Made by a program: the position numbers and the translations under genes. Shown piece by piece: positions 1 through 30,038 of a stretch of DNA of 30,038 nucleotides (within the stretch, counting starts at the first letter, position 1; each line of letters opens with the position of its first letter). Source of the DNA: a virus. The notes below the pieces were generated by a model. It saw only the letters and a list, made by a program, of their open reading frames with translations. It was not told the DNA's origin and ran no database searches. The stretch is from positions 1 through 30,038 of the IMG/VR virus record IMGVR_UViG_3300025102_000178; one strand, 5' to 3'.

Positions 1-118
1 CATTTATTAATGGTAAATTGGATAGTACATTTTTCATACCGGAATCGTCTCCGGTTGGTTTAAATCTAATCATAACCTTTATTCCTCTTTTATTTGTGTT
101 ACTTGTTAATTTTGTCAT
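1..118 (-). CDS. Partial hypothetical protein, N-terminus only
   Basis: An open frame on the minus strand runs from an ATG at 118 to the left window edge, giving 39 residues with no stop. A second in-frame ATG at 73 opens a version starting MIRFKPTGDDSG. It has a purine-rich AGAGGA and an AAAGG upstream, so it may be the true start; the ATG at 118 has only a weak AGAAG. I do not recognise the protein. The gap to the next gene (119-184) holds a TATATT-like box on the minus strand and nothing else clear. The product continues outside the window. Confidence 0.5.
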   Translation of the reverse strand, partial: MTKLTSNTNKRGIKVMIRFKPTGDDSGMKNVLSNLPLIN

Positions 119-184
119 CACTTCTGATTACAATAATATATAGTGATTACAAAACTGAAACAGCAATGGTTTCTTAATTTTTTT

Positions 185-601
185 CTAAAAAGGTAATTCT
201 TCTAGTTCTTCTAAATAATCTTTTGGTTCTTTATTCCACCATAAATACATTTCCACATATCGTTTGGCTTGTTTTCTAACTATTGAATCTGCTAAGTATC
301 GTTCTGATTGAAATAATCCACTCATTTTTTTCATAAAATGGATTAGTCCAAAATCTTTGTCAGCGATATAAGGTTCACCTTGTTCATTAAATACAATATA
401 CATATCAAAGTGATTTGACTTTGCCAAATACTCTAATATATTTTCTTTGTGTTCTGCGTGTGATAAGAACTCTAAAAACTCTTCGTCTTCTAACATTCTT
501 TTCAATTGTTTAATTCTTTTTCCGTAGTGTTTTTTGTTATACTCGGTTTGAGCATAGTAGGTTTCATATCTATTTAACCACGCTTGTCTTGCAGTTGGCA
601 T
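185..601 (-). CDS. Hypothetical protein, 138 aa
   Basis: I do not recognise this 138-residue protein. It is soluble, with a strongly charged helical N-terminal third rich in Lys, Arg and Tyr (residues 10-45). A mixed region follows (70-90) with an FNEQGEPYI turn, and the C-terminus is acidic. No signal peptide or membrane segment is visible. Its ATG overlaps the stop of the 28-residue peptide gene upstream (TAATG), so the two are probably translationally coupled. It is the last complete gene of the small-gene cluster. It is real by coding continuity and packing; function unknown. Confidence 0.75.
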   Translation of the reverse strand: MPTARQAWLNRYETYYAQTEYNKKHYGKRIKQLKRMLEDEEFLEFLSHAEHKENILEYLAKSNHFDMYIVFNEQGEPYIADKDFGLIHFMKKMSGLFQSERYLADSIVRKQAKRYVEMYLWWNKEPKDYLEELEELPF

Positions 602-687
602 TATTTTTCCATACTCTTACTAAATGTGTAGAGTGCCAATACACCACACAATGTTGTTAATCCTACTGATACTATATTTTCTAACAT
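601..687 (-). CDS. Small membrane peptide, 28 aa
   Basis: A 28-residue frame begins with ATG at 687, preceded by TAAGGTAAT (an AAGG Shine-Dalgarno at short spacing), and ends in TAA overlapping the next ATG. Residues 4-21 (NIVSVGLTTLCGVLALYT) form one hydrophobic segment, and the tail carries Lys residues. This fits a single-span inner-membrane peptide. It sits beside another tiny membrane peptide. A role in host membrane modification or holin-like activity is conceivable, but there is no motif to support one. It is easily missed because of its size. Confidence 0.55.
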   Translation of the reverse strand: MLENIVSVGLTTLCGVLALYTFSKSMEK

Positions 688-688
688 A

Positions 689-766
689 TTACCTTATATT
701 GTTTGTTGGTCTTGATATGACCCACGCCATACCGAAAATTATTATTATGTTGATAAAGTCTATCAT
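689..766 (-). CDS. Small membrane peptide, 25 aa
   Basis: A 25-residue frame starts with an ATG at 766 that overlaps the upstream stop as ATGA and ends in TAA one base before the next gene's ATG. Residues 2-17 are almost purely hydrophobic (IDFINIIIIFGMAWVI), followed by a short polar, basic tail. This suggests one membrane span. No Shine-Dalgarno sequence is evident, so translation would depend on coupling through the 4-nt overlap. The perfect head-to-tail packing with both neighbours is the main support. Function unknown. Confidence 0.45.
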   Translation of the reverse strand: MIDFINIIIIFGMAWVISRPTNNIR

Positions 767-969
767 ATTTTTTCTATAACTCCGTTGATGATTTCTATCT
801 GTTTTAAGAAAATATCTCTCATCTCTACAAATACTTTCTTTTTCTTATTTAAACAAGAATTCCTATTTTTCAATAGTTTATTCAATTCTTTCATCTCTAA
901 TCCGAGTAGAGATTTCTTGTATTGTTTCTCATCAAGAGAAACTTTCCATTTTGATGTTCCTACAATCAT
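763..969 (-). CDS. Hypothetical small basic protein, 68 aa
   Basis: An unrecognised 68-residue protein, lysine-rich and probably helical in its C-terminal two thirds (a run of Lys near residue 44, then an amphipathic helix ending in IEKI). The open frame extends five codons further upstream. I place the start at the ATG at 969 because it overlaps the stop of the preceding 34-residue gene as TAATG, the junction used repeatedly here. It overlaps the downstream 25-residue peptide gene by 4 nt. It may form a coiled coil; no function can be given. Confidence 0.65.
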   Translation of the reverse strand: MIVGTSKWKVSLDEKQYKKSLLGLEMKELNKLLKNRNSCLNKKKKVFVEMRDIFLKQIEIINGVIEKI

Positions 970-1073
970 TATGCAATACCCCACTCATAGAGAAATGCCT
1001 CTATTTCTGCTGGTGTTAAATCTGTTGCTAAGATTTCTAATAAATCACTAAGTGTTATCATTGGTTCCGTCAT
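969..1073 (-). CDS. Hypothetical micro-protein, 34 aa
   Basis: A 34-residue acidic frame (MTEPMITLSDLLEILATDLT...) starts at ATG 1073 with a good AGAGGA Shine-Dalgarno sequence six bases upstream. It ends in TAA overlapping the next gene's ATG. The residue pattern suggests two short helices. The start lies one base after the stop of the upstream gene. The ribosome binding site and gene packing support it as a real gene; its function is unknown. Confidence 0.6.
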   Translation of the reverse strand: MTEPMITLSDLLEILATDLTPAEIEAFLYEWGIA

Positions 1074-1074
1074 A

Positions 1075-1299
1075 TTATCCTCTTTCTACTTTTCCTTTGT
1101 GAGCCCAGTTTACTGAATATGGTCTTTCAGAATATTCCCACTCTTTATTTACTAATTTTGGTATTTGTGAACATATTTCATTAGAAAACCACTCAGCATC
1201 TGAGTTCTCGTTTACTAATGCTCTATCACCACAACCTTGGTCCGGAACATATACTTCCAGACATACATTTACAAAAAATCTGTTTGCGTCTTTAGCCAT
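1075..1299 (-). CDS. Hypothetical protein, 74 aa
   Basis: An unrecognised 74-residue protein. The frame is open to 1314, but the ATG at 1299 is chosen because GGGGAG lies seven bases upstream and the longer version would begin inside the previous gene without such a site. It has three Cys (about residues 13, 23 and 43), two Trp and a predicted strand-rich N-terminus (NRFFVNVCLEVYV). No transmembrane segment. It overlaps the upstream gene by 8 nt and is part of the small early-type cluster. Confidence 0.65.
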   Translation of the reverse strand: MAKDANRFFVNVCLEVYVPDQGCGDRALVNENSDAEWFSNEICSQIPKLVNKEWEYSERPYSVNWAHKGKVERG

Positions 1300-1510
1300 T
1301 TGTTGACTCCCCAAGTAATGAAAAGTTTTTACCTAATTTCAATCCTTGTTTTAATTCTGTTATCTGTTTTTGTAATTCATACAAAGTACATTGAGCACTA
1401 TTGACATAAGTCTTACCTTCATTATTTGCTTGATAATCTGGTAAGGTATTATATCCGTCGTTAATCTCTTGTTCTAATGTATTTATTAATTGTTCAATTC
1501 TATCTACCAT
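1292..1510 (-). CDS. Hypothetical coiled-coil protein, 72 aa
   Basis: A 72-residue protein with heptad-like hydrophobic spacing at residues 4-18 and 43-57 (ELQKQITELKQGLK), suggesting a short helical hairpin or coiled coil. The start at 1510 is well supported by AGGAGG nine bases upstream, within the 3' end of the preceding gene (7-nt overlap). No enzymatic motif is visible. It is co-transcribed with the genes on either side, downstream of the promoter at 1777-1805. Confidence 0.7.
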   Translation of the reverse strand: MVDRIEQLINTLEQEINDGYNTLPDYQANNEGKTYVNSAQCTLYELQKQITELKQGLKLGKNFSLLGESTNG

Positions 1511-1743
1511 TGAATAAATCCTCCTAATATTTCTATAACTTGTTCATCTGTATAACCTTTGACATTATAAGTGTCTGTGAAATCTACTGGCGTGAAGAAG
1601 TCAGTATCATCTAATAGGTTTTCATAACCATATTTGTTTCCACTCTCATTGAAAGCCAAAGTTTCTCTTTTCATTTCATACAAATTATACAAAGCATCGT
1701 TTGTATTTTCGTTAAGTTCTAATGTTTTTCCATAAATCGTCAT
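1504..1743 (-). CDS. Hypothetical acidic protein, 79 aa
   Basis: A 79-residue acidic protein of unknown function, the first gene after the sigma70-type promoter at 1777-1805. Its ATG at 1743 is preceded by AAGGAT at a somewhat long spacing. The same leader design (AAGGAT, A/T-rich spacer, ATG) precedes the gene at 2541, which supports this start. The N-terminal half is helical and polar. The C-terminus holds a GYTDEQVIEIL helix and ends in Trp. No cysteines and no membrane segment. Confidence 0.7.
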   Translation of the reverse strand: MTIYGKTLELNENTNDALYNLYEMKRETLAFNESGNKYGYENLLDDTDFFTPVDFTDTYNVKGYTDEQVIEILGGFIQW

Positions 1744-1776
1744 AATTTTTTTATCCTTTTCTTTAATTCTTTATAT

Positions 1777-1805
1777 AATATACCTATAATAAATGACAAT
1801 GTCAA
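1777..1805 (-). promoter_or_regulatory. Sigma70-type promoter
   Basis: On the minus strand TTGACA (1805-1800) is followed after 17 bases by TATATT (1782-1777), extended by ATATA. It lies in the gap upstream of the 79-residue gene starting at 1743. The spacer contains TCATTTATT, as in the promoters at 2280-2308 and 2579-2607. The near-perfect consensus suggests recognition by unmodified host RNA polymerase, typical of early phage transcription. Confidence 0.8.
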
Positions 1806-1835
1806 GTAAAATCATACATATTTGTAAAATAATCA

Positions 1836-2126
1836 TTAAACCCTATTGACCATAACTTTCTCAATAAAAGCATTGTGCCACTCTTCATAGTTCCACCATA
1901 CTTCATCAAGGAAGTTATTAAACTTACCTAATATTGTATCATTAGTGATATAATTTTGAAAGAGTTCTTCATCTCCCTCTCCCATAACTTCATCAATATT
2001 ATCATAACAACCTCTACACACTACACCATATTCAGTTCCTTTATCAGACGCACCACAACAATTTGTAAATTGTCTAACTATGTTTTCGTTTGGGTCATCA
2101 AAATTCTTTTCAAATAATATTGCCAT
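1836..2126 (-). CDS. Putative zinc-binding small protein, 96 aa
   Basis: A 96-residue acidic protein with a cysteine arrangement that could bind one zinc ion: Cys23-Cys24 (in NCCGAS) and Cys37-x2-Cys40 (CRGC). The rest is helical and rich in Asp, Glu, Trp and Asn. Small phage proteins with this CCGAS...CRxC layout are, to my knowledge, known only as hypothetical. The ATG at 2126 starts one base after the stop of the 42-residue gene, with AAGG six bases upstream. It probably belongs to the transcript from the promoter at 2280-2308. Confidence 0.7.
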   Translation of the reverse strand: MAILFEKNFDDPNENIVRQFTNCCGASDKGTEYGVVCRGCYDNIDEVMGEGDEELFQNYITNDTILGKFNNFLDEVWWNYEEWHNAFIEKVMVNRV

Positions 2127-2127
2127 A

Positions 2128-2256
2128 CTATACCTTAAATCCTCTCACTTTTACAATGATGTCATTTATTTGGTCCACTTCATCTCTACCTAACCTATCA
2201 CTCATCAATAGGTCAAACAACATATCTATAATTCTAACTTTTAATAAACTATCCAT
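2128..2256 (-). CDS. Hypothetical micro-protein, 42 aa
   Basis: A 42-residue frame (MDSLLKVRIIDMLF...) directly downstream of the promoter at 2280-2308. AAAAGGAG stands four bases before the ATG at 2256, a strong ribosome binding site. The product is helical with alternating hydrophobic and charged residues (DLLMSDRLGRDEVDQIND), likely a small two-helix protein. Promoter, Shine-Dalgarno and tight junction with the next gene make it convincing despite its size. Function unknown. Confidence 0.7.
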   Translation of the reverse strand: MDSLLKVRIIDMLFDLLMSDRLGRDEVDQINDIIVKVRGFKV

Positions 2257-2279
2257 ATTTCTCCTTTTAAATTCTATAT

Positions 2280-2308
2280 AATATACTGATAATAAATGAT
2301 AATGTCAA
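2280..2308 (-). promoter_or_regulatory. Sigma70-type promoter
   Basis: TTGACA (minus strand, 2308-2303), a 17-base spacer and TATATT (2285-2280), followed by ATATA. It stands upstream of the 42-residue gene at 2256. The whole element from -35 to past -10 matches the promoter at 1777-1805 almost base for base, including TCATTTATTAT in the spacer. Confidence 0.8.
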
Positions 2309-2316
2309 GTCTTTCT

Positions 2317-2541
2317 TTACATTTCTAAAGAATCTAACCACTCTTCTATTTCGTCGTGGGTCATTCTTCCGTCTTCTTCAAGATTTTCTCTCATTTCATC
2401 ACGAGTTTGTGGTCGTCCATTATTATATACTGGTCCAATACCTGTTTCGGCTTGGAATTCTTGGTCGTGTTGGGGTAATTTACCATTATCCCTATTTAAT
2501 TCATAATTCATACAACCTAAAGCAAAAGTTCCCATATCCAT
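2317..2541 (-). CDS. Hypothetical acidic protein, 74 aa
   Basis: An unrecognised 74-residue protein, first gene after the promoter at 2579-2607. The C-terminal 30 residues are strongly acidic and helical (TRDEMRENLEEDGRMTHDEI). The N-terminal part contains CMNYELNRDNGKLPQHD. The ATG at 2541 has AAGGAT upstream at long spacing, like the gene at 1743. A second ATG two codons in cannot be excluded. No membrane segment or metal site. Confidence 0.65.
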   Translation of the reverse strand: MDMGTFALGCMNYELNRDNGKLPQHDQEFQAETGIGPVYNNGRPQTRDEMRENLEEDGRMTHDEIEEWLDSLEM

Positions 2542-2578
2542 AATTAATTTATCCTTATATCATTTATCATTACACCAT

Positions 2579-2607
2579 AATATATGGCGAATAAATGAGA
2601 AAGTCAA
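2579..2607 (-). promoter_or_regulatory. Sigma70-type promoter
   Basis: TTGACT (minus strand, 2607-2602), a 17-base spacer and TATATT (2584-2579). It has the same TCATTTATT spacer core as the two promoters downstream. It serves the gene starting at 2541. One mismatch in the -35 box suggests slightly lower strength. Confidence 0.75.
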
Positions 2608-2629
2608 GTGTTTTCGTTATTTTTTTGAT

Positions 2630-2914
2630 TTATTTTGTGAACATATCCCAAAACATATCTATCATCAGGGCGATGACACCACCACCTATAATGGTTCTCC
2701 ATTTAGATGTGTTTTCTCTATGTTGGGTATTTAATTTGGTTTCAGCCCAAAGGCCTTCGTTCGGATTAAAGAGATTTTCTTTAATAAATTTGATATCTGT
2801 ATGCAATTCAGTAAGGTTTCCTTTAAATTCTTGATGAAGTTCATCAACTCGCTTGTCACTTTCGTCCAAACGATACATTATCAATTCTAAACCTTGTTTG
2901 TCTTGTTTATTCAT
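2630..2914 (-). CDS. Coiled-coil protein with C-terminal membrane anchor, 94 aa
   Basis: A 94-residue protein: a long charged helix over residues 1-45 with heptad spacing (RLDESDKRVDELHQEF), a linker with NPNEGLWAETKLN (about 50-62), and a C-terminal hydrophobic segment (about 75-90, TIIGGGVIALMIDMFW). The layout recalls small phage membrane-associated proteins of the XhlA kind found near lysis genes; that resemblance is by architecture only. No lysin is visible nearby. The ATG at 2914 has no Shine-Dalgarno sequence. An AT-rich box (TATTTATTA) ends about ten bases upstream, so the message may be leaderless. Confidence 0.65.
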   Translation of the reverse strand: MNKQDKQGLELIMYRLDESDKRVDELHQEFKGNLTELHTDIKFIKENLFNPNEGLWAETKLNTQHRENTSKWRTIIGGGVIALMIDMFWDMFTK

Positions 2915-2947
2915 ACACTAATAAATATCACTAGTAAGAAAATTTAT

Positions 2948-3184
2948 CTATTTTTTGACCGACTTTTTCTTCCAATTTCTTCTTTTTCTTGGTTGTGGCT
3001 TGCCTCTTTTGGATAATCTTTTATTTTCACCTGATAGAATTTTGTTTTTAAACTCTAAATCATTAATTTCTCTCTCTAATGATGTTACTCTACCCGCTTG
3101 GAATAATCCTAATCCGAATACTCCTACAATACTGCCGATACACATTCCTAAGTATATCCAACCTAATATCTGTAATGTTTCCAT
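2948..3184 (-). CDS. Membrane protein with coiled coil and basic tail, 78 aa
   Basis: A 78-residue protein with a glycine-rich transmembrane segment at residues 6-29 (LGWIYLGMCIGSIVGVFGLG), a coiled coil at about 33-57 (SLEREINDLEFKNKIL), and a very basic tail rich in Lys and Arg. N-in membrane insertion with a short helical stalk resembles inner-membrane spanins, but the tail is unusually basic and no outer-membrane spanin partner is visible. It could also bind nucleic acid at the membrane. The start at 3184 has AAGGAG seven bases upstream, inside the gap after the Smr gene. Confidence 0.7.
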   Translation of the reverse strand: METLQILGWIYLGMCIGSIVGVFGLGLFQAGRVTSLEREINDLEFKNKILSGENKRLSKRGKPQPRKRRNWKKKSVKK

Positions 3185-3187
3185 AAT

Positions 3188-3409
3188 TTAACTCCTTAAT
3201 ATTATTGCTCCTGGATTATCGTTCCAGAAGTCATCTATCGTGAACCCTTGTATTTCTACAATCTCACGAACTATTTTTTTCATCTTTTCGCTTTTACCGG
3301 TTATAATCCTAATCGGAAAATTATTCATATTGTAATGAATAATTAACAAGTTTGGTAGTTTGTCCTCTACCTCTTCGTGTCTAAATCCGTGTAAGTCAAC
3401 CTCTGTCAT
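3188..3409 (-). CDS. Smr-domain protein, 73 aa
   Basis: A minimal Smr (MutS2 C-terminal-like) domain. It opens with the signature VDLHGFRHEE (residues 4-13), has a central RIITGKSEKMKKIV segment (about 34-47) matching the TGxG loop region, and ends in a PGAIILRS strand. Smr domains are small nucleases or nucleic-acid-binding modules, and the DLHG His contributes to activity in characterised members. Here the usual glycine-rich TGKGxHS loop is reduced to TGKSEK, so activity is uncertain. It overlaps the upstream 52-residue gene by 14 nt. Family assignment is by motif. Confidence 0.75.
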   Translation of the reverse strand: MTEVDLHGFRHEEVEDKLPNLLIIHYNMNNFPIRIITGKSEKMKKIVREIVEIQGFTIDDFWNDNPGAIILRS

Positions 3410-3554
3410 CTTCCTTGACCTCGTAAAGTCTGTTGAAATCTTCTTTATCTAATTTCTTTTTTACTTGAAAATACTCTTTCGCATATTCCAACAACCTTGT
3501 TCCAACGGTATCTACCGCTTCTTGTGTTCTTTTATTTACTAATTTGAATCGCAC
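3396..3554 (-). CDS. Hypothetical small charged protein, 52 aa, GTG start
   Basis: A 52-residue frame fills the gap between the glycosyltransferase and the Smr gene. It starts at GTG 3554, with a textbook AAGGAG eight bases upstream embedded in the glycosyltransferase 3' end (16-nt overlap), and ends in TGA at 3396 inside the Smr gene. The product is a charged, probably coiled-coil helix (TRLLEYAKEYFQVKKKLDKE). The Shine-Dalgarno sequence and exact gap filling argue that it is real. Function unknown. Confidence 0.65.
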   Translation of the reverse strand: MRFKLVNKRTQEAVDTVGTRLLEYAKEYFQVKKKLDKEDFNRLYEVKEDDRG

Positions 3555-4756
3555 CCAATTAACTCCTTCTCGTATGTTTTTAATGATGTTATTGTAACAT
3601 CAAATATTTCTAATGTAAATTCTCCAACCTTTCCACTATCTTTGATAATCTCTGGTAACATCTTTAATATTTCGTAGTCATTTTGAGTTAACTTTTGTAA
3701 ATCAAACTCAACAACTATATCATTATCTATTTCAGATTTTAACAATCTCTCTTTTAAATCAAATTTTGTTTGTGGTTGTTCTTCTTTAATGTATTGTTCA
3801 ACTAATTCTTTATCATCTATATACATACTATCCGACCAAGGTTCCAATCCTTGTAGTCCGCTCATATTACAATTCTTTACCACATACCCAATATCATATT
3901 TTGGTTGAATATATGGTTTTAAGTAATCATCGTGTAAACAATAAGAACTCCACTTTCTTGCGAAGTTTCTTGTTGACCTTTCGTTCTGTGTCAACCACTC
4001 ATCCGTTTCTCTACCAATCATAGAGACTTCACCTTCGGGATTTCGTTTTGCTCCCTCAGCAAATCTACTTCCTCTACAAGTCATATGATATACGAAACCT
4101 CTCCAAGTCTGTATTGTTTTATATCCATTCAATACAAATCTATTGAATATATCTGAATCTTCTTTTGATTGTGGTGCAAATAAGTCATCGTGTCCACCAA
4201 TCTTTTGAAAGTCCTCTTTATAGATTGCCCAAGGTGCAAATATTCCCTCTGTGGTTTCCTTTCCTAACTTTGAGTGAGTCAGTTCAGGAAATGTGCCGTG
4301 CCAACTCAATAATTCATCTTCTTTAAATTCTTCCGGTTCAATACCGAAGTCCATTATTACTTTTTCTGGTCCATCTGGGTGTAGTGGTGGTTCTATTCTT
4401 GTTCCACTCACAACCACACCTGGTTTTATGTGTTTTAGTATCTCGTCATCAAGACCTGGTAATGCATACATATCTGCGTGGTATATCATCACAATATCAT
4501 TAGTTGCCATATCAACTAATGTATCATATAGTATTGTGTGTCCTAATCTTTCAGGCCCAATGTTTCTATGTATCTTTACATTTTGGTCTTTCTTGATTAT
4601 CTCTTCCATCCACTCCCAAGTTCCGTCGTCTGAGAAATCATCTGCCATACAAATCTCGTGTCTGTATCCAAGGTTTTTTCTAATTGATTCATAGGACCAT
4701 TTTAAATATTTTAAGTTGTTCCTACTGGGTTGAATAAATGATATTGTTTTATCCAT
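3539..4756 (-). CDS. GT-A (family 2-like) glycosyltransferase
   Basis: A 405-residue glycosyltransferase with a GT2-type N-terminal domain. It begins with a beta strand MDKTISFIQPSRN, then the nucleotide-binding ADDFSDDGTWEW (residues 38-49) and a DxD-like IYHADMYALPG (about 91-101) for metal and sugar-nucleotide binding. A later FAPWAIYKEDFQKIGGHDD is typical of the acceptor side of GT2 enzymes. About 120 C-terminal residues are extra. The frame extends to 4792, but I use ATG 4756, which has GGAAGA seven bases upstream and overlaps the previous gene by only 8 nt. It is the last gene of the glycan cassette. Donor and acceptor cannot be inferred. Confidence 0.8.
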   Translation of the reverse strand: MDKTISFIQPSRNNLKYLKWSYESIRKNLGYRHEICMADDFSDDGTWEWMEEIIKKDQNVKIHRNIGPERLGHTILYDTLVDMATNDIVMIYHADMYALPGLDDEILKHIKPGVVVSGTRIEPPLHPDGPEKVIMDFGIEPEEFKEDELLSWHGTFPELTHSKLGKETTEGIFAPWAIYKEDFQKIGGHDDLFAPQSKEDSDIFNRFVLNGYKTIQTWRGFVYHMTCRGSRFAEGAKRNPEGEVSMIGRETDEWLTQNERSTRNFARKWSSYCLHDDYLKPYIQPKYDIGYVVKNCNMSGLQGLEPWSDSMYIDDKELVEQYIKEEQPQTKFDLKERLLKSEIDNDIVVEFDLQKLTQNDYEILKMLPEIIKDSGKVGEFTLEIFDVTITSLKTYEKELIGCDSN

Positions 4757-5672
4757 TTCTAATCTTCCAATCTTCCATCCACGCTTCTTCACTATAATAT
4801 TTTTGGAATAGATGAAGTGTTTCTTCTGAACACTCTTTGTAAAAACTCTCGTCTTCGTATAGTTTTCTCATAAGGAATTTCGCTGTTTTCAAATCCCCAA
4901 CTGCTACGGTGGTGTTTGGGTGTAATAATTCTTGTGTATCCAATCCGTGATACCCTATAACCGGTGTTCCGTGGAATGATAAATTCATACTAAATGTTCC
5001 CGCGGCGTGTGTCCTCATTAAGTGGACACCAAATTTATATTGACCAACCTTTTTTATCCACTCTCTCCAAGTTAAATATGGTAGGTATTCTATATCGTCA
5101 ATTGACTCTTCTTGTTCTTGTTTTCTACCCATTGAAACACCATATTTCTTCTCTGGAATATCAGACGCTACTAAATAACTATCCATACCACCATACCAAC
5201 TAACAAAATTACCACCCAACAATGTTCCACTCTTTTCCTTTGAATAACCAACTGAATTTAATCTTTCTGGAATCATCATAGACCTCATAACTCTAACATC
5301 TTTACAATCTAATCCTAAATAATAATCAACATCAGATTCATTATGACAATATACCCAATCCGCATCTCTCAATGTATTTATGTAATGTATTTGTTTTTCA
5401 ACTGAATAGTCTTGGAAATACCAATGTGGTCCCTCTTGCATTACTGCAACCTTATCACAAACTTCTCTAAACCATTCAATGTTAACATTTGGATTATTCT
5501 TTGGTATAATAACTATACCCAAATCATATCTCTTTTTTGGTCTAACACTAATGGGATACCACTCAGCATCTAACATTATTGACCAACCAAATTCAGTTCT
5601 CGCGTCTTCAAAATCTCTTGGAGCTTTTCCAAAAGTTTCACTCTCTGAAAAGAATACTATTTTACTTTGCAT
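4749..5672 (-). CDS. GT-B-like glycosyltransferase
   Basis: A 307-residue protein with the look of a single-operon GT-B (GT4-like) glycosyltransferase. The N-terminal half contains DWVYCHNESDVDYY and a phosphate-loop-like GTLLGGNFVSWYGG. The C-terminal half has AAGTFSMNLSFHGTPVIGYHG (about residues 228-248), which aligns with the region where GT4 enzymes carry their donor-binding Glu and the GxPVI strand. The canonical E-x7-E is not obvious, so activity is less certain than for the other transferases. Start at ATG 5672 with GGAAGG six bases upstream; a TTG five codons earlier is rejected. It overlaps the methyltransferase gene by 16 nt. Confidence 0.6.
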   Translation of the reverse strand: MQSKIVFFSESETFGKAPRDFEDARTEFGWSIMLDAEWYPISVRPKKRYDLGIVIIPKNNPNVNIEWFREVCDKVAVMQEGPHWYFQDYSVEKQIHYINTLRDADWVYCHNESDVDYYLGLDCKDVRVMRSMMIPERLNSVGYSKEKSGTLLGGNFVSWYGGMDSYLVASDIPEKKYGVSMGRKQEQEESIDDIEYLPYLTWREWIKKVGQYKFGVHLMRTHAAGTFSMNLSFHGTPVIGYHGLDTQELLHPNTTVAVGDLKTAKFLMRKLYEDESFYKECSEETLHLFQKYYSEEAWMEDWKIRNG

Positions 5673-6361
5673 ATTAGACCTTCCCAATCAACTGACAAAA
5701 TAGGTCCCAATTGAACATTAAATGCAACTTCAGTTCCTGGTTCAAATCCTATATGTTTTACAACCTCAAGTGTTCCGTCTTGTATTTTACTATCAATCGC
5801 CGCTTTAACTTCCATAATATAATTTCTGGTTGGATTTGAATATTGACTGGAATCTGGTTTACCATAGTCATCAAACACTAAATACTCTGCATTTAATTTG
5901 ATTGCATTTTCTATATCATAAAGGACTGCGTCATATTGATGAATCGCGTCAATAAACACTACTGAAACATCTGATAGTAAATCCATAGGCCAACCTTTTG
6001 AATTGTATGAGTCCATTTCTAAGTAATCAATATTCTCAAACTTTTTATCAAATGTTGTTTTAATATTGACTGAATATTGTTTATATACATCATTTTCAGA
6101 CACAAGGTTATTTACTTCCCAAAGAGTTCTATCACCAAACAATGGTCCATTTATGTTCATCGCATATACTTTTTTAAACAAATAACTTAATATTCTGGAA
6201 GTGTGTCCAACGTGACAACCAACTTCAAGAACATCTTTATCTTTAAAGTCCTCACCGAAAAAGTCAACTAATTCTTGTTTAAATTTTAAAGATGTTGTTT
6301 CTTTCCATTGTGCCTTGTCGGGTGTTTCTTCTAATATTCTGGTTAGTTCGTTGTTGTTCAT
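5657..6361 (-). CDS. Class I SAM-dependent methyltransferase
   Basis: A 234-residue Rossmann-fold methyltransferase. Motif I is DVLEVGCHVGHTS (residues 43-55), with the Gly residues that contact S-adenosylmethionine. An acidic residue pair and the strand SVVFIDAIHQYD (about 132-143) match motif IV of the class that includes Methyltransf_24 and FkbM-like sugar methylases. A YLVFDDYG strand follows. In this glycan cassette it most likely O-methylates a sugar or the growing chain; the target is inferred from context. The ATG overlaps the deacetylase stop (ATGA), with GGAAAT upstream. Length is normal for the family. Confidence 0.78.
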   Translation of the reverse strand: MNNNELTRILEETPDKAQWKETTSLKFKQELVDFFGEDFKDKDVLEVGCHVGHTSRILSYLFKKVYAMNINGPLFGDRTLWEVNNLVSENDVYKQYSVNIKTTFDKKFENIDYLEMDSYNSKGWPMDLLSDVSVVFIDAIHQYDAVLYDIENAIKLNAEYLVFDDYGKPDSSQYSNPTRNYIMEVKAAIDSKIQDGTLEVVKHIGFEPGTEVAFNVQLGPILSVDWEGLICKVK

Positions 6362-7029
6362 TTTATTTCCGATATTGTTTTGAATTGTAACTCATTGTAT
6401 TGTGATAATAAATATTTAACAACTTGTTGAAAATGTAAATAATTTTTCTCGTTCCATACATTTTTATTCCAATCTCCTTGAATGTGTGATTGAAACATAA
6501 AAGTTTCTCCATATAGATTTACATTATCAGTTTCTTCTATTCCATCACAACCCACAAGATTTGGTATTCCAAAGGTTATTGATGTATTGTGTTCTTCGTG
6601 TTGAGCGACCCAGTCAAAATAATTACTTACTGCGTTTGCCGCTTCTTGTGTAATACCCCAACCTGGACTTCTAAATCCTGTTGGTTTGTGTCCACACTCT
6701 TCCCAAACATTTAAACTCTCCTGTATTCTTTCAGTCGCTTCTATGAAATTTAATTCCGCGAATTCCTGTTCTCCCAGTAAGTCTTTTGAATATTTCTTAA
6801 CATCGTGATAATGTCCGTGATTACACAACTCAACCCAGTCAAATTGTTTCCAATACGATACCCAGTCTTTTGTTAATTTATATTTGTGATGATAATAACT
6901 CGGGCAGAATAGGGTAAATTTGACCCCAAATTCGTCGTTTAACGACTTTAAATAATCAACTTGAACATCACCCTCACACCCCCAACCTTGGTTAGGGTGT
7001 AAATCATCAATCGCTACAACCAAATTCAT
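6358..7029 (-). CDS. NodB-like polysaccharide deacetylase
   Basis: A 223-residue protein of the NodB/CE4 polysaccharide deacetylase superfamily. Three catalytic motifs are readable: AIDDLHP (Asp8, Asp9) as motif 1, NHGHYH (His71 and His75, metal ligands) as motif 2, and GFRSPGWG (Arg120-Pro122-Gly123) as motif 3. These enzymes use a divalent metal to remove N- or O-acetyl groups from sugars. Here it would deacetylate a hexosamine in the glycan made by the cassette, or a host surface polymer. There is no signal peptide, so it acts in the cytoplasm. It overlaps its upstream neighbour by 4 nt. Confidence 0.82.
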   Translation of the reverse strand: MNLVVAIDDLHPNQGWGCEGDVQVDYLKSLNDEFGVKFTLFCPSYYHHKYKLTKDWVSYWKQFDWVELCNHGHYHDVKKYSKDLLGEQEFAELNFIEATERIQESLNVWEECGHKPTGFRSPGWGITQEAANAVSNYFDWVAQHEEHNTSITFGIPNLVGCDGIEETDNVNLYGETFMFQSHIQGDWNKNVWNEKNYLHFQQVVKYLLSQYNELQFKTISEIK

Positions 7030-8015
7030 TTTTGTATTTCTTTCCTGTTGAATGGTTCTTGTGAATGATATAACTTATTCAAGTTACCCTTTGATACTTT
7101 ACTAAATTCTTTATACCAATTTCTTGTGGCTCTTTTAGAGTGAGTGTTTTTTGATTGGTCCTCACCTTTGACATAATGTCTTTTGTTCGGGTGATTTCTA
7201 TTGTGAACTTTTAGTATATTCTTCACGACATATTGTTTGTAGTGTTCACCCATATGTAATCTACAACTCTCTAAAAATGAACTATCGTCTCCGTTCATAT
7301 ATACTGCAGGTGGTATGTTCGCTCCTGTTTTTAGTAAGTCTGATGATATTATTAATCCACTTCCGTCGAACTTTGGATATTGAATCATCTGAACATCTAA
7401 GTCTTCTGTTTTAGAATTAACCTCGTCCATTTCTTCTTGTGACATAGTATATCTGATACTCCAAGGTGATGATTCCGCTAACTTAGTGTCTTCTTCGGTA
7501 TCCATATCATAATATGGTTTGTCTGTGAAATCAGGATGCTCTAATACTTTCCAACTTTCGTCCCACATTTTTCTAACACCAAATGTAGTGATAAATCTGT
7601 TGATATTGTTAGACTTAGAGTGTTCCATTAGTTGTTCCAATACTCCAAACATTTGTCTTGGCATTAAACAATCTGATTCACCCCATATCACATAGTCACA
7701 CTCATTACATTGATTATTTAATTCTCTACGATAGTCTGCCATTGTGTATGGTTTATTATCATCATTATAATATAGACTCTGAAATCCATACTTTTCTTTT
7801 AGTTCAACAATTCTATTCTCTATCTCTTGTATTTTGATATCATTTTCACACTCTTCAAAATACTGGGACATATTCCACATCATTTCTACCTTGACATTTT
7901 CTTTGTTTTCAATATCTTCCAATGCCAAATGAACTGACTTTAAGTATTCCTCTACGATATCTATTTCGTAGAACATAGTATGACAACCAATTATGTATTT
8001 ATTATTCAGTTTCAT
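7026..8015 (-). CDS. GT-A glycosyltransferase-like protein
   Basis: A 329-residue protein with a GT-A-like fold by motif. It has an N-terminal strand (KYIIGCHTMFYEIDIVEEYL) and YVIWGESDCLMPRQ (about residues 107-120) in the position of the DxD motif, with Glu-Ser-Asp in its place. Then come DGSGLIISSDLL (about 216-227) and MNGDDSSFLESC, which resemble the acceptor and catalytic-base region of GT2 enzymes. A basic C-terminal tail follows. The altered DxD is notable, although ExD-type variants exist. Start at 8015, with AAGGACAATT upstream and a 14-nt overlap with the preceding gene. Probably one of the chain-extending transferases. Confidence 0.65.
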   Translation of the reverse strand: MKLNNKYIIGCHTMFYEIDIVEEYLKSVHLALEDIENKENVKVEMMWNMSQYFEECENDIKIQEIENRIVELKEKYGFQSLYYNDDNKPYTMADYRRELNNQCNECDYVIWGESDCLMPRQMFGVLEQLMEHSKSNNINRFITTFGVRKMWDESWKVLEHPDFTDKPYYDMDTEEDTKLAESSPWSIRYTMSQEEMDEVNSKTEDLDVQMIQYPKFDGSGLIISSDLLKTGANIPPAVYMNGDDSSFLESCRLHMGEHYKQYVVKNILKVHNRNHPNKRHYVKGEDQSKNTHSKRATRNWYKEFSKVSKGNLNKLYHSQEPFNRKEIQK

Positions 8016-8766
8016 AATTGTCCTTTGTCATATCCCATACCTGTTTCATCACATTATTTCTTCCCTCTTTATCAAACCCATTAAAATGCCAAACCCAACC
8101 TGCTTCTGTAATCATTGGATTTAACACTCCTCTCATATGTAATTGTTGTAGATTGAACCTTTCGTCCAAAAATTTTATCGGGTGTTCACTATTTCTTATC
8201 ATATAGTTTATTGGTGTTTGGTCTGAACCCTTTTTTACAGTCTGATGTTGTCTTGTTTTGAACTCCAGTTCATTTTCATAGTAGAAATCAGTAACACTCT
8301 TACACCACTCTTTGTGTTTTTTATTTAATACAATGAAACCACAATTAAAGTATGTTGTCCAATCAAACTTTACATCTGGCCATAAGTCTTGATAACCTTT
8401 TATACTATTGATAGTCCACTCAAGAAAGAACTTATCTTGAATACAACCAAACTCTCCATTTGCTTCTTCAAAAAAATTAGGACAATCCCAATGAACCATT
8501 GTGTCAATGTCCACTAACGCGACATTATCAGCGTCTATATTATTGGCCTCCAACACATCCCAAACGTGCCACCTTTGCCAAGTTGGTTTCATACCGACCC
8601 CATCATTAAACACTCCACCACCTGAATCTCTTAATTCATCTTCTAAGATTAAAAGTTCTACATCGTGTTTGTCACACCAATATTTCCAAGTTTTAAAACA
8701 CCATTCTTTGTAATCAAGAAAGTCCGGAGCCTTTTCAAAACAAGTCATAAATACTACATTTTTCAT
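8002..8766 (-). CDS. GT-A glycosyltransferase (GT8/GT34-like)
   Basis: A 254-residue glycosyltransferase. The key motif is NVALVDIDTMVHWD (residues 81-94), a clear DxD for metal and nucleotide-sugar binding. After it come YFNCGFIVLNKKH (about 137-149), GSDQTPINYM and a late WHFNG, the order seen in GT8-type and related retaining transferases. The N-terminus (NVVFMTCFEKAPDFLDY) is the first strand of the nucleotide domain. The ATG at 8766 directly follows the stop of the amidotransferase gene; the Shine-Dalgarno sequence is weak, so coupling is likely. Donor unknown. Confidence 0.75.
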   Translation of the reverse strand: MKNVVFMTCFEKAPDFLDYKEWCFKTWKYWCDKHDVELLILEDELRDSGGGVFNDGVGMKPTWQRWHVWDVLEANNIDADNVALVDIDTMVHWDCPNFFEEANGEFGCIQDKFFLEWTINSIKGYQDLWPDVKFDWTTYFNCGFIVLNKKHKEWCKSVTDFYYENELEFKTRQHQTVKKGSDQTPINYMIRNSEHPIKFLDERFNLQQLHMRGVLNPMITEAGWVWHFNGFDKEGRNNVMKQVWDMTKDNYETE

Positions 8767-10068
8767 TTATAATAAATTCCTATCGGCTTGAAAGCCAGTT
8801 TTGTTTCCCTTTTGAAATGGATAACCATTTCTCTCTAAGTATTCTGTAAGTGGTGCTTTATATTGTCTGTTCTTTAAATCACTTGATAACCATAAAAATT
8901 CTTGAACTAACTGGGTATCTAAAAATGGATATCTTGTTTCAATACCATATGAACCCGCTACATACTCTTCTTTATTCAAGTATTGTATTTGTGTCCCATC
9001 ATAAAAACTATTCCAAGGAAAGAAACCCTCTAAGTCATCTGGAAATAATCCACCAAATTGACTATGTCCGTAAATCTTATTTCCGTTGTAACCATAATCA
9101 GATATAATTTCGTCTGCTCCTTGACCTGAAAGATAAACTCTCTGATTGTTTTGATTTGCTCGTTCACAAATTTTTCCAAGTCCTTTTGAGGCTTTATCTC
9201 CTTTGATATCATAATTTTGATAAAAGAAGTCCTCACAATTTTTTCCCAAATAGTCTGATATATCAGAATATTCTTTTCTTGTAAGTCTTATCACTTCACC
9301 AGATTTTAATCTTGAGTGTCTTTGACTTATAATGTCTTCATTTTCAGATGACAATATAGTGTATGCACTAAAGTCAATGTTCTGTTTTAATAGTTCACAA
9401 GTTATTGCTCCACTATCGTAACCTGCACTAAGTCCTAAAAATATACCCTTTGTTGTATCAACTCGTTTACTAATAGAGTTCTCGAATGCTCGTATCCAAT
9501 CATCATATGTATCTTTGTGTTGGTTTAAATCAAACTCTTTTATTCTATATCCACCTATTTCATCTAAGTTTTTTAAGTCAAACATCCAAGCGTAATTTCC
9601 TACAACTTTCTGTGGAAGTTCAAAACCCGCCAACTTCAATGAACTCTCATATGACGCTACTCCCCATTCATTTCCTTGTCCGGCAAACCACAATGGTTTG
9701 GTAGCGAAAGTATCATTGAATAACATTAGTCTTGATTTTTTAAAATCAATAATACAAATAGAAAACTCCCCATCAAGTTTTTTAGCAAACTCAAATCCAA
9801 ATTCTTCATACATTGGAATCAAACACTCTCCATCTGTCTTGTAATCACCGAGAGATTTATAATTGTATATCTCACCATTGAATACACAAACAATATCGTC
9901 CTGATAAAATGGTTGTTCTGTTTTATTACCAGTTAAATGTAGTAGGTTATGTAAAAAAGATACTCCATTTTCTTCAAAAGTATTGGTTGAGTCTGGTCCT
10001 CTTTTTTGGGATAGGAAATTGGTGTTGTTTAAGTTAATTTTTCTATTAGTTATTGTAAAACTACACAT
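8767..10068 (-). CDS. asnB: Asparagine synthase-like glutamine amidotransferase
   Basis: A 433-residue two-domain protein of the AsnB family. The class II glutamine amidotransferase domain begins with the nucleophile Cys2 and shows RGPDS (23-27) and FNGEIYN (63-69). The ATP-pyrophosphatase domain has a PPi loop SAGYDSG (214-220; the usual form is SGGxDSS) and SGQGADEIISDY. These enzymes take ammonia from glutamine to amidate an adenylated carboxylate. It is shorter than cellular AsnB (about 550 aa). Its place among glycosyltransferases suggests amidation of a uronic acid, as proposed for WbpS-like proteins in O-antigen clusters, rather than free asparagine synthesis; both remain possible. The start is fixed by Cys2. 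Confidence 0.82.
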   Translation of the reverse strand: MCSFTITNRKINLNNTNFLSQKRGPDSTNTFEENGVSFLHNLLHLTGNKTEQPFYQDDIVCVFNGEIYNYKSLGDYKTDGECLIPMYEEFGFEFAKKLDGEFSICIIDFKKSRLMLFNDTFATKPLWFAGQGNEWGVASYESSLKLAGFELPQKVVGNYAWMFDLKNLDEIGGYRIKEFDLNQHKDTYDDWIRAFENSISKRVDTTKGIFLGLSAGYDSGAITCELLKQNIDFSAYTILSSENEDIISQRHSRLKSGEVIRLTRKEYSDISDYLGKNCEDFFYQNYDIKGDKASKGLGKICERANQNNQRVYLSGQGADEIISDYGYNGNKIYGHSQFGGLFPDDLEGFFPWNSFYDGTQIQYLNKEEYVAGSYGIETRYPFLDTQLVQEFLWLSSDLKNRQYKAPLTEYLERNGYPFQKGNKTGFQADRNLL

Positions 10069-10816
10069 TAATCCACTCTTCTATTATTTCGTGTATTGGA
10101 TGTCTACCTTTACCAAACACTCTTAAATAAAAGTCTTCTTCTGGTGAACTACCTCTCGCCCAACCTTTAAAGTGTGCTATGTGAGATTCCCACTCTTCTA
10201 TTTGTCTCAGTTCTCCAAACCCAATAATTGCTCTTTCTTTTAAAACTTTAACTTTATATTGATTACGATTGAAATTATCTTTTACAAGTATATCCAATGA
10301 AGGTGATTCTTTATGTCTGGTTGTAGTATAACTTTTCATTATGTTCATCCACTCATCTATAAACTCTACACCCTTTTCCATATTATTTATAACTACCCAA
10401 GATGCGATGTGATTGGGGTGAACCCAAGGGTCTCTTTCAACCACTTGAATATCATAGTTTAAATCTATGTGTTGATAAAAGTCATTTATGAAATAACAAT
10501 CTAAATCAACCAATACTATTGGACAATCAGAAGTTTTACACAACTCTTTTAGAAGTATAGTCTTTTGATTTACACTTTCAACCCAGTCATCATCGTGTAT
10601 TACCACATTTTCTGTAACGACTCCCGAATCAATTATTTTAACTTTTTCAAAGCTATTTAAAAACTCTTTGTCCTTTGAATTTAAACCAATGTCTCCAATG
10701 TAAATTGTATCTATTTTTGAAATATCTAAATTTCTGTGAATTGAATTTGTGAATATTCTACCAAAATTACCATAAACATAACCTGAGTTCATTACGGTAA
10801 ATATACTATACTTCAC
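10061..10816 (-). CDS. GT-A glycosyltransferase-like protein, GTG start
   Basis: A 251-residue protein with features of a nucleotide-sugar transferase: an N-terminal strand YSIFTVMNSGYVYGNFG, the metal-binding PIVLVDLDCYFIND (residues 98-111, DLD as DxD), a WVVINN strand (about 140) and a C-terminal IAHFKGWARGS resembling the late His of GT8-like enzymes. The initiation codon is GTG at 10816, with AGGGG six bases upstream in the 3' end of the epimerase gene (11-nt overlap). It overlaps the AsnB gene by 8 nt. Substrate unknown. Confidence 0.7.
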   Translation of the reverse strand: MKYSIFTVMNSGYVYGNFGRIFTNSIHRNLDISKIDTIYIGDIGLNSKDKEFLNSFEKVKIIDSGVVTENVVIHDDDWVESVNQKTILLKELCKTSDCPIVLVDLDCYFINDFYQHIDLNYDIQVVERDPWVHPNHIASWVVINNMEKGVEFIDEWMNIMKSYTTTRHKESPSLDILVKDNFNRNQYKVKVLKERAIIGFGELRQIEEWESHIAHFKGWARGSSPEEDFYLRVFGKGRHPIHEIIEEWINV

Positions 10817-11660
10817 TAATTACCCCTGTAACATAATCTTTTAAATTTACTTCTGGATTATATCCTATATCTTTTTTTGCGACTGATGTATCACAAAGAG
10901 TTACTTCTGCCTCACCTGGTCTTTTCGGTATATAAGTAAATTCACAATCGAACATTTTTGCCAACTCGTTGATTGAGTGATTGTGTCCTCTACCCAACTC
11001 AATAGTATCCAAATCAAAGTCTTCACTTTGTGATGTTAGGATTAATCCCTCAACGATATCATCAATGTGAGTGAAATCTCTTCTTTGGAATCCGTCTCCT
11101 GTGATTGTTAGTGGTTCTTTATTTTTGTATTGTTTTTCAAATACACCAATAACCGTGCAATATTCTCCCTCAGTAAGTTGATGTGGACCATACACATTAT
11201 AAAATCTACAAATCTTAGTATCAACTCCGAAAGTTTTTTTATAAAACATACAAAGTTCATCACCCATTACCTTTGAAAAAGTATATGGATTTGAATAATG
11301 TCCACTATGAACTGAAGATGAACCAGAATAAATTACTTTACATTTCTTGTTTCTTGCCCACTCTAATATATTCATTGTTCCCAACATACCAATTTCCATA
11401 GTTAATGCTGGAAACTCAAATGATGGTTGTATTCTCGGAAGTGCTGCCAGATGATAAATGATATCTGGATTTTCCATAAAGAAATCAAAATCAACTGCAT
11501 CCCTGATGTCAACATTGTGATATACACAACCTTCTTGTTCATTTTCCTCTTTACCTGTGGAATAATTGTCAATACTGACAACATTGTGTCCATCTTTTAA
11601 TAATCTTTTGATTAGATTTGTTCCTACAAATCCTGCTCCACCTGTTACTAATATATTCAT
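10806..11660 (-). CDS. NAD-dependent sugar-nucleotide epimerase/dehydratase
   Basis: A 284-residue extended short-chain dehydrogenase (GalE/RmlB family). The NAD-binding TGGAGFVG (residues 7-14) is perfect and SIDNYSTG follows beta-2. SGSSSV (about 113-118) supplies the catalytic Ser, and YTFSK (127-131) is the YxxxK pair. RFYNVYGPHQ and FTHIDDIVEG are family hallmarks. It would interconvert UDP- or dTDP-sugars and so supply donor sugars to the transferases around it. 4-Epimerase is the best guess. The frame includes an upstream GTG codon, but AGGAG six bases before ATG 11660 fixes the start. Confidence 0.85.
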   Translation of the reverse strand: MNILVTGGAGFVGTNLIKRLLKDGHNVVSIDNYSTGKEENEQEGCVYHNVDIRDAVDFDFFMENPDIIYHLAALPRIQPSFEFPALTMEIGMLGTMNILEWARNKKCKVIYSGSSSVHSGHYSNPYTFSKVMGDELCMFYKKTFGVDTKICRFYNVYGPHQLTEGEYCTVIGVFEKQYKNKEPLTITGDGFQRRDFTHIDDIVEGLILTSQSEDFDLDTIELGRGHNHSINELAKMFDCEFTYIPKRPGEAEVTLCDTSVAKKDIGYNPEVNLKDYVTGVISEV

Positions 11661-11669
11661 CACTATCTC

Positions 11670-12338
11670 CTATATAATGGTATCGTATAATCTGTTTTGT
11701 TGTTCTTGTCTTAAAATTTCTTTTTCGTGTTTCAAAGTTAATTCTTCTTGTGGTGGTAGGTGAGCGTAAGTTTTTGCTCCGTCTATTACCTCGTGAACTG
11801 GTTTAATCCATTTAATATCTTCTGTGTTTCTAAATATTCTTGCTTGGTAATCTGGAAAGTTTATCCAACCTTGTTCAGTTTGTCTCCAATGCCAATGATG
11901 TAAATGCCAAGATGTAATACCATTAACGATATTAATCCTTGGAACCCATAATAAATCAGAATCATTAATTTCTAATATTTGTGGTAATTGTTTAATCAAT
12001 GTTTCATTAGGTATTTCATCTGCGTCAATACTGAATATAAAATCTCCTGAACATTGTTCTTTAGCAAAGTTCTTTAATTTAGAGAAATCTTTATTAAAAT
12101 GAAATGTATTTACTTTTAATTGTCTTGGTTTAAAGTAATCGTGATACTCATATTTTTCTAATATCTTTTCAAGTGATTGAAATTCTGGTTCAAAAACACC
12201 TGTTCCCACTTTTGATATATCTCTTGTAACCACCACTTCATCTTCTTCTCTAATATGATTTGATAAATGATGTAGTAAATTGTCTAATTCTTTGTGTTCA
12301 TTGTAACAAGTAATACTATAACTGATTTTAAGACTCAT
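11670..12338 (-). CDS. GT2 family glycosyltransferase
   Basis: A compact 222-residue GT2-like transferase. SYSITCYNEHKELDNLL (residues 6-22) matches the first strand and loop of GT2 enzymes, and FSIDADEIP (about 102-110) is the DxD motif with Asp105 and Asp107. A His- and Trp-rich stretch (SWHLHHWHWRQTEQGW) and KWIKPVHEVIDG resemble the WaaE/KdtX subgroup involved in lipopolysaccharide core synthesis. There is no membrane segment. GGAG lies ten bases before the ATG at 12338 and it overlaps the upstream gene by 11 nt. Confidence 0.8.
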   Translation of the reverse strand: MSLKISYSITCYNEHKELDNLLHHLSNHIREEDEVVVTRDISKVGTGVFEPEFQSLEKILEKYEYHDYFKPRQLKVNTFHFNKDFSKLKNFAKEQCSGDFIFSIDADEIPNETLIKQLPQILEINDSDLLWVPRINIVNGITSWHLHHWHWRQTEQGWINFPDYQARIFRNTEDIKWIKPVHEVIDGAKTYAHLPPQEELTLKHEKEILRQEQQNRLYDTII

Positions 12339-12816
12339 TCGTTAATTTCTCCAAGTTTTGTTCAAGTATTATTTTTTTAGTTTGACTTGCTGGTAATCTA
12401 CGATAGTTGTCAATCAAGTAAACTCTTCTTTTTCTACACTCTCGTAAAAAGAATGTTCTGAAAACGTCGTGCTTTTTTACAAATCTTTTTAATGCTTTGT
12501 AAACCAACTCAACATCAACATCGTCCATATTGTCTTCAAAGTCTCCAATCTCGGTAACACCTCTATCTAATTGTGCACCACCAAGTAATCTGATTGCTCG
12601 GTCTAATGCTCTGGCATTTATGGGACCTCTCAATGTTGTTTCTAATTGTAGTCCGACGAATAACTTAACATTTCGTTTTGTTGATTTCTTTCTATAAGTA
12701 TACTCTGGGTCTATACATAATACGGTTCTTTTCTCTGCTCGTGATGAGTTTTTACTTTTATATAAAAAAGAAACTATTTGTCCTGGTTGAACTTGTTGCC
12801 AAATGGTATTCCTCAT
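12328..12816 (-). CDS. Hypothetical protein, 162 aa
   Basis: A 162-residue basic protein I do not recognise. The first 60 residues (QPGQIVSFLYKSKNSS, then RTVLCIDPEY) look like a small beta barrel, a pattern common in phage hypothetical proteins. A helical C-terminal half is rich in Arg and Lys (FRTFFLRECRKRRVYLIDNY). It overlaps the upstream zinc-ribbon gene by 4 nt (ATGA), suggesting that the pair is expressed together. It lies inside the glycan cassette but shows no carbohydrate-enzyme motif, so it may be a structural or nucleic-acid-related passenger. Confidence 0.65.
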   Translation of the reverse strand: MRNTIWQQVQPGQIVSFLYKSKNSSRAEKRTVLCIDPEYTYRKKSTKRNVKLFVGLQLETTLRGPINARALDRAIRLLGGAQLDRGVTEIGDFEDNMDDVDVELVYKALKRFVKKHDVFRTFFLRECRKRRVYLIDNYRRLPASQTKKIILEQNLEKLTNES

Positions 12817-13265
12817 AGTTCTTTAACGATTCCCATATCTTGACACGCGTGTAAGAATTCATATTGTCCATATTCTTTTGCATTTTCCATATCCAATGTA
12901 TGTTCGTGTCCTTTGTATTTAGGGTCTTTCTGTTCTTCTTCATTTAATTTACGAACTTTTGCGTATTTCCATATCCAATTATTTTTAGTTCCCTCTGGAT
13001 ATATAATTCCTAACTTACCCATATTCAATATTGATGGAAACCAATGTATTTTTCTATCATAATCATACATACTGACTTCATTCATCAAATCTGTTGATGA
13101 CTCTTGAACTTTAGTTAAATTTTCTGTATCATTTTTGTAAAGTGAATTACTCGTAAATCCACAACTAAAGCACATAAAAGAACTAAAGTCTTCTATTTCC
13201 AATCTGTCCTCAAAACACTTCTCATCATTGAAGCAATTTGGACAAGTTATTTTTATCTCTGCCAT
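12813..13265 (-). CDS. Zinc-ribbon protein, 150 aa
   Basis: A 150-residue protein with an N-terminal zinc ribbon formed by Cys8-x2-Cys11 (CPNC) and Cys32-x2-Cys35 (CFSC), with an extra Cys17. The remainder contains KIHWFPSILNMGKLGIIYPEG and an acidic, helical C-terminus. Zinc ribbons of this type often contact nucleic acids or stabilise assembly proteins. No enzymatic domain is visible. The ATG directly follows the stop of the upstream glycosyltransferase gene. Function unknown. Confidence 0.7.
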   Translation of the reverse strand: MAEIKITCPNCFNDEKCFEDRLEIEDFSSFMCFSCGFTSNSLYKNDTENLTKVQESSTDLMNEVSMYDYDRKIHWFPSILNMGKLGIIYPEGTKNNWIWKYAKVRKLNEEEQKDPKYKGHEHTLDMENAKEYGQYEFLHACQDMGIVKEL

Positions 13266-13266
13266 T

Positions 13267-14589
13267 TTATCCCTTTTTTAGTTTTGGTAATTTTAGTTTT
13301 ACCGAATCTGGTTTCTCTTGCAACTTAGGTATCTTTAATTCAACCTTTTTGGCCATACTATCTAATATTTTGTCAACAATAGACTCTAATTTAACTCTCA
13401 TCTTATCGTGAGTAAACAACTCCCTATTAACAATCATTTGCTTTTTACCTTTAAGTTGATACTTTTTGTAATTACTAAATACTGACTTCATAAGTCTACT
13501 CGCTGTATTGTAATTTACAGTTGACCATCTTGCTTCTTGATTTCCATAATCTTTTGGAAATGCACTCGCTGGAACTTTTGTCATTTGATATGGTAATTCA
13601 ATTGTATAATCTCTATCTAAAAAGTCTGCTTGACCTGTTGAAATAGGTGCTAATATCGGTTTACCACTAAACGACGCTTCTAACAATGGTCTTCCAAATC
13701 CCTCTCCGTGAGTAAATGTTAAATGTGATTTCACTTTCGGGTGATTATACATTTGGTTCATTTCCTCATCAGTTAGGTCTCCGTGTAATAAATATATATT
13801 AGGTAAAGTATTTGCTTGAACATCAGATTTAATCATATTAATCTTTTCTAAAATTGACTCTCTATCTGTTATTGAAAATCCGGCTGAACTTGTTTTCATA
13901 ATTAATGCTGGTGGGTTTTGTGTGTTCTTAAATGTTTCCAAGAATACTTTTAACATCATACCGACATCTTTTCTATCTTCCCCAAGATTTCCACTTAACC
14001 AATGTCCTACAAATAGAAAACAAAAATCTTCATCTATCTTAGAGAACTTTTCTTTTAACTTACCAGAAAATTCTTTCGTTTCTTTATATATTTCTGGGTC
14101 TGCTCCTTCAAACAATACTTCTAATGGTTTCACTACTTTAAGTTCCCCGATAGCTTGACCTGTGTTTACATCTTTTTTGTCATAAACTGTATCTTGAAAT
14201 CCACTCTTAGTAAATTCTGAAGTACATATTGTCATATCCATACGATTTACACCCTCTATCCATTGTGCTGGTGGTTGTGTATGTTCTATTCCAGCTGTAA
14301 TACCTATATTCTTTTTACCCAATGGTTGAAATTCATTTGGTATAACGATATGAATATGTAATTCTGGTTGTCTTTCTAAATTAGGGTCTCCCATAAGTTT
14401 ATCACTTATCATTTTGTGATGTGGATTACCCTCTTCTAATGCATTTGGTGGTGTTGTTCCCCAACGAACCGGTTGGATTCTAACATCATATTTATCTGAT
14501 TCAATTAACGCTCTACAAATATCTCTTGAGTGGTTTCCATAACCACTACGAGTTTGAACTGGTGCCGTTACTAATATCATTGGTTTCAT
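13267..14589 (-). CDS. GT-B (GT4-like) glycosyltransferase with LKxPKL tail
   Basis: A 440-residue GT4-like transferase. The N-terminal domain starts with ILVTAPVQTRSGYGNHSRDI. The C-terminal domain has FLFVGHWLSGNLGEDRK and THGEGFGRPLLEASFSGKPI (about residues 293-312), the E-x7-E donor-binding motif with the GKPIL strand. The last 25 residues carry two copies of a short basic motif, LKIPKLQ and LKLPKLKK, also found at the N-terminus of the adjacent transferase. The ATG overlaps the upstream stop by 4 nt. It probably adds a sugar to the cassette's glycan; donor unknown. Confidence 0.82.
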   Translation of the reverse strand: MKPMILVTAPVQTRSGYGNHSRDICRALIESDKYDVRIQPVRWGTTPPNALEEGNPHHKMISDKLMGDPNLERQPELHIHIVIPNEFQPLGKKNIGITAGIEHTQPPAQWIEGVNRMDMTICTSEFTKSGFQDTVYDKKDVNTGQAIGELKVVKPLEVLFEGADPEIYKETKEFSGKLKEKFSKIDEDFCFLFVGHWLSGNLGEDRKDVGMMLKVFLETFKNTQNPPALIMKTSSAGFSITDRESILEKINMIKSDVQANTLPNIYLLHGDLTDEEMNQMYNHPKVKSHLTFTHGEGFGRPLLEASFSGKPILAPISTGQADFLDRDYTIELPYQMTKVPASAFPKDYGNQEARWSTVNYNTASRLMKSVFSNYKKYQLKGKKQMIVNRELFTHDKMRVKLESIVDKILDSMAKKVELKIPKLQEKPDSVKLKLPKLKKG

Positions 14590-16034
14590 ACTTTATATAC
14601 CTCGTATCTTTCTCTTGGTGTCCATTTATCAAGTGCGGTTTCCATATGGTCTATGAATAAACCACACATTGCCCTTGCACTCATCATAGATTCATCTCCA
14701 CAAACCCATTCGTGTCCTATGAATCCACACTCATCTCTTTCTTCTTTTGACATTTCATAGAAATGTTGGATAGAGTCTGCCGCATCCATCCAATCACACC
14801 TGTCATCAAAAATGTATGGTGTTGGTGGTGAACCTTGTAATGAACGAACTTTTGGCCATACTGGTTTTACCCACTTTCCGTGAGTTAAGTCTTCGTTATT
14901 TTCCCAATCTCTCCAATTGTGTAGTGATTCAATCTCTCCATAATCTTGGTAAGTAATATGTTTACCTTTTAACTTGAATCCACATTGGTCTTGCATACCA
15001 CCCGTAACATTAACGATAATTGGTGTTCCACACATCAATGATTCACAAGTTCCTAATCCGAATCCCTCGTTGGATGCTAAATTAATCGTTACATCACAAA
15101 TGTTATATAAATAATTTAGATGTTGTGATGACAATTTATTGGTTGAGAATATTATATTCAAGTCTGGACACATCTCTTTAACTACCTCTGGTAAGTCTGT
15201 TCCGTTGTTATCAACTGGTTGTGTATGTAGAACAAATGCTGTCTTATCTCTTTTCTCTTTTGGTAATCTATCCGCAAAAGTCTTAAATGCCAGAATAGTA
15301 TCTGATGTCATCTTTCTTCTGATGTTTCTGTTATTGTAAAATAAACAAAACTCTATGTCCTTACCTTGAAATAATTCAGATTTCATTTTGTTCATTTCTA
15401 ATCTTTCTTTTTCATTTTTGACTGGATAGAAATACTTTTCATTAATTCCGTGTGGGACATAAGTTGAATCCCAATCTGTTCTTGGTTTCTTCTGACACAC
15501 ATTTTGAACAATGTTATGTGTTTGTTTTGAAATATTCATAATCAAATCACAACTTTCATAAAATGGTTCGTTCCACCTCGGATAAGGTAAGTCGTCCCAG
15601 ATGTTGTAATAGAAAATAGGACATTGTTGCCTTACTTCGTGTTCCATATCATACAACCACTTCCAAAATCTTGGGTCTGTATAGTGTAGAATAGCGTCTG
15701 GCTTTTCCATTTTAAGTATGGTTCTTAATGTTTCTTGGTCACCATATCCATCAATAGGATATATTTTTAACGATGCGTCTTGAATACCAGTTTCTTCCAC
15801 CATAGCTTTATTCATATCAAAAACTTTTCCTTTGTCTGGGTGTTTGATAGCCCCACCTATTTGAGCCCAATCATATTTATCAATAGTTCCAACTACAATC
15901 TCTCTTGACATTGTACCGACACCACTTGACATTCTTAGGTCATCTGATAGTAAAAGAATCTTTTTCTTGTTCCTCTTTTCAATCTTCTCTGCTTTTTGTA
16001 TTTTTTTTAATTTCGGTAATTTTAAATCTGACAT
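14586..16034 (-). CDS. GT-B (GT4-like) glycosyltransferase with N-terminal LKLPKLKK motif
   Basis: A 482-residue GT4-like transferase. After a basic, lysine-rich leader (MSDLKLPKLKKIQKAEK) comes KILLLSDDLRMSSGVGTMS, the GT-B N-terminal glycine loop. Near the C-terminus SNEGFGLGTCESLMCGTPII (about residues 347-366) gives the donor-binding E-x7-E and GTPII strand. It is related to its neighbour at 13267-14589, with matching E-x7-E region and N-terminal loop, so the two are likely ancient duplicates acting in sequence. It is the first gene of the glycan cassette, 18 bases after the RHH gene. Confidence 0.83.
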   Translation of the reverse strand: MSDLKLPKLKKIQKAEKIEKRNKKKILLLSDDLRMSSGVGTMSREIVVGTIDKYDWAQIGGAIKHPDKGKVFDMNKAMVEETGIQDASLKIYPIDGYGDQETLRTILKMEKPDAILHYTDPRFWKWLYDMEHEVRQQCPIFYYNIWDDLPYPRWNEPFYESCDLIMNISKQTHNIVQNVCQKKPRTDWDSTYVPHGINEKYFYPVKNEKERLEMNKMKSELFQGKDIEFCLFYNNRNIRRKMTSDTILAFKTFADRLPKEKRDKTAFVLHTQPVDNNGTDLPEVVKEMCPDLNIIFSTNKLSSQHLNYLYNICDVTINLASNEGFGLGTCESLMCGTPIIVNVTGGMQDQCGFKLKGKHITYQDYGEIESLHNWRDWENNEDLTHGKWVKPVWPKVRSLQGSPPTPYIFDDRCDWMDAADSIQHFYEMSKEERDECGFIGHEWVCGDESMMSARAMCGLFIDHMETALDKWTPRERYEVYKV

Positions 16035-16052
16035 ATAACCCTTCTTTTATTT

Positions 16053-16247
16053 TTAATATTTTGAACCACTTTCCTCTAAGTTTTCATATTCTAAAATTTT
16101 TTTCTTAAACTCGTCGTCATAAACAAATAAATCTAAACTGCGATTTACTAATTTCTGTAATGAAAAGTCGTCACGAATAGACTTTTCTTTGAACTTTTTA
16201 TATAGTTCATCTATAATTTTTACTGATGTTAATTTATCTTCTTTCAT
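16053..16247 (-). CDS. Ribbon-helix-helix-like DNA-binding protein, 64 aa
   Basis: A 64-residue protein with a likely RHH (MetJ/Arc-type) fold. A short basic strand (KLTSVKIIDELY, residues 4-15) is followed by two helices (KKFKEKSIRDDFSLQKLVNRSLDLF) and an acidic tail. Such proteins bind DNA as dimers and often regulate nearby genes. The start at 16247 is set by AGAGGA five bases before ATG; the longer frame to 16280 uses TTG and is rejected. It sits directly before the glycan cassette and after an AT-rich promoter-like region, so it could autoregulate. The fold call rests on pattern alone. Confidence 0.6.
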   Translation of the reverse strand: MKEDKLTSVKIIDELYKKFKEKSIRDDFSLQKLVNRSLDLFVYDDEFKKKILEYENLEESGSKY

Positions 16248-16280
16248 ATTGTTCCTCTTAATATATACATATATATACAA

Positions 16281-16294
16281 TAATAAATAGTTAG
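16281..16294 (-). promoter_or_regulatory. AT-rich repeat box upstream of the RHH gene
   Basis: In the 48-base gap before the RHH gene the minus strand carries ACTAACTATTTATT. The same 14 bases occur in the gap before gp62 (18857-18870). A copy shared by two gene starts points to a promoter or operator. The class is unknown, and the plus-strand reading AATAAATA is one base from the T4 late -10 sequence. Confidence 0.4.
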
Positions 16295-16295
16295 T

Positions 16296-16700
16296 TTAAC
16301 TCAAAATAACGAATTTTTTATTTATTTTTTCACAATATTCTAATGCAGACCTTGTTCCGTTGGTAATCTCTCCGTCTTTACAAAACGCAACCACTTTGTC
16401 TGAATATTTTACTAAATCTTTATTTCGTTTGTGATAATATCCAACATTGTATGGTTTACCATAGTTATAAGCTTCCATTACACAATGTTGGTTGTGAGTT
16501 TGATGTTGTGGTGGGAACTCCGAATAATCTAATCCGAACTCTAATGCAAATCGTTTTGCATATTTATCTGCTCCGTCTTTTGCACCACCACTAACGATTT
16601 CCATATCTTTATGTTCCATTTTTAATCTAAACATAAAGTTCTGTATGTTTCTTTTATTGGTGTAGGTCCTACTACCTATAATTGCTATCTTCATCGTCAT
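16296..16700 (-). CDS. SLOG-family (DUF2493-like) nucleotide-binding protein
   Basis: A 134-residue protein of the SLOG superfamily (YspA/DUF2493 type). MKIAIIGSRTYTN near the N-terminus is the first strand and phosphate loop. VSGGAKDGADKYAKRFA (about residues 42-58) is the family's GGAxGAD signature. VVAFCKDGEITNGTRSALEY (about 100-119) is the conserved C-terminal strand and helix. SLOG proteins bind nucleotides or cleave N-glycosidic bonds, and several act in NAD- or nucleotide-signal-based defence. In phages their role is undefined. I use ATG 16700; a second ATG two codons in is also possible. The longer frame (16739) overlaps the previous gene too far. Confidence 0.78.
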   Translation of the reverse strand: MTMKIAIIGSRTYTNKRNIQNFMFRLKMEHKDMEIVSGGAKDGADKYAKRFALEFGLDYSEFPPQHQTHNQHCVMEAYNYGKPYNVGYYHKRNKDLVKYSDKVVAFCKDGEITNGTRSALEYCEKINKKFVILS

Positions 16701-17166
16701 TTCTTTTTTGTTTTCTTTTTTTCGTTTCAGATGAATCATTTGAATTTACAAAACTATACTTTTCGTAAAAGTCTTTTATACCTTCAAGTATTCCAGTTTT
16801 TGGGTCATCATAAAGGTATGCGAATCTGTAATATTGTAGATATGAAAATGTTGGGTTAGGTAAATAGTCAATTGAATTTCTTGGTCTTATATCATACCAA
16901 ATAAAATCATTTTGAGTATCAAATAGTTCTGGATATATAGTAAGTTTAGTTGCGTGTTCACCTGAAGATTTCCAATACTTAATAAATGGTTCTAATGTAT
17001 TCAAGTCTACCGCTTCATTTTCTCTATCATACCAAAAGTATAATGGAAAACCAACTCCCTGCATATCCGGTAATTGTTTCAGTTTCATTAGTTCCTGAAA
17101 TACCTCTTGTTCATATTCGGTCGCTAAAAAGTCCGTTACCTTAATTCTTAAACCTGGTTCTATCAT
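16672..17166 (-). CDS. Hypothetical protein, 164 aa
   Basis: An unrecognised 164-residue protein. The middle contains GVGFPLYFWYDRENEAVDL and a WYDIRPRNSIDYLPNP segment. The C-terminal 25 residues are hydrophilic and basic then acidic (SSETKKRKQKRNDDEDS), likely disordered. It is rich in Tyr, Phe and Pro, with no Cys pairs and no membrane segment. The ATG overlaps the nuclease stop by 4 nt, so it may work with that protein. Function not assignable. Confidence 0.65.
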   Translation of the reverse strand: MIEPGLRIKVTDFLATEYEQEVFQELMKLKQLPDMQGVGFPLYFWYDRENEAVDLNTLEPFIKYWKSSGEHATKLTIYPELFDTQNDFIWYDIRPRNSIDYLPNPTFSYLQYYRFAYLYDDPKTGILEGIKDFYEKYSFVNSNDSSETKKRKQKRNDDEDSNYR

Positions 17167-17999
17167 TCTAAATCCTTACAACTTCTACACTTCTTGTGCT
17201 TTTCACATTTTTCATAGTCGTGTGAAATGATTTTACCTTTGTCATCATAACACTCATCTATGAACTCTTGTAACCTTGTCATAACCCTATTAACACTTGG
17301 TTTACCACTTGCTGGCGAGAACGCCTGAATCCTTTTCTGTGGATACATCATATTTTCATATAATCTTCTCTTTAATATTAAATATTCAACATCTATTTTA
17401 TCTTCCGATATTTCTAATTGTTTTGCCATAAAGTGTTTGTATAATAACAACTGATTGGTTTTGTTCTTATCGGCTTTCATATATTTATTCCAACCCATAG
17501 TAGATGATTTAATATCAATGATTCTCATACGACCAGTTTTCTTGTCGTGTAGAACAACATCCATATAACCAACGAATCTCATATCTTTTGGTAGTTCATA
17601 GTTTAGATTCATTTCAATACCGACTAACTCAGTATCTTTCTTTTTGAAATGACTTGACTTTCTCTTTAAGAACTCATCAATGATATTGAATCCGTCTTGA
17701 GTGAACTCTGCCATTTCTTCTTTGGTTACTTCAAATCCGTCACCATATCTTTCTTTAGCTTCTTTGTATAATTCTTTCATACGATAGATTAGAATATCTT
17801 GAAGTGGTAAAGCGTCTGCTTCTTTGATTGTTCGTTCGTAATAACATACTAAATATGCTTGAATAGTTTCGTGAATAGCACTACCGAACAAGGTATAAAT
17901 ATTACCTTTGAAAGTCTCTGCTTTATCCACATAGTTTGCTTTCCAAGTGTAAGGACATTTGTCCCACATACTGAATTGACTATAACTTATTTTGCCCAT
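17163..17999 (-). CDS. PD-(D/E)XK exonuclease with probable Fe-S cluster (Cas4/AddB-like)
   Basis: A 278-residue nuclease of the PD-(D/E)XK superfamily, RecB/Cas4/AddB group. It begins with ISYSQFSMWDKCPYTW (Cys15), typical of this group. Catalytic residues readable in order are His43 (GSAIHE), Asp147 (GYMDVV), Asp162-x-Lys164 (IIDIKSS) and Gln183 (NQLLLYKH). The C-terminus has Cys265, Cys271 and Cys274, which with Cys15 would hold a [4Fe-4S] cluster. These enzymes resect DNA ends. Beside clamp-loader and DUF1599 genes it is likely a replication or recombination nuclease, possibly for host DNA breakdown. It overlaps the gene upstream by 13 nt. Confidence 0.85.
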   Translation of the reverse strand: MGKISYSQFSMWDKCPYTWKANYVDKAETFKGNIYTLFGSAIHETIQAYLVCYYERTIKEADALPLQDILIYRMKELYKEAKERYGDGFEVTKEEMAEFTQDGFNIIDEFLKRKSSHFKKKDTELVGIEMNLNYELPKDMRFVGYMDVVLHDKKTGRMRIIDIKSSTMGWNKYMKADKNKTNQLLLYKHFMAKQLEISEDKIDVEYLILKRRLYENMMYPQKRIQAFSPASGKPSVNRVMTRLQEFIDECYDDKGKIISHDYEKCEKHKKCRSCKDLE

Positions 18000-18406
18000 T
18001 TGCCCCTCGCTACTACTTGTGCCATTACTCCATAATTTGATACATCTGAGAAACTATCAGTTACGGGTTCTCCCTCAACTGCGTTATTTCCTCTCATCAA
18101 TAATGTTTTCATTCTCTCAATTTTGTCATTACACCTGAACCAAATACCCAACAACGATAACTTAATATCCTCTGGTGTTTTTAGAATAGTTCCCACTGCA
18201 ATATTTTGTGGACCATAGTCGTATTGTTTTCTACAAAACAATTCGTATTGTTCTGATTGTATTTTTAGAAACTCACCTGTCATTTCAGGATAAGTTCTCT
18301 CCATATATTTTACGACATCTTGTGTGTCTACCATTTCTTGGTCTTCTTTGGTTAAGGTTGCCTTTGGTATTCCTACTTTTGTAGGTGCGTCTTTAATCGC
18401 CATCAT
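17987..18406 (-). CDS. DUF1599 family (nucleotide modification-associated domain 1) protein
   Basis: A 139-residue protein with the DUF1599 signature: KQYDYGPQNIA (about residues 75-85), then LSLLGIWFRCNDKIERMKTLL (about 101-121, quoted in part by its FRCNDKIERMK core) and DSFSDVSNYGVMAQVV (about 136-151 of the family alignment, here the C-terminal helix). The family is all-helical, related in pattern to MazG/dUTPase-type proteins, and associated with nucleotide modification or pool control in phages. Its exact reaction is unproven. The ATG overlaps the gp62 stop (ATGA). An internal sigma70-like promoter at 18462-18491 may give it extra transcription. Confidence 0.75.
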   Translation of the reverse strand: MMAIKDAPTKVGIPKATLTKEDQEMVDTQDVVKYMERTYPEMTGEFLKIQSEQYELFCRKQYDYGPQNIAVGTILKTPEDIKLSLLGIWFRCNDKIERMKTLLMRGNNAVEGEPVTDSFSDVSNYGVMAQVVARGKWAK

Positions 18407-18834
18407 TTACTCCATATTTTTTTTAGTTGTTTTTCATCTACACCATACTTTGATATAATTGAATATACAACATCTTTACCCATAATGTCAAGTGTTTTTT
18501 CAATATTTTGTGAACTTTCTTGAAAGTAATCACACAATATATCCATAGCCCACTTTTCTATCTTGGATTTCTTTTTAGATTTAGTATATCGTAAGTATGT
18601 ATTTCCTCTTGGTAGTAGATTTGTATAGAATTGATATACCGTTTTAGGTTTCAATTCCCAATATTGTTGTATTTCATTTACAACTTCTATCCACTCTGGT
18701 TTCATTGATAAAAATCTATGCACCATATAATTGGACCAAGTCTTTTTATCGGCGTCTGTAATGTTGTCCCAATAATGTTGGTTTTGAACATTAGTAATTT
18801 GTTTTATGTGGTCAAATAGTGTTTTTGTTTTCAT
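18403..18834 (-). CDS. gp62: Clamp-loader small subunit (gp62-like)
   Basis: A 143-residue helical protein that fits the phage clamp-loader A subunit (T4 gp62, 187 aa; marine T4-like versions are shorter). Supporting features are MVHRFLSMKPEWIEVVNEI (residues 32-50) and NLLPRGNTYLRYTK (about 72-85), matching the T4 segment that ends in VPRGKRYGKW. The C-terminus is YGVDEKQLKKIW, like T4's KEQKQLKKLALEW. It would bind four gp44 subunits to load the gp45 clamp. In T4 its gene adjoins 44; here they are separated by about 7.8 kb. Recognition rests on short motifs. Confidence 0.72.
   Translation of the reverse strand: MKTKTLFDHIKQITNVQNQHYWDNITDADKKTWSNYMVHRFLSMKPEWIEVVNEIQQYWELKPKTVYQFYTNLLPRGNTYLRYTKSKKKSKIEKWAMDILCDYFQESSQNIEKTLDIMGKDVVYSIISKYGVDEKQLKKIWSK
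18462..18491 (-). promoter_or_regulatory. Possible internal sigma70-type promoter
   Basis: Within the gp62 coding sequence the minus strand reads TTGACA (18491-18486), 18 bases, then TATATT (18467-18462), about 55 bases before the DUF1599 start. The hexamers equal those of the early promoters at 1777 and 2280, but the spacer core differs and the site is coding, so chance is possible. Confidence 0.35.
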
Positions 18835-18856
18835 AGTGAATAACCTTTTAGATATA

Positions 18857-18870
18857 AATAAATAGTTAGT
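18857..18870 (-). promoter_or_regulatory. AT-rich repeat box upstream of gp62
   Basis: The 59-base gap before gp62 carries ACTAACTATTTATT on the minus strand, identical to 14 bases before the RHH gene (16281-16294). It is followed by TATATC and an AAAAGG ribosome binding site. A promoter or operator role is inferred from position and repetition. The plus strand here reads TATAAATA, the T4 late promoter core, but pointing away from gp62. Confidence 0.4.
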
Positions 18871-18893
18871 ATGAAACTGAAAATGTAATATTT

Positions 18894-20945
18894 TTAATAT
18901 TGATTTGTCATTTCTGTTCTTGGAAATGACATCTTATGTCTATCATAATCCATACTATCTTGATAAAGTTCATTAACCTCATCTGAATATTGATATTTAC
19001 TGACATTATCTTTAATGTATATGTTGTTTCTTGCAACAAAATCTAATTTGTCTGTGTCATCAAATAGTTGTTTATCTACATTTGAAATCTTAAATCCATA
19101 TTTCACATCAAGTTCAAATTCATCTCCGTTTGATTTGAGAGAGAAATTACAATTGAAATGTGAGTCCTTTAAATTATATCCTTTAAAGTTATCCCTAATG
19201 ATAAAGTTAATATTAGATTTATTTGTAACATTAACCAATACCCAAGCAAAACCTTTAATCGTCTTTATAATTTCATTTTCAATCGAATCTACAATATTGC
19301 TTTGTTCTGTTGATAGTAAAAACTCATTTGTGAAGATACTATTATCTGCTTCTTCTTTTAGTTCTACATCTATATTACCAACTTGTAATGAGTTTTCTCT
19401 AATTCTTGCTCTATAATATGGTGGTTTTCCACCCTTTTCTTTTGGTGTGGCATATGAGAAATCATCTCCTATTAAGTCCTCACCCTCTTTGGTAAAGTTA
19501 AATATATTTAACAAGACCTCAATAAAGAATGCTTTTAAATGTCTAATCATTAATATATTTTTATAATCATTTGAAGTCCAAGCGTTTAAAATTGTTTTTT
19601 CCTTTGAAACATCAAAGTCATCTCTATAAACATCTAATGGTGTGTGGTCTAAAATGTCTGTTGATTGCATTAAGTTTAACAATCCATTGTTTCCAAAGTA
19701 TTTGTGGTTGTCATATAGAAATTTTAATTGTAACATAAAGTCCATATGATTTTCCTTTGGATAACCTGGTATCCAATTTGCATTATAAAATACATTACTC
19801 TCGTGAGCTGATTTCAAGAAGTGACTAACATCATCAGAAGTTTGTCCTTTTTCCATCAATGCCAGTATCTTATTCACTCCATTTTCTACACCAACATTCA
19901 TATAATTTAGTCCAACATTTACTGCTCTTGTTAGTAACTCTCCGTCAAGTTTCTTATGTGTTCTGAAATGTCCACCCCAATACATTTTTGGTATGTTTCC
20001 ATTTTCTGTTTCTTCCTCTAACTTATTTACAAGCTTTTTAAACAATGGCATTGACCCGTTGATTAGAGAATCAGTAAACCAAAAGTTATTAATGCCAGTT
20101 TGTTTATGTAATCCTTTCATCTCACTAACAATCTTTTCATTATTTTTGTATCGGTATAATCTGGTCTCACTACAAAATGTGCATTTAAAAGTGCAACCTC
20201 TTGATGTCTGCATTGGTAGTGTAACTTCCAAGTCAAATAACTCTGCTAATTTTTTATAATCATCTATTACTTTGGTATCCCAACTTGGTGTTTCTAATTC
20301 ATTTAGATTTTGTGGTAATATACCACCATTGAAAACTGGCTTTCTACCACTACGACCCCTTTTCAATACCGTAGGAAAACTTGGTGTCATTTTATCCCAA
20401 CGATAAATACCTTTTACATTTTCATAATGTCCGTCTTCCATATAACGATTTACTAATTCAGAGATAATTTTCTCCCCATCTCCCGAACCACAAGCGATAT
20501 CAACAAACTCTCTATAATTATCTTTCTCAACTAACCCACCAGACTCTGAATACCAAGAGTAAGGGCCACCATACCATATTTGTATATTCTTATTTTTTTG
20601 TTTTAAGTATCTCGCTATATAATCTGTTGTAATAATATTTGATGTATATGTAGTAAATGCTACCACATCATAAGTGGATAGTTCATCTATATATTCGTGC
20701 CATAAATCTTTAAAGTGTGGTAATATATCCGTTTGAAAATTTGCTTCAGAGTTCCAAGGTTTATCATTACCCCAATCCCAAAACTTTTCTATGTTTTTTT
20801 CTTTAGTGTGAATTGACGATAGTATGTTTAAATCTATTTGTTCTACAACGACATCTTTATTATTGATGTGTGATTTTAAACTACCAATTGCGAAAGAAGG
20901 TGTTTGAACCGACCATTGTGGACATATACATAATGCTAATCTCAT
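18894..20945 (-). CDS. B12-binding-type radical SAM enzyme
   Basis: A 683-residue enzyme. Residues 1-190 resemble the cobalamin-binding Rossmann domain of class B radical SAM proteins (LALCICPQWSVQTPSFAIG, DVVAFTTYTSN, IWYGGPYSW, ACGSGDGE). The radical SAM core follows, with SRGCTFKCTFCSE giving Cys251, Cys255 and Cys258 as [4Fe-4S] ligands. WFTDSLINGS and YMNVGVENG are typical downstream core strands. About 200 C-terminal residues are extra, mostly beta. The substrate is unknown; relatives methylate unactivated carbons or make ring changes. I use ATG 20945, which overlaps the dioxygenase stop (ATGA); the frame is open 11 codons further. Confidence 0.82.
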   Translation of the reverse strand: MRLALCICPQWSVQTPSFAIGSLKSHINNKDVVVEQIDLNILSSIHTKEKNIEKFWDWGNDKPWNSEANFQTDILPHFKDLWHEYIDELSTYDVVAFTTYTSNIITTDYIARYLKQKNKNIQIWYGGPYSWYSESGGLVEKDNYREFVDIACGSGDGEKIISELVNRYMEDGHYENVKGIYRWDKMTPSFPTVLKRGRSGRKPVFNGGILPQNLNELETPSWDTKVIDDYKKLAELFDLEVTLPMQTSRGCTFKCTFCSETRLYRYKNNEKIVSEMKGLHKQTGINNFWFTDSLINGSMPLFKKLVNKLEEETENGNIPKMYWGGHFRTHKKLDGELLTRAVNVGLNYMNVGVENGVNKILALMEKGQTSDDVSHFLKSAHESNVFYNANWIPGYPKENHMDFMLQLKFLYDNHKYFGNNGLLNLMQSTDILDHTPLDVYRDDFDVSKEKTILNAWTSNDYKNILMIRHLKAFFIEVLLNIFNFTKEGEDLIGDDFSYATPKEKGGKPPYYRARIRENSLQVGNIDVELKEEADNSIFTNEFLLSTEQSNIVDSIENEIIKTIKGFAWVLVNVTNKSNINFIIRDNFKGYNLKDSHFNCNFSLKSNGDEFELDVKYGFKISNVDKQLFDDTDKLDFVARNNIYIKDNVSKYQYSDEVNELYQDSMDYDRHKMSFPRTEMTNQY

Positions 20946-21511
20946 ACAAAACAATCCCCCAACATCCAAGAGATACAAGAATATCGTCTTCCTTTTGTGA
21001 TTGGTGTAACTCTATGTGATAAGAACGCAGGAAAGATTGTGATACTTCCTCGTGTTCTTGGTGCGGTGTAATTGTTTTTACCTGATTTGTCTGTAATTCC
21101 AAATTCTAAATTTCCACCCTCATACATTGTTTCATCACTTAATTGTATAACTGCCGTCAGTTTTCTTGTAGAAGTTTCTTTTGAACCACAATCAGTATGC
21201 CATTTGTATTTACCACCATTTTCGTATCGTAGTATTTTGACCTTTTCCATTTCTTGTATATTGTATTTCCAAATAGATAGATTAGATAATTCAAATGCCA
21301 TTTTTATTTTGTTTTTTAGTTTTTCATTATTGATTGTAACTTCTTTATTATCACGAACTTCTTTGTTTAAAATATTATCATCATAATTACCAGCGAGTTC
21401 AGATTCAGTTGGTTGTCCTGTTTCCAAGTATCTCATTAGTTTCTGACATTGACTCAATGATAAAAAGTCCTCTCTATGAACTACAAATTTAAAATTGTCG
21501 TTTTGTATCAT
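20942..21511 (-). CDS. 2OG/Fe(II) dioxygenase, third of a tandem set
   Basis: A 189-residue 2-oxoglutarate/Fe(II) oxygenase of the prolyl-4-hydroxylase/PiuC type. The iron triad is His105-x-Asp107 (KWHTDCG) and His166 (LSHRV). Arg176 in KGRRYS would bind 2-oxoglutarate. GGNLEFG and ITIFPAF are the usual strands between. It shares ending WMLGDCFV and overall layout with the two genes upstream, so the three arose by duplication. The target is probably a protein or peptide side chain or small metabolite. Start ATG 21511 overlaps the upstream stop by 4 nt; the 11 extra upstream codons are rejected. Confidence 0.85.
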   Translation of the reverse strand: MIQNDNFKFVVHREDFLSLSQCQKLMRYLETGQPTESELAGNYDDNILNKEVRDNKEVTINNEKLKNKIKMAFELSNLSIWKYNIQEMEKVKILRYENGGKYKWHTDCGSKETSTRKLTAVIQLSDETMYEGGNLEFGITDKSGKNNYTAPRTRGSITIFPAFLSHRVTPITKGRRYSCISWMLGDCFV

Positions 21512-22104
21512 ACAAAAGTATCTCCTACTCCCCAACACACACAAGAGTATCTATTACCTTTTGTAATTGGTGATACTCCGTGTCCTGCAAATGAAGGATG
21601 TATTATTAACTTTCCTACTTCTGGTTCAACTATTGTTCCGTCAAACAAACTAAATTCTCCACCCTCATAATCTGTATTTAAAAATACAATACAAGTTAGC
21701 TTTACTGAACTAAATCTTTTAATTGGATGAAAGTCTGAGTGTGGATTATACCAATCTCCAATATCATATCTGTGTGCTTGTAGTCTATTATCGTAAATAC
21801 CTTTAATGTTGTATTTATAAATTGTTTGGTCTGCTATTTTTATGGCTGTCCAAAACTTATCAAGATATTTTTGTTCCGTTGTTCTACTGATATTTAACAT
21901 ACAAACACCATCGTCCATAACTGGTTCTTCTTCCCAAACTGGATTTTCTTCACCTGTGTAGTGTCCTTGTTTTCGTGTAGATTCTTTATCGATATACTCT
22001 ATCATAAAATCACAATCTTCTTGTGAAAAGAAATTACTTTTTTCAACTACCCATTTGAAGTTTTGATTTAACTTCAAACTATCCATATCTATTGGTTTAT
22101 ACAT
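21508..22104 (-). CDS. 2OG/Fe(II) dioxygenase, second of a tandem set
   Basis: A 198-residue dioxygenase of the same family as its neighbours. Iron ligands: His122 and Asp124 (PHSDFH), His175 (GHGVSP). Arg185 in KGNRYS fits the 2-oxoglutarate carboxylate contact. The double-stranded beta-helix strands are visible as TCIVFLNTDYEGGEFSLF and KLIIHPSF, and it ends WGVGDTFV. The N-terminal helix region (FFSQEDCDFMIEYI) matches the other two copies. AAGGAT stands five bases before ATG 22104. All key residues are present, so it should be active; the substrate is unknown. Confidence 0.85.
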   Translation of the reverse strand: MYKPIDMDSLKLNQNFKWVVEKSNFFSQEDCDFMIEYIDKESTRKQGHYTGEENPVWEEEPVMDDGVCMLNISRTTEQKYLDKFWTAIKIADQTIYKYNIKGIYDNRLQAHRYDIGDWYNPHSDFHPIKRFSSVKLTCIVFLNTDYEGGEFSLFDGTIVEPEVGKLIIHPSFAGHGVSPITKGNRYSCVCWGVGDTFV

Positions 22105-22112
22105 TTTTATCC

Positions 22113-22739
22113 TTATTTAAAGTGGTCACCGACAAATATCTCTTGGATTACATATCGTTTACCTTTACTAATTGGAACAACATTATGACATAGAAATGCC
22201 GGAAATAATGTTAATGAACCTTTTAATTGATTCATTGAATACCACTCTTTTGTATCTTTATCTTGAATACCGAACTGAACTTCACCACCCTCATATTCAC
22301 TTGGGTCTGTCAATTGAACAATTCCTACTAATTTTCTTACTGAACAAGTTCCTGCGTTAAAATCTGTGTGCCAACCATAGAATCCACCTTTTGTATATTC
22401 TATTAGTTTTAATTCATCATCACACGCATCAATATCAAAATGAAATACTTTATCATTTATAATGTTTGCTATTTGAAACATCTTGTCTTGTAACCATTTC
22501 CAATCTTTGTTTGGTTTATCGGGTCTGAAATCATTATCACTCTGTTCTCGTAAATACCATTCCCTTGTTTTTCTAATCTCCGGTATGACTGCGTTATTTC
22601 CCTTTTCATCTCCGACACAACCCGTTACACCCTTTTCAGATTCCATAATGTCATTTAATAATTCATCACACTTTTCTGGTGATAAAAAATTTGGAATTTG
22701 AACTGAATATAAAAAGTCGTTATTCTGTTTCTGACTCAT
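22113..22739 (-). CDS. 2OG/Fe(II) dioxygenase, first of a tandem set
   Basis: A 208-residue dioxygenase. Iron ligands are His124-x-Asp126 (GWHTDFN) and His185 (LCHNVV). Arg195 in KGKRYV is the probable 2-oxoglutarate contact. GGEVQFG and LTLFPAF mark the core strands and it ends IFVGDHFK. It is closest to the third copy (20942-21511) around the HTD motif. The start overlaps the Hint-protein gene by 20 nt with no clear Shine-Dalgarno sequence, so translation is probably coupled to that gene. This ties the dioxygenases to the Hint protein in expression. Confidence 0.84.
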   Translation of the reverse strand: MSQKQNNDFLYSVQIPNFLSPEKCDELLNDIMESEKGVTGCVGDEKGNNAVIPEIRKTREWYLREQSDNDFRPDKPNKDWKWLQDKMFQIANIINDKVFHFDIDACDDELKLIEYTKGGFYGWHTDFNAGTCSVRKLVGIVQLTDPSEYEGGEVQFGIQDKDTKEWYSMNQLKGSLTLFPAFLCHNVVPISKGKRYVIQEIFVGDHFK

Positions 22740-24531
22740 CTGATACTAAAACCTTATTCGCAAAGTAGTTCTTGCTGTTATTTGTGTTGTCTATATTGTA
22801 TGTTGTTTCTATTGTGTTGAGTGGTTTATATCCCATCAATTCTATTTTGCCTAAATCATCAGTTAAAACTTTATCACCTAATTCTAATGGTCTGTAATCT
22901 GAGTCTGTATATGAATCACCAGCGATATAAAATGGGTGGTCATCTGTTGCTTTAATTATAGTATTGTTATCGAATCTATACTCAACTAAGTTATCGTGTT
23001 CAATTTTTGTTACATCACCCACAACTGAATTTTGTAATCTACCAGTTTCTTCGTTGTATGTTTTAATTTTCATACCTGATGTTATATTTTTAATCTTCTC
23101 GTAAGTTCCGTCAAACAATGTAATCATTGTATCACCTGTGAAACATTTACCTGGTGGAATATTATGGACCAATATATCTGAAGTGAAGTATGTATCGATA
23201 TCTTCAACATCTAATGAATAAAATGTTTCTTCTTGGGCTACTTCTGTTTTTGATGTTATTTCGACTTCATTTCCGTCTTTATTTAAAAAGTAATCTCCTG
23301 TATCTATATCGGTTGGTTTAGCCCAACTCCAAGTATCTCCTTGTTTAAGAAAGTATCTCGCACCTTTCATCATAGATTGTTTCATAACTGGAACTTTAAT
23401 ACTATCATTAATTAAGTAGTATCCATAATAGTCCTCTTGTAAAGTTCTAACCACAACTGAACCTGATGGTGTTGAACCACTCAAATCTGTTGTAGAATAA
23501 CTTAACCAGTCCTCAAAGAAAAACTCATCTGGCATTCCAACTGGTTTGTATGATTTAACTACATCACCAACTTCTACATCTTGAACTTGTTTAGTTGAGT
23601 CATCATACATACGAATTAAACTCCCACTTGCGGTTGAGTATAATAGTGCGTTTTGCATATGGTATCTGTCACCACTCAATATAAACTTTGGTGCTATTGA
23701 TAATACTAACTTATCCTTTTTCTTTGTTAGTATTTGTCTGTCTGGTGTCATTAAGTATTCATATTTAGGTGATTTTAGATATCCTTGTGTTCCTATGGTT
23801 GAACCACTTGGAACAATATAGGTTTCAATTAGTGAACCACTATCCACACCAGATTGGTATGTGTTATTCTCTGCTACATACTTATGGAATAAAATTGAAT
23901 TGTCATAAGAAGTTCCATCTTGTGCTGGATTTTTAATTACAAAGTCTGGGTGATATGCATTTGAATCTGAAAAAGAACCTGTATTAAATATTGGAATTAA
24001 ACTTGAATTAACTGGTGATGAATTTAATATAGTTCTAAATGTATCCTTGTTAAATGAACCACTAACTATGTTTAATAAAGTGTCATCACTATACCAAGGT
24101 GTTTGCATAAACAAGTGGAAACTATCCGTATGGTCATTACTACCTCTTTGTGAGAAATATGTTAATGAAGTATCTTGTTCAAATTCAAAATTACAACTTA
24201 TGTTGTGTCTGGCAAAACTTGAACTAATTATTGGTTGTTGAAAATCGGAAGGATTAAACTTAACGCTATCATTTTGTCCATAAATGTATGCAGTTGTGCA
24301 ACCTTTTTCATTTGCATAATCTGCCATTAAATCAAATGAAGCTGTTTGGTCATTATAAGTTCCATAAACACCACACGCAGTATTCATCTCATTCAAATAA
24401 ATATCACCCGTGGTTTCTTCTTTTATGTAATCAACACCAGCGAAAATACCAATATTGGTATTTGTTGGCCAACCACCACCACTTCCTGTGATGTAATTTA
24501 AATAATTTTCTATTGTTGTTTGTACTGACAT
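22720..24531 (-). CDS. Protein with ATP-grasp-like region and two tandem Hint domains
   Basis: A 603-residue multidomain protein. Residues 27-290 hold ATP-grasp-like pieces in a permuted order: GVDYIKEETTGDIYLNEMNT (Asp34, Glu48, Asn50) first, then DFVIKNPAQDG (Lys200) and SLIETYIVPS (Glu236). Hint 1 spans about 299-457: Ser299 where the nucleophile should be, no TxxH, but ending ILVHN. Hint 2 spans about 463-598: CFTGDTMITLFDG with Cys463, TDDH (Thr529-His532), ending VLVSD instead of HN. Hint domains self-cleave or splice proteins. AGGAAAAAATT precedes the ATG. The Hint calls are firm; the ATP-grasp call is inference. The Ser/Thr/Gly-rich style also suits a virion protein. Confidence 0.75.
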   Translation of the reverse strand: MSVQTTIENYLNYITGSGGGWPTNTNIGIFAGVDYIKEETTGDIYLNEMNTACGVYGTYNDQTASFDLMADYANEKGCTTAYIYGQNDSVKFNPSDFQQPIISSSFARHNISCNFEFEQDTSLTYFSQRGSNDHTDSFHLFMQTPWYSDDTLLNIVSGSFNKDTFRTILNSSPVNSSLIPIFNTGSFSDSNAYHPDFVIKNPAQDGTSYDNSILFHKYVAENNTYQSGVDSGSLIETYIVPSGSTIGTQGYLKSPKYEYLMTPDRQILTKKKDKLVLSIAPKFILSGDRYHMQNALLYSTASGSLIRMYDDSTKQVQDVEVGDVVKSYKPVGMPDEFFFEDWLSYSTTDLSGSTPSGSVVVRTLQEDYYGYYLINDSIKVPVMKQSMMKGARYFLKQGDTWSWAKPTDIDTGDYFLNKDGNEVEITSKTEVAQEETFYSLDVEDIDTYFTSDILVHNIPPGKCFTGDTMITLFDGTYEKIKNITSGMKIKTYNEETGRLQNSVVGDVTKIEHDNLVEYRFDNNTIIKATDDHPFYIAGDSYTDSDYRPLELGDKVLTDDLGKIELMGYKPLNTIETTYNIDNTNNSKNYFANKVLVSDESETE

Positions 24532-24541
24532 AATTTTTTCC

Positions 24542-24554
24542 TATATATAAATAT
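24542..24554 (-). promoter_or_regulatory. AT-rich box upstream of the Hint gene
   Basis: In the 27-base gap before the Hint gene the minus strand reads ATATTTATATATA, the same 13 bases as before gp45 (28326-28338). It lies about ten bases from the ATG, very close for a promoter with a leader; AGGA directly follows. The plus strand reads TATAAATA. Function uncertain. Confidence 0.35.
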
Positions 24555-24558
24555 CAAT

Positions 24559-24996
24559 TTAGTCCATTTTAGTGAATATTTTTTCTTTTAATACTGATTT
24601 TGCTGGCTCGTTCCAATCATCTATAAACATCATTGCGTAATTGTATCCCTGTTTTTTGATTTCATTACAACGAATCCATATTAAATCTAAATTTAAACCT
24701 GTTCCTCTATGATTTGGAAACACATATTTCTGGCATAACATAGGGTATTTTCTATTCCAATCTATAAATGCCCAACCACCCTCAACTAAATAAAATGTCC
24801 AATTGTCTTTTAATCTACTTCGTAGGTCTTTTAAATTCCACTCTTGCCAATCTTTTCCAAATGAATCTTTAAATTCAGCTAACTCTTCTGATATTACTTG
24901 TATCTGTTCTGAATTAATATCATTATAGTTTGTAACCTCTTGATAATTTTGAACCTCTCGTGGTTCGTAATTACTTAAATCTATCTTGTAATACAT
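24559..24996 (-). CDS. GNAT-like acetyltransferase, 145 aa
   Basis: A 145-residue protein resembling GCN5-related N-acetyltransferases. The motif A region is KYVFPNHRGTGLNLDLIWI (residues 90-108), with the RGTG acetyl-CoA pyrophosphate loop, followed by the long alpha-3 helix. GWAFIDWN and YNYAMMFIDDWN are the flanking strands, and the WNEPAKSVLKE helix matches the motif B position. The N-terminal 50 residues are atypical. It may acetylate an amine made or exposed by the neighbouring enzymes; the target is unknown. It overlaps the upstream SGNH gene by 26 nt, with GAG upstream of the ATG. Confidence 0.65.
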   Translation of the reverse strand: MYYKIDLSNYEPREVQNYQEVTNYNDINSEQIQVISEELAEFKDSFGKDWQEWNLKDLRSRLKDNWTFYLVEGGWAFIDWNRKYPMLCQKYVFPNHRGTGLNLDLIWIRCNEIKKQGYNYAMMFIDDWNEPAKSVLKEKIFTKMD

Positions 24997-25654
24997 CTTT
25001 TATTTTCTCTGCATATTGTTTGTGTGCTTTTGGTCCGGGGTGTAGTCCGTCTGATGTATAATCTACTCTTTCAAAAAATACATCAAAAAATTCTTCTGGT
25101 AAATCCCCGTCCCAAGTTCCCCATATAATTTTATCACAACCTATAAATCTATTTAGTAATTCATAGTTATGTAGAAAATTAGAATAATTGTTATACTCAT
25201 TGATATTTACTTTTTCTTTTACTTGCCAAGGTTTCATAACAACTCCGTCGTCGTCAAACCAAGTTCTTCTAAAATAATGTGGAACCGTAATAATAAATAT
25301 TTGTCGTCTTGATTCTGGTATATAAACTTCTGATAGAGTCTTGACTGCGAAATCCAAACCTGTTCCACCTGCTCCGTAATTATGAACTGATGTGTTTTCA
25401 TCACCTAATAAATGAGTAAAGGTTTCTTCTTGCTTTATGTCCCAACCATAAGTCCAACTACAACCAAAAGTATAGATTTGCCTTCTGACGTTTTCATCAT
25501 TGTAGATTGGGTCGTGTTGTCTTCCACCCTCTAATCTACCATTATTTTTTTCGTAGATGTTCAGTCCTGTTTCAGTTCCGTTCTTACTTACTCTATGATT
25601 CTCATAGTAGAACTTGTCTACATTATATTTAACTTTCTTGTCCATACCAACCAT
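24971..25654 (-). CDS. SGNH/GDSL hydrolase-like protein, copy 2
   Basis: A 227-residue SGNH-superfamily protein. Block I is YTFGCSWTYGWD (Gly64-Cys65-Ser66), with Cys in place of the usual Asp but Ser retained. HNYGAGGTGLDFA (about residues 95-107) gives the glycine and Asn region, and SDGLHPGPKAH near the end supplies Asp202 and His205 of the DxxH pair. It is a clear paralogue of the next gene upstream. SGNH enzymes are esterases or acyltransferases, often de-O-acetylating glycans. Two starts are possible (25654 or ATG 25645); both overlap the upstream copy. Confidence 0.75.
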   Translation of the reverse strand: MVGMDKKVKYNVDKFYYENHRVSKNGTETGLNIYEKNNGRLEGGRQHDPIYNDENVRRQIYTFGCSWTYGWDIKQEETFTHLLGDENTSVHNYGAGGTGLDFAVKTLSEVYIPESRRQIFIITVPHYFRRTWFDDDGVVMKPWQVKEKVNINEYNNYSNFLHNYELLNRFIGCDKIIWGTWDGDLPEEFFDVFFERVDYTSDGLHPGPKAHKQYAEKIKDVLQDRFK

Positions 25655-26402
25655 TTTTTCTAAGAATATTCTTTATCTTTTCTGCATATTTTCTATGACC
25701 GATTGGACCTGGATGATGAGTTGGTCCTATAAAGTCGTGTATTTCAAAAAATATATCCATTTTGTCGTGTGGTATTTCAGCATCCCAAGTTCCCCAGATA
25801 ATCTTATCTCTTCCAACTAAACTATTTAAGAGTTCGTAATGATGTAGAAAGTATAGGTAGTGATTGTATTCAGTTTCTTTTACTGCATTTTCCTTTGCCC
25901 AACTTCTACGACCAATATTTTGTTCGTCAAAGTGCATTCTTCTAAATGCGTGTGGAATTGTAATTACATATAAAAAGTTATCATTTTCATAATGTTTATA
26001 CTTTTGATAAACTTCCGCTATCTTTTTTGCTGCATAGTCCAGTCCAGTTTTACCTGCTCCGTGATTCCATACTGAAGTGTGTTCATCTCCGAGTAAGTGT
26101 GTGAAAGTTCTTTCTTGTTCAATATCCCAACCATAAGTCCAACTATCTCCGAAAGTATGGATTTGTAGTGGTGCATTTATATCATTATACTTCGGGTCAA
26201 CTTCTCTACTTGTGGTTTGACTTAACCATAATGGTCTTTCACCCAAGTATTCAATGTTATCTGCTTTCTCACGAATCTGTATGTTATCGTAATAATACTT
26301 ATGAACATACTCCAATACCTTTTTGGTAAAAAAAGTATCTTCCTTTGTGAGTCCAATTTCTTTACCTGTTTGTGGTCTCCAAAGTTTATTTATCCAGTTC
26401 AT
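25629..26402 (-). CDS. SGNH/GDSL hydrolase-like protein, copy 1
   Basis: A 257-residue paralogue of the following gene. They align from about residue 80 to the end, with shared FTHLLGDE, HGAGKTGLD, KIIWGTWD and HPGP segments. Block I is the classical HTFGDSWTYGWD (Ser87). At the C-terminal DxxH position it reads GPTHHPG: His230 is kept but Pro227 stands where the catalytic Asp should be. An 80-residue N-terminal extension is absent from copy 2. ATG 26402 overlaps the zinc-ribbon stop (TAATG); the longer frame is rejected. A reduced or changed activity is plausible. Confidence 0.74.
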   Translation of the reverse strand: MNWINKLWRPQTGKEIGLTKEDTFFTKKVLEYVHKYYYDNIQIREKADNIEYLGERPLWLSQTTSREVDPKYNDINAPLQIHTFGDSWTYGWDIEQERTFTHLLGDEHTSVWNHGAGKTGLDYAAKKIAEVYQKYKHYENDNFLYVITIPHAFRRMHFDEQNIGRRSWAKENAVKETEYNHYLYFLHHYELLNSLVGRDKIIWGTWDAEIPHDKMDIFFEIHDFIGPTHHPGPIGHRKYAEKIKNILRKNGWYGQES

Positions 26403-26656
26403 TATACTCCTGGTTTTGCTAAACCTGCCGACTCTAACATATTTTGTGGAACTTTTCCACAACTACCACAAGTAAAAACTTGTATTGGAACAATTGATTC
26501 CTTACCTGTTGGTGATACTAATGCCGATATTTTCTTTAAAAAGAAGGCCGGTGTAAATGCTGCGTTTCCACAATCTTCACATTGGATTGTATCTGAATCT
26601 GTTAAGTCAATTTGTGGTGGTGCTTTTGGTGGCACCGGTCCATTTGGATTACTCAT
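26402..26656 (-). CDS. Zinc-ribbon protein, 84 aa
   Basis: An 84-residue protein with a Pro-rich leader (PNGPVPPKAPPQ) and a four-cysteine zinc ribbon, Cys26-x2-Cys29 (CEDC) and Cys63-x2-Cys66 (CGSC), separated by a hydrophobic helix and strand. The C-terminal tail is short and ends KPGV. Its ATG overlaps the gp44 stop as ATGA, so it is translated with the clamp loader. A role at the replisome or in late transcription through the clamp is conceivable from context only. It marks the boundary between the replication genes and the accessory block. Confidence 0.72.
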   Translation of the reverse strand: MSNPNGPVPPKAPPQIDLTDSDTIQCEDCGNAAFTPAFFLKKISALVSPTGKESIVPIQVFTCGSCGKVPQNMLESAGLAKPGV

Positions 26657-27576
26657 TTAATACTCCCTATTAATTCAACAAACATAGCCATAATGTTGAT
26701 TTCTTTATCAACTACTACTGCGTCTGATTGTTGGTATTTACTCAAAATCAATATACACTCAGCGATATGTCCTGCTCCCCAATCATCTACGGTATCAAAC
26801 ATCAATCTGAATAAATCAGAAAAGTCCGTTACTTTTGAATCTGCTAACAATTGTCTAATGTTTTTAAATGAATTCTTTTTGTCTTGTGTTTTCAATATAT
26901 CCAACACTTGATTTTTATAATCATTTTGAACAATAGTATTTTCGTCAATTGTTAATTTGGAATCTACGACTTGTCTTTGAGCACCATTGATTACTCTTCT
27001 GATATCTGGATAACCACCATTTACTATGGTTGCGATATCTTTAATATCATACTCTACACTTTCATTTGTCAATATGTTTGCCAAATGTTGTGCGACTTGT
27101 TTTCTGTCTGGTGGGACAATTTGAAATGATTGACAACGACTTTGTATCGGGTCAATTATTCTCTCTACATAATTACAAGTTAGGATAAAACGACAATTCT
27201 TTGAGAAAGTTTCCATAAGATTACGAAGTGCTGCTTGAGCGTTTGGTGTAATGTAATCACACTCGTCCAAGATTATAACTTTCATATCTTTGAAACCTAA
27301 TGTTGATGCGAAGTTCTTGACTTTCTCACGAACTACATCTACACTATTCTCATCTGATGCGTTTATATAAAGGTAATCACAATCAATGTTATTAATTAAT
27401 AGTTTAGCAAGTGTTGTTTTACCTGTTCCTGCTCTACCGAATAATAATAGATGTGGTATATCTCCTGATTCAAGATATACCGACACCTTTGATTTTAAAT
27501 GGTCATTACCGATATAATTCTCTAACTCACTAGGGCGATATTTCTCAACCCATAAGCTATGTTTTAGAGTTTCCAT
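26653..27576 (-). CDS. gp44: Clamp-loader ATPase subunit (gp44-like)
   Basis: A 307-residue AAA+ ATPase of the RFC small-subunit/T4 gp44 family (T4 gp44, 319 aa). Visible motifs: WVEKYRPSEL near the N-terminus, Walker A GRAGTGKT (47-54), Walker B IILDECD (101-107), sensor 1 LTCN (132-135) and the SRC arginine finger (146-148). Five subunits, four gp44 and one gp62, open the gp45 ring and place it on primed DNA. The start overlaps the gp45 stop (TAATG), coupling translation. All catalytic residues are intact. Confidence 0.95.
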   Translation of the reverse strand: METLKHSLWVEKYRPSELENYIGNDHLKSKVSVYLESGDIPHLLLFGRAGTGKTTLAKLLINNIDCDYLYINASDENSVDVVREKVKNFASTLGFKDMKVIILDECDYITPNAQAALRNLMETFSKNCRFILTCNYVERIIDPIQSRCQSFQIVPPDRKQVAQHLANILTNESVEYDIKDIATIVNGGYPDIRRVINGAQRQVVDSKLTIDENTIVQNDYKNQVLDILKTQDKKNSFKNIRQLLADSKVTDFSDLFRLMFDTVDDWGAGHIAECILILSKYQQSDAVVVDKEINIMAMFVELIGSIK

Positions 27577-28307
27577 TAGTTAACTGCTTGTGTTGATACT
27601 AAGAAATATTCTGAATCGTAATTGTCGATTGAGAATTTAATTCTTGATAACCCTTGTGAACTAACTTCTAATGTTGCACTTTCACAATCTTTATTTGCAT
27701 TTAAGATTGATGCGAACATATTAGCGTTAAATGATATTGGTTCCATTAGTTTGAACTTTGTAGTTTCAACTGGAATCGTAACACGATTAGATGCGATACT
27801 TGCATATCCAATAACAATCTGTGTTTCATCATTTTCTGTTAATATCGTAAAGGTTTCTGCGTCTGACAAGGCTCCTTTACCACTAATAAATGTATTGATG
27901 AAATGTGCGTCTACCTTGATACCTAACTCAAATGAATCTGGTAGATTCTTAAGTTCTGGTGGTGTCGGTATAACTGACAAATCACTCAACATATATTTAG
28001 ATTTTGTTTTTCTTTTTGAATCTTCTAATTCCATAGAAATAAACTTATCACCTGCTCGTAATAAACTTATATCGACATCATCACCCAATACTGATAGTAG
28101 TGAAGATAATTGTCCGGTGCTATAAACACCTAATTCACAAGGTTCTAAGTGGTTAAACTTACTTAAAACAACTCTACCCACTACTGATTTATCACCAGAA
28201 ATGAATCTTGTTGTTAAACTATCACCTTTAGAAACCCATTTGGTAGATTGAATTTCCCCACCTAATGTGTATTTGTTAATGAAATTAGTTAATTGATTTT
28301 TGTTCAT
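27576..28307 (-). CDS. gp45: Sliding clamp (gp45-like)
   Basis: A 243-residue protein matching the phage DNA polymerase clamp (T4 gp45, 228 aa). It has two PCNA-like halves. The first (residues 1-110) has ELGVYSTGQLSSLLSVLG. The second includes IKVDAHFINTFISGKGALSDAETFTI (noted here by FINTFISGKGALSD) and a terminal YDSEYFLVSTQAVN strand. It acts as a trimeric ring tethering gp43, and in T4 it also activates late transcription. It sits between polymerase and clamp-loader ATPase, as expected. GGAG precedes ATG 28307. Confidence 0.9.
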   Translation of the reverse strand: MNKNQLTNFINKYTLGGEIQSTKWVSKGDSLTTRFISGDKSVVGRVVLSKFNHLEPCELGVYSTGQLSSLLSVLGDDVDISLLRAGDKFISMELEDSKRKTKSKYMLSDLSVIPTPPELKNLPDSFELGIKVDAHFINTFISGKGALSDAETFTILTENDETQIVIGYASIASNRVTIPVETTKFKLMEPISFNANMFASILNANKDCESATLEVSSQGLSRIKFSIDNYDSEYFLVSTQAVN

Positions 28308-28325
28308 TGTAACTCCTATTTGGTT

Positions 28326-28338
28326 TATATATAAATAT
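28326..28338 (-). promoter_or_regulatory. AT-rich box upstream of gp45
   Basis: The 61-base gap between gp43 and gp45 contains ATATTTATATATA on the minus strand, identical over 13 bases to the box before the Hint gene (24542-24554). It sits about 20 bases before the gp45 start, with GGAG between. Likely a promoter element of unknown class; the plus strand reads TATAAATA. Confidence 0.4.
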
Positions 28339-28368
28339 AATATTGTTTTGTGAAAATCAAATTTATTT

Positions 28369-30038
28369 TTAAAAGAACCTATTCATAGATGTTGTTTTGT
28401 CTTCTACTCCACCCCAATGCATTGCTTTATAAAACATACCGAGTTTCTTTGACATCGCCTGTTCATACATTTTTTTGTGGTCTATGTGGTTTTTAATTAA
28501 TTCTAATATTTCTCGTGGGTCTTCGTGTCCTTTGAATGCGATTGCGTCAAATCCAAATGTATTCTCTTTCAAATACACCCATTTAATCTTTGTTCCGTTG
28601 GATATCTTTTCATATTTCTTACCCTCATACCAATGTTCAATCAATGAATTGTAATTGATTGCTGCCTTGACGTGAACTGGTGCACCTTTCTTATATTTAC
28701 TGAATGGTGATTCCTCATCTTTCACTTCATACTTACCAATACCTTTTACACCGATTGGATTTGCCATAACATCATACGATAAATTATGCATATTTCTTTT
28801 AAACAATGATACTCGTTCATCAATCTTTTCCTTTGGAACATTTGCCAGTATGTCATCCAATACATTTGATAGTAATTCTTTCATAGCGACTGCGAAATTA
28901 CTTCTAATGGTATCCAATCCCTTTACATGCGTTTTGTTTACTTTTCTACCAGCGTCATTAATGATTCGTAATCCATATCGTTTCTTCGTAATGAATAAAC
29001 CGGTCTTTGCAATTACCTCTTGTTTAATATCAAACACGTGGTCATCTATATTACAAAACTTCTTAGCAAAATAATCATAACTTTTATTCAAATAATCTTG
29101 AACTTCTTCACAAACTTCCATAATTCTCTGTGTCATCATTGTTTCTGATAACTCTTGATTTGGGAATCTCTTTTCAATCAATGGAACTGCCGATGCGAAA
29201 ATAGAGTCTGTATCAATGTAAATAACATAGTCTTCATTGGTATCTAATTCTTTGTTGTAGAAGTGATTGGTTATCTTTTTACTGAACTTAATTAATGATT
29301 GACCTGTTAATGTTGTTGCTTCTGCATTATCCAAATCATAAAATCTAAATACTGGTAATCCCAATACACCATACAACGAGTTCAATACAATCTTCTGAAT
29401 GTGTTGTCTTCTATCAAAGTATTGTTCTTTTTCTGTATCACCTTGTTCATTATACTTCTTTACGAGTTTTCTCATCTCTACTCGTTCGTTGAACCATTTC
29501 TCTAACAATGCCGGAATCAAACCTTGTTTGTCTGTTCTATACATTACTCCGTTAGATGCGATTGATACTTTTGATTTGTCAAAATAGTCTTGTAATTCTG
29601 TTTCGGTCATCTTACCAATTTCTCTACCTTGTTTATTCATAACCGAATATGTTTTGTTGTTTGTTGACTTTAAGAATTGTTCCTCGTTCCAACCCTCAAC
29701 TTTACCAATCTTTGTTTCTGGTGATACATTTAGTGAACGAATCACACTTGGATACATTGATGTAATGTCCAAGTCATAAACCCAATCGTGTTTTCCTGAT
29801 TGTGGTTCTTGAACATATGCTCCTGCAAACTTTTCATCACTATTAAACTTCTTTGGTCTTCCTGGTTTGTTAGGTGCAACCACTCCAATCTTTTTCAAAT
29901 AAACTAAAATTGCTCCCTCTAACCAACGACTTGACATATTGATATCTTCATAAGGTATGTGTCCAAGATGAGCAATACCTCTTGCAATATCTATAAAGTT
30001 CAACTTCTTATCTAACTCAACCAAGATTTTTACATCTC
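28369..30038 (-). CDS. gp43: Family B DNA polymerase (gp43-like), C-terminal part
   Basis: The replicative DNA polymerase, cut by the right window edge. The frame stays open past a TTG at 30024 to 30038, so that codon is not a start. About 556 codons are visible, against 898 in T4, so most of the exonuclease domain lies outside. Counted from 30024: motif A DITSMYPS (86-93, catalytic Asp86), motif B KIVLNSLYG (211-219), motif C YIDTDS (269-274, Asp271 and Asp273). The extreme C-terminus TTSMNRFF resembles a clamp-binding peptide (hydrophobic-x-x-Phe-Phe), as in T4. It is followed by gp45 after a 61-base gap. Confidence 0.95.
   Translation of the reverse strand, partial: DVKILVELDKKLNFIDIARGIAHLGHIPYEDINMSSRWLEGAILVYLKKIGVVAPNKPGRPKKFNSDEKFAGAYVQEPQSGKHDWVYDLDITSMYPSVIRSLNVSPETKIGKVEGWNEEQFLKSTNNKTYSVMNKQGREIGKMTETELQDYFDKSKVSIASNGVMYRTDKQGLIPALLEKWFNERVEMRKLVKKYNEQGDTEKEQYFDRRQHIQKIVLNSLYGVLGLPVFRFYDLDNAEATTLTGQSLIKFSKKITNHFYNKELDTNEDYVIYIDTDSIFASAVPLIEKRFPNQELSETMMTQRIMEVCEEVQDYLNKSYDYFAKKFCNIDDHVFDIKQEVIAKTGLFITKKRYGLRIINDAGRKVNKTHVKGLDTIRSNFAVAMKELLSNVLDDILANVPKEKIDERVSLFKRNMHNLSYDVMANPIGVKGIGKYEVKDEESPFSKYKKGAPVHVKAAINYNSLIEHWYEGKKYEKISNGTKIKWVYLKENTFGFDAIAFKGHEDPREILELIKNHIDHKKMYEQAMSKKLGMFYKAMHWGGVEDKTTSMNRFF

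Follow-up and report, generated by a model that had tools for sequence, protein, structure and literature searches.

The gene at positions 22720-24531 (-) of the window, the whole 30,038-nucleotide stretch of viral DNA analysed here, encodes a protein of 603 amino acids in which an ATP-grasp N-terminal domain is followed by two Hint folds. The first Hint (H1) has a C-terminal His-Asn but lacks Cys1 and TxxH, while the last Hint (T) has Cys1 and TxxH but lacks His-Asn. This complementary split, described in a first-pass annotation of the sequence, is present and conserved across the relatives of the protein. Judging from their sequences, it is ancient, and its halves sit at opposite ends of a longer array of Hint modules that varies between relatives. 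We infer, with moderate confidence, that the array undergoes BIL-like autoprocessing limited to its internal junctions, which would leave a mature ATP-grasp-H1 protein. The features are listed in Table 1.

Table 1. Features of the ATP-grasp-Hint gene and of the gene that overlaps its end (window positions).
Feature	Position	Strand	Description and basis
N-terminal domain, residues 1-290	23662..24531	-	ATP-grasp, eukaryotic glutathione-synthetase type; AlphaFold2 model and VIA-align, conserved columns in 38 homologues
Hint 1 (H1), residues 299-457	23161..23637	-	Lacks Cys1 and TxxH, VHN end; VIA-align, profile match, residues tabulated in 131 homologues
Linker IPPGK, residues 458-462	23146..23160	-	Predicted excised peptide; compared with linkers of all arrays
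Hint 2 (T), residues 463-598	22738..23145	-	Cys463, TDDH 529-532, Ser597-Asp598 end; VIA-align, Pfam, cassette breakpoints
C-terminal tail ESETE and stop	22720..22737	-	Overlaps next gene
ATG of downstream 2OG-Fe(II) oxygenase gene	22737..22739	-	Inside D598-E599 codons
2OG-Fe(II) oxygenase, first of three consecutive	22113..22739	-	Start within T cassette; Pfam 2OG-FeII_Oxy_3 E 2e-10

All of the residues on which the first-pass annotation relied were located where it had placed them (S299, VHN 455-457, IPPGK 458-462, C463, TDDH 529-532, and LVSD 595-598), and the protein ends five residues beyond D598. Pfam strongly detected Hint 2 only (Intein_splicing E 1.1e-9, PT-HINT E 3.9e-8, Hint E 3.3e-5). 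The AlphaFold2 model of the protein, obtained from 68 alignment rows, had a mean pLDDT of 83 and a pTM of 0.70. With VIA-align, Hint 2 (residues 459-600) was superposed on BIL2 (6y75_B) with a Z score of 22.5 and an rmsd of 1.4 over 136 residues, and its residues 463 to 598 were matched to residues 1 to 440 of the Mtu RecA intein, with C463 on Cys1 and D598 on the terminal Asn. In a model of residues 1-457, H1 (residues 295-457) was superposed on the same BIL2 chain with a Z score of 13.9 and an rmsd of 2.0 over 126 residues, and S299 fell on intein residue 1. The last strand of H1 was poorly predicted in this truncated model (446-453, pLDDT < 50), and the exact placement of N457 therefore rests on sequence. 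H1 was detected by profile: an alignment of 38 relatives matched BIL2 (6tmm/6y75, E 4e-9; the 6y75 match at query 299-369, chain 6-77), as well as the Clostridium BIL domain 2lwy (query 402-457). By sequence profile, BIL2 and a bacterial intein-like domain were the nearest solved structures for both Hints. Predicted structure, superposition, and profile searches thus agree on two tandem Hint domains; the superposition proposed as a check aligned S299 and C463 with residue 1 and D598 with the terminal Asn, and the single fold that had been named as contrary evidence did not appear.

Residues 1-294 had no sequence match in Pfam or PHROG, and their identity came from structure only. In the AlphaFold2 model, this region was superposed on 3kal_A by VIA-align with a Z score of 11.8 and an rmsd of 5.0 over 250 residues, and Foldseek matched it to eukaryotic-type glutathione/homoglutathione synthetases with E values of 6e-6 to about 1e-5. 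As modelled, the N domain has a glutathione-synthetase-like ATP-grasp fold. It is similar to these enzymes over the 250 superposed residues but differs in its sequence (about 11% identity), its shorter length, and its fusion to Hints. Across 38 sequences, one of them at 21% identity, E236 and T51 were invariant, and D34, E48, and N50 were nearly so. The candidate metal or ATP ligands, read from conservation, are the conserved E48-x-N50 and E236, together with position 200 (K or R).

Hundreds of loci were obtained from five scans of IMG/VR with proteins or profiles, and these collapsed to 136 distinct ORFs with at least one array Hint module; a few distant relatives were handled apart from these. 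The gene was found to be a modular series of constant order, in which one or two further Hints (M1 and M2) may follow H1. Counted as distinct ORFs, the forms were N-H1 (14, including L039, whose contig stops at the start of T), N-H1-T (43), N-H1-M1 (3), N-H1-M1-T (25), N-H1-M1-M2 (13), and N-H1-M1-M2-T (18), in addition to truncated contigs. The window protein is the H1-T form and therefore consists of the first and last array members. In about fourteen distinct ORFs, H1 is the only Hint and is followed by a short tail. Roughly half of the arrays have further Hints, one or two in number and complete at both splice junctions, that are either located between H1 and T or terminal. Since the homologues are related, these counts describe conservation and not independent events. 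No cultured phage with the same whole protein was found, the matches being to the Hints only, and there was no bacterial homologue among the genome contigs searched with the profile used. No further copy of T was found in the same record, which is a 30-kb fragment, and no paper on phage tandem Hint arrays was found in the literature library searched.

The gene belongs to an accessory operon of marine T4-like phages (window 18403-27576) that is located between gp44 and gp62, both clamp-loader genes, and whose gene order is preserved in nearly all relatives. The operon comprises one or more SGNH-like hydrolases, a GNAT-like gene, the ATP-grasp-Hint gene, two to four 2OG-Fe(II) oxygenases, and, sometimes or often, a B12 radical-SAM enzyme. 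The SGNH-like label is a motif reading of a gene for which Pfam had no match, and the best NCBIfam match of the radical-SAM enzyme, a sub-cutoff hit that serves as a lead only, was a RiPP-maturation methyltransferase.

The distribution of catalytic residues depended on the position of the Hint in the array. Neither Cys1 nor TxxH occurs in any of the 131 distinct H1 modules, and each of them has a terminal HN with I or L as the next residue. Position 1 of H1 (299 in the window) is S, T, I, or M in the relatives scored, and Ser299 was for this reason rejected as a working nucleophile. The HN pair, encoded by CATAAT (70), CACAAT (49), CACAAC (9), or CATAAC (2), is among the 25 invariant columns out of 457 in 38 homologues, one of them 21% identical. 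In M1, HN-K was present in 73/73 copies and Cys1 in every copy with its start on the contig; block B reads TFDH or TPNH in 60/73 and V-x-D-H, with Thr lost, in 13/73. The 39 M2 copies all have the residues of a splicing intein, namely Cys1, TGNH or TDNH, and HN followed by S (37) or T (2). For T (n=102), Cys1 was found in all copies with the start present and a TxxH-type block B in 102/102. The codons of Thr529 and His532 vary synonymously, and Cys463 is TGT in 99/99. The end of T is SD-E in 95 copies, HN-E in five, and unscorable in two; all five HN-ended copies belong to four-Hint arrays, a distribution that points to SD as a derived loss. Where an array terminates with H1, M1, or M2, HN is kept and followed by a tail of 2-4 residues; the C-terminal edge of the array is hence not always dead, a point against autoprocessing limited to the internal junctions. 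The homologue survey that had been proposed therefore recovered the same split in 131/131 H1 and 95/100 scored T modules, and with the Pfam match to Hint 2 (E 1.1e-9) it establishes that the pair is no chance feature. Complete or randomly degraded motifs, which the annotation had regarded as evidence against its view, were absent for the first Hint, although the last Hint retains HN in 5/100.

A distant member, L335 (2567-5845, 1093 aa), is likewise located near a gp62-like gene and is 21% identical over N-H1. Its ATP-grasp-like N domain is followed by an H1 that has Ser at position 1, lacks TxxH, and carries AHN, and then by complete M1 and M2 modules. Because its H1 shows the same residue state at this identity, the N-dead, C-kept state of H1 is old. 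The L335 C-terminus (residues about 790-1093, about 300 aa) has a repeat-rich, fibre-like look and gave no match among phage records; as M2 ends in HN-S ahead of it, this may be a true splicing case. Separately, Pfam AXH (the ataxin-1/HBP1 module, PF08517) matches M1-type phage Hints, with E 9e-25 for L335:2567-5845 and E 2e-9 for L338:3842-5032. The latter, on a 113-kb contig, is a Hint within a 397-aa protein that is rich in cysteine, contains a proline-rich stretch, and ends in an arginine-rich segment. AXH is possibly related to Hint; the literature library searched contained no paper linking AXH with inteins. Two irregularities were also observed: a short direct repeat of the NILVHNK coding end right after the stop of an M1-ended array (L285:3620-3670), perhaps a recombination scar, and a frameshift near the T end in a three-Hint array (L170:3020-3070), perhaps a homopolymer assembly error.

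The first-pass annotation had suggested, as one possibility, that H1 cleaves at N457 and T performs an acyl shift at C463, the two making up an unusual two-part processing unit. The first part remains the natural reading of the residues and is predicted here; a dedicated two-part unit was not supported by the survey, since H1 was found alone and complete Hints were found between H1 and T. The conserved split therefore belongs to the array ends and not to a two-domain pact. The related idea that H1, with its HN, and T, with its Cys1, cooperate as one split active site draws on the exact complementarity of their residues, which all H1-T arrays conserve. We find it scarcely credible, as H1 exists without T, complete Hints can intervene between H1 and T, the exchange of T is independent of H1, and the two share 20% identity. 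This identity, and their assignment to different Hint subfamilies, also led us to reject H1 and T as duplicates or as two halves of one Hint.

A closer relative of H1 was the C-terminal Hint of a large phage NCTB protein, which is 32% identical and shares an insertion, PxGMPDE...DW (PxMxDE...DW). This Hint has Cys1, TQQH, and a VHN end followed by seven residues. The tail region of phage NCTB (L051) encodes two proteins with Hints, and a similar C-terminal Hint occurs on a virion structural protein of Erwinia phages (pEa_SNUABM). These Hints resemble H1 in subfamily, insertion, and C-terminal HN with a short tail. They differ from it in that the NCTB and sampled Erwinia proteins retain TxxH and NCTB a clear Cys1, and in being single Hints on other proteins.

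Since H1 lacks the residues for N-terminal chemistry and T those for the C-terminal cut, the chemistry would be confined to the internal junctions. H1 would be unable to attack its own N-terminal junction and would remain fused to the ATP-grasp domain, while cyclisation of Asn457 would cut the chain after this residue. T would form a thioester at Cys463 (K462-S-C463), resolved by hydrolysis or amine attack, and would be unable to cut at its own C-terminus. In the longer arrays, M1 and M2 would be capable of both cleavages. Trimming would thus be expected to yield ATP-grasp-H1, free Hint domains, and short linker peptides (IPPGK in the window). In many inteins, Asn cyclisation is helped by the block-F His; H1 lacks this His, with Asp446 at its position, which counts against autoprocessing, as does the frequent slowness of C-cleavage. 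Some inteins couple C-terminal cleavage to the steps that precede it (PMC4031507), and this also counts against C-cleavage by H1 because it cannot perform the N-terminal step. A further point against this reading is that an Asp-ended Hint is in principle still able to cyclise (PMC4031507). BIL domains, which have no +1 nucleophile, yield mainly cleaved products (PMC7664689).

The Hints might instead be structural beads that serve as a C-terminal stabiliser or binding module with little or no cleavage, their leftover catalytic residues being inherited. Half of the H1 active site is indeed already gone in all members, and annotated virion or tail proteins of phages (NCTB and the Erwinia phages) carry close relatives of H1 as their C-terminal domains. 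However, deeply diverged members retain Cys1, TxxH, and HN at all internal junctions while the codons change synonymously, and the losses in H1 and in T are one-sided only. Beads are an unlikely explanation, though one with some weight.

Every scored internal junction consists of HN, a linker of 1-10 residues, and Cys. The linkers after H1 were IPPK (40), IPPGK (26), IPPRK (13), and others; those after M1 were KF (35), KGSF (9), K (3), and others; and those after M2 were SSF (13) and others. The layout of each junction (Asn end, short peptide, Cys thioester) matches that of SICLOPPS, and the arrays could conceivably be natural peptide dispensers. The junctions would excise and possibly cyclise linkers such as IPPGK, IPPRK, and KGSF, and the operon enzymes would modify the peptide or attach it in the infected cell; we give this reading a very slight chance.

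Phages exchange T as a DNA cassette whose breakpoints coincide with the edges of the domain. Over 38 two-Hint proteins, N-H1 identity and T identity had a correlation of only 0.25. Between L036 and L028, DNA identity was 75% in H1, 99.0% in T, and 85.5% downstream; between L106 and L033, it was 93.8%, 78.9%, and 96.3%, respectively. The mismatch density shifts at two places, one no more than about 30 nt from the Cys codon and the other at the SDES codons. In 98/98 scorable T-ended arrays, the downstream 2OG-Fe(II) oxygenase has its ATG within the final codons of T, and the overlap reads GATGAG or AATGAG in the window and the examples printed. In arrays without T, the next gene begins 8-51 nt past the stop, apart from four M1-ended cases without such an ORF nearby. 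The conservation of D598-E599 is partly explained by this overlapping ATG and is not to be read as a functional tail, and the case for the conserved SDES as a functional C-terminal signal is weakened likewise. The middle and last Hints might be selfish mini-intein cassettes in a dispensable tail, of no benefit to the phage, as their combinatorial presence and absence, exact boundaries, and exchange could suggest. We consider this very unlikely, given that no module has an endonuclease, that the module order is fixed, and that the start codon of the next gene lies inside T in every scorable T-ended array. Under autoprocessing at the internal junctions, T and the middle Hints would be exchangeable cassettes in a tail that H1 would remove anyway.

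Compared with known systems, the protein is a variant within the Hint/BIL domains. Class 1 inteins have Cys or Ser at position 1 and TxxH, as does T; H1 has S, T, I, or M at 299 and lacks TxxH in its 131 members. At their other end, class 1 inteins have a terminal Asn, Gln, or Asp and C, S, or T at +1, whereas H1 ends in N followed by I or L, and T in D (95) or N (5) followed by E. Class 2 inteins have no residue-1 nucleophile, TxxH, and Cys at +1; H1 differs in the absence of TxxH and in its +1 Ile or Leu.

BIL domains (2lwy and the Amitai/Dassa families) share with the window protein the Hint fold (Z against 6y75 of 13.9 for H1 and 22.5 for T), the Cys1 and TxxH of T, a non-nucleophilic +1 residue (I/L after H1 and E after T; definition in PMC7664689), and predicted cleavage over splicing. 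They differ in combining Cys1/TxxH and a terminal HN in one domain; T has no terminal His-Asn, H1 has no Cys1 or TxxH, and Cys1 occurs with HN in M1 of the longer arrays. One to four modules are moreover placed in tandem here, with linkers of 1-10 residues.

The Tetrahymena BUBL1 BIL2 (6y75, 6tmm), the nearest solved structure to both Hints, similarly belongs to intein-like domains inside one polyprotein, but BIL2 is flanked there by ubiquitin-like domains (PMC8616854), while only short peptides lie between the Hints here. BIL2 makes a Lys isopeptide bond, conjugating to lysine (PMC8616854), and by analogy both BIL-type cleavage and BIL2-type lysine conjugation are possible for T. T as a conjugation device, like BUBL1 BIL2 or the Hedgehog Hint (Hog), would use the Cys463 thioester to pass the upstream protein, ending in IPPGK, to an amine of another molecule. 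The structural proximity of BIL2 to T and H1, its isopeptide chemistry, and the possession by T of Cys1 and TxxH without a C-terminal Asn or HN, as in Hedgehog, point in this direction. We nevertheless hold it to be rather improbable: no acceptor domain or sterol/lipid recognition region such as that of Hog follows T, only five residues past D598, and the transferred tag would be no longer than five residues should H1 also cut at N457.

SICLOPPS, with its engineered split-intein order IC-peptide-IN, has the same order of junction chemistry (Asn end, short peptide, Cys1); the arrays differ from it in their whole Hint folds instead of intein halves, linkers down to one residue, and, mostly, no Cys or Ser after HN. 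Hint domains are usually single, or separated by cargo as in BUBL. This family strings one to four Hints in constant order with almost no cargo, and the first Hint is always without N-terminal chemistry and the last nearly always without C-terminal chemistry. The natural series H1, H1-T, H1-M1-M2, and H1-M1-M2-T is therefore suited to the study of the uncoupling of N-terminal from C-terminal cleavage. Hint modules also spread here without an endonuclease of their own, as the precise transfer of the last Hint from phage to phage shows, and, if the junctions release peptides, the arrays would constitute a new phage route to short peptides.
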